DNA from: Levilactobacillus acidifarinae DSM 19394 = JCM 15949
Lineage (GTDB): Bacteria > Bacillota > Bacilli > Lactobacillales > Lactobacillaceae
Direction: 5' to 3'
DNA length: 64,000 nucleotides
Assembly: GCF_001434835.1 (NCBI RefSeq)
Contig: NZ_AZDV01000003.1
Span: forward strand, 62,001 to 126,000
Program-made: the position numbers and the translations under genes
In this document: piece after piece, positions 1-64,000 of the stretch
Position numbering within the stretch: position 1 is the stretch's first letter
Layout of the letters: each line of letters starts with the position of its first letter
The notes under the pieces: model-generated
What the model was told of the DNA's origin: nothing
The model's input: the letters and a program-made list of their open reading frames with translations, nothing else
Database searches by the model: none

Positions 1-606
1 ATCTCCGGCGCCACGGAAGCCCGTTACGACTACCTGGGGGTCATCAACACCCTGCCGATGGTCAACGGCTTGATCGTCGATACCGGGGGTGGCTCGTCCG
101 AGTTGATTCTAGTACAAAATCAACAACTTAAACACGTGGTGTCGATTCCGTTGGGGTCGGTGACCCTATCGCAAAGTTACCTTGAGGCCGACGTGGTCCA
201 AGCCGCTTCGCTGTTTAAGGCCATGACCTTCGTCAACAACGTCTTCAACGACGTTTGGTGGTTACGTGAGGCGACCAGCCTACCGATCATCGGCCTAGGG
301 GGCGCCAACCGGACGCTGGCCAAGATCAACCGGCGCAAGAAGAACTTCTTAAACGCCGAGGACGTCCACGGTTACAAGCTGACCGACGAAGACGTCTATG
401 AGACCCTGACCCAACTACTGGGCTTAGACCTAGAAGGCCGCAAAAAGGTTCCCGGGCTTTCCAAGGAACGGGCCGACATCATTGTGGGGGGGCTGATTCC
501 AGTCACCCTGTTGATGCGGTTATTGGATTCACAACAGATCACCTTCTCCAACGCCGGTTTACGGGACGGTATTTTATTCGAATACCTTAACGACTTAAAG
601 GCTTAA
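1..606 (+). CDS. ppx: Exopolyphosphatase / Ppx-GppA phosphatase, C-terminal part (5' end outside window)
   Basis: The reading frame is open from the first base, so the gene enters from the left edge; 201 codons are visible. Near the start lies the glycine-rich ASKHA phosphate-binding motif DTGGGSSEL (visible residues 27-35), typical of Ppx/GppA enzymes that release phosphate from polyphosphate or hydrolyse pppGpp. A later LGGANRTLAK segment and the C-terminal SNAGLRDGILFEYL stretch also fit the family. Lactobacilli usually encode ppx beside ppk, which would lie outside the window. Whether polyphosphate or pppGpp is the substrate cannot be told from this half. It ends at a hairpin terminator shared with the next, convergent gene. 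Confidence 0.88.
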   Translation: MSGATEARYDYLGVINTLPMVNGLIVDTGGGSSELILVQNQQLKHVVSIPLGSVTLSQSYLEADVVQAASLFKAMTFVNNVFNDVWWLREATSLPIIGLGGANRTLAKINRRKKNFLNAEDVHGYKLTDEDVYETLTQLLGLDLEGRKKVPGLSKERADIIVGGLIPVTLLMRLLDSQQITFSNAGLRDGILFEYLNDLKA

Positions 607-683
607 ACGCCACCAAGTCCACCGACCGGGTCTTGCGGACCGATTAAGGGATAATGAATCACGATTCTAATCGCGATATAAAA

Positions 684-724
684 TAAAGGAACTTCACGAG
701 TTTTTCGCGGAGTTCCTTTATTTT
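684..724. terminator. Bidirectional terminator between ppx and maa
   Basis: Ten-base inverted repeat TAAAGGAACT / AGTTCCTTTA with T-rich flank on both strands, placed between two convergent genes. Confidence 0.75.
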
Positions 725-730
725 AGGACC

Positions 731-1291
731 CTATTTTTCAGCTAACGGCCGAATCACCTTGGCCGGCACCCCGCCAATTAAGACGTTATCCGGGACATCG
801 TGAGTCACCACCGCCCCCGAAGCAATCACCACGTTATTCCCGATGGTGACCCCAGGGTTAATCGTCACCTTGCCCCCAATCCAGACGTCGTGGCCAATGG
901 TCACCGGCTGAGCCTTAGCCAAATACCCCCGTCGTCCAGGCACCGTCAACGGGTGATTGACCGTGTAGATATCGACGTTAGGTCCCACCATCACGTGAGC
1001 GCCGATATTGACCGGCGCAATGTCCAGGATGGTCAGGTTATAGTTACTCAAGAAGTCCTCGCCAACGTGAATATTCTTGCCATAATCACAATTAAACGTG
1101 GCCTGGACCGAGACGCGTTGCCCGGTAGACCCGAAAATCTCCCGGATCTTAGCCGTTTGCCGGTCCGGTTCCGTTGCCGGAATCGCGTTAAATTCCTGGC
1201 AAAGTTTCGCCGCTCGGGCCTTGCGTTGCGCTACTGCGGGGTCCCTAAAATCGTACCAATCGCCCGCCGCTAGCTTTTCTAGTTCCGTCAT
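731..1291 (-). CDS. maa: Maltose/galactoside O-acetyltransferase (hexapeptide-repeat acyltransferase)
   Basis: Protein of 186 residues, the usual length of the Maa/LacA/NodL family. The N-terminus carries the Mac domain pattern (residues 1-55), followed by left-handed beta-helix hexapeptide repeats (about 65-175) such as IGAHVMVGPNVDIYT and IGNNVVIASGAVVTHDVP. The catalytic histidine is probably H113 in the NHPL motif. Family members transfer acetyl from acetyl-CoA to sugars such as maltose, glucose or galactosides; the true substrate is not predictable. It stands alone, convergent with ppx and about 55 bp from the convergently ended upstream azoreductase gene. Confidence 0.85.
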   Translation of the reverse strand: MTELEKLAAGDWYDFRDPAVAQRKARAAKLCQEFNAIPATEPDRQTAKIREIFGSTGQRVSVQATFNCDYGKNIHVGEDFLSNYNLTILDIAPVNIGAHVMVGPNVDIYTVNHPLTVPGRRGYLAKAQPVTIGHDVWIGGKVTINPGVTIGNNVVIASGAVVTHDVPDNVLIGGVPAKVIRPLAEK

Positions 1292-1346
1292 TGTCGCTCA
1301 CCTCTACCACCAGCCTACAACTTAGAGTGGCCTCGAAGTCAAGACC

Positions 1347-1958
1347 TTAATCGGCCGGGGTCAACACCTTAGTCAGGTAGGCGCTTAGTTGATGTTTGGC
1401 GGCCTCGACGATGGCGGGCTTGTTGCTGTTAGCCAGGTCTAACCCCTGCGCACGAATCACTTCCATGGTCGTGATACCCATCAGATTCATGATGGTCCGC
1501 AAGTAATACGGCGCGATGTCGGCGGTCACGTACCGGAAATCGTGAGCGTAGTCGCTCCCGCTAGACTGAACGTAGACCACCTTGTGTTGGTTACTCAACA
1601 GCCCCACCGAACCATCGGCCGTGTACTTAAAGGTCTCACCGGCAATAAAAACGTTATCGAGATAGTCTTTGAGCTTGCTGACCACGTTAAAGTTATGCAG
1701 CGGCATCAAAATCACCGTTAAATCGGCGGCCTTCCATTGATCAATCAGGTGGCGTTGCGCCGACGACATCTCCGTTGCCGCCAACGTTTCGGCCGTGATG
1801 CGCGGAATCTGGGTAGCCGGATCGTACAAGGTCAACGTTTCAACCTCAGCATGAGGGGCCTGTTGGACGATGGTCGCTTGAGCCGTGGCGGTTAACTGGT
1901 TAATCGTTCGTTGGGGATTTTGGTAATCGGGATGAGCATTGATTAATAAGATTTTCAT
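1347..1958 (-). CDS. azoR: FMN-dependent NADH-azoreductase / NAD(P)H quinone oxidoreductase
   Basis: Flavodoxin-like fold protein of 203 residues. The start MKILLINAHPD and the MPLHNFNVVSKLKDYLDNV segment (about residues 95-115) match the AzoR/AcpD family, which reduces quinones and azo compounds with NADH through bound FMN in the cytoplasm, usually as a detoxification step. The VQSSGSDY loop is at the flavin-contacting position. The gene is divergent from the MocR-type regulator at 2021, with only 62 bp between the two starts, so that regulator is the obvious candidate to control it. Confidence 0.85.
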   Translation of the reverse strand: MKILLINAHPDYQNPQRTINQLTATAQATIVQQAPHAEVETLTLYDPATQIPRITAETLAATEMSSAQRHLIDQWKAADLTVILMPLHNFNVVSKLKDYLDNVFIAGETFKYTADGSVGLLSNQHKVVYVQSSGSDYAHDFRYVTADIAPYYLRTIMNLMGITTMEVIRAQGLDLANSNKPAIVEAAKHQLSAYLTKVLTPAD

Positions 1959-2020
1959 GGCTAAAAAGTCCTTTCTTTGCGCTAAACTAGATTTAATGAC
2001 TTTTACAAGGAGGTCTGGGC

Positions 2021-3376
2021 ATGTTAACTCTGAACCGACAGAGTCACGAACAGCTCTATCATCAACTCTACCGCCAGCTGCGCGCCGAGATTGAGACCGG
2101 CGTCCGGCAACCGGGGCAGGTTCTTGCCAGCACCCGGTTTCTGGCCCAGCAACTACGCGTCAGCCGCAACACGGTCGACCACGCCTACCAGGATCTGGTC
2201 GCGGAAGGTTACGTCATCAGTAAACCCGGGGCCGGCTACCACGTCACCCAGCAATTGCCCTACCTCACGGACATGAATGCCCTGGCCCAACCGGCGACCA
2301 CCGAAAAGTTTCGTTACGACTTCACGGAAAGCTACGACCATCTCCGCCTATTTCCCAAGCAGGCTTGGCGCAACGCCGAACAGGCCATGATGTTTACCGG
2401 TCTGCCCCACATTCAACCGGCCAACGGGGACTTACAGTACCGCCGCCAATTGGTGGCCATGTTGGCCCGGGTCAAGGGCATTCACGCCACCCCGGAGCAG
2501 TTGGTGGTTACCAGCGGTTTCAACGAGGCGGCCGGCATCATCGCCAACTTGCTCCCAGAATTGACCACGGATTGCCTCGGGGTGGCCAATCCCACGGCGC
2601 CCAACGCTCGTCACGTTTGGCCACGCTTAGACGTTCCCACGGTCCCCTTCACCCCGGAAACGGCCCCCACGACCTGGCCCGCGGCGTTGGGATACCTCCT
2701 GACGCCCACGCACAACTTTCCTACCAGTTACGGTTTCACGATTGCCGAGCGCCAACGGTTGGCCGCCTGGGCCCGTGCGCAAGAACGCTACCTTATTGAA
2801 CTCGATACCGACGGCACGTTGGACTACAGTGGCACCCCCGCACCGGCACTAGCTCACGACTATCCCGAGCGCACGTTTTATTACGGCAACTACGACGACA
2901 CGCTGGGTTCGGCGCTGTGTCTGGGATTTCTGGTGATTCCCGCGAACTTGGTCCCAATCTATCAGGCTAAGTATAGTAAGCTGCCCAACCGTAATTCTCA
3001 ATGGCAACAACAAATCGTCAGCCATTTGATCGCTAACGACGCGTTAGAGCGCTTTATGCGCCAGCTCACGCTAGTCTACGCTAACCGCCGTCAAATCCTC
3101 CTGGGTACCCTAAAAACGGCCTTTGGGGCCGCGTTAGTGCCGCTGGGCGCCCCCGCTGGAACGGTCGTGACCTTACGCCTGACCACCGGGGAACGGGCGA
3201 GTGACGTCATCGCCACGGCGGCTCAAGCCGGGGTCGGCCTGGTCGACCCCGACCGTTGCTGGGTCGACCGTCGCGAAGACTATCAGAGTCTCATCTTAAG
3301 CTTTCGTCAGGTCGACGACGCCCAGATCATCGCGGGCATTCACGCCTGGCAAAGCGTTTGGCAGCCCCGCGCTTAA
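2021..3376 (+). CDS. MocR-type GntR regulator with a degenerate aminotransferase domain
   Basis: Protein of 451 residues with an N-terminal GntR winged helix (about 10-78; LASTRFLAQQLRVSRNTVDHAYQDL is the HTH) and a class-I aminotransferase-like domain (about 98-450). MocR regulators normally bind PLP through a lysine in a G(T/S)FSK motif. Here the aligned segment is GNYDDTLG (289-296): the lysine is replaced by D293. The PLP-contacting acidic/tyrosine motif that reads EDDYDSEF in GabR is IELDTDGTL (259-267) here, losing the usual Asp and Tyr. The domain is therefore unlikely to form the normal PLP aldimine. RBS AAGGAGG precedes the ATG. Divergent from azoR, its probable target. Confidence 0.82.
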   Translation: MLTLNRQSHEQLYHQLYRQLRAEIETGVRQPGQVLASTRFLAQQLRVSRNTVDHAYQDLVAEGYVISKPGAGYHVTQQLPYLTDMNALAQPATTEKFRYDFTESYDHLRLFPKQAWRNAEQAMMFTGLPHIQPANGDLQYRRQLVAMLARVKGIHATPEQLVVTSGFNEAAGIIANLLPELTTDCLGVANPTAPNARHVWPRLDVPTVPFTPETAPTTWPAALGYLLTPTHNFPTSYGFTIAERQRLAAWARAQERYLIELDTDGTLDYSGTPAPALAHDYPERTFYYGNYDDTLGSALCLGFLVIPANLVPIYQAKYSKLPNRNSQWQQQIVSHLIANDALERFMRQLTLVYANRRQILLGTLKTAFGAALVPLGAPAGTVVTLRLTTGERASDVIATAAQAGVGLVDPDRCWVDRREDYQSLILSFRQVDDAQIIAGIHAWQSVWQPRA

Positions 3377-3451
3377 CAAGGTCTAGTCTACGAGCTTATC
3401 GGGACGGTCCCAAGAGCCAATCCCGAAAAAAACAGGGGACCAGTTAACGTG

Positions 3452-3487
3452 AAAGGGGACCGCGAAAAATTCGCAGTCCCCTTCTTT
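3452..3487. terminator. Bidirectional terminator between the MocR gene and the 102-aa gene
   Basis: Inverted repeat AAAGGGGAC / GTCCCCTT with inner GCGAA/TTCGC pairing and A/T-rich flanks, between two convergent genes. Confidence 0.7.
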
Positions 3488-3491
3488 GGGT

Positions 3492-3800
3492 TTAACCGAT
3501 ATGGTTTTCGTGTAAAATCGCGTCGATTTCCTTTTGAATCTCGGCCGGTTTAGCCCATTCCTGAAACTCGGTAAAGTCCTCGGCGGGCATCTCGTAGTTC
3601 TCGTTAACGTAGTCTTCGTAGGCCTGCACGTGGGGCGTGTGGGCAATGTTCAGCTGCAGAATGCGGACCTGCTTGATCAACCCGCGTTCGGCCGCTAATT
3701 CCGCGCGCCCGTTTTGGACCATGTCACTAATTTCCATGTATTTCGACCCGTCTAGCCGGGTGATTTCTTCGATTAAGGTAAAGGTTTCATGACTTTTCAT
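3492..3800 (-). CDS. Conserved-looking hypothetical protein, 102 aa
   Basis: I do not recognise this protein. It is acidic and apparently soluble and helical, with no signal peptide, membrane segment or metal motif (begins MKSHETFTLIEEITRL). A strong RBS GGAGGGAG lies 8 bases before the ATG, and a TATAAT box (3829-3834, minus strand) sits close upstream, so expression as a single gene is likely. Codon use matches the neighbours. Just upstream is the terminator of the candidate CcpA-linked small RNA, so read-through from that promoter could also reach this gene. Confidence 0.75.
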   Translation of the reverse strand: MKSHETFTLIEEITRLDGSKYMEISDMVQNGRAELAAERGLIKQVRILQLNIAHTPHVQAYEDYVNENYEMPAEDFTEFQEWAKPAEIQKEIDAILHENHIG

Positions 3801-3850
3801 TAAAAAACTCCCTCCTCACAATACGTCCATTATACCGGGTTTTAGGCCAA

Positions 3851-3933
3851 ACAAAAACCACTACCAGGGAATGGTAGTGGTCGGCATAAGAGAGAAAGAG
3901 AATTGATTAGAAGGTAATTATTAATACCTTACA
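3851..3933 (-). ncRNA. Candidate small RNA, about 80 nt, CU-rich, CcpA-linked promoter
   Basis: A near-consensus promoter (TTGACA at 3963-3968, 17-bp spacer, TATATT at 3940-3945, minus strand) is followed about 80 bases later by a strong intrinsic terminator (9-bp stem ACCACTACC/GGTAGTGGT, 3857-3881, then five Us). No open reading frame with an RBS lies between. The predicted RNA has a 5' hairpin (AAGGTA/TACCTT), an unpaired pyrimidine run TTCTCTTTCTCTCTT (3888-3902) and the terminator hairpin, the layout common for Firmicutes antisense sRNAs. A perfect cre site overlaps the -35 box. Expression is inferred, not shown; the alternative is a leader of the 102-aa gene with an attenuator. Confidence 0.55.
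3852..3881 (-). terminator. Intrinsic terminator of the candidate sRNA
   Basis: Stem ACCACTACC / GGTAGTGGT with 7-nt loop, followed on the minus strand by TTTTTG. Confidence 0.8.
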
Positions 3934-3939
3934 GTTAAT

Positions 3940-3968
3940 AATATACTTGTTTCTGTAAGCGCTGTCAA
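3940..3968 (-). promoter_or_regulatory. Strong promoter of the candidate sRNA
   Basis: Minus-strand TTGACA (3968-3963), spacer of exactly 17 bases, TATATT (3945-3940). Predicted start near 3933. Confidence 0.75.
3954..3967. promoter_or_regulatory. cre site (CcpA operator)
   Basis: TGTAAGCGCTGTCA matches the cre consensus TGWAANCGNTNWCA at all 14 positions and overlaps the -35 box of the sRNA promoter by five bases, a position expected to give repression by CcpA. Confidence 0.8.
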
Positions 3969-4010
3969 CACTTTTCCAATAAAAAGTTAAGCGGTTTCTT
4001 CTTTTCGATT

Positions 4011-4039
4011 AAAAAAGCCGGAAAGACAAGCTTTCCGGC
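4011..4039 (-). terminator. Terminator downstream of the TagH-like gene
   Basis: Stem GCCGGAAAG / CTTTCCGGC with 5-nt loop and a six-T run on the minus strand, about 140 bases after the stop codon. Confidence 0.8.
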
Positions 4040-4179
4040 CACCATTTAGTCTGCACCAAATGAGAGATAAATCCTTGATCGGATTCATTGGGCAACCCGA
4101 TTAAGGGGGTAAATAAATGGTAAGTTAAAGATACCACTAAAAATGATAGAAATCTATCTATTTTTTAATGTTTTTTTAA

Positions 4180-5265
4180 TTATTTGACGGTATTTGTGGC
4201 GTTAGCGTCGTGAAGAACCGTTTCAGGGTGCACTAGATTCGACGGATGCTGGATCACGTCGCCCACGGTGTGACCCGACACGTTAACTAAGCAGACCAGG
4301 ACGAACAAGATACCGACCGCCGTGGTCAGAATCCGGTTGCCCACGCTCATTTTTTCGCTGATGACGGACCCATAAAAGTCTTTCTTGACCTCGGCCGCCA
4401 CGTTAGAGTTATCCGGTTCGGTCTTTTGACGTTCATCTGTCACTTCCTTCTGGTAGGCGTCAATATCGAAGGCCTTCTGGTTAGCCTTCATCTGGCGTTG
4501 GAAGTGCTTCTTTTCCTTTTTGGTCTGAGCCTTGAACCACTTAGTAAAGCCCCGGTAATCTTTGACCACGGAAGCCGTGTCGCCAATTTCCTTTAACGTG
4601 CCGTAGTGGATCCAGGCGACCCGGTCACACAGAATTTCAATTTGCTTCAAAGAGTGACTGACGAAGATAATCGTCTTGCCTTCATCCTTGAATTCCGCAA
4701 TCTTGTCCACACACTTCTGGTAGAAGGTGTCATCCCCAACGGACAATGCCTCATCGATGATCAGAATGTCGGGATTAACGTGCACGGCGATGGAAAAGCC
4801 TAACCGTGACTTCATCCCGGAAGAGTAGCTCTTGACCGGTTGGTATAAGAAATCACCAATGTCGGCAAAGGACACGATGTCGTCCATCAACGCATCGATC
4901 TCGGGATTGGTCAGGCCTTGCATCAAGGCCTTCAAGCGAATATTTTCGAGTCCGGTCAAGTTCCCCCGCAAGCCGGCCCCGATGGCGATGATCGAGGTAT
5001 CCCCCCGAACGTCAACGACCCCGGTGGTTTGCGGAATGATTCCAGAAATGATGTTGGACAAGGTGGACTTTCCAGACCCGTTGACCCCAATCAATCCCAG
5101 CGTTTCCCCCGGCTTAATCTCTAAGGAGATGCCCATTAATGACCAAAAATGTGGCACCTTGCTGTTCCGTAACGAGAAAAACGACCGTAATTTTTCGGAC
5201 TGACTCTTGTACAAGTCGTATTCCTTGGTCACGTTTTGGACCTTAATTTTATATGCATTATCCAT
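4180..5265 (-). CDS. tagH: Teichoic acid export ABC transporter ATP-binding protein (TagH-like)
   Basis: Protein of 361 residues: an ABC ATPase domain (about 1-240) with Walker A GVNGSGKS (60-67), a lipo/polysaccharide-export-type signature YSSGMKSRLGF (147-157), Walker B ILIIDE (167-172) and H-loop H204, then a charged linker, one membrane helix (about 311-330) and a short extracytoplasmic tail. Domain and tail together fit TagH, which powers export of wall teichoic acid across the membrane with the permease TagG. No tagG-like gene lies beside it in this window, which is unusual. Extended -10 promoter TGGTATAAT at 5337-5345 (minus strand). Confidence 0.82.
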   Translation of the reverse strand: MDNAYKIKVQNVTKEYDLYKSQSEKLRSFFSLRNSKVPHFWSLMGISLEIKPGETLGLIGVNGSGKSTLSNIISGIIPQTTGVVDVRGDTSIIAIGAGLRGNLTGLENIRLKALMQGLTNPEIDALMDDIVSFADIGDFLYQPVKSYSSGMKSRLGFSIAVHVNPDILIIDEALSVGDDTFYQKCVDKIAEFKDEGKTIIFVSHSLKQIEILCDRVAWIHYGTLKEIGDTASVVKDYRGFTKWFKAQTKKEKKHFQRQMKANQKAFDIDAYQKEVTDERQKTEPDNSNVAAEVKKDFYGSVISEKMSVGNRILTTAVGILFVLVCLVNVSGHTVGDVIQHPSNLVHPETVLHDANATNTVK

Positions 5266-5425
5266 GAATTAAACTTCCTAACTCAATTATTAGCGTGTGC
5301 TGCGGTGACCCACTGGCCCGCCGCTTAATCTGTAGTATTATACCAGAAAACGTCCCCCAACGGGAAGCCTCCCCGTCGAGCTTAGACATTTCTTTAGCCG
5401 CGGTAACTTAACTCCCCCATTATAC

Positions 5426-5460
5426 TAAAAACCCACGACAAAACAACTCGTCGTGGGTTA
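5426..5460 (-). terminator. Terminator downstream of the GH73 gene
   Basis: Ten-base stem AACCCACGAC / GTCGTGGGTT, then TTTAG on the minus strand. Confidence 0.75.
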
Positions 5461-5471
5461 AACCTATTGGG

Positions 5472-6902
5472 TTACTTTAGGGCCCGGGCGTCCACCCAGT
5501 AGTTGGTCTGACTACCACTGAACTGGATACGATACCAGGTTGTTTTATAAGCCGGTTTGGTCCCAATCTGATTAAAGGTTACCTTAGTACCGGCCTTAGC
5601 CTGGCTGGGCCACTTTAATTCCTTTTGATTAAAATGAGTCTTCTTGACGTGATTATACGCGTGATACTTGGTATAGCTCTTGCTCAGCGTCTTGGTCCCA
5701 CTGGCCTTAGTGTAGGTCACGTAATCGTATTGCAGGGTTGCCGCCGTATGGTCCGCAGCCACCCAATACTTCGCTTTGTCGACCCCAATCCGGTACCAGG
5801 TACTCTTAACCCCATCTTGGGTCTTCACCGCCTGTTGGTCGGCCGCATACGTCTTGGCCGTTAATTGGCCTAACGTCCCTTGTGCCTTCGCCAGGTACGG
5901 TGAGTTAAAGACGTGATTATAGTAGTCCCCACTGGTGGTACTCAGCTTAACGTTGGCCTTTCCCTTCGTATATTTTACGGTCGGTAAAGTTAACGCTGAC
6001 CCGTAAACCCAGTACTTTTTCGCCGTCTTAGCTGGGGAAAAAGTGACCCGGTACCAAGTCGTCTTCTTGCCGGTTGTGGGATCCTTCTTAACGCCGCGCA
6101 TATTCAAGTAAACCAACTGACCAGTCCCCACTTTAAGCTTACTCCAGGCGGTCTTAGTGACCTTCTCCCGGGTTCCCTTGATGTGGTTGTAGGCTCGATA
6201 GCCCGTGTACTTTTCGCTGAGCCGCGCAGTTTGTGTCCCGCTGGCGCCATAATACTTGGCCGTAGCGTAGGTCACAGTTGGTTCAACGGTAGCGGCACTA
6301 CTACTGCTGCTAGCCGCGCTAGACGACGAACTGGTCGTCGTGCTGGCCTTCTTATCTAAGCTTTCCAGATCGTACTGCTGAATCAGGGAAATCAACGAGG
6401 CCCCGTACTGCGGGGAGGTGGCATAGGTTCCCGTTAGGGCATTCGCCGCAGCCGCATAGGTAGCCGCATTTTCCCGCCAAGTCCCACTGTAATAGGTCGG
6501 ATTAGCACTCAACCCGTTACGCAAGAGCTTGGCGTTATCGGTCATTGACGCCTTAGCACTGGGATACTTCCGAAAATTAGCCGACGTGGTGTAAAGCTTC
6601 CCGTTAGCGTCATATTCGGACGTTTCCATACTGACCGACTGACCGTTATAACTTCCTTTGATTCCAAAGTAGTTGTTCGCTTGCAACGTCAGTTGGCTGG
6701 TTCCCCAACCACTTTCGAGCGCCGCTTGCGCCATCATAACGGACGGATAAAGTTTATATTGATTGGCCACCGTTTTCACGGGGCTTTTTAATGTTGAAAT
6801 AAAGGTTTGCTGGGTCGTCGCCGCATGACTCAACCCAACTGCACTACTGAGGCCCACGCCGACGATTGCGACGGCGAGCAGCCACTGTTTGCTTCCTTTC
6901 AT
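5472..6902 (-). CDS. Secreted GH73 N-acetylglucosaminidase with C-terminal GW/SH3-like modules
   Basis: Protein of 476 residues. A Sec signal peptide (cleavage likely after SHA, residue 27) leads into a GH73 (FlgJ-like) glucosaminidase domain (about 30-185) containing ALESGWGTSQ with the probable catalytic E63 and the family's NNYFGIKG and YAT-P-YG motifs. A Ser-rich linker (187-205) is followed by several repeated wall-binding modules with the pattern TTWYRI...YWV (three clear copies between about 270 and 475). Expected to cut glycan strands of peptidoglycan during growth or daughter-cell separation, held to the wall by the GW-like repeats. Single-gene unit with its own terminator. Confidence 0.87.
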   Translation of the reverse strand: MKGSKQWLLAVAIVGVGLSSAVGLSHAATTQQTFISTLKSPVKTVANQYKLYPSVMMAQAALESGWGTSQLTLQANNYFGIKGSYNGQSVSMETSEYDANGKLYTTSANFRKYPSAKASMTDNAKLLRNGLSANPTYYSGTWRENAATYAAAANALTGTYATSPQYGASLISLIQQYDLESLDKKASTTTSSSSSAASSSSSAATVEPTVTYATAKYYGASGTQTARLSEKYTGYRAYNHIKGTREKVTKTAWSKLKVGTGQLVYLNMRGVKKDPTTGKKTTWYRVTFSPAKTAKKYWVYGSALTLPTVKYTKGKANVKLSTTSGDYYNHVFNSPYLAKAQGTLGQLTAKTYAADQQAVKTQDGVKSTWYRIGVDKAKYWVAADHTAATLQYDYVTYTKASGTKTLSKSYTKYHAYNHVKKTHFNQKELKWPSQAKAGTKVTFNQIGTKPAYKTTWYRIQFSGSQTNYWVDARALK

Positions 6903-6998
6903 GATGTTTCCCCCTTAAAATCGCTTCCAGAACAAGAATACCATAATTCCTGAAACTGGCGACGAAAATTTATCGGAGAAACGACGGAAATTTGCGGT

Positions 6999-7724
6999 TT
7001 ATTTTAACTGGCTGGCGGCAGCCTCGTCCAGAATCACGTGAACGTTCGGATGTGTCTGCAAAAAGCTGGCTGGCACGTCTGGGGTAACGGGACCTTGTAA
7101 CATTGCCGCCACCGCAGCAGCCTTGGCTTCCCCGTAGGCCACAATCAGAATTTCCTTGGCCTGTAAGATAGAACCGATACCCATTGAGTAAGCGTAACGG
7201 GGAACCTCATCTTCGTTGTCAAAGAAGCGAGCGTTCGCGTCAATCGTGGATTGCGTTAAGGCAACTTTATGCGTCGTGGAGTGTTCGTCGGTTCCCGGTT
7301 CGTTGAACCCAACGTGACCGTTACGCCCTAAACCTAATAATTGTAGATCAATGGGATTAGCCGCAATCAGGTCATCGTAACGTTTAGTTTCGGCTGCCGC
7401 ATCCGCATTCAACCCATCGGGGACGTAAGAATGGGCAAACGGCTTAGCGTTAAACAAGTATTGTTGCATGAAGTACCGGTAGCTTTGGGGATGATCCGGT
7501 CCTAAGCCCACGTATTCGTCCAAGTTCACCGAGGTCAGTTGACTGAAGTCGAGGTCACTAGCGACCAATTGCTGATAGATTGAAATGGGCGTACTCCCGG
7601 TAGCTAGGCCCAACACCTTAGCTCCCGCCGTTAAGGCTTGCTGGAAGATCTGGAAACCAGCCTTGCCGCCAGCAGCCTGGTCCTTCACGATTTGAACGTG
7701 CATATTCTGTAATTTCATCATCAT
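6999..7724 (-). CDS. nagB: Glucosamine-6-phosphate deaminase
   Basis: Protein of about 240 residues converting glucosamine-6-phosphate to fructose-6-phosphate and ammonia, the catabolic counterpart of GlmS. Family motifs are clear: [12 protein letters not shown] (phosphate binding), [20 protein letters not shown] with the catalytic Asp, and [15 protein letters not shown]. Three consecutive ATG codons (7724, 7721, 7718) follow an AAAGGTTGG ribosome site, so the exact start is uncertain by two residues. Its promoter overlaps two NagR(dre)-like operators, consistent with induction by amino sugars. Confidence 0.95.
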
Positions 7725-7749
7725 AATGCATCCAACCTTTCTCTCTTAA

Positions 7750-7761
7750 TGGTATAGCCCA
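7750..7761. promoter_or_regulatory. NagR/dre-like operator at nagB start site
   Basis: TGGTATAGCCCA differs at one position from TGGTATAGACCA, the half-palindromic core of NagR (YvoA) dre sites; it directly adjoins the -10 box. Confidence 0.6.
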
Positions 7762-7790
7762 ATTATAATCGCTCTAGACCAGTTTTGCAA
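7762..7790 (-). promoter_or_regulatory. nagB promoter
   Basis: Minus-strand TTGCAA (7790-7785), 17-bp spacer, TATAAT (7767-7762). Confidence 0.75.
7770..7781. promoter_or_regulatory. NagR/dre-like operator inside nagB promoter spacer
   Basis: Minus-strand TGGTCTAGAGCG resembles the dre palindrome TGGTCTAGACCA (10 of 12) and lies between the -35 and -10 boxes. Confidence 0.55.
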
Positions 7791-7869
7791 GTAAACCACT
7801 CAATATTCGTATTAGTCACGAAACCATTCAGCCGCTATAAGGCCGTAACACCAGCTAAATCAAAACAAA

Positions 7870-7904
7870 TAAGACGGTGATCCGTGTGAGCGGATCCCGT
7901 CTTA
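7870..7904 (-). terminator. Terminator at the end of the 40-aa gene
   Basis: Inverted repeat AAGACGG...ATCCG / CGGAT...CCGTCTT, overlapping the stop codon. Confidence 0.65.
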
Positions 7905-8024
7905 TTTCCGACGAACGCCTCGTCGGTTAGCATTTAATTCATTTTGCTGTTTCCGGAACTTTTCGAACGTGGCGTCCCGTTGTTTTTGGTTCTTGTGTGA
8001 ATTTTCGCGTTTCGTATACTTCAT
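7902..8024 (-). CDS. Small basic protein, 40 aa, unknown function
   Basis: A 40-codon frame starts with ATG at 8024, preceded by AGAGGGTG about 8 bases upstream, and ends in TAA overlapping a terminator hairpin. The product begins MKYTKRENSHKNQK and ends RRGVRRK: very rich in Lys, Arg, Asn and Gln, with no membrane segment. RBS, compact transcription unit and terminator support a real gene. Function unknown; small basic proteins of this type may bind nucleic acid or ribosomes, but that is speculation. Confidence 0.65.
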   Translation of the reverse strand: MKYTKRENSHKNQKQRDATFEKFRKQQNELNANRRGVRRK

Positions 8025-8127
8025 GGTCGTCACCCTCTTCTCGCTTGTGTTATGAAAACACTATATAACGAAAAGTTAGGGAACGCAAGATTTTATGCTT
8101 AATTGACGGGGTTTCTTACCACCAACA

Positions 8128-8161
8128 AAGGAACCGTCCTCGAACACGAAGACGGTCCCTA
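8128..8161 (-). terminator. Terminator of the large LPQTN surface-protein gene
   Basis: Stem GGGACCGTC / GACGGTTCC followed by TTTGTT on the minus strand. Confidence 0.65.
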
Positions 8162-8190
8162 GTTTTTAACGATTTATTGCTCGGTTTCCG

Positions 8191-11100
8191 TTAGTTACGC
8201 TGACGCCGCCATGCCGTTAAACCAAATACTCCCAGTAACAAGCCTAACAAAGATAATCCCGTTGCTGATTGATCGTTGGTTTGGGGTAACGTCGCGTGCT
8301 TTCCAGACAGACCTGGTAATACGACCTGTTGCTTGCTCGTTGCGTTATTAGCGGTCATGTTCAAGACGGTCTTACCATGGCCTTGACCGGTGTTCGCCGT
8401 CTGAATCACGTTAGCTTGACCAGTTGTATACCGCCCCTGCGCGACCTTAGCAATTTGGTTAGTCGCGTGCTGGCCTGCGACTCGTTTGGACCCACGGGCG
8501 CCCGCCGCACCAAGTTTCTTAGACTTTGGCGTGGTCTTAGGGGTCGACTTAGTCTGCTTAGTCCGTTGCCCCGTCTTTGGTGCGGTAACGGCTGGCTCAG
8601 TCGGCACCACAGTGGTGGGTTCAACTGGCGTTGTCGGGGTCGTCACCGTGACGTTCGAGGCCGTTGGAACGGTTGGCGTCACTGGCGTCACTGGTGTCAC
8701 TGGTGTTACCGGTGTTACTGGCGTTACCGGCGTTGTCGTTCCACCCTGATCCCCCGTAGCTGGTTTAGCGGCATCTAGCAAGGCTTGTAAGGCCTTAGCC
8801 CGTTCAATCGGTACCTGTGCATCGGCCTGCGTTTGTGCCGCTTGCGCCGTCTTTAAGGCCGTTTGCGCTGCTAAAACCTTTTGGGTTGCCGCGGCTAATT
8901 CGGCAGCCGTCGTCGTCGCATTGGCTTTAGCCGCCGCTAATTCGGCTTCGGCGGCCTTCAGTGCCGCTAAAGCATCCTCGTAAGCCTTGGTCGCCGCGGC
9001 TAAAGTTTGCGTCTTAGCCGCTAAATCTTGAGCGTCCTGAGCCTGAATTTTTTGATCCGCCGCGAGCTTATCTTGGGCAGTCTTCAAGTCCCGATTAGTC
9101 TTGGTTAAAGCCTGTTGCGCTGCCGCAAGGGTCTGCGCGCTAGTCTGATAATCGGCTAACGTCGTCTTCAATTCGGCAAGTTTTGCTGTATCGGCCTTCG
9201 TCGTGGCCTGATCTTGGGCTAACTTAGCGGTTAACTGGTCCACCTGATCCGTTGCTGTAGCTAAGGCTTGCGTTGCCGTATCGGCGGCCTGCTGATCGGT
9301 GGTAACCTTTGCTTGAGCATCGGTGAGTGCTTGTTGAGCAGTGGCCGCAGCAGCCTGGTCAGTGGCTAAGGCGGTCTTCAAGGCATCAACTTTGGCCTGT
9401 TGCGTTGCGATATCATTGATGGCCTTCGTCTGTTGAGCTTGGTCGGTATCGAGTTGAGCTTGTTGGGTCTTCAACTGTGTTGCGAGTTGAGTTGCTTCGG
9501 CCGTCACTTGATCGACCTTTTCTTGGGCGCCAGCCAACTTCTGCTCTAACTCGGCCCCGTCATTGATCGTACCTTGGGCCGTGGCTAAGATCCGTTGGGT
9601 ATTCGCTTCAGCCACACTTAACTTCCGATAATTAGGATCCTGATAATTCTCCGTAACTCCCGGCGTTGGGGTCCCATCTAAAGACATTACATCTTTATTG
9701 AACTTAGATGCTGGCAAAATGTACGCGGGTGTATCCGTCACAATTTCAAAGTGGTCCTGCCCCAATTTGTCAAAACTCGTTCCCAAGTAACTTGCCGCCG
9801 TTGGCGCGTACTGGCCCGCTAAGGCTAGGGCGTGGCCAAACGAGGAACTTTGATCTTGAAGCATCATATCCCGAATCGTGTTGTAAACAGCTTCCTTTAA
9901 TTGATCCATGTTGCCGGCGATTTTCCCGGTACTATCCGGTGTAATGGTCAAGTAGCCGTTCCCCAGGCTTTCGTAGTAATTACCGGTTGCATTGAGCCCG
10001 TACTTATCCTCACCAGCAACCTTAGTAATCGCCGCAACATCGTGCGCCTTTTCCTTGTTTAGATCCCAATTGTCCTGGCTGTATTGCTTGGCAATATCGT
10101 TAGCAAAGTCTACCGCCCCTTGCGTCACGGCCGTTGCTGTATTTCCCAGAGCCGTCCGAATCTGGTTGACCATGTCCGCCGTGAACATCGATAGTTCATT
10201 ACGTTGTTGGCCGGTTAACTTCGTCAGGTCAGAAAAAGTGAGCTTCTGGTCCACACTATTACCGTGGTAAGTATTTCCGGTAACTGTCTGGGTAAGTGCC
10301 GGCGTACCGGCCGTGATGGCTGCGGTGACCGCGGCTTGGTCTGCGGCCAGCTCGGTTGCCGAAACGGTACCCGCTTGATTAGCATTCTTGGCGTTATCTA
10401 AAGCGACCTTGTTCATCGCCGTCGCAATGTTGGCCAAGGCTTCCTTATATCCCGTAGGCAAGGTAATCGTGTTCGCCACCGGCGTATTTTTCAAACTATT
10501 ATACCGGTCAATCTGTGCTTCGTTCACGTCGGCTGCAATTTGCGCAATTTGTTTATCGCTTAAGGCTTGGGTAACTGCCGCCGCCGCGGTCTTAGCTTGT
10601 TCCAAAGCCGTTTGCGCGGCAACTAGGTCGGCATTTTTCGTCTTAATCGCGTCTTGGGTGGTGTTAACCGCCGCACTATCCGCGTTCACTGCCTCTCCGG
10701 CCGTTTTTTCAGTCGTTTGGGCGTCCTTTAATGCCGCCTGTTGGGTCGTTAAGTTGGTGTTATCCTGAGTGACCTGTCCGTTAGCCTGGTCGACCTTATC
10801 TTGAGCCGATTTAACGGAATTCTGATCATCCTTGACCGTTTTGTCCGCAGTTGTTACGGCAGTTTGTGCGGCCGTTTGATTGGCCTTGGCCTGGTCAATC
10901 GCTGTTTGGTCGGTCGTTTCAGCTTGCTTATCTTGATCAACCTTAGTGGTGGTTTGGTCAATTTGGTCTTTAGTGGCTTGCACGTTTGCTGGCGTCGCAT
11001 TCGTTGCCGCATTCGTTGCTTGATTATAAGCATCTTGAGCGGTTTGTTGAGTCTTCGTGGCCGCATCAACGGCAGCTTGATCAGTTGTCACCACACCGTC

Positions 11101-11514
11101 TTGAGTGACGGCCGTTTTTTCGGCTAGATCCTTAGCCGTTTGTGCCGCTTGTTGGGCTTGACTAGTTTGGGTGACCAGTTTTTGAGCCGCATCCACCTTA
11201 GCTTGAGTGGCCGCTTGGATCTGGGCTGCGGTTTGTTGTTGGGTCGTCGCCGTAGCCTGTTGAGTTTGCGCCACCGTTGCCGTTGATTGGGCGGTAGTGG
11301 TCGTTTGCCCGGCTTTAGCCGCATTATCCTTTGCCGCAACCACGTTAGGCGCTTTTTCGACCTGTTCAGCTAACGTATCCTGCGTTGCCTTTTCCCCGGT
11401 TGGCGTGGTGCTCGTTACGGTTGAAGTGGTATCAGCATGCGCTGCCTGTCCGCTCAATGCTAGCACCCCTGCGACTGTTGCAACCCCTGCTACAATCTGT
11501 TTCACTTTTGTCAT
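8191..11514 (-). CDS. Large LPQTN-anchored surface protein, SEC10/PgrA-like, coiled coil
   Basis: About 1107 residues from the ATG at 11514, chosen because GGGAGG lies just upstream and the signal peptide (MTKVKQ...AAHA) starts there; a further upstream in-frame ATG lacks this context. After the signal come two long Ala/Gln/Thr/Lys coiled-coil blocks flanking a globular region (about residues 340-640; contains LTFSDLTKLTGQQRNELSMF and SSFGHALALAGQY) that resembles SEC10/PgrA surface-exclusion/adhesion proteins. A TPV repeat and a basic spacer precede LPQTN (about 1076), a hydrophobic helix and RRQRN. Sortase should link it to peptidoglycan. Role probably adhesion or cell contact; inferred only from family. 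Confidence 0.85.
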   Translation of the reverse strand: MTKVKQIVAGVATVAGVLALSGQAAHADTTSTVTSTTPTGEKATQDTLAEQVEKAPNVVAAKDNAAKAGQTTTTAQSTATVAQTQQATATTQQQTAAQIQAATQAKVDAAQKLVTQTSQAQQAAQTAKDLAEKTAVTQDGVVTTDQAAVDAATKTQQTAQDAYNQATNAATNATPANVQATKDQIDQTTTKVDQDKQAETTDQTAIDQAKANQTAAQTAVTTADKTVKDDQNSVKSAQDKVDQANGQVTQDNTNLTTQQAALKDAQTTEKTAGEAVNADSAAVNTTQDAIKTKNADLVAAQTALEQAKTAAAAVTQALSDKQIAQIAADVNEAQIDRYNSLKNTPVANTITLPTGYKEALANIATAMNKVALDNAKNANQAGTVSATELAADQAAVTAAITAGTPALTQTVTGNTYHGNSVDQKLTFSDLTKLTGQQRNELSMFTADMVNQIRTALGNTATAVTQGAVDFANDIAKQYSQDNWDLNKEKAHDVAAITKVAGEDKYGLNATGNYYESLGNGYLTITPDSTGKIAGNMDQLKEAVYNTIRDMMLQDQSSSFGHALALAGQYAPTAASYLGTSFDKLGQDHFEIVTDTPAYILPASKFNKDVMSLDGTPTPGVTENYQDPNYRKLSVAEANTQRILATAQGTINDGAELEQKLAGAQEKVDQVTAEATQLATQLKTQQAQLDTDQAQQTKAINDIATQQAKVDALKTALATDQAAAATAQQALTDAQAKVTTDQQAADTATQALATATDQVDQLTAKLAQDQATTKADTAKLAELKTTLADYQTSAQTLAAAQQALTKTNRDLKTAQDKLAADQKIQAQDAQDLAAKTQTLAAATKAYEDALAALKAAEAELAAAKANATTTAAELAAATQKVLAAQTALKTAQAAQTQADAQVPIERAKALQALLDAAKPATGDQGGTTTPVTPVTPVTPVTPVTPVTPTVPTASNVTVTTPTTPVEPTTVVPTEPAVTAPKTGQRTKQTKSTPKTTPKSKKLGAAGARGSKRVAGQHATNQIAKVAQGRYTTGQANVIQTANTGQGHGKTVLNMTANNATSKQQVVLPGLSGKHATLPQTNDQSATGLSLLGLLLGVFGLTAWRRQRN
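8675..8728 (-). repeat. Six tandem 9-bp repeats encoding (TPV)n
   Basis: Six copies of GGYGTYACY in a row encode Thr-Pro-Val repeats of the wall-spanning stalk just before the sorting region. Third-position differences between copies suggest the array is not freshly expanded, but length variation between strains is expected. Confidence 0.8.
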
Positions 11515-11584
11515 CTGTTTTTCCTCCCGCATTCTGACACCGAAATTAACCCCACTGATGCTGATAAATGGCAAAGATAACTAA

Positions 11585-11920
11585 CCAAAATAATTAATCT
11601 CGGTATGTACTTCATTACAATCATCATTATAGTATTAATTTAGTTACATTTATAGATATTTGTTACATATTTTTTAATATCAATATTTAACGACAATCAT
11701 CCATTACGCCCTATCCCTAGTATTATCGGGATTTAGTGGGTCATTATATTAATTTTAAATTTATAAACGTTTTTTGGTATAAGGGAATTAAGATTTATAA
11801 CCAGTACAAAAAGTGCTATATTGACCCATCATTTACCGCTAAGAGTTGGATTAAATTAATTACTGCAGAACTTATCATCAATTCAAACTATAAACAGCTA
11901 TTCAGAAAAAACAGCCATAG
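11585..11920. other. AT-rich intergenic region upstream of the surface-protein gene
   Basis: About 335 bases clearly richer in A+T than the surrounding genes. A minus-strand TATAAT (11626-11631) could be the surface-protein promoter with a leader of about 105 bases, but no good -35 is visible. An 83-codon plus-strand frame here looks spurious. Nothing else recognisable. Confidence 0.5.
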
Positions 11921-11950
11921 AAAAAGGACCATGCCGCCTCGGCATGGTCC
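11921..11950 (-). terminator. glmS terminator
   Basis: Ten-base stem GGACCATGCC / GGCATGGTCC with 5-nt loop and TTTTT on the minus strand. Confidence 0.85.
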
Positions 11951-11973
11951 TTCGATACAATGTTTAGTTAGAG

Positions 11974-13788
11974 TTATTCTACCGTGACACTCTTAGCCAG
12001 GTTCCGTGGCTTATCGACATCCAGGCCCTTGTTCAGACTGGTGTAGTAGGCCAACAGTTGGGCTGGCACGACCGTCAACAATGGCATCAACATTTCGTCA
12101 ACGTCTGGTAAGACCAGCGTATCGCCGTCAATCGCCAAACCTTCACGCACGATCGTCATCGTTTTAGCGCCCCGAGCCATGGTTTCTTGCAAGTTACTGC
12201 GCGTTAAGCCCGCCGTCTTCGCTTGCGTAATGAACCCAATCACCGGCGTGTCCTTTTCGATTAAGGCAATCGTTCCGTGCTTTAATTCACCGGAAGCAAA
12301 TCCTTCAGCTTGCACGTAAGAGATTTCCTTTAACTTCAACGCCGCTTCCAACGAAACCGCGTGGTCGATTCCCCGGCCAATGTAGAAGGCCCGGTTAGAC
12401 TTCATCAGGTAGTTGTTGGCCAGGTCTTCAATCTTGGCCTTTTCGTCGACGATGGCTTGCATCCCCGTTGCGACCAACCCTAACTGCTGACGAATGTTGA
12501 AGTTTTGGGCCACGATTTGCCCGTTCACTTCACCCAGTGCCTTAGCTAAGATGGCTTCCAACGCGATTTGGGCGGTGTAGGCCTTAGTTGACGCCACGGC
12601 GATTTCTGGACCGGCGTGCAACAACAAGGTGTAGCTGGCTTCACGGGATAACGTGGAGTTTTGCACGTTGGTGATGGTCAGACTCGGGTAACCCGCATCG
12701 TTAACGTTAACCAAGACTTCCCGACTATCGGCCGTTTCACCGGATTGCGTCAGGAAGATAAAGAACGGCTTGTCGGCTAACATCGGTTGTTCGTAAGCAA
12801 ATTCGGAGGAAACGTGAACTTCCGTTGGGATGTGCGCTAAGCGTTCGAATAATCGCTTACCAACTAACCCAGCATGGTAGCTAGTTCCGGCCCCGATGAT
12901 GTATAAGCGATCAGCAGCTTGCATGGCCTTAATCAGCTTGTCATCAATTTGGGGTTCGCCGTGTTCGGACAAGTAGGTTTGGGCTAACTTCCGCATCACG
13001 TTTGGTTGTTCGTCGACTTCCTTCAACATGTAGAACGGGTAAGTCCCCTTGTCGGTTTCGTCGGCGTTCATGTCCACGTGGTAGGTCTTCCGTTCCACGG
13101 GATTACCATCGGCGTCTTGAATCTTCACGTCGTTTGGCGTTACCGTGACCACTTCGCCATCCATGATTTCCAAGAAATCATGAGTTTCCCGTAACATCGC
13201 CATGGCATCGGAGCAGACCACGTTAAAGCCGTCCGCCACACCAACCAGCAGTGGGCTCTTGTTCTTAGCAACAAATAACGTGTCGGGTTGTTCGCGGTCC
13301 ATCAATAAGAAGGCGTACGACCCCTTCAACAGGCTCAAGGCCTTCAAGAAGGCGGACTTCGCGTCCAAGTTGTCTTCTACGGCGAACTTGTCGATCAATT
13401 GAACAACTACTTCGGTATCCGTTTGGCTCCGGAAAGGCACGTCACTCAAGTATTGCGCCTTAATTTCCTGGAAGTTGTCAATCACACCGTTGTGGACCAG
13501 GTAGAACCGGTCGTCGTTAGAAAAGTGTGGGTGCGCGTTATCCACGCTGACAACCCCATGAGTGGCCCAACGCGTGTGCCCGATCCCGGTTGACCCGTGA
13601 ACGTCCGGCGTGATTTTTTCCCGTAATTGGGAAATCCGGCCCTTGGTCTTAACCAGATAGTCGTTGCCCTTCTGGTCGTTAACGTAAATTCCGGCTGAAT
13701 CGTACCCCCGGTATTCCAACTTTTGAAGTCCTTCAACTAGGATTTTAACGGCATTATCGTTGCCCGTGACACCAACAATTCCACACAT
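11974..13788 (-). CDS. glmS: Glutamine--fructose-6-phosphate aminotransferase (isomerizing)
   Basis: Makes glucosamine-6-phosphate from fructose-6-phosphate and glutamine, the first step to UDP-GlcNAc. The start at 13788 (604 residues) is set by chemistry: MCGIVGVTG places the nucleophilic Cys at position 2, and AAAAGGAAG lies upstream; a longer in-frame start would bury it. Class-II glutaminase domain about 1-220, then two SIS sugar-isomerase domains (about 285-600) with the C-terminal DKPRNLAKSVTVE signature. No glmS ribozyme is seen in the leader; instead dre-like boxes lie at the promoter. Confidence 0.96.
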   Translation of the reverse strand: MCGIVGVTGNDNAVKILVEGLQKLEYRGYDSAGIYVNDQKGNDYLVKTKGRISQLREKITPDVHGSTGIGHTRWATHGVVSVDNAHPHFSNDDRFYLVHNGVIDNFQEIKAQYLSDVPFRSQTDTEVVVQLIDKFAVEDNLDAKSAFLKALSLLKGSYAFLLMDREQPDTLFVAKNKSPLLVGVADGFNVVCSDAMAMLRETHDFLEIMDGEVVTVTPNDVKIQDADGNPVERKTYHVDMNADETDKGTYPFYMLKEVDEQPNVMRKLAQTYLSEHGEPQIDDKLIKAMQAADRLYIIGAGTSYHAGLVGKRLFERLAHIPTEVHVSSEFAYEQPMLADKPFFIFLTQSGETADSREVLVNVNDAGYPSLTITNVQNSTLSREASYTLLLHAGPEIAVASTKAYTAQIALEAILAKALGEVNGQIVAQNFNIRQQLGLVATGMQAIVDEKAKIEDLANNYLMKSNRAFYIGRGIDHAVSLEAALKLKEISYVQAEGFASGELKHGTIALIEKDTPVIGFITQAKTAGLTRSNLQETMARGAKTMTIVREGLAIDGDTLVLPDVDEMLMPLLTVVPAQLLAYYTSLNKGLDVDKPRNLAKSVTVE

Positions 13789-13874
13789 AAATAATCTTCC
13801 TTTTCTTGAGAACGTGCTGAAAATCACGTCTCGATTAATTTTAATGTTGAAAATGAATGAGTTTTCTTGAAAAT

Positions 13875-13886
13875 TGGTATAGACTG
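13875..13886. promoter_or_regulatory. NagR/dre-like box in glmS leader
   Basis: TGGTATAGACTG matches the dre core TGGTATAGACCA at 10 of 12 positions and shares TGGTATAG with the nagB box; it lies about 25-35 bases after the predicted start. A weaker relative (TGGTCTATCGCT, 13964-13975) lies upstream of the -35. Confidence 0.5.
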
Positions 13887-13918
13887 AAACATTTTGAAAA
13901 CTATTCTTGAATGACTAT

Positions 13919-13947
13919 ACTTTACTGCCTTCCTGCAGGGTTGTCAA
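13919..13947 (-). promoter_or_regulatory. glmS promoter
   Basis: Minus-strand TTGACA (13947-13942), 17-bp spacer, TAAAGT (13924-13919); predicted start near 13912 and a leader of about 124 nt. Confidence 0.7.
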
Positions 13948-14085
13948 TCTAAAAATCTCAAAATGGTCTATCGCTGTTTTAATATTTGATTAAGGTCGTA
14001 CAGTTCCTTTACGATTTAGTCGCTCATTCGCTGATTTACCGGGGATTTCCCGTTGAACGACCTGTCATCGCTAGGTCAGGTCAGT

Positions 14086-14116
14086 AAAAAAAGCCGTTGC
14101 CAGAAACAACGACTTT
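14086..14116 (-). terminator. glmM (cda operon) terminator
   Basis: Stem AAGTCGTTG / CAACGGCTT with seven Ts on the minus strand. Confidence 0.85.
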
Positions 14117-14131
14117 TCTATTTACTTTCAA

Positions 14132-15490
14132 TTATTCTTTAACGCCCACTTCGGCCCGGACCACGTCGGCAATCCGTTCCACGTAGGTGGCCACGATTTC
14201 CTTAGTTGGAGCTTCAGCCATGACCCGCAGCAGCGGTTCCGTCCCGGAAGGCCGAACCAGCACACGACCGTCGCCGTTCATTTCCTTTTCAACGGTGGCA
14301 ATCATGGCTTTCACTTGGGGGTTCTCCATCGCGGCTTGCTTATCGGCAACCCGGATGTTCACCAGTTTTTGTGGATAAGTCGTGACGTCGGCAGCTAGTT
14401 CGGACAGCTTCTTACCACTGGCTTTCAAGATGTGCAACAGTTGTAAGCTGGTCAACAAGCCATCACCGGTGGTGTTGAAGTCCAAGAAGACGATGTGACC
14501 AGACTGTTCGCCTCCCAGGTTGTACCCGGACTTGAGCATTTCTTCGACCACGTACCGGTCACCGACCTTGGTTTTTACGGACTTTAAGCCGTGCGCTTCC
14601 ATGGCCTTGTACATCCCCAGGTTACTCATGACCGTGGTCACGATGGTGTCCTTCTTCAGCCGACCGTGTTCGGCCATGTACTTCCCACAGATGTACATGA
14701 TCTTGTCGCCGTCCACGATATCACCGTTTTCGTCGACCGCGATACACCGGTCACCGTCACCGTCAAAGGCCAACCCAATCTGGGCGCCCTTTTCAACGAC
14801 AAACTTTTGCAGGTTTTCCGGATGGGTCGACCCAACTTGGTCGTTGATGTTGACCCCGTTAGGCTTCGTCGCAATCGTGTCAAAGTCTAAGTCGAAGTCG
14901 GCGTATAACCGTGAGACCAGACCACTAGTCGAGCCATTGGCGGCATCAACGGCGATGTGCAACCCGGCTAAATCGTCAGAAATGGTTTGTTCCAAAAATT
15001 GGATGTACTTCTGGCTACCTTCGGAGTAATCTTCAACCGTGCCTAACCCATCCGTTGACGGGCGGGGTTGGTCGTCGGTTGGGGAATCCAACAGGGCTTC
15101 AATCTCTTCTTCCATGTCGTCGGACAGCTTGTAGCCGTCGTTCCCAAAGTACTTGATCCCGTTGTATTCGGCGGGGTTATGCGAGGCCGTGATCATGACC
15201 CCGGCAGCGGCCCCCTGCGTCCGAACCAAGTAGGCCACGGCCGGCGTGGTGATGACGCCTAAACGTAAGACTTCGATGCCGACGGACAGCAGCCCAGCGA
15301 CCAAGGCGTTCTCCAGCAATTGACCGGAAATTCGTGTATCCCGGGCCACGAGCACTTGGGGATGCTTGTTTTCGCTATCGGCGTGTTGGGTCAACACGTA
15401 CCCACCATAACGCCCCACTTTAAACGCTAACTCTGGCGTTAACTCTTGATTCGCAACGCCTCGTACACCATCAGTTCCAAAGTATTTCAT
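14132..15490 (-). CDS. glmM: Phosphoglucosamine mutase
   Basis: Interconverts glucosamine-6- and glucosamine-1-phosphate for UDP-GlcNAc synthesis. From the ATG at 15490 ([11 protein letters not shown], preceded by GAGGAATT) the protein has 452 residues, the normal length. Active-site phosphoserine S103 is in TASHNP; the metal loop DGDGDR is near residue 240; the sugar-binding GGEQSGH and the C-terminal [12 protein letters not shown] phosphate motif are present. Last gene of cdaA-cdaR-glmM, the conserved arrangement that couples c-di-AMP synthesis to wall precursor supply; GlmM is known to inhibit CdaA in relatives. Confidence 0.96.
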
Positions 15491-15528
15491 GACAGAATTC
15501 CTCATTTCTCAAATTTTTAAATGACAGA

Positions 15529-16491
15529 TTAATTAGCAGTGGCTTTAACCGTGACCCGAATGGTTGCCGGATCAAAGGCGGTGACTTGATTGTCGTTGGT
15601 GTCTAACGTCACGGTCTTAGTCGCCGTATTCTTGACGTCACTCACGTCGACATCCACCTGCGCCGTGCTCAGCGCTTTTAATTGCGCCGCACTTCCGAAG
15701 GCCTTCACCTTAGTCGTCGAACTGCTTAGTTTATACGTCGTCCCGGACGAGCCGTTCTTGGCGTTCAGCTTGACGTTGACCGTCTTACTGGCCCCCTTAG
15801 TGATGGGCAGGTTGACCGTGGTGGTCGACGGCGTCAAGATCACGTTAACCGTCTTCCCCTGCTTATCCAGGGCTTCAATCACGGCCTGACTATTCACGGT
15901 CTTCTTGGTATTTTGCGGGACGGAAAGTTGGGCAATCACCTGACTAACCCGTGAGATTTCGTTAGCCGCCCCGGTCGCCTTCACGTTGGTCACGTCGGTC
16001 GTGGGTTTCCCCGCGGTGTAGCCCGACGCAATATTTTGCTGGTTATAGCGCACCTTCACGGGGAAAGAGACCGTGCGCCGGGGCTCAATATCCACGGTGA
16101 TTTTCGCCGGGGATATTGACGACTCAATTTCGTGGTTGAGCCCCTCTTGGTGTAACGACACCTTGTGCTTCCCCGTTCCCAGATCACTTAACGAGGCGTA
16201 AACCTTGAAATTCTGGGTGTTGGCCGTGGTGGTTACCAGCGCCAACGGCCCACGCAAGGTCACCTTAACCTTTTCGGGGTAGCCCGTCACAAAGTATTTA
16301 TTACTATTCACGTTTAATTGAAGGGGCACCGAAACCGTCATGGTCTTGGTGGCCGTCAACGACGTCTTGCCGGAATTGGTCGTCTGTTGATTACTCGAGG
16401 ACTGGGTATTGTTCACGTAAAAGAACAGCAAAATCGCTAGGATCAACGCCAAAATCCGGTAGATCCACGCCGTGTAGTGTTGATTTTTCAT
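15529..16491 (-). CDS. cdaR: CdaA regulatory protein, YbbR-domain
   Basis: Protein of 320 residues with one N-terminal membrane helix (about 8-26, ILALILAILLFFYV) and an extracytoplasmic part made of several YbbR repeats, as in CdaR, the membrane partner that modulates the diadenylate cyclase. Its ATG overlaps the cdaA stop codon in TAATG, indicating translational coupling, and glmM follows after about 38 bp. Confidence 0.9.
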   Translation of the reverse strand: MKNQHYTAWIYRILALILAILLFFYVNNTQSSSNQQTTNSGKTSLTATKTMTVSVPLQLNVNSNKYFVTGYPEKVKVTLRGPLALVTTTANTQNFKVYASLSDLGTGKHKVSLHQEGLNHEIESSISPAKITVDIEPRRTVSFPVKVRYNQQNIASGYTAGKPTTDVTNVKATGAANEISRVSQVIAQLSVPQNTKKTVNSQAVIEALDKQGKTVNVILTPSTTTVNLPITKGASKTVNVKLNAKNGSSGTTYKLSSSTTKVKAFGSAAQLKALSTAQVDVDVSDVKNTATKTVTLDTNDNQVTAFDPATIRVTVKATAN

Positions 16492-17339
16492 TAGCGGCGC
16501 CCCCTATGCAGACGTTTGTCGACCCAATCCAACGCCGTTTCTAAAATATTGTGGTTCGCAGCAGCTTCTTCGTTGACCAATTCGTGCTTCAAGAACTTCA
16601 GATAGTCCTCCTGGGTCAGCCCGCGCAACAGTTCGTTGTTCTTGGTAATGGAAACTTCCCCGGTCTCTTCCGAAATCACGATGGTTAACGCATCGGTGAC
16701 CTCAGAAATCCCAACGGCCGCCCGGTGCCGGGTCCCCAGTTCCTTAGGAATCAGGTTACTTTCCGACAACGGTAGGTAGGCCGCCGCCACCGCAATCCGA
16801 TTATTACGAATGATCACGGCCCCATCGTGCAAGGGGGTGTTCGGGATAAAGATGTTGATTAACAATTCACCGGTCAACTCGGCATCCAGTTTGATACCCG
16901 TTTCGATATAGTCTTCCAGCCCCGTGTCCTGTTGAATCGTCATTAACGCCCCGATTCGACGCTTGGACATGTACTGAATGGCTTTATCCAAACCCGCAAT
17001 CATCCGGTTAGCCGCTTCGTTTTCGTTCCGCATGCGTACAAATAACGAACCACGTCCCAGATGTTCCAACCCCCGGCGAATTTCGGGCTGGAAGATGATG
17101 ATGACCGCAATCACTCCCCAGTTGATCACCTGATCCATTAACCACGAAACCGTGTTGAGGCCAAAGTAACTACTAATTACCTTGACCACCAGAATCAAGA
17201 TGACGCCCCGGAAAAGTTGAATGGCCTTCGTTCCCCGTAACATGACGATCAGTTCGTAGATCACGAACCAGACCACCAGGATATCCAAAACGTTGACCAA
17301 ATTACCTAACGTTAGGAGATTTCCCCAGTTCAGGTTCAT
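16491..17339 (-). CDS. cdaA: Diadenylate cyclase CdaA
   Basis: Membrane-bound enzyme making cyclic di-AMP from two ATP. The 282-residue protein has three N-terminal membrane helices (about 15-35, 43-60, 68-84) and a DAC domain (about 105-245) with the catalytic DGA (172-174) and RHRAA (204-208) motifs intact. c-di-AMP controls potassium and osmolyte transport and wall homeostasis in Firmicutes. First gene of the cdaA-cdaR-glmM operon. Confidence 0.96.
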   Translation of the reverse strand: MNLNWGNLLTLGNLVNVLDILVVWFVIYELIVMLRGTKAIQLFRGVILILVVKVISSYFGLNTVSWLMDQVINWGVIAVIIIFQPEIRRGLEHLGRGSLFVRMRNENEAANRMIAGLDKAIQYMSKRRIGALMTIQQDTGLEDYIETGIKLDAELTGELLINIFIPNTPLHDGAVIIRNNRIAVAAAYLPLSESNLIPKELGTRHRAAVGISEVTDALTIVISEETGEVSITKNNELLRGLTQEDYLKFLKHELVNEEAAANHNILETALDWVDKRLHRGRR

Positions 17340-17626
17340 TTGACTTTCCCTCCAAATTGAATTCAGATTTTATTATATCACGCCCCTTGACCTTCCGCCG
17401 CAATTCCCCTCAATGTCCCCCAAAACTCGGTCAAATTTTAGAAATTCCAAGTGATTTCGCTTTCAAAAGTGCTTGTTCGGCCAATAAGTTTACAAAATTT
17501 ATTAAGGTCGACCGCAGTCTGTCAGTCCGCTCATAATTTTTGGTAAGATAGAAAGCATATTGTACTTCGACCGGCATAATTCGCTGTAAAATAGAGGTAA
17601 AGAATGAAAGGGTTGGGTGATGGCTT

Positions 17627-18277
17627 ATGAATCGGCGTGCCAAGTGGGAAATTCGCGGCTTCTTTATTTTATGGCTGCTATTTCTTTTTTTCCGCGCTCA
17701 CGACCCCTTCTCGTTTCTGGTGCTAAACACCTTTTTGGGGTACATCCCCATCGAGATCAGTTTTCATCTCGGGCGAAAGCGCTCGGCGTGGCTATTCTGG
17801 CCGATGGTAATTGTCTGGCTACTCTTCTATCCCAACGCGCCCTACCTACTGACCGACCTCTTTCACCTGTCACTGCTTCAGCCTTACGCGGTCAGTGGTC
17901 TATTGCGGGTGACGCCCCACATCTGGATCTACTTCACTTACCTGATCACCAGCGCCCTATTCTGTGCATTTCTGGGGTTCTGGAGCCTCAACTTCGTCAG
18001 TCAAAGTATCTCGGAACGACTGGCTCGAGGCAATAACATCGTCCGATTAATTGTCGTTTTAACGTTGACCTTCCTATCGTCGGTCGGGGTTTACATCGGG
18101 CGCTTCCTCCGGATCCATACCATCTATTTATTCTTAAATCCGGAGCAATTCATCAGGCCCTTAATGAACATGTGGACTAATGATTTATGGATATTTGTGA
18201 TTTTGATGACGTTTATCCAGCTCTTCTGTTACTGGATTTTGCATCTGATTATGACGGCTCAAAAACCTAGTTATTAA
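17627..18277 (+). CDS. DUF1361 integral membrane protein
   Basis: Protein of 216 residues with about six hydrophobic segments and the DUF1361 hallmarks FYPNAPYLLTDLFHL and GVYIGRFLRIH. The family is widespread in lactic acid bacteria, its function unknown. Start at 17627 follows a weak GGGTGATGG site. Divergent from cdaA; followed at once by a strong terminator and then the CRISPR array. Confidence 0.85.
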   Translation: MNRRAKWEIRGFFILWLLFLFFRAHDPFSFLVLNTFLGYIPIEISFHLGRKRSAWLFWPMVIVWLLFYPNAPYLLTDLFHLSLLQPYAVSGLLRVTPHIWIYFTYLITSALFCAFLGFWSLNFVSQSISERLARGNNIVRLIVVLTLTFLSSVGVYIGRFLRIHTIYLFLNPEQFIRPLMNMWTNDLWIFVILMTFIQLFCYWILHLIMTAQKPSY

Positions 18278-18289
18278 CCAATAAATACC

Positions 18290-18329
18290 AAGCGGCCGTC
18301 AGTGGAAAACTCCACTGGCGGCCGCTTTT
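18290..18329 (+). terminator. DUF1361 gene terminator at the trailer end of the CRISPR array
   Basis: Sixteen-base near-perfect inverted repeat AAGCGGCCGTCAGTGG / CCACTGGCGGCCGCTT followed by TTTG. It should stop transcription from running antisense into the array. Confidence 0.85.
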
Positions 18330-18339
18330 GTGCTGCTAT

Positions 18340-19770
18340 TTTTTATGCCCACACGTGTGGGGAATACCAGGATCTCGATGCGCAGACCGTGGAAAGGGAG
18401 GAATCACCCCCACACGTGTGGGGAATACTTTTAAAAAAAGAAGAATCCCGTTAAATCAACGGAATCACCCCCACACGTGTGGGGAATACCTTATCAGTAA
18501 TTGTAATGATTGTGTCCCCTTGGAATCACCCCCACACGTGTGGGGAATACCTGTCTCCACCGTTCTCAATCTTGATGTTGTTAGAATCACCCCCACACGT
18601 GTGGGGAATACTGTTCAATTTAACGCCGGGGTGATTGACGGAGAGAATCACCCCCACACGTGTGGGGAATACTGTTGACAGTAGAACGATCCATCTATGA
18701 TTTTAGAATCACCCCCACACGTGTGGGGAATACCCCGTAACAAACCCCTTAAAATCACCGTTGCCAGAATCACCCCCACACGTGTGGGGAATACTGTCAC
18801 CAGTTCATCCCCATCAAGGCGAGCTAGGAATCACCCCCACACGTGTGGGGAATACCGGGTTGAAATCCAGGTCGTTAGTCTCATCAAGGAATCACCCCCA
18901 CACGTGTGGGGAATACTCCGGGTCAACGTCGATGACGTCGTGCCCCGTAGAATCACCCCCACACGTGTGGGGAATACGAATTCAAGCGTGAGCTGAGCTA
19001 CAAGGGTAAGGAATCACCCCCACACGTGTGGGGAATACTTAAGGCAGCGGCCTTGTCCGCTTCGCTCATGAGAATCACCCCCACACGTGTGGGGAATACT
19101 GGTTACACCACTTGGCAAGTTAACCGCTGTAAGAATCACCCCCACACGTGTGGGGAATACGATAACTCCTTTAACGCCCAGTACAACACCGAGGAATCAC
19201 CCCCACACGTGTGGGGAATACCCGTGGTAATTTTACCGTGCTTGTCCTCCGTGAGAATCACCCCCACACGTGTGGGGAATACCCCGGTCAGTTAGCTGCT
19301 GGCTGGGTCTAGGCGGAATCACCCCCACACGTGTGGGGAATACTTTTCTGGCAACCGCAGCCGATTAATGTATCCAGAATCACCCCCACACGTGTGGGGA
19401 ATACGCCTATAGAATGTGGGTTTTAAATTTCCTTCAGGAATCACCCCCACACGTGTGGGGAATACTACCAATTAATAGTTAACTTCCCACTATCGATAGA
19501 ATCACCCCCACACGTGTGGGGAATACTCGCAATGCTTACCTTGATACCCTTTGATGACGGAATCACCCCCACACGTGTGGGGAATACTTACCCGTCGTCG
19601 AAAGGCTGGTCGTCACGTAAGAATCACCCCCACACGTGTGGGGAATACGTACCCAGAATTTGAATCCTTACCAATTTAAAGGAATCACCCCCACACGTGT
19701 GGGGAATACTGATATGAGTGAATGACGAAATCGAGCAAGGCAGAATCACCCCCACACGTGTGGGGAATAC
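18340..19770 (-). CRISPR. Type I-E-like CRISPR array, 24 repeats, 23 spacers, no cas genes in window
   Basis: Twenty-four 28-bp repeats begin at 18340 and every 61 bases up to 19743, giving 23 spacers of exactly 33 bp. On the minus strand the repeat starts GTATTCCCCACAC and ends GGGGGTGATTC, the form of lactobacillus/streptococcal type I-E repeats, so the array is read right to left. All internal copies appear identical; the leftmost (18340-18367) keeps only the first 20 bases of the repeat, as expected for the leader-distal end. The repeat core CCCCACACGTGTGGGG is a perfect 16-base palindrome. No Cas protein is encoded within 18 kb to the left or 44 kb to the right. Confidence 0.97.
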
Positions 19771-19859
19771 ACTAAACAAATCCCGGTCTAGCAGCATTTA
19801 GAATTTCATAAATTTCGTTTTTACATGAACTTGACTTAAGTCAGAGGCACTAGTATTCC
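19771..19859 (-). promoter_or_regulatory. Putative CRISPR leader
   Basis: The 89 bases between the first (leader-proximal) repeat and the antiporter stop codon are AT-rich compared with both sides and contain no gene. By array polarity this is the leader. No convincing promoter is seen; transcripts of the upstream, same-strand antiporter gene could also run into the array, as no terminator is apparent. Confidence 0.55.
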
Positions 19860-22001
19860 TTAGTCCCCGTCATCTTCACTGCTCAACGACATGACCAACA
19901 CGTTTTCCGCGTAGTTCACGTATTGCCGCAGGCGCGATGCCATGGCCCAGGAAATGTTACCCGCTTCTAACAAGTTTTGAATCCCGGCCCGTTCGGCACT
20001 TAATGCCCGAACCCGTAACTTGTTAAATTGGTGTTGGTACTCTTCTTCGTGTGACGGTGCCGCGGCCGCCTTGGCGCGCTCAATCCGGTTGCGGTAATGC
20101 ACAATCAGGTGGTAAATCGCCTGGTTATCGAACTGCGTTTCGTCCACGTCCGTTCGTGACAGATACTGCGACAACGTCTTGATGGCCGCCTTAGCCGTCT
20201 GACGCTCAATCAGATTGCTTTCGGCATGAAGCCGGTCCGTATCTTCGGAGTGCAGCCAGTACGCGGCGTTTCGCCATAAGTGCTTAAAGAACAACAACCA
20301 GTAATGTAAAACGCTCGGCATGGAACGCCCACTGGCCTGTGTGACCCGGCTTTCCAGCCGTTCGATCCGCCGCAAGGCCCCCACGTAACTAGTCTGGGTA
20401 ATCTTCGCGCCCTGGCGTAACTCCTTAAGCTCCGCTCGTTCACCCGCTAAGGCAACTTCCCGTAGCTTCAATTCGTCATTCAAGACCTTTTGCATGGTAT
20501 CGTCCGCCCGGTAACTCATTTCTAAACGCCGGATCACGAACTGATAATCCAGAATCAAATCATAAGCGGCTCGCTGGTTATTCGGTCGCCGTAACTCCTC
20601 AATCTTGGAGATGGCTAGCCGCATGATGTAGGCCCGGGCCTCGTCCTCACTAATCTGACGGACGGGCTCTTCGGGATACTCCTCCGCATCATCGTCGTCA
20701 TCCAGGTCCAAATCGTTCGCGATATCATCGCTGACACTCGCCCGGGTCTTTAACGGCTGACCATCCGTCGAAATCAACGGTAACATGATGGTCGCCGCGA
20801 CCAGACTAATGATGATCACGCCGGACGCCACGAACAGCATTAGCGCCCGGGTGGGGAACCCGGCCCCACTGGCTACCGTCAACGGCACGGAGAGCACCCC
20901 GGCCATGGTGACGGCCCCCCGAACCCCGGAAAGGCCCGATAAGACGGCCATCCGGAAGCTGGGGTGTTCGGTCGTCGTCTTGCGAATTCGCTGGAACAGG
21001 ATGTACCCGTAAGTCCAGACGGTTCGCAAAACCACAATGATGACCCAGGTCCCCAACGCAAACAGCATGGCTTCGCCGGTATTAAACTGACCACCCTTGA
21101 TGACCTGCGAGGTCGCCACGGGGAGTTCGATTCCTAAAATCACGAACACGATCCCGTTTAACGAATAGATAATGATGTCCCACACTTTTTCGGTCACTAG
21201 CTTGAGTTCTGGCGAATCCTCCACAATCTGACTCTCACGCGCGTGGTATAAGACGCCCGCCGTTACTACGGCAATGACGCCGGACGCGTGGGCCAGCTCT
21301 TCGGTCACCAGGTAGACCACGAACGGCGTGGCAATCTGCAACACCGTGTTAAAGACCACGTCGTCGATCCCTTGCCGCCGTAAGACGTCCATCAAGAGCT
21401 GCACGCCGGTCATGATGATTAGACCGGCCAGAAAACCGACAATACTGATGTAGATGAAATCACTGGTCGCTGTTTTCAGGGAAAAGGCCCCGGTCACGGT
21501 CGCCGCAATGGCGTATTTGAAGGCAATCAGCCCACTGGCATCGTTGATCAGACTTTCACCGCTGACCAGGTGCATCAGATTCTCGGGCAGCTTGACCTGC
21601 TTGGAGATCGACTGCACGGCCACCGGGTCGGTCGGTGATAGGATGGCGGCCAAGGCAAAGGCCACGGTCAACGGCATCTTGGGAATTAGCCAGTAAATCA
21701 GAAAACCACCCAGAATCGTGGTCAGAAAAACGAGCCAAATGGCGTTGGCAAAAATCGGTCCCCGCAACCGCCAAAGTTCGCGCCGCGGGAAACGCCGCCC
21801 ATCGTTATACAGTAAGGGCGCAATGAACAGGAGTAAAAACCAATCCGTCTCCAGTTCAATCTGGAACTTCCAAATTAGGGCAACAACTAACCCCAACGCG
21901 ATTTGAATTAAACTGACGGGGATAAAGGTTAGGTAATGACTAATAATATTTGAGAGTAACACTAACACAATAAGCAGAATTACTGCTTCAAGTATTGGCA
22001 A
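19860..22001 (-). CDS. CPA1-family sodium(potassium)/proton antiporter with long cytoplasmic C-domain
   Basis: Protein of 713 residues. About 12 membrane helices fill residues 1-410, with the CPA1 motif ILSPTDPVAV and the SLINDASGLIAF pair of acidic residues expected for cation exchange, and GVRGAVTMAGVLS later. A cytoplasmic tail of 300 residues begins with an acidic run (DLDLDDDDDAEEYPEEP, about 425) and is largely helical. The start is TTG at 22001, chosen because AAAGGGGG lies 8 bases upstream, immediately after the murB stop. Cotranscription with murB is therefore likely. Ion specificity cannot be read from the sequence. Confidence 0.87.
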   Translation of the reverse strand: MPILEAVILLIVLVLLSNIISHYLTFIPVSLIQIALGLVVALIWKFQIELETDWFLLLFIAPLLYNDGRRFPRRELWRLRGPIFANAIWLVFLTTILGGFLIYWLIPKMPLTVAFALAAILSPTDPVAVQSISKQVKLPENLMHLVSGESLINDASGLIAFKYAIAATVTGAFSLKTATSDFIYISIVGFLAGLIIMTGVQLLMDVLRRQGIDDVVFNTVLQIATPFVVYLVTEELAHASGVIAVVTAGVLYHARESQIVEDSPELKLVTEKVWDIIIYSLNGIVFVILGIELPVATSQVIKGGQFNTGEAMLFALGTWVIIVVLRTVWTYGYILFQRIRKTTTEHPSFRMAVLSGLSGVRGAVTMAGVLSVPLTVASGAGFPTRALMLFVASGVIIISLVAATIMLPLISTDGQPLKTRASVSDDIANDLDLDDDDDAEEYPEEPVRQISEDEARAYIMRLAISKIEELRRPNNQRAAYDLILDYQFVIRRLEMSYRADDTMQKVLNDELKLREVALAGERAELKELRQGAKITQTSYVGALRRIERLESRVTQASGRSMPSVLHYWLLFFKHLWRNAAYWLHSEDTDRLHAESNLIERQTAKAAIKTLSQYLSRTDVDETQFDNQAIYHLIVHYRNRIERAKAAAAPSHEEEYQHQFNKLRVRALSAERAGIQNLLEAGNISWAMASRLRQYVNYAENVLVMSLSSEDDGD

Positions 22002-22016
22002 AGAGGGTCCCCCTTT

Positions 22017-22925
22017 CTAGGCGTGTGGTTCTTCGCCGATAATTCGAACTTCGGTCTCCAGGTGGACTTGGTCGCGTTCCCAGATGACCGTTTGAATATG
22101 GTGGATTAATTCCAGGTAGTCGGTCGCCGTCGCGTGATCGATATTGACGATAAATCCCGCGTGCTTGGTCGACACCTGTGCGCCGCCCCACTTGAGGCCT
22201 TGCAGGCCCGCCTCTTGGATCAGTTGGCCCGTATAATGACCTGCTGGTCGCTTAAAGACACTCCCACAGGATGGCAGGTCTAACGGTTGCTTGGCGGCCC
22301 GCTTAGCGTTCAAGTCATCCATTTGGGCCTGAATCGCGGTTCCGTCCCCCGGTTCAAGGGTAAAGGTCGCCGTTAATACAATGTCGTGGTAGTCCTGAAT
22401 CGAACTATGCCGGTACCCAAAGTCGAGTTCTTTTTGCGTCAGCGTGCGAATCTCACCCGCCTGCGTCAAAATTTCCGCCGCCGTGGCGACCGCCGCAATT
22501 TCACCGCCATATGCCCCGGCGTTCATGAAGATGGCCCCGCCGACACTGCCGGGGATCCCCGCCGCAAACTCTAAGCCACTCAGACTGTGGGCTTGGGCGA
22601 CCTGGGTGGTCTTGATCAACGCGGCGCCGGCAGCGGCCGTCACCGTGTGGGCGGCTTCATCGACCGTGATCTGAGCCATCTTAGTCAGAATCATGACCAG
22701 GCCCCGAATCCCCCCGTCGCGCACGATTAAATTACTGGCGTTCCCGACGACCGTAATGGGCAACCCCAACTGGTTCGCGTAAGCCAGTAACGACTTGGTC
22801 TCCTGAACGTTGGTTGGGAACGCCAAAAAATCGGCAGGCCCCCCCGTCTTGGTGTGCGTGTAGTGGGCGAGTGGTTCGTGACGTAAAATTTCTACGGCTG
22901 GAAAGGCCGTTGCAATATCTTCCAT
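22017..22925 (-). CDS. murB: UDP-N-acetylenolpyruvoylglucosamine reductase
   Basis: Flavoenzyme reducing UDP-GlcNAc-enolpyruvate to UDP-MurNAc with NADPH. The 302-residue protein shows the FAD-binding [15 protein letters not shown] motif (about 61-75), [20 protein letters not shown] and the catalytic-serine motif SCGSVFKRP, as in the type II (Gram-positive) MurB family. Fifteen bases separate it from the downstream antiporter gene. An unusual GC-rich, hairpin-forming stretch lies upstream. Confidence 0.95.
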
Positions 22926-23193
22926 GATTAACGATTTCCCTTCATCTTGAAAAATTTCAGACCACCTTACCAGTCTTTTCGGTAGGGTGGCAACCGCGCT
23001 TAAACGTCATCACCACCTGATGATGGGCTCAGCAACCGGTAGTACGGGTTTCACTGATCGTCGTGAGGTGGACGAACTCCCCAGAAAAACCCATTAAAGC
23101 ATAGGAATAGTTTAGCATGAATTTTCACAAAACAACACGCGAAACGCCTGAAAACGGGCGAAAACTCATTTTCTGGTATACTAGACATATTCG
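22926..23193. other. Structured intergenic region between divergent murB and exoA
   Basis: Contains nested inverted repeats: CCACC-CT-ACC / GGT-AA-GGTGG (22963-22991), CATCA/TGATG (about 23008-23026) and GGGTTT/AAACCC enclosing TCGTC/GACGA (23046-23092). One strand carries GGGTGGCAACCGCG, close to a T-box core but with an extra base. No riboswitch class was recognised. Confidence 0.4.
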
Positions 23194-23208
23194 TTGGAGG
23201 TGTTTTTC

Positions 23209-23973
23209 GTGAAATTTATTTCGTGGAACGTCAATGGTCTGCGGGCCATTGTGAAAAAGGACTTTATGACAACGTTTCAAGACCTCGATGCCGACTTTTT
23301 CGGCATTCAAGAAACCAAACTACAAGCCGGGCAGATTGATCTCGACATCCCCGGGTACTACCAATATTGGAACTATGCCGAACGCAAGGGTTACTCCGGC
23401 ACGGCCCTGTTTACCAAGCACAAACCCTTAGCCGTGCATTACGGGATCGATGCGCCGGACTTCGACCACGAAGGCCGGGCCATCACCCTGGAATACCCGG
23501 ACTTTTACGTAATGACCTGTTACGTGCCGAACTCCGGGACCAAGCTGAAGCGCCTGGACTTTCGCATGGGTTGGGAGGATGCCTTTCTGACCTACATCAA
23601 CCAACTCAACGCCAAAAAACCGGTCATCTATTGCGGCGACCTCAACGTGGCCCACGAAGAGATCGACCTGAAGAACCCCAAGAGTAACCACCACAACGCC
23701 GGCTTCTCCGATGAGGAACGGGGCAAGTTCTCCACCCTGTTAGCCGCCGGTTATCTAGACACGTTTAGGTACTTCTACCCGGACGCGACCGGTCGGTATT
23801 CCTGGTGGAGCTACCGGTTCCACGCCCGCGACAACAACGCCGGCTGGCGAATCGACTACTTTGTGACCAGCCAACGCTTGCAAAATCAACTCCAAGACGC
23901 TAAAATCTTAGACCAGGTCATGGGCTCCGACCATTGTCCGGTCGAGCTCGACGTGACCGACTTAACCGTTTAA
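23209..23973 (+). CDS. exoA: Exodeoxyribonuclease III / AP endonuclease
   Basis: Cytoplasmic DNA repair nuclease cutting at abasic sites. GTG at 23209 is taken as start because GGAGGTG lies 6-8 bases upstream and the product then begins VKFISWNVNGLRA, as in the family (254 residues). Motifs: IQETKLQ (metal Glu), GYSGTALF, YCGDLNVAHEEIDL, and the C-terminal GSDHCPVELD with the catalytic Asp-His. Followed after about 20 bp by a DnaQ-like exonuclease gene on the same strand. Confidence 0.95.
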   Translation: MKFISWNVNGLRAIVKKDFMTTFQDLDADFFGIQETKLQAGQIDLDIPGYYQYWNYAERKGYSGTALFTKHKPLAVHYGIDAPDFDHEGRAITLEYPDFYVMTCYVPNSGTKLKRLDFRMGWEDAFLTYINQLNAKKPVIYCGDLNVAHEEIDLKNPKSNHHNAGFSDEERGKFSTLLAAGYLDTFRYFYPDATGRYSWWSYRFHARDNNAGWRIDYFVTSQRLQNQLQDAKILDQVMGSDHCPVELDVTDLTV

Positions 23974-23994
23974 TTTTGAAAGGAAGATGCCGTC

Positions 23995-24531
23995 GTGAAC
24001 TTTGTCGCTATGGACTTTGAAACGGCTAACGGCAAGCGGTATAGCGCCTGTTCGTTAGCGTTAACCATCGTCCGCAATAGCCAAGTCGTCGATGAATTTT
24101 ACTCACTGATCAAACCCGATACCGACTTCTTTTGGCGCAACGTCCAGATTCATGGGATTCACGAAGCCGACGTGGCCAACGCCCCCACCTTTCCCGAAGT
24201 CTGGGAACACGTGGCGCCGTTCTTCCAACGTGATCGGCTCGTAATCGCCCACAACGCCCCGTTTGATAACGGGGTGCTGCGTAGCAGTCTGGAACATTAC
24301 CGCCTACCCGCGGCGCGATACCTGACCTTAGATACCGTCAAAACCAGCCGGAAGTTCTTTCCGGAATTTCCCAACCACAAGTTAGATACGGTTTGCGAGC
24401 AGCTCAACATCGACTTGCACCATCACCACAACGCGTTGGACGACAGTTTGGCGTGCGCCAACATTCTGTTGTACGAAGCCAACCATTTCGGCACCCAGCC
24501 GCTTAAATCATTCATCAAAGTGACTGCTTAG
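23995..24531 (+). CDS. DEDDh 3'-5' exonuclease (DnaQ/PolC epsilon-like)
   Basis: Stand-alone exonuclease-fold protein of 178 residues with GTG start behind AAAGGAAG. The DEDDh catalytic set is visible: Asp and Glu in AMDFETA (residues 6-10), Asp in IAHNAPFDNGVL (about 96), and His/Asp in HHHNALDDSLAC near the end. Similar small proteins serve as proofreading-like or RNA/DNA trimming exonucleases; the substrate is unknown. Probably cotranscribed with exoA, suggesting a repair role. Confidence 0.88.
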   Translation: MNFVAMDFETANGKRYSACSLALTIVRNSQVVDEFYSLIKPDTDFFWRNVQIHGIHEADVANAPTFPEVWEHVAPFFQRDRLVIAHNAPFDNGVLRSSLEHYRLPAARYLTLDTVKTSRKFFPEFPNHKLDTVCEQLNIDLHHHHNALDDSLACANILLYEANHFGTQPLKSFIKVTA

Positions 24532-24536
24532 ACGTT

Positions 24537-24579
24537 AAAGGGATCCTCATACCCGTCACGGGTACGAAGATCCCTTTTT
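24537..24579. terminator. Bidirectional terminator between exonuclease and GNAT genes
   Basis: AAAGGGATC...TACCCG / CGGGTA...GATCCCTTTTT between convergent genes. Confidence 0.85.
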
Positions 24580-24582
24580 AAG

Positions 24583-25116
24583 TTATTCATCCTCGGCGAG
24601 ACCTTGGTCGTTTAACGGGTAGACCATTTCCACGGCCGTCACCCGGTTGCCCGCATCGTCCGTGACCGTTTCCGGTGGCGTCTTGGTCCGAGTAAAGCCC
24701 AACTTGGTGTAGAGCTTCACGGCCGCCACGTTGCGGGTCTGCACGATAAGGCCCACCGCAGCTAGCGAACTGGCCGTCTCGGCCCAGTACAACGCCTCGT
24801 CGACCAACGCGGTCCCAATACCCTGGTGCCAATAGGCCCGTTCCACGGCCACGCCCAACTCGCCCACGTTGCCTTCGTGAGTCGGCGAGACCGATAGGAC
24901 CCCGATCAACTGATCTTTGAGGCTGGCGACCAAGAGAAGGTGGGCTGGACTGCGCTTGATCTGTTCGATCTGGTCCCCCTCTTGGTCAACACTAATGGGG
25001 TCGTCGGCGTTAGCTAACGTAAACGTATCGCTTTCCTGCTGCAAACGTGCCAATAAGGTCAACAGTTGCGCCGCGTCCCCGGCTTCCGGTAAGCGGATTG
25101 CGACGTCCTCACTCAT
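24583..25116 (-). CDS. GNAT-family N-acetyltransferase
   Basis: Protein of 177 residues with the acetyl-CoA binding motif (R)xxGIGTAL (YWHQGIGTALVDEAL, about 115-128) and the AAVKLYTKLGFTRT C-terminal strand typical of GNAT enzymes. The start overlaps the tsaE end by 8 bp, so the two are translationally coupled. The position after tsaE recalls the tsaE-tsaB-rimI grouping, but the sequence is not clearly RimI, so the substrate is left open. Confidence 0.85.
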   Translation of the reverse strand: MSEDVAIRLPEAGDAAQLLTLLARLQQESDTFTLANADDPISVDQEGDQIEQIKRSPAHLLLVASLKDQLIGVLSVSPTHEGNVGELGVAVERAYWHQGIGTALVDEALYWAETASSLAAVGLIVQTRNVAAVKLYTKLGFTRTKTPPETVTDDAGNRVTAVEMVYPLNDQGLAEDE

Positions 25117-25585
25117 GGCGGGTCGCCTCTAATTGATCGACTAATTGGACAAAATGGTCGCCGTGAGGTTCGAAGGTCAACGTTCGTTGGGTTTCCCCCG
25201 CATCGTCATCGCGTTTAAACACGATGCGCAGGTAGTGTTCCGGTAGTTCATCGGCAATGAATTGCGACCACTCGATCACGTTCACCCCGTCACCATTAAA
25301 GTACTCTTCTAAGCCCAGTTCGTCCCCACTGCCGTCTTCCAACCGGTAAACGTCCATGTGGTACAGGGGCAACCGCCCGCCCTGATACTCGCGGATAATG
25401 GTAAACGTGGGACTCTTCACGTTACGTTTGATGCCTAACCCGGCGGCTAAGCCCTTGGTAAACGTGGTCTTGCCGGCACCTAAATCGCCGTCGAGCAAAA
25501 TCACGTCTTGGGCCTTCAATCCGGGGGCCAACTGTTTCCCGAGGGCCATCGTCATTTCCGGACTTGTGACTGTCAATTCTAACAT
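25109..25585 (-). CDS. tsaE: tRNA threonylcarbamoyladenosine biosynthesis ATPase TsaE
   Basis: P-loop ATPase of 158 residues needed with TsaB, TsaD and TsaC for the t6A modification of ANN-decoding tRNAs. Walker A GDLGAGKTT (33-41), the SPTF(T)I motif and HMDVYRL / LEEYFNGDGVNVIEW blocks are diagnostic. tsaB and tsaD are not in the window. Confidence 0.94.
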   Translation of the reverse strand: MLELTVTSPEMTMALGKQLAPGLKAQDVILLDGDLGAGKTTFTKGLAAGLGIKRNVKSPTFTIIREYQGGRLPLYHMDVYRLEDGSGDELGLEEYFNGDGVNVIEWSQFIADELPEHYLRIVFKRDDDAGETQRTLTFEPHGDHFVQLVDQLEATRHE

Positions 25586-25761
25586 TGCATTTACTCCTTT
25601 ATACCAACAATCGTTTAATTGTAGCTGTGACTGATGATTAACGTAGTTCTATGCCTAGTATTAATTCATTTACAAAATCAGCGGGCAACCAGCTTCAACC
25701 TAACTAAGATCTATCTTTAAAACTCAAGTACTGATTTAAATCGTCGAATTCATTACAAATA

Positions 25762-25795
25762 ATACCCGGATTGCCATTAAAGCGCAATCCGGGTA
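25762..25795 (-). terminator. pta terminator
   Basis: Thirteen-base inverted repeat ATACCCGGATTGC / GCAATCCGGGTAT; only a short T-rich tail follows. Confidence 0.6.
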
Positions 25796-25822
25796 TCCGG
25801 TAACTTCGTGAATCGTTAATTA

Positions 25823-26800
25823 CTAGTTTAATGCCTGAGCGGCCGTAATGATGGCCACCTTGTAGACGTCTTCTTCGTTGCAGCCACGAGATAAGTCGGA
25901 AACCGGCTTGTTCAACCCTTGCAGAATTGGGCCAATGGCTTCAAACCCACCAAACCGTTGGGCAATCTTGTAACCGATGTTCCCGGATTGGAGTTCGGGG
26001 AAGACAAAGACGTTAGCGTGACCCGCCACGTCCGACCCCGGTGCCTTTTGGGCGGCAACCGTTGGTACGAAGGCCGCGTCAAATTGAAGTTCTCCGTCGA
26101 CGGCCAAATCTGGGGCCGTTTCGTGAGCAATCTTCGTGGCTTCTTGGACTTTGGTGACCATGTCGCCCTTAGCCGAGCCCTTAGTGGAGAAGCTTAACAG
26201 CGCCACCTTAGGGTCGATGTCGAAGACCTTAGCGGTGTGGGCACTTTCCACGGCCACTTCGGCCATCCCCGCTGCATCCAATTCAATATTGATTGCACAG
26301 TCCGCAAAGACGTAACGTTGGTCGCCCTTTTGCATGATGAAGGCCCCGCTAATGCGCCGAACGCCTTCCTTGGTTTTGATAATCTGCAAAGCTGGTCGAA
26401 CGGTGTCGCCGGTGGCGTGAATCGCCCCGGAAACCATCCCGTCGGCTTGGTCCATGTAAACCATCATGGTCCCGATGTAGTTCGGATCCTTCAACATCTC
26501 AGCCGCCTGTTCCGGCGTGTTCTTACCGTGCCGGCGTTCAACCAAAGCGTCTAACATGGCCTTGTGTTGGTCAGCAGGAATGTTTTCAGGATCCAGTAAC
26601 GTCAACTGGCTTAGGTCAATGTTGTTTTCCTTGGCCGTTGCATCGATTTCGGCTTGTTTGCCTAAAACGATGGCTTTGATCAACCCGTCGTGGGCTAACC
26701 GACTAGCGGCGCCTAAGACCCGCTTATCGGCCCCTTCTGGGAAGACGATGGTTTTATTTTGTCCGTTAATTTTTTGCTTAAGACTATCAAAAAGTTCCAT
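25823..26800 (-). CDS. pta: Phosphate acetyltransferase
   Basis: Interconverts acetyl-CoA and acetyl phosphate. The 325-residue single-domain form (short Pta of Firmicutes) shows KTIVFPEGADKRVL at the start, MVSGAIHATGDTVRPALQIIKT, and the C-terminal RGCNEEDVYKVAIITAAQAL motif. It lies 47 bp downstream of ung on the same strand, so cotranscription is possible; a hairpin separates it from tsaE. Confidence 0.96.
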   Translation of the reverse strand: MELFDSLKQKINGQNKTIVFPEGADKRVLGAASRLAHDGLIKAIVLGKQAEIDATAKENNIDLSQLTLLDPENIPADQHKAMLDALVERRHGKNTPEQAAEMLKDPNYIGTMMVYMDQADGMVSGAIHATGDTVRPALQIIKTKEGVRRISGAFIMQKGDQRYVFADCAINIELDAAGMAEVAVESAHTAKVFDIDPKVALLSFSTKGSAKGDMVTKVQEATKIAHETAPDLAVDGELQFDAAFVPTVAAQKAPGSDVAGHANVFVFPELQSGNIGYKIAQRFGGFEAIGPILQGLNKPVSDLSRGCNEEDVYKVAIITAAQALN

Positions 26801-26847
26801 AGGTGAAGACCTCCATAAAATGTCCTACGAATCAATTCTCTTTATGC

Positions 26848-27561
26848 TTACGCGTGGTTAGGTTGTGAAGCGTCGTCAGCACTGGCCGTTGCCGGTAGTT
26901 GCCAATCGATGGGCGTTTCACCTAATGATGTTAGTGCGATGTTGGTTTTTGAAAAGGGACGGGACCCGAAGAATCCGCGGTTAGCCGATAACGGACTCGG
27001 ATGCGCCGACTTCAAGACGATGTTCGTCTTAGTGTCGATCAGCGCAATCTTGTCTTGAGCAGCGCGGCCCCACAGGATAAAGACCACCGGTTCGGCGCGT
27101 TCGGAAAGTTTCCGAATAGCCGCATCGGTCAGCCGTTCCCACCCGTGTCCCTTATGGGAAAAGGCGGCCCCGTCACGCACGGTCAGTACCGAGTTCAGGA
27201 GTAACACACCCTGATCGGCCCACTTTTTCAAGTAACCGTGGTTGACTGGGGTACAGCCAACGTCCGTCTGGAGTTCCTTATAAATATTCAGTAACGACGG
27301 TGGAATCTTGGTCCCCGGCATCACGGAAAAACTACACCCGTGGGCTTGGCCCGGATTGTGATACGGATCCTGACCCAAGATGACGACCTTGACCTTGCTA
27401 AACGGCGTCCAATCGAACGCCGTAAAAATGTGATACATGTCCGGATCAATCCGGTAGTGCTGGTACTCTTCAACCAGAAACTTGCGCAGTTCCTGATAAT
27501 AATCCTGCTCAAACTCCGGTTCCAGTACCGGCCACCAATCATTATGAATAAACGGTTTCAT
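26848..27561 (-). CDS. ung: Uracil-DNA glycosylase, family 1
   Basis: Removes uracil from DNA in base-excision repair. ATG at 27561 is preferred (237 residues) because GAGG lies 8 bases upstream, whereas a TTG three codons earlier is too close to it. The water-activating motif [23 protein letters not shown] and the [20 protein letters not shown]-intercalation loop are all present. Confidence 0.96.
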
Positions 27562-27695
27562 TCCCAACACCTCAGCTTTTATTCTATCATATTGCCTAGC
27601 GAAATGATATTCCCGAACGCCAAGTCTAAAACATGTTAAAATAAAGAAAACATCCGTGACGTTTCACGCCATAAATTCGTTGTTGGAGGTGCCCC

Positions 27696-28265
27696 ATGCG
27701 TCAACTGTATCTCAACCAAGCCGCCCTATCGGCCCGTGCGACCACGGTCATTCGCGATGCTGATAATCAATCACGCTACCTCCTGGTCGGTAAATGGGGG
27801 CTGCGGGCCGACGTTCTAACCGTCTACTTAATCGACGGGTCACTCGAAGCCGAAGTTAAACAAGAATCGTTGGGGCTGTTGCCCCGCTTTCGGTTGCTGT
27901 ACCACCGCCAACCCGTAGGTCACGTTAGTAAAACCTTCGGCGTGATCCGAGAAGTGCTCTTCGTTCGCGGTCTCAACTGGGTCATCATGGGCAACCTGAA
28001 CAGTGGGCGGTTCCGCATCTTTCACGGTCGGGAACTGATTGCCAACATCGCTCCGGTATCAGCGGACGGTCAAACCATCGCATTAGAGGTCGATCAACCC
28101 GATCACGAGGCCCTGGTGGTCTGTTTAGCCGCTATCTTGGACCGTTGGGCCAAGCACCAACAACGGGGCTTAAATCCCTTGAAAAATCGCGGGTGGGCCC
28201 CCGGCTTATCGTCGGAAGTCACGCCCTTCATCACGCAAGAAAAAAACCTCGATCGTCGTTACTGA
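27696..28265 (+). CDS. LURP-one-related / YxjI family protein
   Basis: Protein of 189 residues resembling the LURP-one beta-barrel family (YxjI in Bacillus), with RYLLVGKWGLRADVLTVYLIDG and repeated beta-strand segments. Function unknown; the fold resembles the phospholipid scramblase/tubby barrel, which hints at membrane or lipid binding. RBS GGAGG before the ATG. Its last codons form part of a terminator shared with the convergent smpB. Confidence 0.7.
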   Translation: MRQLYLNQAALSARATTVIRDADNQSRYLLVGKWGLRADVLTVYLIDGSLEAEVKQESLGLLPRFRLLYHRQPVGHVSKTFGVIREVLFVRGLNWVIMGNLNSGRFRIFHGRELIANIAPVSADGQTIALEVDQPDHEALVVCLAAILDRWAKHQQRGLNPLKNRGWAPGLSSEVTPFITQEKNLDRRY

Positions 28266-28280
28266 CGGTCGGGGCTTTTT
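28241..28280. terminator. Bidirectional terminator between the YxjI-like gene and smpB
   Basis: AAAAAACCTCGATCGTC / GACGGTCGGGGCTTTTT with one or two mismatches, overlapping the end of the upstream frame. Confidence 0.75.
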
Positions 28281-28285
28281 AATGG

Positions 28286-28759
28286 TTAATAGTGTTTCAT
28301 GACCCGGGCAATCTGCCGGTCCTGTTCACGCCGCTTCAGGGATTCACGCTTGTCGTACTCGCGTTTCCCGTGGGCGACCCCAATTAAGACCTTCGCAAAT
28401 CCGTGCTTGAGATAGACCTTGAGTGGAATCAGGGTGACCCCTTTATCCTGCGTGGCTAAGCCCAAGCGCTTGATTTCCTTCTTGTGTAACAGCAGTTTAC
28501 GATTCCGCAACGGATCATGGTTAAACTGGTTTCCCTGAGCGTACTCGCTAATGTGAACGTTCATTAACCAGGCTTCCCCGCTACGAATCTGGGCGAATCC
28601 ATCCTGTAAGGTGATCCGTCGTTCCCGCATCGATTTGATTTCAGTCCCCGTCAACACCAAGCCCGCTTCAATCGTTTCGGTCACGGTATAATCATGCCGG
28701 GCCTTACGGTTTTGAGCGAGTTGGTTATCCGGGGTCTTTTTCGGTTTCCGTTTAGCCAA
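28286..28759 (-). CDS. smpB: SsrA-binding protein SmpB
   Basis: Small RNA-binding protein (157 residues) that brings tmRNA to stalled ribosomes in trans-translation. [31 protein letters not shown] is the family start; the C-terminal [23 protein letters not shown] is the decoding-centre tail. It follows rnr by 15 bp; the est-rnr-smpB order is typical, and RNase R takes part in the same tmRNA quality-control pathway. Confidence 0.97.
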
Positions 28760-28774
28760 AGGTGTTCGCCTCGC

Positions 28775-31216
28775 TTAGTGCCGGTTCCCGTTTTGTGAGT
28801 TCCGGTTTTGGCCACCACTATGGTTCGTGTTGCGATGGTTATTGCCGGCGTTCCCACGGTGGTCCGAGGACCGGTGAGTATTGTTCGTGTTGTTCCGGTG
28901 ACCAGCGCCACCGTTCCCCCCATTACGGTGGTTCCGGTTGCCGCCATTACTTCCGTTATGACCGCCGTTACCGTGTTGGTTGTTCCGGTTGTTCCCAAAA
29001 CGACCGCCGCCACGAGAGCGGTGTTCCCGGTGTGGCAAGAGGTCACTGACCGGGGCGTCTTCAGGATTCAACAGTTCAAAGTCAATTTCACTTTGTTCTT
29101 TGTCCACGTGAATAACCTTGACCCGGATGGCTTGACCAATTCGGTAAGTCCGTCGCGTATTGCGACCAACTAGGGCCAGGTACTTTTCCACGTATTCGTA
29201 GTAGTCGTCTTGCATCCGGCTGATGTGAATCAACCCTTCGATGGTGTTCGGTAATTCCACGAACATCCCGAACTTCATCACGGAACTAACGACGGCGTCA
29301 AATTCTTCGCCGACGTGGTCCGCCATGTATTCGGCCATCTTCATGTCGTTCGTATCCCGTTCAGCATCGATTGCCCGCCGTTCCATTTCGGACGTGTGGA
29401 CCCCGATTTCTTCCAGAACCGGTGCAAAGACTTGCTTCGACGCATCGTTGATCCCGTGGTCTTCGTAGTAGTGAATCATCCGGTGCACCATGGTATCTGG
29501 GTACCGCCGAATTGGTGAGGTAAAGTGGGTGTAGAATTCTGCCCCCAACCCGAAGTGTCCCAGGGATTGGTCACTGTACCGCGCTTGCTTTAGGCTCCGT
29601 AACATCATGACCGAGACCATGGCTTCTTCCGGCTTCCCCGCAACCTGCTTTAAAATGCCTTGCATCATCTTAGGCCGCAAGTGGTTCGGGTCACCCTTAA
29701 CGTTGATTCCAAAGGCCGTCAAGAATTCGAAGAAACTCCGAACCCGGTCGCCATCTGGCGTTTCGTGGACCCGGTATAGGAATGGAACCTTGGCTCTGAA
29801 GTAATGTTCCGCCACGGTTTCGTTAGCGGCCAGCATGAAGGATTCAATCATCCGTTCAGCCAAGCCCCGCGTCCGTAACTTCACATCAATCGCGTGGCCC
29901 TTGTCGTCCACGATGATTTCAGCTTCGCGGTCATCAAAGTCAATGGCCCCCCGGTTCTTCCGGTGCTTCAGCAAAATCCGGTGTAAGTCCCCCATGTCTT
30001 CAAACATTGGGACTAATTCCTTGTAACGATCCATGGTCACCGCATCGTGGGCTTCCAGGATTTGGTTAACGGCCGTGTAAGTCATCCGCGCCTTCGAACG
30101 CATCACGGACGGGTGAATCCGGTGCTTAACCACGTTACCTTCCTGATCGATTTCCATGTCACAGCTCATGCATAACCGCAATTCGCCCTCGTTCAACGAG
30201 CAAATTCCGTTGGACAACCGCCGAGGCAACATTGGAATCACCCGGTCGGTCAGGTAAACGGACGTGCCCCGCTTGTAGGCTTCCTTGTCGATCAAAGAAC
30301 CTGGCGTCACGTAATGGGAAACGTCGGCAATGTGCACGCCTAAATGATAGTTACCGTTCGGCAACTTCCAGGCGGTCACGGCATCATCCAAGTCTTTGGA
30401 AGACTCGCCATCGATGGTGACCAGATTCTGGTTAGTGACGTCTTCACGCCCCTGCATTTCTTCCGGCAAAACGTGATCGGGAATCTCATCGGCCGCTTGC
30501 ATCACGTCTTCTGGAAATTCGGCCGGAATGTTGTGTTGGTAGACGATCTGTAAGATGTCGATGCCGGGATCGTCCACACTCCCGATGACCTGCTTAGCAA
30601 TCCCCACCATGGCATCGGGATGTGCATCGTTCGGGTATTCCGTAATTTCGGCCGTCACGACTTCACCGGGTGTCGGCTTCAAGCCCACAGCGGTAATGTA
30701 GAACTTGTACTTGAGCAACTTCTTGTCCGTCAAGCGAACTTGGCCCACGTAACCGGCATCGTCATCGGTCTGCATAAATTCACCGACAACTTGTTCGTAA
30801 TGCCGTTCGACAATTTCGGTAACCTTACCTTCGGGGCCCTTGCCCGTTCGGGGATCGCCGGCCCGGACAATTTCAATCTTGACCGTGTCGCCGTTTAAGG
30901 CCCGCATGGTGTTGTCCGGTGCGATGTAGGCATCCGGTTCGACCTTGTTTTCGTCGTACGCCACGAACCCGAAGCCCTTGTCGTTACCGTGGAAAATCCC
31001 GGTTAAGACCTTTTGGCTTGGGTCCAGTTGAAAATGCCCGCGGTCGGTGACTTGTACTAAGCCATCCCGTTCGAGCTGCGCGAGTTCCTGGACGATCAGC
31101 TTAAACGCCGCTGATCCGTGATAATGGAGGGCATCCGAAATGTCCTCAACGGTATAGGTTTGATCCGCGTGTGCGCGGAAAAACGCTGTTAAATCTGCTT
31201 TTAAATTATCTTGCAC
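28775..31216 (-). CDS. rnr: Ribonuclease R
   Basis: Processive 3'-5' exoribonuclease. GTG at 31216 is chosen (813 residues) because TGAGGAA lies 6 bases upstream; an in-frame TTG at 31240 overlaps the esterase gene. Order: N-terminal wHTH (about 5-70), cold-shock domains, RNB catalytic domain with TIDGESSKDLDDAV (metal Asp cluster), S1 domain (about 625-705). Instead of the usual Lys-rich tail, the last 75 or so residues are almost only Asn, Gly, His, Arg and Ser. Part of est-rnr-smpB. Confidence 0.95.
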   Translation of the reverse strand: MQDNLKADLTAFFRAHADQTYTVEDISDALHYHGSAAFKLIVQELAQLERDGLVQVTDRGHFQLDPSQKVLTGIFHGNDKGFGFVAYDENKVEPDAYIAPDNTMRALNGDTVKIEIVRAGDPRTGKGPEGKVTEIVERHYEQVVGEFMQTDDDAGYVGQVRLTDKKLLKYKFYITAVGLKPTPGEVVTAEITEYPNDAHPDAMVGIAKQVIGSVDDPGIDILQIVYQHNIPAEFPEDVMQAADEIPDHVLPEEMQGREDVTNQNLVTIDGESSKDLDDAVTAWKLPNGNYHLGVHIADVSHYVTPGSLIDKEAYKRGTSVYLTDRVIPMLPRRLSNGICSLNEGELRLCMSCDMEIDQEGNVVKHRIHPSVMRSKARMTYTAVNQILEAHDAVTMDRYKELVPMFEDMGDLHRILLKHRKNRGAIDFDDREAEIIVDDKGHAIDVKLRTRGLAERMIESFMLAANETVAEHYFRAKVPFLYRVHETPDGDRVRSFFEFLTAFGINVKGDPNHLRPKMMQGILKQVAGKPEEAMVSVMMLRSLKQARYSDQSLGHFGLGAEFYTHFTSPIRRYPDTMVHRMIHYYEDHGINDASKQVFAPVLEEIGVHTSEMERRAIDAERDTNDMKMAEYMADHVGEEFDAVVSSVMKFGMFVELPNTIEGLIHISRMQDDYYEYVEKYLALVGRNTRRTYRIGQAIRVKVIHVDKEQSEIDFELLNPEDAPVSDLLPHREHRSRGGGRFGNNRNNQHGNGGHNGSNGGNRNHRNGGNGGAGHRNNTNNTHRSSDHRGNAGNNHRNTNHSGGQNRNSQNGNRH

Positions 31217-31226
31217 TATAAATTCC

Positions 31227-31979
31227 TCATTGTTTTTCAAAGATTGGGTGTAAAAACGCTAAAATATCCGCCTCAAGCGCGTGGTGGGCCGAGTTAACGG
31301 TCAAAACGTGCCCCGCGCCGGCGTAGTTGTGATAATCAATTTGATCGGCGGGATAAGCCGCCGCCAACCATTGGCCCGAGCGCGGGTCGATCATTTGATC
31401 GGCATCGCCCTGCGCAATAAACACTGGTTGGTGAATGTCCCGTAAATGGGTGGCCGTGGTATCCGCAAAAGCCTGAATCGCCGTTAACTGGGCGGTTAGG
31501 TGCGCTTGTAGCCACGCTACCTTGTGGTCCTGTTCCGCCCCAACGATGTGCTCGGCGCGGTAAGTGGCCCGGGCCATCTCAATGAACGCGGTGGGAACGC
31601 GCGTCTGGCCCCGAAAGATCACGGGGGACGCAATCGTTCCGCCCCCCACTAGTTGGGGGTCTTCCAGTAACGCCCGGGTGGCAAACAGGCCGCCCAGGGA
31701 TAAGCCAAAGATGGCAATTTGTTGATACCCACGTTCTCGTAAAAAAGCAATCGCGTCACGGGTGTCTTGCCACCACTGCTGCGGTGAACCATCCCGTAAA
31801 ATATCGGCGGGATCCCCGGTCGCGTGCCCCGTGAAAATTGGTGCGAGAACCGTATACTGCTTGCTTTGCAACTTTCGTGCTAGCAAGCGCATGTCGTTAG
31901 AGCTACCCGAATAAGCGTGCAATAAAATTACTGCGTGAGGGCCCTGCTCAAAGAAGAGCGGGACTGGTTTTCGAATCAT
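31227..31979 (-). CDS. est: Carboxylesterase / alpha-beta hydrolase (Est30-like)
   Basis: Alpha/beta hydrolase of 250 residues. The nucleophile elbow GLSLGG carries S94; the acid is in GDADQMIDPRSG and the base in YAGAGHVLTVN, as in the Est30/YvaK carboxylesterases that neighbour secG and rnr in Bacilli. Likely hydrolyses short-chain esters in the cytoplasm; physiological substrate unknown. Overlap with or near contact to rnr indicates cotranscription. Confidence 0.88.
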   Translation of the reverse strand: MIRKPVPLFFEQGPHAVILLHAYSGSSNDMRLLARKLQSKQYTVLAPIFTGHATGDPADILRDGSPQQWWQDTRDAIAFLRERGYQQIAIFGLSLGGLFATRALLEDPQLVGGGTIASPVIFRGQTRVPTAFIEMARATYRAEHIVGAEQDHKVAWLQAHLTAQLTAIQAFADTTATHLRDIHQPVFIAQGDADQMIDPRSGQWLAAAYPADQIDYHNYAGAGHVLTVNSAHHALEADILAFLHPIFEKQ

Positions 31980-32062
31980 GTCAAACCACCGCTTTCCGCT
32001 ATCGAAGATAGTCTGTACTGCGATTCTGTCAGGGTCGTTTTCAGGCCACGACAGTTTTAACT

Positions 32063-32097
32063 AAAAAGCCCCCTGCTAATAAAACGGACAGGAGGCT
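32063..32097 (-). terminator. secG terminator
   Basis: AGCCTCCTG / CAGGGGGCT stem with TTTTTAG on the minus strand, between secG and est. Confidence 0.8.
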
Positions 32098-32103
32098 GCA
32101 TCT

Positions 32104-32340
32104 CTAATGTGAAGATAGATATACTAAAGCCATTGCCAGCGCAAAGAAGATGATCCCTAAGACGACGGTCACTTTTTGCATGAAGGCTTCAAACCCTCGC
32201 GGCTTTTGCTTTGCAAAGAGGTCATCGGCACCACCGGACAGTGCTGATAACGCATCGTTCGTCTTAGCAGGCTGCATCATAACCGCAATGATGATTAAAA
32301 CACTGACAATTAAAATACAGGTCATTAAAAAATTATACAC
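32104..32340 (-). CDS. secG: Preprotein translocase subunit SecG
   Basis: Protein of 78 residues with two membrane helices (about 1-20 and 56-76) joined by the conserved MQPAKTNDALSALSGGADDLFAKQKPRG loop. It assists SecYE-SecA protein export. Lies upstream of est-rnr-smpB as in other Bacilli, but a terminator separates them. Confidence 0.95.
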   Translation of the reverse strand: MYNFLMTCILIVSVLIIIAVMMQPAKTNDALSALSGGADDLFAKQKPRGFEAFMQKVTVVLGIIFFALAMALVYLSSH

Positions 32341-32436
32341 AAATTTGCCTCCTACCTACCGAATAGGTCTAACTATACTCCCCTTAATCTATCATAATCG
32401 ACCGCTTTTTACCAGCCCTAGGCCCAAAAAGGCCGC

Positions 32437-33975
32437 TCAGGTGTCCAGTCGACGCATTTGTTGACGAACATAGGCTCGATTATGCTGATAGGTTAAAATA
32501 ATCAAAATGTCTCCGGCCCGTAGCAGGGTATCCCCGTGGGGAATCACCTGGCGTTCTCCGCGCCGCACGCCGACCAACAAGGCGCCTTGGGGCCATTTGA
32601 TATCACGGACTTGACGCTCGACCAACGTAGAATCTTCCCCAATGGGATACTCTACCCGATCAGATAAACCGTGGGCGTCGGGGTCAGCCGGCGTCACCAG
32701 CTTTTCCAATAAAGCTTCGTAGATAGGAGCGCCGCCCAAAACGTCGACGGTGATGTAGGCCACAATGGCTACGACGGCTAACGGCAAAAGATGTTGTAAG
32801 CTCCCCACCATTTCGGTAATCAGCAAGATGGCGGTAAACGGGGCCTTCGAAATTCCGGCAAAGTAGCCCGCCATGGCGTAAATCATAAAGTTAGCGATGA
32901 AGGCCGCGGGTAACCACCCCAAAAGAACGAAGCTGCGCGCTCCCACGGCCCCCAACAACGCGCCTAACGTCAGGATCGGTAAGAAAATCCCCCCGGGGAG
33001 TCCCGAACCATAACTGATCATGGAAAAGACCAACCGTAAGACGAAGTACCCAATTAACGGCACTAACAGCGGTGTATGCTGGGCAAACGCGACAATCATC
33101 TGATTGCCCCCACCCAACGTCTCCGGCCAGAACAGGCCAACCGGAATCACCAATAGAAACGGAATAATGCCGTTGAGGTGCGCCGGTAACCAGGTTAACT
33201 TAGCGTATAGCTTCCCGCCGTTCAGGGTGCCTAGTTGATACACGACCCCTAATAGGCCCAGTCCCACTCCCAAAATCAGGAGCAGCCCATAATACTTAAG
33301 TGGCAACGCGTGCTGGTAAGCAATGTGTAAGACCGGCGTTAACCCGAACACCTCACTGGAAATAAAATCGGCCACCACCGCACTGGTAAGTGAGGTGATC
33401 CAAACCAGCGTGGAGAAACTGTGATAGACCTCTTCTAGGATAAACAACGTTGAGGCAATCGGTGCGTTGAAGGCCGCGGACAATCCAGCCGCCGCCCCGC
33501 CGGCAATCAATAACCGCCGGCGCCGCCCGTCAAAGTTAAACCGTTCGGCCATCCCCTGCGCAACGGTCCCGCCTAGTTGAATCGACGGGCCTTCCCGTCC
33601 CAGAAACAGGCCGGCTCCGATGCCCAAAATACCGCTCACAAATTTCTTCCACAGCACGGGCCACCAGGGATAATCCAGCTCCCCGGCCAATTGCCCCTCA
33701 ACTTGAGGAATCCCGGACCCTTTGATCATACCGGTCTGCTTGACCAAGTGACCAATAAAAATGGCAATTAAAACCAATAAAATGGCCCAGGGCAACAACC
33801 ATACTGGGTGTCCCCCGAGCCAACCATAAATGGTTTGCATGAGTTTGAGGAGTTGTTCGATACTCAATCGAAACGCGCTGACCACGACACCGGCCCCAAT
33901 CCCAACTAATCCGCCGAAGCCGATAGCCTGAACCCGGGTAAAGTCGTGACGCGTCGTTTGTCGTTGTTGTTGCAT
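32437..33975 (-). CDS. ClC-family chloride/proton antiporter with C-terminal RCK_C domain
   Basis: Protein of 512 residues. ClC selectivity motifs are intact: GSGIP (86-90), GREGP with gating glutamate E128, and PGGIFLP (about 330). The internal proton glutamate is conserved in FILEEVY (E182), arguing for an H+/Cl- exchanger rather than a channel. About 420 residues of membrane domain are followed by a TrkA-C/RCK_C-type domain (about 435-508) that may bind a small ligand, for example a nucleotide; in Firmicutes such domains sometimes bind c-di-AMP, which is only a possibility here. May aid acid resistance. Confidence 0.9.
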   Translation of the reverse strand: MQQQRQTTRHDFTRVQAIGFGGLVGIGAGVVVSAFRLSIEQLLKLMQTIYGWLGGHPVWLLPWAILLVLIAIFIGHLVKQTGMIKGSGIPQVEGQLAGELDYPWWPVLWKKFVSGILGIGAGLFLGREGPSIQLGGTVAQGMAERFNFDGRRRRLLIAGGAAAGLSAAFNAPIASTLFILEEVYHSFSTLVWITSLTSAVVADFISSEVFGLTPVLHIAYQHALPLKYYGLLLILGVGLGLLGVVYQLGTLNGGKLYAKLTWLPAHLNGIIPFLLVIPVGLFWPETLGGGNQMIVAFAQHTPLLVPLIGYFVLRLVFSMISYGSGLPGGIFLPILTLGALLGAVGARSFVLLGWLPAAFIANFMIYAMAGYFAGISKAPFTAILLITEMVGSLQHLLPLAVVAIVAYITVDVLGGAPIYEALLEKLVTPADPDAHGLSDRVEYPIGEDSTLVERQVRDIKWPQGALLVGVRRGERQVIPHGDTLLRAGDILIILTYQHNRAYVRQQMRRLDT

Positions 33976-34036
33976 GTTTCGTGTTCCTCCCCGTTTTTCT
34001 GTCTACGTTTTAGTGTAGCACAGAATTTCGGAAAGC

Positions 34037-35716
34037 TTAGCGTAAACGTCGATAAACCCACGAGCTAGTTAGGGTCGTACCTAAAAGTAACCACCCTAGC
34101 CAGGACCACCGATCGGCCCGTTCCGTCGTTTGGGGCAACTGTTGCCCATCCTTAGCCGTTGCTAGCGACTTAACCGCTCGCGTTTTGGATTGGGTGTGGG
34201 AACGCAGGTGGCGATGAACCTTTTGCCGGTGCCGGGTTGGGGATTGATTAATCGAATCGTCCAGAGTCGCCACGTGATCGAGGTGTGCGGGGTGGGGATT
34301 TGTCGTCGAATCAGTCTGTGGGTCCGGTTGGTCTGGGACCGCCGCTAAAGCCTCTTGGAGCGCCGAATGCGGCTGGGTCATCGGACGTCCCAGTACCACG
34401 GGGACTGTTTGCGCAGAGGTCGTTGTCGTTAACGGCTCCGTGGGCCGTGGCCGGTGTGCATCGTGAGGTTGTGGAATTGAAGGCTTCGTTACTGCCGGCC
34501 CGATTGGCTTACCTTGTGGTTGAGAAACCGTCGACGACTGATGAGCGTGCTGGTTCGCTTGTGGTAACGTTGGTTGCGCCGTCCCCGGATGCTGTGGTTG
34601 ATTAGGGTTAGGCGTTACTGGTTTAGCTGGCTTCCCCAGTGAGGTGTCCGGTCGCGAGTGCCCCGTTTGAGATTCCGCTGAATGATGACTTTCAGTTTGA
34701 TTCTGGGGGTGCTGGGGAGTCATGCCTGCCGTTGATGGACCCGGTTGAGGCCGTTCTGGTTTAACCTTATCTGGGGCCGGTTTCTCCACTGGTCTTGCCG
34801 GCTGGCCGTCAGAACTCGGCTTTGTCACTGGTGGCTTCTCTGGTTGCGGCGTCTGGGGATTTTTTGACTGGGGTGCTTTGTCGTGAGAACCGTTTGGTGC
34901 TGGCCTTTTTGACGGCGTTCCCGTTGACGTTTCAGAATGAGACCCTACTGATTCCGAATGGTCCGACTGGGGCGCCGTCGAGTTCGGTTCTGTTGGTGCC
35001 GGTTTTCCCGTTGGTGCCGGCCCACCTGGCTGGTCTTCGGGACCTGGTTTTGCCCCCTGCGGCTCCTGTGGCTTAGGCCCCGCTACTTGACCATGCCCTG
35101 GCTTTTCCGTCGACGTATCTGGAGGGGTTACGGTAGTTGACTGATCTGGCAGCTGGGGGACTGGATGAACGGGTAACGTTTTATCAATCCGCTTAACCCT
35201 GATACGCCATGCCCGGCTGGAATTTATCAATAACCGATGGGCGTCCTCAGGATCTACTAACTGATACCCCTTCGGTAACGGTAAATTAGGCCACCCTCCC
35301 GTCCCCTTACTTACCGATAAGTAGATAATTTCCGGTCCCACTTTTTGATTATGATCATCAACATCTATAAATATGACCTTTTCATCAACCATCCGCTGAC
35401 TGGTGTAGACGACGTCCGTTACCTCGCCTTGAATCTTCTGGTGCTGATCATAACTAAAATTACCAACCGTGGCAGTCAACTCCGGTAGCTGCGGCACAAT
35501 CGAGTTTTCGGGTTGGTGCGTTAAAACCGTCTTATACAATCTAGTCTGATATCGACCGCTCCCAATATCGTTCGCCGTAATCCAGTAGTTAATAATCCGT
35601 GCGTTCTCTAAATTATTCAGCTTTACTGGTCCACTGGCGGCCTGAGCCACCTGTTGCCCCCAACTACTACCAGCCACAAGGACACCGGCCAAACACAATA
35701 ATCGTTTCCACGTCAT
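34037..35716 (-). CDS. Proline-rich LPQT-type cell-wall-anchored surface protein
   Basis: Protein of 559 residues: signal peptide (cleavage near residue 27, AQAA), a globular N-terminal domain (28-175; no family recognised), then about 330 residues of low-complexity Pro/Gln/Thr/His/Lys-rich stalk, and a C-terminal LPQTT motif (527-531), hydrophobic helix and YRRLR tail. The sorting motif departs from LPxTG at the last position (T instead of G), like the LPQTN form of the other surface protein here, consistent with a lactobacillus sortase A. Function unknown; stalk suggests presentation of the N-domain beyond the wall. Confidence 0.82.
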   Translation of the reverse strand: MTWKRLLCLAGVLVAGSSWGQQVAQAASGPVKLNNLENARIINYWITANDIGSGRYQTRLYKTVLTHQPENSIVPQLPELTATVGNFSYDQHQKIQGEVTDVVYTSQRMVDEKVIFIDVDDHNQKVGPEIIYLSVSKGTGGWPNLPLPKGYQLVDPEDAHRLLINSSRAWRIRVKRIDKTLPVHPVPQLPDQSTTVTPPDTSTEKPGHGQVAGPKPQEPQGAKPGPEDQPGGPAPTGKPAPTEPNSTAPQSDHSESVGSHSETSTGTPSKRPAPNGSHDKAPQSKNPQTPQPEKPPVTKPSSDGQPARPVEKPAPDKVKPERPQPGPSTAGMTPQHPQNQTESHHSAESQTGHSRPDTSLGKPAKPVTPNPNQPQHPGTAQPTLPQANQHAHQSSTVSQPQGKPIGPAVTKPSIPQPHDAHRPRPTEPLTTTTSAQTVPVVLGRPMTQPHSALQEALAAVPDQPDPQTDSTTNPHPAHLDHVATLDDSINQSPTRHRQKVHRHLRSHTQSKTRAVKSLATAKDGQQLPQTTERADRWSWLGWLLLGTTLTSSWVYRRLR

Positions 35717-35768
35717 TTTACTAACGCCTCCTTTGCTCTAACTTCCGCAAAGCCCGGCATTTTTTACT

Positions 35769-35810
35769 AAAAAAATGGCGTTCCCTCATTACAAGGAAAC
35801 GCCATTTTTA
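35769..35810 (-). terminator. eno terminator
   Basis: AAAAATGGCGTTTCC / GGGAACGCCATTTTT with T run on the minus strand. Confidence 0.85.
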
Positions 35811-35828
35811 AGCTTTAATTAGATTAGA

Positions 35829-37160
<1,332 letters not shown>

Positions 37161-37207
37161 TTATGAAAGTTTGTCTTCACGGGAACAAAACGCCCATCCC
37201 ACGTTAC

Positions 37208-37236
37208 ATTCTATAAGTTTAACATTGAACTTTCAA
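37208..37236 (-). promoter_or_regulatory. eno promoter
   Basis: Minus-strand TTGAAA (37236-37231), 17-bp spacer, TAGAAT (37213-37208); about 55-nt leader. Confidence 0.7.
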
Positions 37237-37246
37237 TTATATTTTG

Positions 37247-38011
37247 TTAGTTTTCCAAATTTTGATAATTTGCGAGCTGAATAAACGAGTCCTCTGCCAG
37301 ACTGGAGCCCCCGGCTAAAACGCCATCGACGTTGCCGCGAGCCATGAGCCCCGCGATGTTATCCGGTTTCACACTCCCACCGTACAACACCCGAACACCG
37401 TTTGCTAAGTCATCCGAATAAATATCGGCCAAAGTTTGGCGAATCAAGTAACACCCTTCTTCGGCTTGGTCGGAAGACGCGGACGTGCCGCTACCAATCG
37501 CCCAACTTGGCTCGTAAGCCACGACGATCCGGGCAGCATCTTCGGCACTGACACCCTTCAGTGCGGCGCTCACCTGGTTGACCACCCAGTGAATCTTTTC
37601 ACCAGACTCCCGGCGGCCCATGGTTTCGTCACAGCAGACGATGGGGGTCATCCCGTTACGAAAGACCGCTTGGACCTTCCGGTTGATCACGTCGTCCGTT
37701 TCGTTAAAGTACCGGCGCCGTTCCGAATGGCCACAGATGACGTAGGGAATCGCCATCTGGTGCAACGCCTTCGGGCTGGTTTCCCCCGTATAAGCGCCCT
37801 CGTCTTCGTAGTAGCAAGTTTCCGCCGCGACGCGTAGCACCTGATCCACGTTGGCCTCGAGCATGGTCTCCAAGAATAACGCTGGCGCCGCAATCGCCGT
37901 TTCCACCTTATCGGGTGCCGGTAACTTTCCCTGCACCGCCGTGACAAACGCGCGCGCTTCCGCAACCGACTTGTTCATCTTCCAATTCCCTGCAATCAGT
38001 GGTATCCGCAA
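37247..38011 (-). CDS. tpiA: Triosephosphate isomerase
   Basis: Interconverts DHAP and glyceraldehyde-3-phosphate. The most likely start is TTG at 38011 (254 residues), giving [15 protein letters not shown] as in the family and placing AAAGGGG at proper distance; the upstream in-frame ATG would include that RBS as coding. Catalytic Lys in GNWKMN, His in CGHSERR and Glu in [11 protein letters not shown] are present. A terminator hairpin separates it from pgk, so it probably has its own promoter too. Confidence 0.96.
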
Positions 38012-38110
38012 CCTAATCCGCCCCTTTAACATAAAATTACTAACGCTTCATCATCTTACCGGACTTTTCGCCAATCTACCAGTAAAAGCCCTTTCAATCC
38101 AACCTAATCA

Positions 38111-38140
38111 AAAAGCCGTGATGTCGCCACCACGGCTTTT
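38111..38140 (-). terminator. pgk terminator
   Basis: AAAAGCCGTG / CACGGCTTTT stem with 10-nt loop between pgk and tpiA. Confidence 0.8.
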
Positions 38141-38152
38141 TAGAACTTTAGC

Positions 38153-39355
38153 TTACTTGTCAGAAATAGCCGCAATCCCTGGTAACGTCTTACCTTCGAG
38201 GTATTCGAGGGAAGCCCCACCACCAGTGGAAATGTGGGATAACTTGTCAGCCACACCGAGTTGTTGAACGGCAGCGGTCGAATCCCCACCACCAACGATG
38301 GTCTTGGCGTCACTTAACGTGCCCAAGAACTTACCGATTTCCAACGTTCCTTCGGCGTAGTTACTCATTTCAAAGACACCCATTGGGCCGTTCCAAACAA
38401 CGGTCTTGGCCGTCTTCAAAACGTCTTCGAATTCTTTAATGGACTTTGGTCCGATATCTAAGGCCATGTAGCCATCAGGAATATCGCCATCGACCGTCTT
38501 GTGAGCGGCGTCGTTGTCGAACTTTTCGGCAACCACGGAGTCCACGGGCAGGACCAGCTTGTCACCGGCCTTGTCCAAGATTTCCTTGGCTAAGTCGATC
38601 TTGTCCTTTTCAACTAAGGAGTTCCCAATCTTCATGCCCTTAGCGGCGTAGAAGGTGTAGGTCATTCCCCCACCGATCAAGACCTTGTCAGCCTTGGACA
38701 GTAAGTTGTCGATTACGCCAATCTTATCAGAAACCTTCGCCCCACCTAAGATGGCTACGAATGGGTGTTCTGGATTGTCAACGGCGCCACCGATGAACTT
38801 GATTTCCTTTTCCATTAAGAAACCAGCAGCGGTTTGGGCCATGTTGGACGCAATGCCGACGTTAGACGCGTGGGAACGGTGAGCCGTTCCGAAAGCATCG
38901 TTGACGAAGACGTCACCCAGTGAAGCCCAGTACTTGCCCAATTCAGGGTCGTTACCGGATTCACGCTTAACGTATTCGCCGTTCTTAACGTCTTCGTAAC
39001 GGGTGTTTTCCATGACTAAAACATCGCCATCGCTTAAGCCGTCAATGGCGTCTTCCAGTTGTTGACCTTCCGTGGTTGGGACGAAAGTGACTGGCTTGTT
39101 TAACAAGTTAGACAACCGTTCTGCGACTGGACGCATGGACAGACCTGGCTTGTCGTCTTCCTTCTTAACCCGACCCAAGTGGGACAGTAAGATGGCCTTA
39201 CCACCGTGTTCGATGACGTACTTGATTGTTGGCAAAGCTGCCACGATCCGGTTATCGTTACCGATCACACCGTCTTTGATGGGAACGTTAAAGTCGACAC
39301 GCATGAGGACTTTTTTGCCCTTTAAGTCTAAATCAGAAACCGTTAATTTCGCCAA
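38153..39355 (-). CDS. pgk: Phosphoglycerate kinase
   Basis: Makes ATP and 3-phosphoglycerate from 1,3-bisphosphoglycerate. Standard 400-residue bilobal protein: [12 protein letters not shown] start motif, [41 protein letters not shown] and GGGDSTAAV nucleotide loop. It has its own promoter in the gap after gap (39402-39430), beyond a terminator, so glycolytic genes here are separately as well as jointly expressed. Confidence 0.98.
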
Positions 39356-39401
39356 TTTAGAAAATCCTCCTTCAATTGATGACCAAAATGATTACTTTCA
39401 C

Positions 39402-39430
39402 AATATACAGCACTTACCGGTGAATTTCAA
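39402..39430 (-). promoter_or_regulatory. pgk promoter
   Basis: Minus-strand TTGAAA (39430-39425), 17-bp spacer, TATATT (39407-39402). Confidence 0.7.
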
Positions 39431-39460
39431 AGGACTTCTCTTAAATTCACCGTGGCAACC

Positions 39461-39499
39461 AAAAACGCGTCGAGGAAGTCCCTCCCCCGCCGCGTTTTT
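39461..39499 (-). terminator. Terminator between gap and pgk
   Basis: AAAAACGCG / CGCGTTTTT stem with extra inner pairs and T run; its strength decides how much gap transcript reaches pgk. Confidence 0.75.
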
Positions 39500-39543
39500 G
39501 CGTAACTTTTTATGACGCGCTTAATCACGCGGCAACGCTTTGA

Positions 39544-40554
39544 TTAAAGAGTTGCGAACCGTAATAAAGTACGAACCATGTTGCAAGTGAAGCCCCATTC
39601 GTTATCGTACCAAGCAACGGTCTTAACCAATTGGGTGTCACCGGCAGTGGTAACTTCCGTTTGAGTTGGGTCAAAGACGGAACCATGGGAATCGTCGATG
39701 ATATCAGTCGAAACGATTTCGTCAGCGTTGTAGCCGAAGGCATCGTTGTTTTCAGTGTGCTTCTTGATAGCGTCGTTGATTTCGTCAGCAGTGACCTTCT
39801 TGTCAAGGACAGTAACTAATTCAGTCAAGGAACCATCAACGACACCAACCCGTTGTGCATGGCCTTGTAACTTGCCTTGCAATTCAGGGATAACCAAACC
39901 GATGGCCTTAGCGGCACCAGTTGAGTGAGGAATCGTGTTGATGGAAGCCGTCCGGTTGTTCCGCATCTTCTTGCCACGAGGGCCATCCAAAATCATTTGG
40001 GTAGAAGTGAAGGCGTGGATCGTGGTCATCGTTCCGGCCTTGATACCGAATTCTTCGTTTAAGAAGTAAGCCATTGGTGCCAAGCAGTTCGTGGTGCAAG
40101 AACCGGCAGAAACAATGACATCGTCCTTGGTCAAGACGTCCAAGTTAACACCAGGAACAACGGTCGTGATAGGACCAGCTGGTGCGGAGATCAGAACCCG
40201 CTTAACACCGGCGTCGATGTGGGCGTGAGCCTTTTCTTCGGAAGTGTAGAAACCGGTACATTCGAGAACGAAGTCAACCCCGTCGTTCTTAACCCAAGGA
40301 ATGTCTTGAGCCTTTGGTTCAGCGTATACAGGGTATTCCTTACCGTCAACGACGATGCCCTTGTCCGTAGCTGAAACTTCGCCAGGGAAACGGCCATGAG
40401 TTGAGTCGTACTTCAGTAAGTAAGCTAACATGGAAGGCGTCGTTAAATCGTTAATAGCGACAACTTCGATGTCATCAGAGTGAAGTTCGTGAATCCGCTT
40501 GAAAGCCAAACGACCGATACGGCCGAAACCATTAATACCAATCTTTACAGTCAT
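39544..40554 (-). CDS. gap: Glyceraldehyde-3-phosphate dehydrogenase (NAD-dependent, type I)
   Basis: Start ATG at 40554 ([26 protein letters not shown] just upstream), 336 residues. The N-terminal Rossmann motif, catalytic C153 in [12 protein letters not shown] and the base in [10 protein letters not shown] are all present; DLTTP after the second strand fits NAD use. Directly downstream of cggR. Confidence 0.97.
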
Positions 40555-40621
40555 ACTGTGATTTCCTCCTTCAGGAAGCAAAACAAAGATATTTTTTAAA
40601 AAGCAGTACAGGTAAATTGTA

Positions 40622-41650
40622 TCACTTTTTTAAAACAAAGTCAGCAGCTCCTTGATCCGTAATCAACCAAGTTTGAGCTGGCGCTAAATGCATGTACGCC
40701 TGAATCGCGGTCCCCTTCTCGGATCCACCCGCAACGGCGATCACCAAGGGTTTGGTGGCCAAGTCAGCGATCCCCAGACCAATTCGGGGAAGTTCGTTAA
40801 CCACCCGACCTTGCGCATCGAAGAAGACCCCGAAAGCCTCCCCCACCGCATGCGCGGCGTTCAAGTTAGCAATCACGTCCGGCGCGATATTTCGGCGCCG
40901 GGCCATGGTCAGGGCCTGACCAATACCGTGGACCACCACGGTACTTTGCGCAATCAGTTGGAGCACCGCGTGAATGGCGGGCTCTGCAAATAACGACTTG
41001 TAAGTTTGGACGTTGAGTTGCTCGGGGACGTACAACGACCGGAACTGACCGTTAGTTCGTTGTGCCATTTGCGCACTGACGGCATTCGCCTGAATTTCCG
41101 GTGCTTCGCCGATGCCGCCACGGGCGGGGACGAACAATAGCTGTCGTTGATTACTCAACGACGGGGTGAGACTGGCCGCCACGGTGGCCATGGTATGGCC
41201 CCCCATGACGGCGACCGTACTGGCTCCGGTAGGCAGTTGATCGGTGAGGACCCCCTTAGCAGCCTGAGCCAGACCACTGAGTGATCCATTAGGTTGCGAA
41301 CTATCTCCCGGCACAATCGTACAGTGCGCAATGCCTAGCCGTTGAGCTAATTTCCGTTCCTGTTGTTGGCGGCCGGCTAACGTCGCCATCACGGGGGTCA
41401 ACCCCGTCAGGAGTCTTTGCCCATCCGGCGTCATCTGCATCCCTCGAACCGTCATTTGAATGAAACCCAGGGTCGCTAACGCGTCGGTGGTGGTTCGGAC
41501 GGTCCGCTCGGTGCAGGCGAGTTGCGTGGCCAGGGTTCGCCGACCAACCGGTTGAAGTTGAGCAATCCCCTGTAACACCCGAAAGCGCGTGGTCAGCTTA
41601 TTGACCATCTGGGGAACAATTGCCTCGACCCATTGCCATTCGTCTTGCAT
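40622..41650 (-). CDS. cggR: Central glycolytic genes regulator, SorC/DeoR family
   Basis: Protein of 342 residues with an N-terminal winged HTH (about 25-75; [23 protein letters not shown]) and a SorC sugar-phosphate-binding domain (about 90-340). CggR in Bacillus represses gap-pgk-tpiA-pgm-eno and responds to fructose-1,6-bisphosphate; position immediately upstream of gap supports the same role. A TTGCTA-18-TATAAT promoter and an inverted repeat (41686-41706) that may be its operator lie upstream. RBS TAGGAGG. Confidence 0.93.
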
Positions 41651-41685
41651 CCAACTTACCTCCTAGTGGGACACTAGTCGACCAG

Positions 41686-41706
41686 GGTGGCAAAAATCCG
41701 CCCACC
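41686..41706. promoter_or_regulatory. Inverted repeat downstream of cggR promoter, possible operator
   Basis: GGTGG N11 CCACC in the cggR leader; candidate autoregulatory operator or leader hairpin. It does not clearly match the Bacillus CggR operator. Confidence 0.35.
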
Positions 41707-41755
41707 TTAGCCAAAAAAATATCGGTCAACTCTCGCTAACCTAACTTACTGTGCT

Positions 41756-41785
41756 ATTATAAGCCCCGGCCCAGCGAAATAGCAA
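41756..41785 (-). promoter_or_regulatory. cggR-gap promoter
   Basis: Minus-strand TTGCTA (41785-41780), 18-bp spacer, TATAAT (41761-41756). Confidence 0.65.
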
Positions 41786-41851
41786 GCCTTTCCCCTCGAG
41801 AAGTTTAGCGTCCTCCCAACCTGTGGACCTGCTTAAGTAAGGAAGCCCAAT

Positions 41852-41879
41852 AAAAAAGGTCGGAACCCCTGTCCCGACC
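41852..41879 (-). terminator. Terminator of tRNA-Arg copy 1
   Basis: GGTCGG / CCGACC stem with TTTTTTA on the minus strand. Confidence 0.75.
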
Positions 41880-41897
41880 ACCGAATTGATGCTGTGA

Positions 41898-41969
41898 TGC
41901 GCCCGGAGGGAATCGAACCCCCATTTCAAGAACCGGAATCTTACGTGCGATCCATTACACTACGGGCGC
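41898..41969 (-). tRNA. tRNA-Arg(CCG), copy 1
   Basis: 72-nt cloverleaf on the minus strand: acceptor GCGCCCG/CGGGCGC, anticodon stem TAAGA/TCTTG with loop TTCCGGT (anticodon CCG, reading CGG), T-loop TTCGATT, discriminator A; CCA is not encoded. Promoter TTGTAT-17-TATAGT (42027-41999) precedes it. Confidence 0.93.
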
Positions 41970-41998
41970 ATAGTTGCTGTGTTCAACAACACTTAACT

Positions 41999-42027
41999 AC
42001 TATAACCGATTTTGCATAAAAATACAA
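41999..42027 (-). promoter_or_regulatory. Promoter of tRNA-Arg copy 1
   Basis: Minus-strand TTGTAT, 17-bp spacer, TATAGT. Confidence 0.65.
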
Positions 42028-42100
42028 GGCACTTTTTAAATTATCAGTTTTGACCGTGAGGCGCGTTTCCCGGTTTGCCTCCCGGTTCTACCATAAAACA

Positions 42101-42109
42101 TGCTATAAT
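42101..42109 (+). promoter_or_regulatory. Extended -10 promoter of the ECF S-component gene
   Basis: TGCTATAAT fits the extended -10 pattern TGNTATAAT; no good -35. Predicted start about 42115, just before the structured leader. Confidence 0.65.
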
Positions 42110-42115
42110 AACCAC

Positions 42116-42200
42116 GCGCAGGGTTAATTGAAGCGGTCCCCAACTGGGAAAACCGGGGCGGTCCAACCGCGGTCTTTCAACTAACCCTACTCGTAGCAGC
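42116..42200 (+). ncRNA. Structured leader RNA upstream of the ECF S component (candidate riboswitch, class unknown)
   Basis: Closing stem of 12 pairs out of 13 (42120-42132 with 42176-42188) enclosing further hairpins: GCGGT/ACCGC with a 3-nt loop (42158-42170) and CTGG/CCGG (42144-42156), the latter with one G-U pair, plus alternative pairing GCGGT 42133-42137 with 42166-42170. Position in the 5' leader of a vitamin-type transporter suggests ligand control. It does not match the THF, preQ1, TPP or cobalamin consensus features I know. Confidence 0.5.
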
Positions 42201-42239
42201 AAGCATCACCATTACTTTATGTTGGGAGTCTACAGGACC

Positions 42240-42854
42240 ATGACGCACGAAAAAACGTTTCGCTTGGTAATCGATGCGCTCCTTATTGCTATCGTGTTAC
42301 TACAGAATATTCTACCATTTTTAGGCTACATTCCCTTTGGTCCGTTCAGCATGACCTTAATTGGCTTGACCGTCATCGTGGCCGGGGTCGCCTTAGGTCC
42401 CGGCGACGGCGCCCTTATCGGTGGCGCTTGGGGCCTGATCACCTTTATTCGAGCCTTTGCGTGGCCGACCAGCCCAGTGGCGCCACTGGTATTCACAAAT
42501 CCGCTGGTCTCAATTCTTCCCCGTCTACTCATGGGAATCGCCGCGGGTTACCTCTACCGGTGGGCCCGCCACAAGAAATACTGGTCCATGCGCCGTTCAA
42601 TGCGGCTAGCCGCCGCTTGCGCCGCACTGGTCAACAGCTTACTGGTCCTTGGCCTAGTGTACTTTTTCTACCAAACACCAGCCGTCGCCCACGCCTTCGG
42701 TGCCACGGGCAACCAGACGTTAGGGTACGTGCTGATGATCTCTTTACTGACCAACGCCGTCCCCGAACTTATCTTGGACGTCCTGGTCGCCCCCGTTATT
42801 GCGGCCCCGCTGCGTCAACATTGGGACCGTATTCGCCCTAAATCTAAAGCTTAA
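42240..42854 (+). CDS. ECF transporter S component, PanT-like
   Basis: Integral membrane protein of 204 residues with about six helices, the size and pattern of substrate-binding S subunits of energy-coupling-factor vitamin transporters. The LGYIPFGPFSMTLIGLTVIVAGVALGPGDGALIGGAWGL segment resembles the lactobacillus PanT (pantothenate) group, but substrate assignment is tentative. ATG at 42240 is preferred over 42219 because GGGAG (42224-42228) is placed correctly only for it. The shared EcfA/EcfT module is encoded elsewhere, as usual for group II ECF transporters. Leader RNA and own terminator. Confidence 0.78.
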   Translation: MTHEKTFRLVIDALLIAIVLLQNILPFLGYIPFGPFSMTLIGLTVIVAGVALGPGDGALIGGAWGLITFIRAFAWPTSPVAPLVFTNPLVSILPRLLMGIAAGYLYRWARHKKYWSMRRSMRLAAACAALVNSLLVLGLVYFFYQTPAVAHAFGATGNQTLGYVLMISLLTNAVPELILDVLVAPVIAAPLRQHWDRIRPKSKA

Positions 42855-42860
42855 TGTCTA

Positions 42861-42887
42861 GCCATCGGCGCTGCCGATGGCTTTTTT
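42861..42887 (+). terminator. Terminator of the ECF S-component gene
   Basis: Perfect stem GCCATCGGC / GCCGATGGC with 3-nt loop and six Ts. Confidence 0.88.
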
Positions 42888-42989
42888 GAGTGGTCTAGGT
42901 GAGAACCTTCCTGCACATAAGGTGGGTAACTTTCTCCCTAGATGTCCATTATCCCTATCCGCATATTTAAGTCATTAAGAAAGTGACCC

Positions 42990-43346
42990 ATGATGTCATG
43001 TACCAATGCTCAACAATTATCCGCCATCCTCTTAGCCCTGGACCACTTTCACGCGCTGTGGCACGATTCCGCCTCAGCCCGCCATCTGCGAGAGTACACC
43101 ACACTTCAAGCCGTGACGCCCCGCCATCACATCACACAATGCCGGGTTTGGGCTCAAGCCCAAGGCTACCAAGCTATCGATCTCCCCGTCGTACGCTTCG
43201 ATGACGGGGAAGAGGTGGTCATTCTGCACTACCCCGCCATCGCGTTAGCCCAACTAACCCCGACCATTGCAACGGCCAACGCAACTTACGTGGTCACTTT
43301 AGTTAACGAGCTCATCCGGTTAGTCGCCCTTGATACCCGCGTCTAA
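42990..43346 (+). CDS. Hypothetical protein, 118 aa
   Basis: I do not recognise it. An open frame with codon use like the neighbours fills the gap between the ECF gene and the second tRNA. The product (MMSCTNAQQLSAILLALDHFHALWHD...) looks soluble and mixed alpha/beta, with no signal or membrane segment. The ribosome site (AGAAAGTG) is weak, and ATG choice (42990, 42993 or 43002) is uncertain, so it may be a minor or non-functional gene. Confidence 0.5.
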   Translation: MMSCTNAQQLSAILLALDHFHALWHDSASARHLREYTTLQAVTPRHHITQCRVWAQAQGYQAIDLPVVRFDDGEEVVILHYPAIALAQLTPTIATANATYVVTLVNELIRLVALDTRV

Positions 43347-43360
43347 GCAATTTTGAAGTC

Positions 43361-43392
43361 AAAAAAGCCGCCACTCAATCGAGTGACGGCTT
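43361..43392 (-). terminator. Terminator of tRNA-Arg copy 2
   Basis: GCCGTCACTC / GAGTGGCGGC stem followed by TTTTTT on the minus strand. Confidence 0.8.
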
Positions 43393-43397
43393 AGTGA

Positions 43398-43469
43398 TGC
43401 GCCCGGAGGGAATCGAACCCCCATTTCAAGAACCGGAATCTTACGTGCGATCCATTACACTACGGGCGC
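43398..43469 (-). tRNA. tRNA-Arg(CCG), copy 2
   Basis: Identical to copy 1 over the 72-nt tRNA and over 86 bases including flanks; own promoter TTGAAT-17-TATAGT (43531-43503) and own, unrelated terminator. Confidence 0.93.
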
Positions 43470-43502
43470 ATAGTTGCTGATGTCCTTAACAGAACATTAA
43501 CC

Positions 43503-43531
43503 ACTATACCCGACTCCCGTCTGAAATTCAA
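43503..43531 (-). promoter_or_regulatory. Promoter of tRNA-Arg copy 2
   Basis: Minus-strand TTGAAT, 17-bp spacer, TATAGT. Confidence 0.65.
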
Positions 43532-43546
43532 GGGGTAATTTGAGAT

Positions 43547-44269
43547 TTAAACGTAAACCACGGTCAGCCCCGCCAACGACAGGCGACCTTGAATCACCAC
43601 TGTTGGCCCAGCATCGGGAGTATGACTGCCCTTTTCTTCGACGCCTCCCAGGTTAGAATCAACCGCAATTTTTACCGGCCAGGTTCGAGGCAAGTATAGT
43701 TCCGCGCCTCCCAATGATACGTTCAGGTCAATAACGGCACCAGCCGGGTTCAATTGGACATCGTCAAAATACAATTTAGCGTCACCCATTCGAACCCATA
43801 CGTCGGCACGTTGAAAATCTTGAGATTGCAGGTACCGGATGCTTGTACCCATGTTAACGCTGACCCGCGTTTGCGCCTCATCCGTCGTCATCCGTTCCGT
43901 GGCTTGCTGCCCGTGGTGCCAATTGTTAGTTTGCCGATACTGATAGTGGTAGTTAAAGTAATGGTGCGGGTTCAAAATTAGCGATAACCCAATGGTCACC
44001 AGTAATGCCACCCCTAGGATGGTCCACGGGCCGAGTGCCGTAACCCCCAAGGGTTTGGCAAATAAAATAACCAACGCCGCTAAGCCAAAAACCGTCCCGG
44101 TGATCCCCCGGTGAGCGAGGCTAAAGACCACAATCGCCACCATAAAGATCCCAAATAAAATTCGCCAAAACCCAAACTGATACGGGAGAAGACCCAACTG
44201 ACTTAAGACCAGAACAACGGCCCCCACAATAAAGAAACTCCCCCAAAACCAACGTCGACCTGTATTCAT
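43547..44269 (-). CDS. LiaF-like membrane protein (cell-wall-active antibiotic response type)
   Basis: Protein of 240 residues: about four N-terminal membrane helices (residues 8-100), a His/Asn/Tyr-rich linker, and a C-terminal beta-rich domain (about 135-240) with AKLYFDDVQLNPAGAVIDLNVSLGGAELYLPRTWPVKI, the LiaF/YvqF C-terminal (DUF2154) pattern. LiaF proteins inhibit LiaSR-type wall-stress signalling. Here the partner is a LytTR regulator whose frame overlaps by 4 bp (ATGA), forming a two-gene unit that may sense and auto-regulate. Confidence 0.82.
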   Translation of the reverse strand: MNTGRRWFWGSFFIVGAVVLVLSQLGLLPYQFGFWRILFGIFMVAIVVFSLAHRGITGTVFGLAALVILFAKPLGVTALGPWTILGVALLVTIGLSLILNPHHYFNYHYQYRQTNNWHHGQQATERMTTDEAQTRVSVNMGTSIRYLQSQDFQRADVWVRMGDAKLYFDDVQLNPAGAVIDLNVSLGGAELYLPRTWPVKIAVDSNLGGVEEKGSHTPDAGPTVVIQGRLSLAGLTVVYV

Positions 44270-44727
44270 CCTAATTTCCCCTTTCGTTCCAATACCCGTT
44301 TTAAGTCACCATAGTAGCGCCGGGAAACGTACAGTTGTTTATGTGACTGCTGAAATTTGACTAAGTTACCCGTCAGTGATTTGGTCAACGACGCCACTTG
44401 ATTACTGTTCAAGATGGCGGACTTCGACGCCCGTACAAATTGTCCGGGCAATTGCTCGGCTAATTTGTACAACGGCTCGCGCGTCGTGTACATCTGGTCG
44501 GCCGTATGTACCGTAACCTGGTGGCCGGCCGCCTCGCAAAATAAAATCGTGGTGAGTGGTACCGACACGTGTTGCCCCCGCTGACTTAACCGCAGCTGTT
44601 GCGGGGTCACGGCCGCCTGCAAAGCCGCGACTAGTTCTGCCGTTTGCGACGTCCGGGACGGCACCCGCAGGACCACTTCCGGCGTGGTTAACTGATCATC
44701 TTGCTCGATTCGGACCCGCACGGTCAT
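44266..44727 (-). CDS. LytTR-domain DNA-binding regulator without receiver domain
   Basis: Protein of 153 residues: a short N-terminal region (1-50) and a LytTR DNA-binding domain (about 52-150; VPLTTILFCEAAGHQVTVHT, FVRASKSAILN and YVSRRYYGDLKRVL). No response-regulator receiver is present. Such stand-alone LytTR genes usually sit beside a membrane partner, here the LiaF-like protein with a 4-bp overlap, suggesting that the membrane protein controls the regulator directly. Confidence 0.88.
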   Translation of the reverse strand: MTVRVRIEQDDQLTTPEVVLRVPSRTSQTAELVAALQAAVTPQQLRLSQRGQHVSVPLTTILFCEAAGHQVTVHTADQMYTTREPLYKLAEQLPGQFVRASKSAILNSNQVASLTKSLTGNLVKFQQSHKQLYVSRRYYGDLKRVLERKGKLG

Positions 44728-44904
44728 CCCCCCTTTGTGTTTCTAGTACACCATAGCCGCTAACCAAAGTAAATATCCGCCGCACAAGGGGGCCGGTTGG
44801 CGACCTAACCGGTGATTATCCGGTGATAGAATACGTGACGTTTACCCATTTTCTGTTATGATGGGGCTAGTTAAATGGTTCTGGTCCACAAGTAAGTCAT
44901 TTCG

Positions 44905-44921
44905 TTTGACCTATTCTGACC
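44905..44921 (-). promoter_or_regulatory. CtsR operator at clpP
   Basis: On the minus strand GGTCAGA-ATA-GGTCAAA matches the CtsR direct-repeat heptads (RGTCAAA N3 RGTCAAA) except one base. It covers the clpP -35 box. Confidence 0.8.
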
Positions 44922-44934
44922 ATAGCGGTACACT
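44906..44934 (+). promoter_or_regulatory. clpP promoter
   Basis: TTGACC (44906-44911), 17-bp spacer, TACACT (44929-44934). Confidence 0.7.
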
Positions 44935-44994
44935 GACAACATGTTAGCAAACTGCTAGCCATTCTATGTAAAATTCAAAGGAGGCTATCTTGTC

Positions 44995-45591
44995 ATGAAT
45001 TTAGTACCAACGGTTATCGAACAATCATCCCGTGGCGAACGGGCCTATGATATCTATTCACGACTTTTAAAAGACCGGATCATTATGTTATCCGGTCCTA
45101 TCGAAGATGACATGGCCAACGCCATCATCGCGCAATTGCTCTTCTTGGATGCCCAAGACTCTACTAAGGACATTTCCTTGTACATCAATTCCCCTGGTGG
45201 TGTCGTTTCTTCCGGGTTAGCCATTTACGATACCATGAACTTCATCCAATCTGACGTGCAAACGATCACGTTAGGGATGGCAGCTTCCATGGCTAGTGTC
45301 TTGGCTTCCTCTGGGACCAAGGGCAAGCGGTTTGCCTTACCACACGCCCAAGTTATGATTCACCAACCTTCTGGTGGTGCCCAAGGTCAACAAACCGAAA
45401 TCGAAATTGCGGCGCGTGAAATCTTGAAGACCCGGAAGTTGATCAACCAAATCTTGGCGGACAACTCTGGTCAACCAATCGAACGCATCAACCAAGACAC
45501 CGAACGGGACAACTACTTAAGTGCCCAAGATGCCGTGGATTACGGTCTGATCGATCACATCATGACCAACAGTTCCGAACAAAAGAAGTAA
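44995..45591 (+). CDS. clpP: ATP-dependent Clp protease proteolytic subunit
   Basis: Serine peptidase of 198 residues forming the tetradecameric core used with ClpC, ClpE or ClpX. Catalytic triad S98 (GMAASMAS), H123 (MIHQPSGG) and D172 is complete; the N-terminus [30 protein letters not shown] is canonical. AAAGGAGG at 44977-44984 fixes the start. Its promoter is covered by a CtsR box, so it is expected to be heat- and stress-induced. Confidence 0.98.
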
Positions 45592-45613
45592 TTTTCGCAG
45601 TCTCCTTGCGACT

Positions 45614-45650
45614 AAAAACGTTCTCGTCAATTCGACGGGAACGTTTTTTT
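45614..45650 (+). terminator. clpP terminator
   Basis: AAAAACGTTC-CGTC / GACG-GAACGTTTTT stem followed by Ts. Confidence 0.88.
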
Positions 45651-45686
45651 GCTACAGACCTTTTAATCAACCGATAGTCAGTTAGT

Positions 45687-47030
45687 TTAATTTTTAAACG
45701 AATGAATTGGAGCCGGAATGTGACCGCCCCGCGCGATAAAGGCTTGCGGTTGACTGGCGTTGATTGGCATGATCGGCGCCCGACCAAACAGGCCACCGAA
45801 TTCAACTTCATCGCCCACCGTTTTCCCCGGGGCCGGAATCACCCGCACGGCGGTGGTCTTATTATTGATCATCCCGATGGCCGCTTCGTCGGCAATCATG
45901 CCACTAATGCTAGCCGCACTGGTATCGCCAGGAATGGCAATCATATCTAAGCCCACGGAACAAACCGCCGTCATGGCCTCGAGTTTCTCGATGCCCAGGC
46001 GACCGGCCCGCACGGCCCGAATCATTTCGGCATCTTCGGAGACCGGAATGAACGCCCCGGATAAGCCGCCGACGTGTTCACAGGCCATCACGCCACCCTT
46101 TTTAACGGCGTCGTTCAGCAGTGCCAAGGCCGCCGTGGTGCCCGGTGCCCCCACGCTTTCTAGCCCAATTTCTTCCAAAATTTCGGCCACGGAGTCTCCC
46201 TCGTTCGGGGTCGGAGCCAACGATAAGTCGACGATTCCAAACGGTACACCCAAGCGCTCGGACGCAATACTCCCCACGAACTGGCCCATCCGGGTGACCT
46301 TGAAGGCCGTCTTCTTGATCTGTTCGGAGACCACGTCGATCCGCTGACCCCGTACTTGTTCGAGGGCCCGTTTGACCACGCCAGGGCCACTAATCCCCAC
46401 GTTAATAATCCGGTCGGCTTCCCCGACACCGTGGAAGGCGCCCGCCATGAAGGGGTTATCTTCCACGGCGTTGGCGAAGACCACCAGGCTCATACAGTTG
46501 ACCGGATCAATCGCCGCAGTTTGCTTAATGATTCGTCCCAGTTCGCCCACCGCATCCAAATTGATACCGGCGCGCGTCGAGCCAATGTTGACCGAGCTGC
46601 AGACCCGACTGGTTTCCGCTAAGGCCTGCGGAATCGAAGCAATCAGTTTACGATCCCCGCTTTGATAGCCCTTTTGAACCAACGCAGAAAAGCCGCCAAT
46701 CAAGTCGACCCCAATGGCTTGTGCCGCCTGCTCCATGGTTTGCGCGTAGGCCACGTAGTCCGCATCCCCACTAGCCGCCGCCACCAACGCGATCGGCGTC
46801 ACGGCAATTCGCTTATTGATGATGGGAATTCCGTATTCCGTTTGAATTTGCCCAGCCACCTTGACCAAGTCCTTCGCGCTAGTGGTAATCTTGTCGTACA
46901 TCTTCTGTCGGGCCTTGGCACCATCACTATCGATACAGTCCAACAAAGAAATTCCCATGGTAATCGTCCGAATATCGAGGTTCTCCTCGTCAATCATTTG
47001 AATCGTTTCGAGAATTGACCGACTCTCCAT
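45687..47030 (-). CDS. PFL-like DUF711 / UPF0210 family protein
   Basis: Protein of 447 residues of the UPF0210 family, distantly related to pyruvate formate-lyase structure but without a known reaction. Typical blocks: [28 protein letters not shown] at the start, [22 protein letters not shown] and [17 protein letters not shown]. Always paired with a small ACT-domain protein, as here (12 bp upstream, same strand), suggesting ligand-regulated metabolism. Confidence 0.9.
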
Positions 47031-47041
47031 CTGACCGCCCC

Positions 47042-47311
47042 CTATAACTTCTGAATGGCGTCAAAGACCGCCTGCCGTTGCATTCGAATCGTGAGGTCGT
47101 TAGTCTGGCCTAGCTGCTCTAAAAGCTGCTTCGCCTCAACGAAACTTAAAGCCTCCTCATCCCATTCGCTCAATAACATCATGGTAAAGTTCTGATCCAT
47201 GATGGTTTGCGAAATGTCCACAATGTTCATGTTGTGTTGTGCCAATTCGTTAGCGACCGCCGCCACGATTCCCACGTGGTCGTGTCCAATCACCGTAATA
47301 ATTGCTCGCAT
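47042..47311 (-). CDS. ACT domain protein, UPF0237
   Basis: Protein of 89 residues made of an ACT ligand-binding domain plus a short extension ([33 protein letters not shown]). The ATG at 47311 is preferred because GGAGG lies 8 bases upstream; a start five codons earlier would overlap that RBS. Forms a two-gene unit with the DUF711 gene; presumably binds an amino acid or related ligand. Confidence 0.9.
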
Positions 47312-47400
47312 TAGTTGTGCCTCCAACTCAAGATTTGTTAGCTATTATGATAGCACGACTGAATTGAAAGCGCACCCAGTCTTTGAAATCGGTCGGCGCC

Positions 47401-47445
47401 AAAAAGCCCGTTTCTCGTGGCGTCGCTGCCAGAGAAACGGACTTT
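47401..47445 (-). terminator. Terminator ending the whiA 3' untranslated region
   Basis: Fourteen-base stem AAAGTCCGTTTCTC / GAGAAACGGGCTTT (one G-U), further inner TGGC/GCCA pairs, then TTTTT on the minus strand. Confidence 0.8.
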
Positions 47446-47534
47446 AAATTTAGGATTGATTGAATGGAACCTGTTGCTTCAGATACTAAGTTCGCCGTCG
47501 TCAGTCCTTACAATAATCCGACTTGCGATTTACC

Positions 47535-47655
47535 GAAACATGCTTACCAGGGGCAACGGGTTCCGCTTAACCCCATTTCAGCAATTAGCCAAAACCGGCT
47601 AATCACCGAAATGACGTTAATGCTCGCCCGCTGACCGCCCCTGGACGCACTCTTA
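47535..47655 (-). repeat. Tandem structured unit A downstream of whiA
   Basis: First of two roughly 122-bp tandem units. Minus-strand hairpin 47632-47555: outer stem AGCGGG/CCCGTT, loop bases GAGCATTAACGTC on the left and GGGGTTAAGCGGA on the right, inner stem ATTTC/GAAAT then ATTAGCC/GGCTAAT. Loop sequences identical to unit B, stems different. Confidence 0.75.
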
Positions 47656-47657
47656 TT

Positions 47658-47780
47658 GAAACGTGCTCCTGACGGGCAGCCGGTTCCGCTTAACCCCGAT
47701 TGGCCAATTATCCAAACCCAGGATAATCGGCCAATCGACGTTAATGCTCACCAGCTAAACGCCCTTCGTCGCACTCTATG
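47658..47780 (-). repeat. Tandem structured unit B overlapping the whiA stop
   Basis: Second unit; hairpin 47756-47678: outer stem AGCTGGT/ACCGGCT, same internal-loop sequences as unit A, inner stem GATTGGCC/GGCCAATC then ATTATCC/GGATAAT. The unit's end (GCACTCTATG on plus) coincides with the whiA stop codon, so both units are probably transcribed as the operon's 3' UTR. Confidence 0.75.
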
Positions 47781-48705
47781 CCTCTCGCAACTGCTTGGCG
47801 TAGTCGTTGATCTTCCGTAGCCGGTGATTGATCCCCGACTTCGAGATTGGACCGCCCGGGACCAGGTCGCCCAGTTCCTTTAAACTGACTTCTCTGTGCG
47901 CCAGCCGCGTTTCCGCCACCTCGCGTAACTTCGTCGGTAGTTGGCCTAACCCCACCGTTGCTTCAATATATTGGATGTTATCGATTTGGCGCGTCGACGC
48001 GTTGGCCACCTTGTCCAGGTTGGCGTTTTCGCAATTGACCAACCGGTTGACTGAGTTACGCATGTCGCGCATGATCCGAACGTCCTCAAACTTCAACATC
48101 GCCGTGGTTGCCCCAATCAACGACAAGAAGTCGGCAATCTTTTCCGCCCCCTTGAGGTAGGTAATGTAGCCACTTCGCCGTTCAATCGAGCGTGCGTTGA
48201 GGTTATACTGATTCATCATCTTCGCAATCATCTGGTTATGTTCCTCATACAAAGAATAAATCTCCAAATGATAACGACTAGTTTCTGGATTATTGACCGA
48301 TCCACCGGCCAAAAAAGCCCCCCGGAGGTACGACCGCATTTGCAGGTCGGACTTCAGGATGCTTTCCGGGACGGATTCGGAGAGTTGGACGCCGTCGAAG
48401 ATGCCCAAATCGGACAAGACTTCGGTGACCCCCGTCTTGACCCGCACAATGTACAGGTTATTTTTCTTGAGCTTCATCTTCCGCCGCACCAGTAACTCGC
48501 TTTCCAGATCGTAGAACTGCTTGAGCAGTTGGTACATCCGGCGCGCAATGGCGGGATTTTCCGTTTGGACGTTCAGGACAAAATGGTGATTGGCCAAACC
48601 CAGGGCCCCGTTCATCCGAATCAGGGCCACCAGTTCGGCCTTGGCATTGTCCCGGTGAACCTCCAACGTGGTCAGCTCTTTTTTGACTTCGCTGGCATAA
48701 GACAT
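47776..48705 (-). CDS. whiA: DNA-binding protein WhiA
   Basis: Protein of 309 residues (start [12 protein letters not shown] at 48705, GGGGG upstream; 14 extra in-frame codons upstream overlap yvcK and are not used). An N-terminal degenerate LAGLIDADG-like domain is followed by a C-terminal HTH (about 220-300; [25 protein letters not shown]). WhiA affects cell division and chromosome segregation in Firmicutes. Third gene of the conserved rapZ-yvcK-whiA unit, 4 bp after yvcK. Confidence 0.95.
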
Positions 48706-48709
48706 GTGG

Positions 48710-49723
48710 TTAAGACCCCCGATCGATACGGTAACGGGGTTGCCCAATCAGGTTCAGCAGTTCGGTAACTACCTCTTGACCGTTATGGAACGCCCCGTTA
48801 TCGCGCAGTTGTAAGAAGTCCGTCGAAATCACACGACAGCCTTGGTCGCGAAGACCTTGGAAATCGTGACGGACCGGTTGGGACATTTCGTCCCAGCGTT
48901 GATAGTCGATGTACTGGTCGGGTACCTTCCGGGTGTTGACCAATACCGTATCAATAAAGTTAGCGTTTAAATGTTGATTCAAGACGCGCACGTGATCGGC
49001 GTCGGTAAAGTTTTCGGTTTCACCCTTTTGCGTCATGATGTTGCAGATGTAGACCACTTCGGCTGGGCTTTCCCGGACCGCCTGACCGACACTTTCAATC
49101 ATCAGGTTGGGCAGGATGCTGGTAAACAGACTTCCCGGTCCCAGGACGATTTGATCGGCGTTCATAATGGCATCAATGACGGGTTGAACCGCCTGCGGTT
49201 GCTGGTGGTGGTCACTGGTTTCGACCCACACCCGTTTGATCAACTTATGGGCGGCCGTAATTTCCGATTCACCCTTTAGGGTACTGCCATCGGCAAACTG
49301 GGCGTGCAACTCCAGTGGTTCGTTGGCCGCCGGATAGATGTGCCCGTTGACCCGCATCAGTTGCGATAACTCCTGCACCGCGTCGAAAATACCACCCTTC
49401 ATCTCGGACAGCGCCGCGATGATCAGGTTTCCAATTGCGTGACCGGCAAAGAAGTCGTCGGTCGTTTCAAACCGGTACTGGAATAAGTCTTTATAAATGT
49501 TGGGCACTTCGGCCAAGGCGACCATCACGTTACGAATATCACCAGGTGGCACCACGTTGACGTAGTGGCGAATGATGCCGGAGGACCCGCCGTCATCGGC
49601 CACGGTCACGACCGCGGTGATGTCGACGTTTTGGTCCCGCAGGTTCCGCAAAATGACGGGTAACCCGGTTCCCCCACCGATCACGACAATCTTCGGTCGG
49701 TGCGTATGCATAGGATCTCTCAT
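48710..49723 (-). CDS. yvcK: Gluconeogenesis factor YvcK/GlmR
   Basis: Protein of 337 residues of the CofD-like/YvcK family ([48 protein letters not shown]). In Bacillus this UDP-GlcNAc-binding protein (GlmR) stimulates GlmS and supports wall synthesis on gluconeogenic carbon, a functional link with the glmS and glmM genes elsewhere in this window. Its ATG overlaps the rapZ stop codon in ATGA. Confidence 0.94.
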
Positions 49724-50604
49724 GAGCGGTTAGCGGACTCCTTTCTCTTCTCGATATCGCGGTGCGTCACGTGGACGGGATATTGATTCCCGAGCGCCTG
49801 ACCAATTCGTTGGGCCAAGGCGACCGACCGGTGTTGGCCCCCGGTGCAGCCAATGGCGATGGTGAGGTTAGCTTTGCCTTCCTTTTTATAACCCGGCATG
49901 ATGGATTGCAGTAACCCCAAGAAACGTTGATAAAAGGCCTCGGTCTGGGGTTGCTTCATCACGTAATCGTACACCGGTTGGTCCAAACCCGTCTGGTCTC
50001 GGAGTTCTGGTAAGTAGTACGGGTTCGGTAAGAACCGCACGTCCATCACGATGTCCGCGTCAATTGGTAACCCGTACTTAAAACCGAAGGACATGACCTC
50101 GATGTGGAACGTTTGCGTGGTTTCTGTTTCGTAATTGTGGAAAATCTCTTCCCGTAATTTACGGGGAGTAATCTTGGTGGTGTCGATCACCAATTGGGCA
50201 GCTTGCCGAATCGGGGCTAAGAGCCGCCGCTCGCGCTGAATCCCCTCCATGACCCGACCATTACGGGCCAGGGGGTGGGAACGCCGGGTCTCCTTGTAAC
50301 GGGAGACCAGTTCTTCATCGGAGGCGTCGAGGAACAGCACCTGAGCCTGCATGGTCCCGTGGATCGCCACGTCGTTTAACATCCGCACAATCTCGTCGTA
50401 AAACGCCCGCGACCGCAAGTCGATCACCAAAGCAATCTTGTTCAGCTTGCCGGATTCGCGTACGAGATCCCAAAACTTGGGGAGTAACGACGGCGGTAAG
50501 TTATCAATACAGAAGTAGCCTAAATCCTCGAAACTCTGCATGGCCACCGTTTTACCGGCCCCACTCATTCCGGTAATGATTACCAAATGTACCTGTTCAG
50601 TCAT
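49720..50604 (-). CDS. rapZ: RNase adapter protein RapZ (YvcJ), nucleotide-binding
   Basis: Protein of 294 residues with Walker A GMSGAGKT near the start, DNLPP, and a C-terminal domain ([38 protein letters not shown]). In E. coli RapZ senses glucosamine-6-phosphate and controls sRNA decay for glmS; in Firmicutes the role is less clear. ATG at 50604 is preferred over an upstream GTG because of AGAGGG spacing. First gene of rapZ-yvcK-whiA. Confidence 0.94.
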
Positions 50605-50764
50605 GTGTGTCACCCTCTCTACCGAAAAATCGTCTTTCTGCAGTATAGCACACCGGGCGTGTCTTTCCTAATATTTGCCAGAATCTCCCAAATTCAGCGT
50701 GCAAACTGCAACTCACGCCAAAGAAAAAGGCCCGACCCCTCGGCCCGACCTTTCCCGATGATGC

Positions 50765-51310
50765 CTATTGGCGACTCCGTGCAATGGCGATCCAAATCGC
50801 ATTGACCCCGAAGACCGCGAAGAAGACCGCAATCAACGTGTTGAGCGATAGGGCCGCAACCACCGGATTGACGAACAACATAATGCCGATGATCAACGTC
50901 AAAACGTCCAAGACCATCGAGACCCAGAAGAAGCCGCCCCCGAAGCTGCGCAGATGACTTCCTACCACTAGGCGTTCGATTGAATCAAAGATAAACCACA
51001 GGGCAAATAAGTAGCCTAACGTGACGATGGCACTGTTCATATCAAAGAAGAACACCACCGCAATCAAGATATCCAAGATCCCGAAAACCAACGCAAAGTT
51101 CGCGCGAATCCCCGTGACTTCGTGTAATTTACGGTAACCCGCAATCGTGGTCAAGCCACTCAAGAGCGCCATCACCGCAAAGATAATGGCTAAGCCCGTT
51201 AACCCAATTTTCGGTGAGCGGAACAGGCCATACGCGGCAACGATGAATAAAATACCGAGAATGAATTCGCCCCAATCAAAGCCCCACCGGGTCCGGTTCA
51301 TATTAAACAT
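50765..51310 (-). CDS. HdeD/DUF308 family membrane protein
   Basis: Protein of 181 residues with six short membrane helices, arranged as two triplets (ILGILFIVAAYGLF; LTGLAIIFAVMALLSG; LVFGILDILIAVVFFF; and so on), as in HdeD-type acid-resistance membrane proteins. Function in lactobacilli unproven. A second ATG three codons in (51301) is an equally possible start. Single-gene unit. Confidence 0.82.
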   Translation of the reverse strand: MFNMNRTRWGFDWGEFILGILFIVAAYGLFRSPKIGLTGLAIIFAVMALLSGLTTIAGYRKLHEVTGIRANFALVFGILDILIAVVFFFDMNSAIVTLGYLFALWFIFDSIERLVVGSHLRSFGGGFFWVSMVLDVLTLIIGIMLFVNPVVAALSLNTLIAVFFAVFGVNAIWIAIARSRQ

Positions 51311-51405
51311 GCTGTGACACTTCCTCTCACAAGTTCAGTCGTGTGTGACTGGTTTTATTCATTGTACTGGTTTTCCAAAATTCCTACAAGTTAAGGGGCA
51401 ACGCT

Positions 51406-51448
51406 AAAGGCGCTCACCCCTAATTACACTAGGAATGAGCGCCTTTCT
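51406..51448. terminator. Hairpin between the HdeD-like gene and the structured repeat
   Basis: AAAGGCGCTCA / TGAGCGCCTTT with inner CCTA/TAGG pairs; T-rich on the plus side, weaker on the minus side where uvrA transcripts would end. Confidence 0.6.
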
Positions 51449-51484
51449 AACAATTTAATAACAGGTGACACCTAAAAAGGACTT

Positions 51485-51620
51485 AGCGCTTCCGGGGCAG
51501 TCAGGCATGGACTGGAACGGGGTGGGCACGGCTTCAAGCCCCACAATTCGGGTCTTGAAGACCGACCTTTGTCTGGGCCGGTAAAGATCTCACCCCTGAG
51601 CCCATGTCTGACTGTCCCTC
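51485..51620. repeat. Dispersed structured repeat, copy 1 (complete)
   Basis: Starts AGCGCTTCCGGGGCAGTCAG. Outer stem of 17 pairs (51494-51510 with 51602-51618; two G-U), second stem GGGGTG/CACCCC (51519-51524 with 51591-51596), third stem CTTCAAG-CCC/GGG-CTTGAAG (51532-51560). No coding frame. Related sequences at 58031-58075 and 63963-64000. Confidence 0.75.
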
Positions 51621-51741
51621 CAGCTCACACTGATCATGACGACAACTCAAACGGGTTTTTATTAGACAATCATAAATGATCACCGTAATCCATGGTGAAG
51701 TAAGCCGCTTTAACCTTAATTAGCACGGCGCGTAATCTTTT

Positions 51742-54606
51742 TTACTTCTTCACCGTCGGTTGGTCCTCTTCGGTCCGTTTCCGGTCCCGGTCGAGGACGG
51801 GCTTAAGGTACCGCCCCGTATAGCTATTGGTGACCTCGGCCAGTTCTTCCGGGGTTCCCGTGGCGACCACGTTACCGCCGGCTTCCCCGCCTTCGGGACC
51901 TAAATCGATCAGATGATCGGCCGTCTTGATAACGTCCAGGTTGTGTTCGATGACCAATACCGTGTTGCCCTTATCGACCAAGCGGTGCAGGACTTCCAAC
52001 AACCGTTTGATGTCATCGGTATGCAGCCCGGTCGTCGGTTCGTCCAAAATATAAAAGTTTTTCCCGTTCTGCTGCTTGTGCAGTTCGGAGGCCAACTTCA
52101 TCCGTTGGGCTTCCCCCCCGGACAGCGTCGTGGCAGGTTGCCCCAACTTGACGTAACCCAGCCCAACGTCTTGAATGATCTGCAGCTTACGGGTGATCTT
52201 TGGAATCGCATCGAAGAACTTCAGGGCTTCGCTGACCGTCATATCCAAAACGTCGGCGATGTTCTTCCCCTTGTATTCAACTTCCAAGGTTTCGGAGTTA
52301 TACCGCGTACCGTGGCAGACTTCACACGGCACGTAGACGTCGGGTAAGAAGTTCATTTCGATCTTCAAAATTCCGTCCCCGTGACAGGCCTCACAACGAC
52401 CACCCTTAGTGTTAAAGCTAAAGCGGCCCTTCTGGTACCCCCGGAGCTTCGCATCGTTGGTCTGCGCAAACAACGTCCGAATATCGTCGAAGACCCCGGT
52501 ATAGGTGGCCGGGTTACTCCGCGGCGTCCGTCCAATTGGACTCTGGTCAATGTCGACCAACCGTTCAATGTTCTTCACGCCGGCAATGCTCTTGTACTTC
52601 CCGGGTTTTTCGGAATTATGGTTCAGTTTTTGCGCCAACGCCCGTTTCAAAATCGTGTTGACCAGCGTGGATTTTCCGGAACCGGAAACGCCGGTCACCA
52701 CCACGAACTCGCCTAACGGAAAGTCGACGGTGATGTCCTTTAAGTTGTTTTCCGCGGCCCCGGTCAGCCGAATGGACTTGCCGTTACCGGTTCGCCGTTC
52801 TAACGGAACCGGAATGTACTTCTTACCGGAGAGGTATTGCCCGGTCAACGATTTCCGGGACCGCATCACTTGCTTGGGCGTCCCGGCAGCCATGACCTGG
52901 CCCCCGTTCTCCCCGGCACCCGGGCCAATGTCGACGATGTAATCGGCGGCCCGCATGGTGTCCTCGTCGTGTTCGACCACGATTAAGGTGTTCCCCAAAT
53001 CACGCATCTGTTTTAACGAGGCAATCAGTCGATCATTGTCCCGTTGGTGAAGCCCGATTGAGGGTTCGTCCAAGATGTAGAGCACCCCGGACAAGTTGGA
53101 TCCAATCTGGGTGGCCAACCGGATTCGTTGGGCCTCCCCCCCGGATAGCGTCCGCGCCGAACGACTCAACGTCAGATAATCCAACCCCACGTTACGTAAA
53201 AAGGTCAACCGATCGCGGATTTCCTTCAGAATGGGTTGAGCGATGACGGCGTCCTGCTCACCAAAGCTCAGGTCCATGAAGAAGTGGAGTTCCTTATCAA
53301 CGGGCAAATCGGAGACTTCCCCGATGTGTTGACCGTTGATTTTAACACTCAGCGCCTTTTCGTTCAGCCGGTAGCCGTGGCAGGTGTGGCAGGTCAGTTC
53401 GGTCATGTACTTACGCATCACGTCGCGGGTAAAGTCACTGTTGGTTTCGTGATAGCGGCGGTTGATGTTGGGCACGACCCCTTCAAAGGCCACGTCAACG
53501 TCACGCACGCCGCCGAAGTCGTTTTCGTAGTGGAAATGAAATTCCTTACCCTGTGAGCCGTACAGCACCAGCGCTTGGTCCGTCTTCGACAGGTCCTTAA
53601 ACGGCGTATCCATGTCGACGCCAAAGGCCGCGCAGGCTTGTTCCAATAGGGCTGGGTAGTACTGCGAGCTAATTGGATTCCAGGGTTCTAGGGCCCCTTC
53701 GTTCAACGTCTTGGTCTTGTCGGGCACTACGAGGTCGAGGTCAACTTCTAATTTGACCCCCAACCCATCGCAGTCGGGGCAAGCCCCAAACGGCGCGTTA
53801 AAGGAGAACAACCGTGGTTCAAGTTCGCCGACCGTAAACCCACAGACCGGACAAGCATAGTGTTCCGAGAACACCATGGGTTCGCCGCCAATTAAATCGG
53901 CAATGGCGTAACCGCCACTCAACCGTAAGGCGGCTTCAAACGAGTCAAAGAGCCGGGAACGAATCCCCTTTTTGACCACGATTCGGTCGATGACGATGGC
54001 AATGTTGTGCCGTTGGTTCTTGGTTAGTTCCGGCACATCGTCGAGGTCTTGGGTAACGCCGTCGACCCGAACCCGCACGAAGCCTTCGCGCCGGATCTTT
54101 TCAAAAATTTGTTTGTGTTGTCCCTTTTTGTCCCGCACGATGGGCGACAAAACCTGTAACTTGGTCCGTTCGGGCAAAGCTAAGACTTGGTCGACCATTT
54201 GTTCAACACTCTGACTGGTGATCTTAGTCCCGTCGTTGGGACAAATTGGGGTCCCGACCCGCGCCCATAAGAGCCGCAGGTAGTCGTTGATTTCGGTCAC
54301 GGTCCCCACAGTCGACCGCGGGTTTTTCGAAGTGGTTTTTTGGTCAATGGAAATGGCCGGACTTAACCCATCGATTGAGTCAACGTCGGGCTTATCCATC
54401 TGGCCCAGAAATTGCCGGGCGTAGGACGAGAGACTTTCAACGTAGCGGCGTTGGCCTTCCGCGTATAGCGTATCGAAGGCTAACGAACTCTTCCCGGAAC
54501 CAGAGAGGCCACTAATGACCACCAACTTGTTCTTGGGAATCGTCACGTCAATATTCTTTAAGTTATGGGCGCGTGCGCCGTGAATGATAATTTTATCGTT
54601 GTTCAA
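51742..54606 (-). CDS. uvrA: Excinuclease ABC subunit A
   Basis: Damage-recognition ATPase of nucleotide excision repair, 954 residues. Two ABC modules: Walker [10 protein letters not shown] (about 32) and GVSGSGKST (about 640), signatures [12 protein letters not shown] and [12 protein letters not shown], and zinc-finger cysteine motifs CPVCGF...CPDCDG (about 255-282) and CEACHGDG...CEVCHGTRY (about 740-770). Directly follows uvrB (about 21 bp), the usual uvrBA operon of Bacilli. Confidence 0.98.
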
Positions 54607-54627
54607 ATTCGCCTAACTCCTTCATCG

Positions 54628-56634
54628 CTAGTCGCCAATCTCCGTCTTCATGTCCATGATGGTATCCCGTAAGGACGCCGCTTGCTCGAAGTCCAATTTC
54701 TTGGCTGCCGCCCGCATTTCGTCTTCCAGGCGGGCAATCAGCTTTTCCTGATCTTCCTTATCCATATCCTCGAAGTCATTGGCCACAAAGTCGTCGCTTT
54801 CTCCACTGTCGTCGCCCTTCTTGGTAACCGCAATCAGATCACGAATTGGCTTAATGATCGTCGTCGGGGTAATCCCGTGCTTCGTATTATAGGCCATCTG
54901 AATCTTCCGCCGGCGAGCCGTTTCGTCGATGGCGGCTTGCATGGATTCGGTGACGCTATCGGCGTACATGATGACCGCCCCGTGTGAGTTCCGGGCCGCC
55001 CGACCAATCGTCTGAATCAACGACCGTTCGTTACGCAAGAACCCTTCCTTATCGGCATCCAAAATGGCCACCAACGACACTTCGGGAATGTCGATGCCTT
55101 CCCGTAACAGGTTAATCCCGACTAAGACGTCGTACTTCCCCAGTCGCAGATCGCGCATGATTTCCGTTCGTTCCAACGTCTTGATGTCGGAATGCAGATA
55201 AGCCACCTTGATGCCCAAGTCCTTGAGGTAATCGGTTAAGTCTTCGGCCATTTTCTTGGTCAGCGTGGTGATAAACGTTCGTTCGTTAGCGTCGATTCGT
55301 TTGTTGATTTCACCCACCAAATCATCCATTTGCCCCATGATGGGTCGGACTTCAATAGTTGGATCGAGCAAGCCGGTCGGCCGAATAATTTGTTGGACCA
55401 CGTGGTTGGTCTGGTCCTCTTCGTAAGGCCCTGGCGTCGCCGACATGTAGATCACTTGGTTAACGTGTTGTTCAAATTCACTTAGTTTTAAGGGACGGTT
55501 ATCCAAGGCACTCGGTAACCGGAACCCGTAATCGACTAATTGTTGTTTCCGGGCTTGGTCCCCGTTATACATCCCCCGAACCTGTGGCATGGTGACGTGT
55601 GATTCGTCGACCACTAACAAAAAGTCCTTGGGGAAGAAGTCCAGTAACGTGTACGGCGGTTCGCCGGCCTTGCGACCATCCATCCAGCGCGAGTAGTTTT
55701 CAATCCCGCTGGTGTAACCCATTTCACGCATCATTTCGACGTCGTAGGTGGTCCGTTGCTTCAAACGTTGGGCTTCCAGCAACTTGCCTTGGCCCTCCAA
55801 CTCGGCTAACCGGTCTTTCAGTTCGCCTTCGATCCCGGCCGTGGCCGACGCCATGATGTCGTCGTTGGTCATAAAGTGGGTCGCCGGGAAGATGGCGACG
55901 TGTTCTCTGTCACCCACGATTTCCCCGGTCAGTGCGTCGACTTCGCGAATCCGGTCGATCTCGTCACCGAAAAATTCGACCCGCAGTGCCCGTTCGTCCC
56001 GGGACGCTGGGAAGATTTCGACCACGTCACCGTGGACCCGGAACCGGCCCCGTTGAAAGTCGTAATCGTTGCGTTCAAATTGAATATTCACTAGTTTACG
56101 AAGCAGTGCGTCCCGTTCGATCTCCTGACCGACCCGTAACGACACCACGTGATTCTTGTATTCCGTGGGGTCCCCTAACCCAAAGATCGAGGACACGGAG
56201 GCCACCACGATCACGTCGTTGCGTTCCAACAACGAACTCGTGGCCGAATGCCGTAGCTTATCGATCTCGTCGTTAATCGAGGAGTCCTTTTCGATGTAGG
56301 TGTCACTAGACGGCACGTAGGCTTCGGGTTGGTAATAATCGTAGTAACTCACAAAATACTCGACCGCGTTATTAGGAAAGAACTGTTTGAATTCCCCGTA
56401 AAGTTGACCCGCTAGCGTCTTGTTATGCGATAACACCAGCGTCGGCTTATTCACGTTCTTAATCACGTTCGAGATGGTGAAGGTCTTCCCCGTCCCGGTG
56501 GCCCCCAGTAGAATCTGGGCCTTCTCGTGGTCGTTTAGGCCCTGGGTCAACGCCTTAATGGCTTGGGGTTGATCCCCCGTTGGTTGATAATCCGAAACCA
56601 GATCAAACTTCCGATCAGTCTGTCGATCGATCAT
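54628..56634 (-). CDS. uvrB: Excinuclease ABC subunit B
   Basis: Helicase-like subunit (668 residues) that verifies damage and loads UvrC. Walker A GATGTGKT (about 43-50), beta-hairpin [12 protein letters not shown], helicase motifs [11 protein letters not shown] and QTIGRAARN, and a C-terminal UVR motif (about 625-662; [26 protein letters not shown]). AAGGAGGGACC precedes two overlapping ATGs; the first (frame-shifted) gives only ATG-CCA-TGA, so the second, at 56634, is the uvrB start. A LexA box and a terminator-like hairpin lie in the promoter region. Confidence 0.98.
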
Positions 56635-56673
56635 GGCATGGTCCCTCCTTACCCGTTAAAAATAGTTTTCAGC

Positions 56674-56702
56674 GAAAAAAATGGGAAACCTTCGCTTCCC
56701 AT
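56674..56702 (-). terminator. Terminator-like hairpin between GNAT gene and uvrB
   Basis: ATGGGAA / TTCCCAT stem followed by seven Ts on the minus strand. It probably ends the HD-GNAT operon, yet lies just after the predicted uvrB start point. Confidence 0.75.
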
Positions 56703-56713
56703 CACGTTCAAAT

Positions 56714-56722
56714 ATTCTACCA
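56714..56722 (-). promoter_or_regulatory. uvrB extended -10 promoter
   Basis: Minus-strand TGGTAGAAT, an extended -10 element; no good -35. Confidence 0.55.
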
Positions 56723-56725
56723 CAC

Positions 56726-56739
56726 CGAACATACTTTCG
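56726..56739. promoter_or_regulatory. LexA (DinR) SOS box at uvrBA
   Basis: CGAACATACTTTCG differs by one base from the Gram-positive SOS box CGAACRNRYGTTCG and lies just upstream of the -10 element. Confidence 0.75.
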
Positions 56740-57276
56740 CTAGTTTGCCGCTTGGTCAAACTTATGCTGATAAATGGTCACGTTGGCCGTCCGTTCGCCC
56801 CGCACCACCGTAGTGGTCTGGACCTTCGTCAACCCCTGAGCATCCCAGAAGGCGGGCGCTTGGCGGTCCCCCATGAAGACGCTAAGCTGCAATTGAACGG
56901 CATCGGCAGCTTGTAAGGTTTGGACCAGGCTTTGATACAACTCCCCCCGCCGTTGGTCACTCAAACTTTTAGCCGGTAACCAGAGGCCCAACCACACGAG
57001 GCTGGGGAGCGGATAATCGACAATTAAATCGACGATCAGCACCAACTGGTCATTTTCAAAAACACCGAGATAGGTTTTCTGGTCGTGCGTGGCGTTTAAC
57101 GGGACATCGTCCACGTCCTGCACGGCCTCTTGGCGAGTCACCGGATGATCCTGAAAGTGGCCGAAGTAGTCCGGGTGTTGCGCCTGAAATTGATAAATCA
57201 AATCGTCATCGGCGTGGGTCAATTCCCGCACTGTGGCGTCGGTCAGTCGTTGGTTCCATACCGTTGCTAATTTCAT
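56740..57276 (-). CDS. GNAT-like acetyltransferase, divergent
   Basis: Protein of 178 residues with GNAT-like layout: YLGVFENDQLVLIVDLIVDYP for strands 3-4 and FWDAQGLTKVQTTTVV near the end, but the acetyl-CoA loop (RRGELYQSLVQ, about 109) is only partly conserved. Substrate unknown. Starts 4 bp after the HD-domain gene ends, so cotranscribed. Its stop codon directly adjoins the uvrB LexA box. Confidence 0.72.
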   Translation of the reverse strand: MKLATVWNQRLTDATVRELTHADDDLIYQFQAQHPDYFGHFQDHPVTRQEAVQDVDDVPLNATHDQKTYLGVFENDQLVLIVDLIVDYPLPSLVWLGLWLPAKSLSDQRRGELYQSLVQTLQAADAVQLQLSVFMGDRQAPAFWDAQGLTKVQTTTVVRGERTANVTIYQHKFDQAAN

Positions 57277-57280
57277 TTTG

Positions 57281-57922
57281 CTAATCCTCCGCTTGGTCTA
57301 ATAGCGTATTGGTCAACGCCTCGAGCTTTTGCCGGTCACTAAAATCCGCTGACAATAGCTCGGGTAAAACGTCTCTTAAGAAGTACTGCACACAAGCCAT
57401 TTGCTTAAACTTTAGAATCGTTGCGAGGCTTTCCCGGTAAATATCGGTGTAAACCGGTTCCGGATTGCCCTTCTGAATTTCGCCGAAGGATTCGTACAAC
57501 AGGTCAACCTTGTCGGCCACGGACAGGATCTGACCTTCCAGAGTGTCGTCCTTACCTTCGCCTAAACGCCGGGCGTAGGCGGCCTGGAACTGCTCGGGAA
57601 TCTCGTTATGAATAAAATTAGCAGTCAGTGATTCCTCCACGTCGGCCAACATTTTGCGTAGTTCGGGCGTCGCGTACTTGACCGGCGTCTTGATATCCCC
57701 GATAAATCGTTCGGTGTAATCGTGATTCAGCGCCTTTTCGTACAGCGATCGCCAATTAACCGTGTGTCCAGCCTGTTCCTCGACGTCCCCTAAAAATTGG
57801 GCAACTTCGGCCACCTTAAACGAATGTGCCGCCACGGAATGTTGCTCAAATTTGAAGTACCCCGGCGCGCGGTTAATGGTTTCCAGGTCACTAAGACTCT
57901 GTAAAAATTGATTCATGCCCAT
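57281..57922 (-). CDS. HD-domain hydrolase, YfbR/5'-nucleotidase-like
   Basis: Protein of 213 residues (ATG 57922, 9 bases after GAGGAG). Metal ligands of the HD superfamily are visible: H in SVAAHSFKVAEV (about 35), HD in ALNHDYTERFIGDI (about 65) and D in ILSVADKVDLLYE. The arrangement matches the YfbR group (dNMP 5'-nucleotidases) more than (p)ppGpp hydrolases. A nucleotide-pool role is inferred. Confidence 0.85.
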   Translation of the reverse strand: MGMNQFLQSLSDLETINRAPGYFKFEQHSVAAHSFKVAEVAQFLGDVEEQAGHTVNWRSLYEKALNHDYTERFIGDIKTPVKYATPELRKMLADVEESLTANFIHNEIPEQFQAAYARRLGEGKDDTLEGQILSVADKVDLLYESFGEIQKGNPEPVYTDIYRESLATILKFKQMACVQYFLRDVLPELLSADFSDRQKLEALTNTLLDQAED

Positions 57923-58030
57923 TGCACTCAACTCCTCTGTGGTGGGAAAGTCCCACCTAACTTATCAATTCTATCCTATGCGATGTCTGTCGAGATTGCA
58001 AAAGTTCGGTGAATTAAATTTCATGGGTTG

Positions 58031-58075
58031 CCCGCTTCCGGACCAGTCAGCCATGGTTGGAAAGCACTGAGCCCG
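58031..58075. repeat. Dispersed structured repeat, copy 2 (internally deleted)
   Basis: CCGCTTCCGGACCAGTCAG...CATGG..TGGAA matches the first 30 or so bases of copy 1, then jumps to CTGAGCCC, which in copy 1 lies 90 bases further on. Looks like a deletion derivative. Confidence 0.65.
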
Positions 58076-58093
58076 TTTTAACAATGGCTACCA

Positions 58094-58128
58094 AAAAACG
58101 GAGGCGCCACTTTGGCCGCCTCCGTTTC
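58094..58128 (-). terminator. trxB terminator
   Basis: AAACGGAGGCG / CGCCTCCGTTT stem with six Ts on the minus strand. Confidence 0.88.
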
Positions 58129-58142
58129 GTTGTTTGCTTAAA

Positions 58143-59084
58143 TTAATCTTGCGTTGCCGCTTGCGACTTAAGGGTTTCCAGGTAGGCGAACGCGGCTTGT
58201 CCCGCCGTGCCACCTTCCCCAACCGCCGTGGTGATCTGCCGCAAATCCTTTTGCCGCACATCCCCAATAGCGAAGATACCAGGAACGGCCGTGGTCATGT
58301 GATCATCGGTCTTAATCCAACCCGCCTCGTCGGTAATCCCTAAGCCCTTGAAGGCGTCGGTCATTGGTAAAGTTCCCACGTAAATGAAGACCCCGCTGGC
58401 GTCAATGTGACCATCTTCGCCAGTCTGGTTGTTATGCGTAGCGACCCCGGTGACCTTCATCTTATCGCCTTGGACTTCCGTCACGTTAGTGTTCCAAACG
58501 AATTCAATCTTTTCGTTAGCAAACGCCCGGTCCTGCAAAATCTTTTGGGCCCGTAATTGGTCCCGCCGAACGACAATGGTGACCTTAGACGCGATACCGG
58601 CCAAGTAAAGGCCTTCTTCAACGGCTGAGTCCCCACCACCGACAACGACGACTTCACGGTTCTTGAAGAACGCACCGTCGCAGACCGCGCAGTACGAAAC
58701 ACCCCGGCCACCGTATTCATCTTCACCGGGAACGCCGAGTTTCTTGTACTCGGAGCCGGTTGCGATCAACACCGCTTTAGCAGCGTAGTCACCATCATCG
58801 GTCTTCACGACCTTGTGATCACCGTGATCTTCAATACTCTCAACACTCCCGTAGGCGAATTCCGCGCCAAACTGGGTCGCGCCATCGTACATGTCCTTGG
58901 CTAAGTCGGGTCCTAAGACGGACTTAAAGCCAGGATAGTTTTCAATCGCAGCGGTGTTATTCATCTGACCACCGTAGATTCCCCGGTCGAGCATCAACAC
59001 GGACAGGTTGGCCCGCGAAGCGTATAACGCCCCGGTCATCCCACCGGGTCCTGCACCGATGACAATTACATCGTAATTCTTCAA
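58143..59084 (-). CDS. trxB: Thioredoxin-disulfide reductase
   Basis: FAD/NADPH enzyme of 313 residues. FAD motif GAGPGG (10-15), redox-active C132-A-V-C135 (SYCAVCDGAFF), NADPH motif VVVGGGDSAVEEG and the C-terminal FAIGDVRQKDLRQITTAVGEG. Reduces thioredoxin for general thiol homeostasis. Last gene of the hprK-lgt-gpsA-galU-trxB run; ends at a strong terminator. Confidence 0.97.
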   Translation of the reverse strand: MKNYDVIVIGAGPGGMTGALYASRANLSVLMLDRGIYGGQMNNTAAIENYPGFKSVLGPDLAKDMYDGATQFGAEFAYGSVESIEDHGDHKVVKTDDGDYAAKAVLIATGSEYKKLGVPGEDEYGGRGVSYCAVCDGAFFKNREVVVVGGGDSAVEEGLYLAGIASKVTIVVRRDQLRAQKILQDRAFANEKIEFVWNTNVTEVQGDKMKVTGVATHNNQTGEDGHIDASGVFIYVGTLPMTDAFKGLGITDEAGWIKTDDHMTTAVPGIFAIGDVRQKDLRQITTAVGEGGTAGQAAFAYLETLKSQAATQD

Positions 59085-59151
59085 GTTAACAACTCCCCTT
59101 CATCCTGATTTGCCTGACCATTACTTTACTAGGAAAAAGTAAGTTTGTCAC

Positions 59152-60051
59152 CTATTTTGACTTCGGTTGATCTTCGGCATCGAGTCGTTTGCCCAATTCC
59201 TTGATGTACTGCCGTAATTGCGTCTTCGTTTCCGGATGTTGCAACCCATATTCAATGTTCGTCTGTAGCCAGCCGAACTTGTTGCCAACGTCGTAACGCT
59301 TACCCGTGTACTCGTGGGCAAAGACGCGCTGGGTCTTGTTTAAGTTATCGATGGCGTCGGTCAATTGGAGTTCGTTGCCTAACCCGATAGGCGTGTTTTC
59401 CAAGGCTTCGAAGATTTCCGGCGTAAAGAGATAACGACCGATGATGGCCAAATCACTAGGGGCCTCGTCTGGTTGGGGCTTTTCGACGAAGTTCGTGACG
59501 TTGTACAGACCTGGCATGGTTTCTTCGGACGGGTTGATTACGCCGTATTTAGCGGTGTCCTTGTGCGGCACCCGCATAACGGCCAACGTTGAGGCGCCCG
59601 TTTGGTCGTACCGGTCAATCAGTTGCTTGGTCAGGGGCACCTTACTGTCCGTCATGTCGTCGCCTAACATGACCACGAACGGTTCGTCCCCGATAAAGGC
59701 CTTCGCCGTTAAGACGGCGTCACCCAATCCGCGGGGATACGGTTGCCGGATGAAGTACAGGTTCATCCCCGTAGTCTCTTGGACCTGCTTGAGCATCTTT
59801 TCCTTGTGCTTGGCTTCCAAGTTAGCTTCCAGTTCGGGATTAGAATCGAAGTGGTCTTCAATGGAACGCTTCGACTTACCGTCAACGACTACGATGTCTT
59901 CGATCCCGGAACGCCGGGCTTCTTCGACAATGAATTGGATCGTTGGTTTATCAACAATTGGTAACATTTCCTTGGCTAACGCCTTGGTTGCTGGTAAGAA
60001 TCGAGTTCCGAGTCCCGCAGCTGGAATAATGGCTTTTCTGACTTTTCTCAT
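59152..60051 (-). CDS. galU: UTP--glucose-1-phosphate uridylyltransferase
   Basis: Makes UDP-glucose for polysaccharide, glycolipid and teichoic acid decoration. The 299-residue protein has the nucleotidyltransferase motif [20 protein letters not shown] (8-27), [12 protein letters not shown] and VMLGDD (about 155). Gap of 34 bp from gpsA. Confidence 0.96.
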
Positions 60052-60085
60052 AAGAGTTTAAACCCTCCTCAAATTTTCACACTAA

Positions 60086-61099
60086 TTAGAATTCGGACCG
60101 ACCCTCGCGTTGCATCAGGTCGGAAATGGCCGTCTTAATGTCCTTACCTTCGTAAAGGACTTGGTAAATGGCCTCTGTAATCGGCATCGACACCCCGCGC
60201 TTTTGTGACAACTCGTAGGCCGCTTTGGTCGTGGCCAACCCTTCGATCACCATCCCCATATGGCTGATTACATCGTCGAGCTTTTCACCGCGACCGAGTT
60301 CGTCACCGGCCCGCCAGTTTCGCGAATTGGTACTCGTGGCCGTGACGATCACGTCACCGACCCCGGATAACCCGATAAAGGTCATGGGGTCCGCCCCAAA
60401 GGACGTCCCTAACCGCGAAATTTCAGCCAAGCCCCGGGTCATCAACGCCGCCTTGGCGTTGTCCCCGTAGCCTAACCCGTGTAACGCGCCGGCCCCTAGA
60501 GCGATAATGTTCTTCAAGGCCGCGCCAATTTCGACGCCAATCACGTCGGAATTGGTGTAAACCCGGAAGTACGGCGTCATAAAGAGCTTCTGGGTGTACT
60601 TGGCCGCTTCCGGACTGGCACTGGCTGCCGTAATCAAGGTAATGTCGTGACGGGCCACGTCCTCGGCGTGACTCGGACCGGATAAGACCGTGACGGCCTT
60701 CCGGTTAGCCGCCGGAATCTCTTCTTCCAAAATTTGGGAGATCCGCTTGTAGGTCTTCTGCTCAATCCCTTTGCTGGCATGGATCAATTCTGGTTGTAAG
60801 TGCTTAGCGGTTAAAATACCGGCCACTTCATGGGCCACGGACCGCACGGCCTTAGTCGGGACCACGAATAAAATGGCGTCCACCCCGTCAATGGCACTGG
60901 CCATATCGGCATAGGCGACCAGGGACTTGGAGAACGTAAAGTTCTTGATGTAGTGACTGTTGGTGTGCTGGGTATTTAATTCCTCAACCTGCTTGGGGTT
61001 GTAGGACCATAATCGCACATCGTGCCCGTTTTCATCTAAAACATTGGCCAAGATGGAGCCCCAAGAACCGGCACCAAGAACGGCAATTTTCTCTGACAT
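60086..61099 (-). CDS. gpsA: Glycerol-3-phosphate dehydrogenase [NAD(P)+]
   Basis: Reduces DHAP to sn-glycerol-3-phosphate for phospholipid and teichoic acid synthesis. The 337-residue protein starts with the Rossmann motif VLGAGSWG, and has [18 protein letters not shown] and the catalytic-lysine motif [13 protein letters not shown]. Fourteen bases from lgt, same strand. Confidence 0.97.
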
Positions 61100-61113
61100 A
61101 GTCTGGATTCTCC

Positions 61114-61971
61114 TTAATTAGAAAGTTTGGTTCGTTCACGAAACGGGTTACCGGCTAAGTAATCCGTCGGTGGTGTATTTTGACGACGCCGGTAAATCCA
61201 AATGATTGCGGCGCCCACAAACAAAATCACGGATAAGAGTTGGGACACCCGAATCACGTTACCCAACATCAAACTGTCGGTCCGCATTCCCTCGATAAAG
61301 AAGCGGCCCAACGAATACCACATCACGTAACCCAAGAAGACCTCACCTTGCTTGAACAGCTGCGGGTAGTGACGCAAACTCATCAAGACCACGAAGCCCA
61401 TCAGATCCCAGGTTGATTCGTACAGGAAGGTCGGCTGGCGGTAGGCACCGTTGATGAACATCTGCTCCACGATGAAGTGTGGCAGGTGCAGGCCTTGTAA
61501 GAACGACAAGCTGGTGATGCGCCCAAAGGCTTCCTGGTTCATGAAGTTCCCCCACCGACCAATGGCCTGACCTAAGATGACGGTCGGGGCGGCCACGTCG
61601 AGCATCAACCACACGGGAATAAACCGCGACCGGCAGAAGAAGTACACCACCAGCCCGGCCCCAATCAATGAGCCGTAGATGGCGATTCCCCCGTCCCAAA
61701 TCGCGATGATTTCACCGGGATGCTGACTGTAATACGGCCACTGAAAGGCCACGTAATACAACCGCGCGGCAATTAACGCCGCCGGCAACGCCCATAAAAT
61801 CATATCATAGATATCATCGGGGTTGATGCCCCGCCGGCGCCCTTCACGAACGGCCAATAAGACCGCTAAGATCACGCCGGAAGCAATGATCACCCCGTAC
61901 CAGTGAACCTGAAGGGGCCCTAAATGCACCGCAATCGGATTCAGAGCGGCTAAAAATGGTGTAACCGTCAT
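61114..61971 (-). CDS. lgt: Prolipoprotein diacylglyceryl transferase
   Basis: Integral membrane enzyme (285 residues, about seven helices) that transfers diacylglycerol from phosphatidylglycerol to the lipobox cysteine. Signature [17 protein letters not shown] (about 136-152) is intact, as are [14 protein letters not shown] and [17 protein letters not shown]. The frame overlaps hprK by 4 bp (ATGA). The hprK-lgt order is conserved in Bacilli. Confidence 0.97.
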
Positions 61972-62915
61972 TGCGTCCCTCCATCCTTTTGGGAATTTTG
62001 TTTAATTAAGCGGTTCAAATTATCGTCAAAAACCTTAGTGGCGTCGTAGCCCATCGAGCGGGCCCGGAAATTCATGGCCGCCGCTTCGATGATGATGGCT
62101 AAATTCCGCCCAGTTTTAACCGGAATGGTAATCTTGGGAACTTCAACGTCAAAGAATTTCTGACTTTCGGTATTATTACCCAACCGATCGAAGTGGTTGT
62201 CATCGTGCCAGAGTTCCAGGTGGACGATCAGGTCAATATCGGTTTCGCTCCGCACGGCCCCGGCCCCAAAGAGGTTCATCACGTCGATGATCCCAATTCC
62301 CCGGATCTCCAGTAAGTGACTCAAGATGGCGGGAGCGGCGCCGACTAAAGTCTGTTCGTCTTGCTGATAAACTTCCACGCGGTCATCGGCAATCAACCGG
62401 TGCCCCCGCTTGACCAGTTCCAAAGCGGTTTCACTTTTTCCCACGCCGGAATCCCCGGTAATCATGACCCCCACCCCGTAGATGTCGACCAACACACCGT
62501 GAACGGATTGCCGTTCGGCGAGCTTGCCTTCCAAGAAGTTGGTCATGTTACTGAGAACCCGTGACGTGGTAAGTTTCGTCCCTAAAATCGGGATCTGGGC
62601 TTCCTCGGCGGCCTGTTTTAATTCTTCAGGTGGGTCGAGCTGGGTCGACACCACAAACGCGGGCGTCTCGGGCTGACACATTTTTTGCATCACGTCCAAT
62701 AACTGTTCGTGACTCATTCCCTTGGCAAACGAGGTTTCCGTAATCCCCAACAGTTGGATTCGCTTGGCCGGGTAGTAATTAAAGTACCCCGTTAGTTCCA
62801 ATCCGGGACGCGAAATATCGCTGGTCGTAATTTGCCGATTGAGGTCATCTTGACCGGAATAGACATCTAATCGATTAGCCTTGACCAGGTCGGCGACCGT
62901 AACGCTTTCTGGCAT
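61968..62915 (-). CDS. hprK: HPr kinase/phosphorylase
   Basis: Bifunctional enzyme that phosphorylates HPr on Ser46 in response to fructose-1,6-bisphosphate, giving the CcpA co-repressor. The 315-residue protein has Walker A GDSGVGKS (154-161), VYGVG-type context ([11 protein letters not shown]) and the signature [21 protein letters not shown]. With the cre site at 3954 it ties this window to carbon catabolite control. Extended -10 TGCTAAAAT at 62959-62967 (minus) and a cre-like sequence further upstream. Confidence 0.97.
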
Positions 62916-63037
62916 GCGTGTTTCCTCCTAACTACATCGTCTCATAAAACATACCCTAATTTTAGCACTTTAGCGGGGCTTCTCCTATCAAATTCAATTC
63001 GTTACCACAACCGCGTTAAGAATCGGTTACCGGGTTA

Positions 63038-63051
63038 AGATAGCGCTTACT
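63038..63051. promoter_or_regulatory. Weak cre-like sequence upstream of hprK
   Basis: AGATAGCGCTTACT matches the cre consensus at 12 of 14 positions (both mismatches at the ends), about 75 bases upstream of the hprK -10 box. Confidence 0.3.
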
Positions 63052-63085
63052 TAATAGTTCAGCCCTTACCCGGGGCTAGGACACC

Positions 63086-63457
63086 CTACCCCCGGGCGAA
63101 GTGGTCACTGATGACGGCATTAGCTAACGACATCACGATGGCGACGATCAGCGTCACGCCAAACGACGCAAAGGCGAAGTTACTCCCCACAAACCAGGCG
63201 GTGAGTTCCAGCATAATGGCGTTAAGCACCACGCTGAACAGGCCCAGCGTCAAGATGGTAATGGGTAGCGACAACACGAACAGAATCGGTTTGACCACCG
63301 CATTTAAGATCGCCAGGACTAAGCTGGCCAGTAACGCGATGCCCACACTAGAAACGTAAAACGCGTGCTGGTAATTTCCCGCCAGCGAACTCTGGAAGAA
63401 CCCCGCTAACGCCAGAAAAATCAACGCATTGACTAAAATCCGGGTCCAAAAGCGCAT
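63086..63457 (-). CDS. Phage holin family 4 superfamily membrane protein (YvlD-like)
   Basis: Protein of 123 residues with four membrane helices (about 8-25, 32-52, 58-80, 88-115), including LVLAILNAVVKPILFVLSLPITILTLGLFSVVLNAIML, the YvlD/DUF360 hallmark. In Bacillus the yvlABCD operon encodes a PspC partner and responds to envelope stress; here too it directly follows a PspC gene with no gap. Not a phage holin in function. Confidence 0.88.
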   Translation of the reverse strand: MRFWTRILVNALIFLALAGFFQSSLAGNYQHAFYVSSVGIALLASLVLAILNAVVKPILFVLSLPITILTLGLFSVVLNAIMLELTAWFVGSNFAFASFGVTLIVAIVMSLANAVISDHFARG

Positions 63458-63796
63458 CTACTCACCATCCTTATGGTGGACGTCGTGTTCCGTCACGTCG
63501 TGAATCACCTTGCGATCAGCTTTCGGGTTAGTTTGTTGACCCCCCCGACCGAAGCCGAAGAGATCACTGAAGTTAGAACCAGTGGATTGTGAGTCGTCCA
63601 GCGGCATAAACGTCATTAAAATGACGTAGACCAATAGGCCCAATACCACGTGTAAGAACGGAATCGAAATGGTGATAATCACGTAGATCAATCGCAATAG
63701 GTTGGCATTCCAGCCAAAGTAGTCGGCAATTCCACCAAGGACCCCACCGACGAGACGGTTGGTCCGGGAACGCACGAGTTTTTTCTTTGCTGCCAT
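63458..63796 (-). CDS. PspC domain protein
   Basis: Protein of 112 residues: basic N-terminus, PspC domain (about 5-65; RSRTNRLVGGVLGGIADYFGWNANLLRLIYVIITI) with a membrane helix, then an acidic/His-rich tail (residues 70-112). PspC senses membrane stress. ATG at 63796 is preferred since AAAGGAGG has correct spacing to it, not to the ATG two codons earlier. Cotranscribed with the YvlD-like gene. Confidence 0.88.
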   Translation of the reverse strand: MAAKKKLVRSRTNRLVGGVLGGIADYFGWNANLLRLIYVIITISIPFLHVVLGLLVYVILMTFMPLDDSQSTGSNFSDLFGFGRGGQQTNPKADRKVIHDVTEHDVHHKDGE

Positions 63797-63850
63797 TGTC
63801 ATGGCCTCCTTTAAGTCTGATTAAACTTGTCCTATTGGGAAAAGAATAAC

Positions 63851-63892
63851 GAAAGCGGCCACTGAAAGCAAGTTTTCAGTGACCGCTGGTTT
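63851..63892. terminator. Hairpin upstream of the PspC gene
   Basis: AGCGG-CACTGAAA / TTTTCAGTG-CCGCT stem; probably ends the next gene beyond the window. Confidence 0.65.
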
Positions 63893-63962
63893 AAATCTTC
63901 AAATTTCGGTAAGAATTACGGGGAATTACTCCCCGCTTTAAAACTATTAAGTCTAGAAAATC

Positions 63963-64000
63963 CAGCGCTTCCGGGCCAGTCAGAAACAGGCTGGAACGGG
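63963..64000. repeat. Dispersed structured repeat, copy 3 (cut by window end)
   Basis: CAGCGCTTCCGGGCCAGTCAG...CTGGAACGGG agrees with copy 1 at nearly every position except a short segment in the outer stem; continues beyond the window. Confidence 0.7.

Follow-up and report, generated by a model that had tools for sequence, protein, structure and literature searches.

The two tandem repeats downstream of whiA in Levilactobacillus acidifarinae are copies of a dispersed element found at gene ends. Each copy is a covarying hairpin, mostly on the sense strand of the upstream gene, and the sites that carry the element turn over between related species. We moderately favor the interpretation that it is a tolerated mobile cassette, in which the hairpin serves both the 3' end of the host message and the element's own spread.

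Structure of the tandem pair behind whiA

The window, the whole stretch of 64,000 nt that was analysed, holds the pair on the minus strand (47535-47777) as two tandem copies of about 119 nt, each forming one imperfect hairpin. Copy 1, the first full unit after whiA (47658..47777, minus strand), and copy 2, the full unit in tandem with it (47535..47653, minus strand), are direct repeats that are 75-77% identical without gaps. The sequence-only reading had placed tandem 122-bp units at this position; the units are there, spaced 123-124 nt from start to start. In the L. acidifarinae genome, model R1 scored copy 1 (G000:C25:109658-109777) at 132.8 bits (E 9.9e-34) and copy 2 (G000:C25:109535-109653) at 108.9 bits (E 6.4e-27), both being among the 28 copies from which the model was built. 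With short flanks, the minus-strand units fold at -65.8 kcal/mol (copy 2, z -7.5) and -69.7 kcal/mol (copy 1, z -8.9), and none of 200 dinucleotide shuffles was as good. The plus-strand folds were weaker but still good (-46.1 and -49.9 kcal/mol; z -5.2 and -6.5).

The gene whose 3' UTR holds the pair is whiA (47776..48747, minus strand), an open reading frame (ORF) of 323 amino acids that is 92-99% identical in relatives (first 24 loci). Copy 1 overlaps its stop codon by 2 nt (TAG AGTG). Both units have the orientation of whiA and precede an inverted repeat with a short T-run behind it (47403..47445, minus strand; repeat scan and by eye) that is probably an intrinsic terminator, which agrees with the placement first proposed for them. 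In copy 1, the conserved 5' box GAGCATTAACGTC (47737..47749, minus strand), in which GAGCAT is invariant across 28 aligned copies, pairs with the conserved 3' box GGGGTTAAGCGGA (47685..47697, minus strand) according to sequence, fold and alignment. The same two box sequences recur in copy 2 (47613..47625 and 47562..47574, minus strand, from sequence), and the compensatory stem changes quoted in the sequence-only reading do keep pairing between the units. Its invariant internal loops stand as conserved motifs but not as open loops: most of their sequence forms a conserved helix, in which GC and UUAAC/GUUAA pair with each other, along with a bulge and G.A-type mismatches.

The unit begins AGAGTG, ends GCACGTTTC and is a single imperfect hairpin of ~119 nt. 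Covariation was scored on an alignment of 28 of the 32 full copies of the genome; L018 and L022 (with the same cores as L017 and L021) and L030 and L031 (indels) were left out. A structure of 39 base pairs, drawn from the same 28 copies on which covariation was scored, had 96.9% of its cells paired, compared with 80.9% after shuffling. The covariation score was 0.478 versus 0.169 for shuffled data, and none of 500 shuffles was as high on any of five measures. Changes on both sides were present at 24 of the 39 base pairs, and pairing fell to 39-43% when the partner was slid by one column. AGAGTG, CG-N-T-N-AG, GAGCAT, TTAAGCGGA and CACGTTTC were fixed or nearly so in the 28 copies. Many of the fixed motifs are retained in other genera, some boxes with paired replacements, and one subgroup has jointly changed CGTC/GGGG to GGCC/GG[A/T][A/T] or close forms. 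All of these counts come from related copies and are not independent events. At two loci (L034:2986-3106 and L037:3059-3174), the 3' arm is the complement of the 5' arm (TTAATGCTC...) and the conserved bulges are lost, as if one arm had been copied.

G-U pairs outnumber A-C mismatches in the variable part of the apical stem (columns 47-58 paired with 79-90: 42 G-U, 1 A-C and 9 other mismatches), and from this excess we conclude that selection on structure acts on a single strand, the one in the sense direction of the upstream gene. Of the 42 G-U cells, 29 fall in two neighbouring pairs and so do not represent 42 events. Over all pairs of the 28 copies the count was 88 G-U versus 11 A-C, and among 95 copies of three species it was 268 versus 55 (194 versus 54 without one conserved U-G pair). 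By folding energy, the sense strand was also the better one in 163 of 165 copies under RNA parameters and in 162 of the 165 under DNA parameters. This strand-specific covariation across copies bears out the earlier suggestion of selection on structure: the folded sense strand is what is selected. Since the bias is the same with DNA parameters, folding energy leaves RNA versus single-stranded DNA unsettled, and a single-stranded DNA step may be part of the element's life. Such a bias would also suit a purely selfish element, whose structure, folded as RNA or single-stranded DNA, would serve nothing but its mobility and have no effect on host messages. We regard this as a tentative alternative; copies would then lie at gene ends because insertions do little harm there or because an enzyme that targets terminators inserts them there.

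Dispersal and position at gene ends

Searching the L. acidifarinae genome gave 40 matches, and a profile applied to the stretches around them and to the window located 43 places, consisting of 32 full and 11 partial copies. R1 gave 67 matches in the whole genome, many of them being the opposite strand of one copy; the 34 above 60 bits were the 32 full copies and two more. Tandem arrays of 2-5 units are common. All 35 Levilactobacillus genomes had R1 matches, with a single one each in G003, G007 and G024 (weak in G003 and G024). G024, which is 82% identical to the window at rapZ-yvcK-whiA, is nearly repeat-free; G023, at a similar distance, has 41 R1 matches. In a survey of 301 sampled Lactobacillaceae genomes, for which filters were tighter and no more than 12 candidates per genome were scored, R1 matched 142 genomes in 23 of 40 genera. 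At E 1e-6, 38 of 295 Lactobacillales genomes had matches, some in four other families, and these were weaker. The model, once built and searched, recovered further copies with covariation in this genome and in relatives, as the structural claim of the sequence-only reading would have it.

By blastn against plasmid records, we found three Latilactobacillus curvatus matches with one query copy, eight Lactiplantibacillus/Loigolactobacillus matches covering less than half of the query, and one Aerococcus match (19% and 46% covered); a copy from L. acidifarinae and one further copy had no match in these records. Phage records had none with three different copies. Rfam 15 at the gathering score returned only two tRNAs in the whole window and left the element unmatched; these two minus-strand genes (41898-41969 and 43398-43469) have equal scores and lie 1.5 kb apart. 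No Rfam family was found at 20 loci of relatives, and a permissive threshold on the pair brought up only microRNA models and gut-2, all far below the cut-off. We met no recognised description of the element in Lactobacillaceae in the literature searched, which largely leaves out subscription journals, so that its absence from print is unproven.

L. acidifarinae is close to L. zymae (G033), whose WhiA is 99% identical and whose rapZ-yvcK-whiA stretch shares 91% DNA identity. R1 was run on 24 Levilactobacillus whiA loci, two of which carry just the label Lactobacillus sp., and found the element on the whiA strand at three: complete in L. zymae and L. wangkuiensis, and partial in L. lanxiensis, with the hairpin top deleted. 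L. koreensis and strain HBUAS51381 have it at whiA on the opposite strand, and 19 of the 24 loci had no R1 match. G034 also has an element right at the whiA stop, on the whiA strand. Only 2 of 56 whiA loci of other genera had a whiA-strand match within about 70 nt behind the gene, a weak one at 21 nt in Lentilactobacillus parabuchneri and one at ~69 nt in L. diolivorans. Behind L. zymae whiA (L038:3971-4340), one full unit is followed by two partial units in which other sequence stands in place of the 5' arm; repeats of the 3' half are also present in L009, L014, L015, L016, L019, L025, L029, L035 and L036. Because the element is rare at whiA loci, it has no special tie to whiA. A regulatory RNA linked to whiA or to RapZ/YvcK, which the sequence-only reading had connected with wall sensing, is thus most improbable. 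The pair does sit in the 3' UTR of that operon, but the element is lost at most whiA loci and present behind many unrelated genes (67 upstream ORFs from this genome and relatives fell into 60 blastp groups), which contradicts a specific link.

Copies instead lie at the ends of many genes. In L. acidifarinae, 27 of 32 have a same-strand gene upstream, and 15 of these start within 19 nt of its stop as set by a simple ORF caller. The set from relatives comprised 66 copies at 65 loci, mostly the best copy per genome, with the first unit of the array taken at four loci and with our own locus L119 and L181 left out. The upstream gene was on the same strand for 58 of the 66 and on the other strand for 8; 51 copies started -14 to +31 nt from a same-strand stop, and 15 were not near one; an even spread over the gaps after stops, estimated from window genes only, would put ~12% that near. 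Five stretches annotated by others were also inspected (L266-L270, from Latilactobacillus curvatus and one Lactiplantibacillus plantarum plasmid; L269 is without an array), three of them chosen because they hold a match. There, the start of 11 of 14 arrays lies -2 to +6 nt from a same-strand stop in the annotation, as it does behind mutS, groL, rpiA and trmB. At the other three, no unannotated ORF longer than 64 aa was found, and the plasmid tables list no pseudogenes. One of these records, CP117684.1 (L269:1-50000), is a 592-kb L. curvatus 'plasmid' that starts with dnaA-dnaN-yaaA-recF-gyrB-gyrA and looks like a chromosome piece. In other Lactobacillales families, a same-strand ORF of at least 200 aa ends within 120 nt of 11 of 20 copies, and within 31 nt of 10; nine lack one.

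A common upstream gene was considered and rejected, as the '~498-aa' upstream ORFs proved to be ORFs cut at the flank end and not one protein. By eye, the upstream genes of L. acidifarinae have no functional theme or shared pathway. This bears on the idea of a 3' UTR regulatory RNA that benefits the host through a trans-acting factor bound at the conserved boxes. Orientation, stop-codon spacing and upkeep at shared sites are all consistent with such an RNA, as are boxes that are recognisable across many genera. We nevertheless judge it unlikely, since blastp grouping and inspection by eye gave no functional theme upstream, and since many relatives lack the element at the corresponding gene and some species are almost free of it.

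Two classes of copies and their turnover

Class A copies (AGAGTGGGACAAAAGGC...), about 13 of the 32 in this genome by eye, have a similar linker and a terminator such as GGGTCTGGGACTTTTGTCCCAGACCC behind the hairpin. Across the genus, matches to the whole class A unit are ~175 nt long with the terminator counted (a 119-nt hairpin plus the terminator hairpin). Class B copies, which include the window pair, have no directly following terminator and lie after a stop or just past the T-run of another terminator. Several of them sit after a terminator by eye, where little transcription is expected, and this counts against the interpretation we favor. When terminators were sought by folding, 54 of 143 copies had one behind them, versus 17 of 143 on the opposite strand, so most copies are without one by this detector.

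We compared sites with G033 and G034 in those regions of the two genomes that hold a copy. Eighteen L. acidifarinae copies in 15 ortholog groups, nearly all class B, had a copy at the same site in one or both. Class A copies were mostly without a partner there and are alike within a genome. At four of five class A sites (L185/L017, L187/window, L021/L246-L247 and L022/L256-L257), the relative has a different terminator-like hairpin by eye; at the fifth (L059/L057), it keeps a similar terminator and the hairpin is missing. The window site (28237-28275), which follows a minus-strand gene, is element-free, and its counterpart in L. zymae (L187) holds a class A unit together with the terminator. 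Insertion of miniature elements of the MITE type duplicates the target. No target duplication was seen at the compared sites that were printed, none of which was a clean filled/empty pair.

At shared sites, stems differed as whole alleles, the outer stem being swapped and the apical stem kept in L013/L210 and L015/L212, and the reverse in L019/L211. We interpret these swaps as probable gene conversion among copies. Across 16 ortholog comparisons, several of them within one group, changes on both sides kept pairing in 39 cases and broke it in 4, and changes on one side kept a pair in 29 and broke one in 29. Because single changes often damage pairing and conversion could import paired doubles, the case for site-by-site selection is weakened.

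These comparisons also bear on the selfish alternative. Class A copies that resemble each other within a genome and mostly do not occupy shared sites would fit it. So would the near absence from G003 and G024 and the lack of a whiA-strand element at 21 of 24 Levilactobacillus whiA loci, which suggest that the element is dispensable. However, class B copies are still well paired at sites shared across species, even if those changes are not all independent, and this is unexpected for dead copies unless conversion renews them. Nor does either enzyme considered as a mobiliser track copy number. Y1 transposase was rejected: PF01797 was found in 23 of 35 genomes, but G001, G008, G020, G026, G029 and G033 gave no match despite 28-90 R1 matches apiece (counting both strands), and G024, with its single weak R1 match, did give one. 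Reverse transcriptase was rejected likewise, as RVT_1 was found in 10 of 35 genomes and its presence did not vary with copy number. Neither family was matched in L. zymae, although its class A copies are many and similar, and reverse transcriptase was also unmatched in the window's genome and in G034; genes may have escaped these searches where assemblies are drafts. Homologous replacement of gene ends is a possible route of spread.

In the mobile cassette that we favor, an element EFAR-like in anatomy would begin at or just after the stop codon of a host gene, mostly in its sense direction, and would be co-transcribed with it. New class A copies appear to replace the gene's native terminator, if the change ran in that direction, and class B copies, like the window pair, keep their sites from species to species and swap stem alleles, by what would be gene conversion. 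The hairpin would leave the message with a sound 3' end, through termination, protection or processing, and the same hairpin would be needed for the element's own spread. A more specific proposal, which we find doubtful, would make it an order-wide, uncatalogued structured RNA of Lactobacillales: a 3'-end cassette that starts from the stop codon, takes the place of native terminators and, via a partner reading the conserved GAGCAUUAACG/GGGGUUAAGCGGA helix, influences either the ribosome as it terminates or the 3' end of the message. If the cassette interpretation is right, many lactic acid bacteria of food and gut would have one and the same folded RNA at the end of tens of messages per cell, and the element would have to be taken into account wherever their 3' UTRs are annotated or the termination and decay of their messages are interpreted. 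It would also be a case for how a repeat reaches stop codons and displaces terminators without a recognised transposase or reverse transcriptase.

Relation to known repeats

EFAR units of enterococci are reportedly ~170 bp long and replace short stem-loop target sequences. That replacement resembles the terminator difference at four of the five class A sites, provided that the change there went from terminator to element. In the cited passages, Efa-1 is an intergenic repeat of 163 nt made of a pair of adjacent stem-loops (PMC2267715), and EFAR is counted among the MITEs of enterococci (PMC3733652). We infer that Efa-1 and EFAR are one repeat, which, like our element, is an intergenic palindromic repeat of Lactobacillales. 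Two adjacent hairpins in ~163-170 nt are also the build of class A (~175 nt); class B lacks a second hairpin directly behind the first. Covariation, strand and stop-codon anchoring, all features of our element, do not figure in those passages on EFAR/Efa-1 (PMC2267715, PMC3733652). A chain of matches leads from R1 to L287 and, by blastn with L287 against plasmid records, to 107 Enterococcus and 3 Lactococcus records; R1 misses three Enterococcus plasmid copies that were tried. On one Enterococcus faecium plasmid (L293:1340-1640), a diverged relative of the element lies just behind the end of a small annotated reading frame and has the same direction. The likeness to EFAR is one of anatomy.

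Palindromes of other kinds share part of this anatomy. ERIC is a long single hairpin, like our element (PMC2267715), with an orientation-dependent effect on message stability (PMC2229807). It differs in belonging to another phylum (enterobacteria), and the passages cited describe neither a terminator class nor a start at the stop codon. REP sequences are given as 20-40 bp long and often associated with IS200/IS605-type transposases (PMC3733652, in the part cited). REP/RAYT systems and REPINs are dispersed palindromes often beside genes, as our copies are, but Y1 transposases fail to track copies of the element. MITEs are described in the same part as having terminal inverted repeats of 15-30 bp (PMC3733652). 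In our element, the whole unit is one imperfect inverted repeat, and its very ends pair over 3 bp only in the drawn structure. Integron attC sites were weighed as a candidate because of their size and position at stop codons, and were tentatively set aside on the basis of their consensus.

BOX of Streptococcus pneumoniae is modular, structured and transcribed, and 36 annotated genes have a stop codon encoded by BOX, according to the passages cited (PMC3049150). BOX is like our element in being a structured repeat that reaches stop codons. Compared by description, it is unlike it in its three-module A-B-C build and in a strand distribution reported there to mirror coding bias (PMC3049150). Order-wide covariation with stop-codon anchoring was not met in the literature searched, and we place the element among the dispersed, transcribed palindromic repeats. 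Judged by anatomy, its nearest kinds are EFAR/Efa-1 of enterococci and BOX of the pneumococcus.
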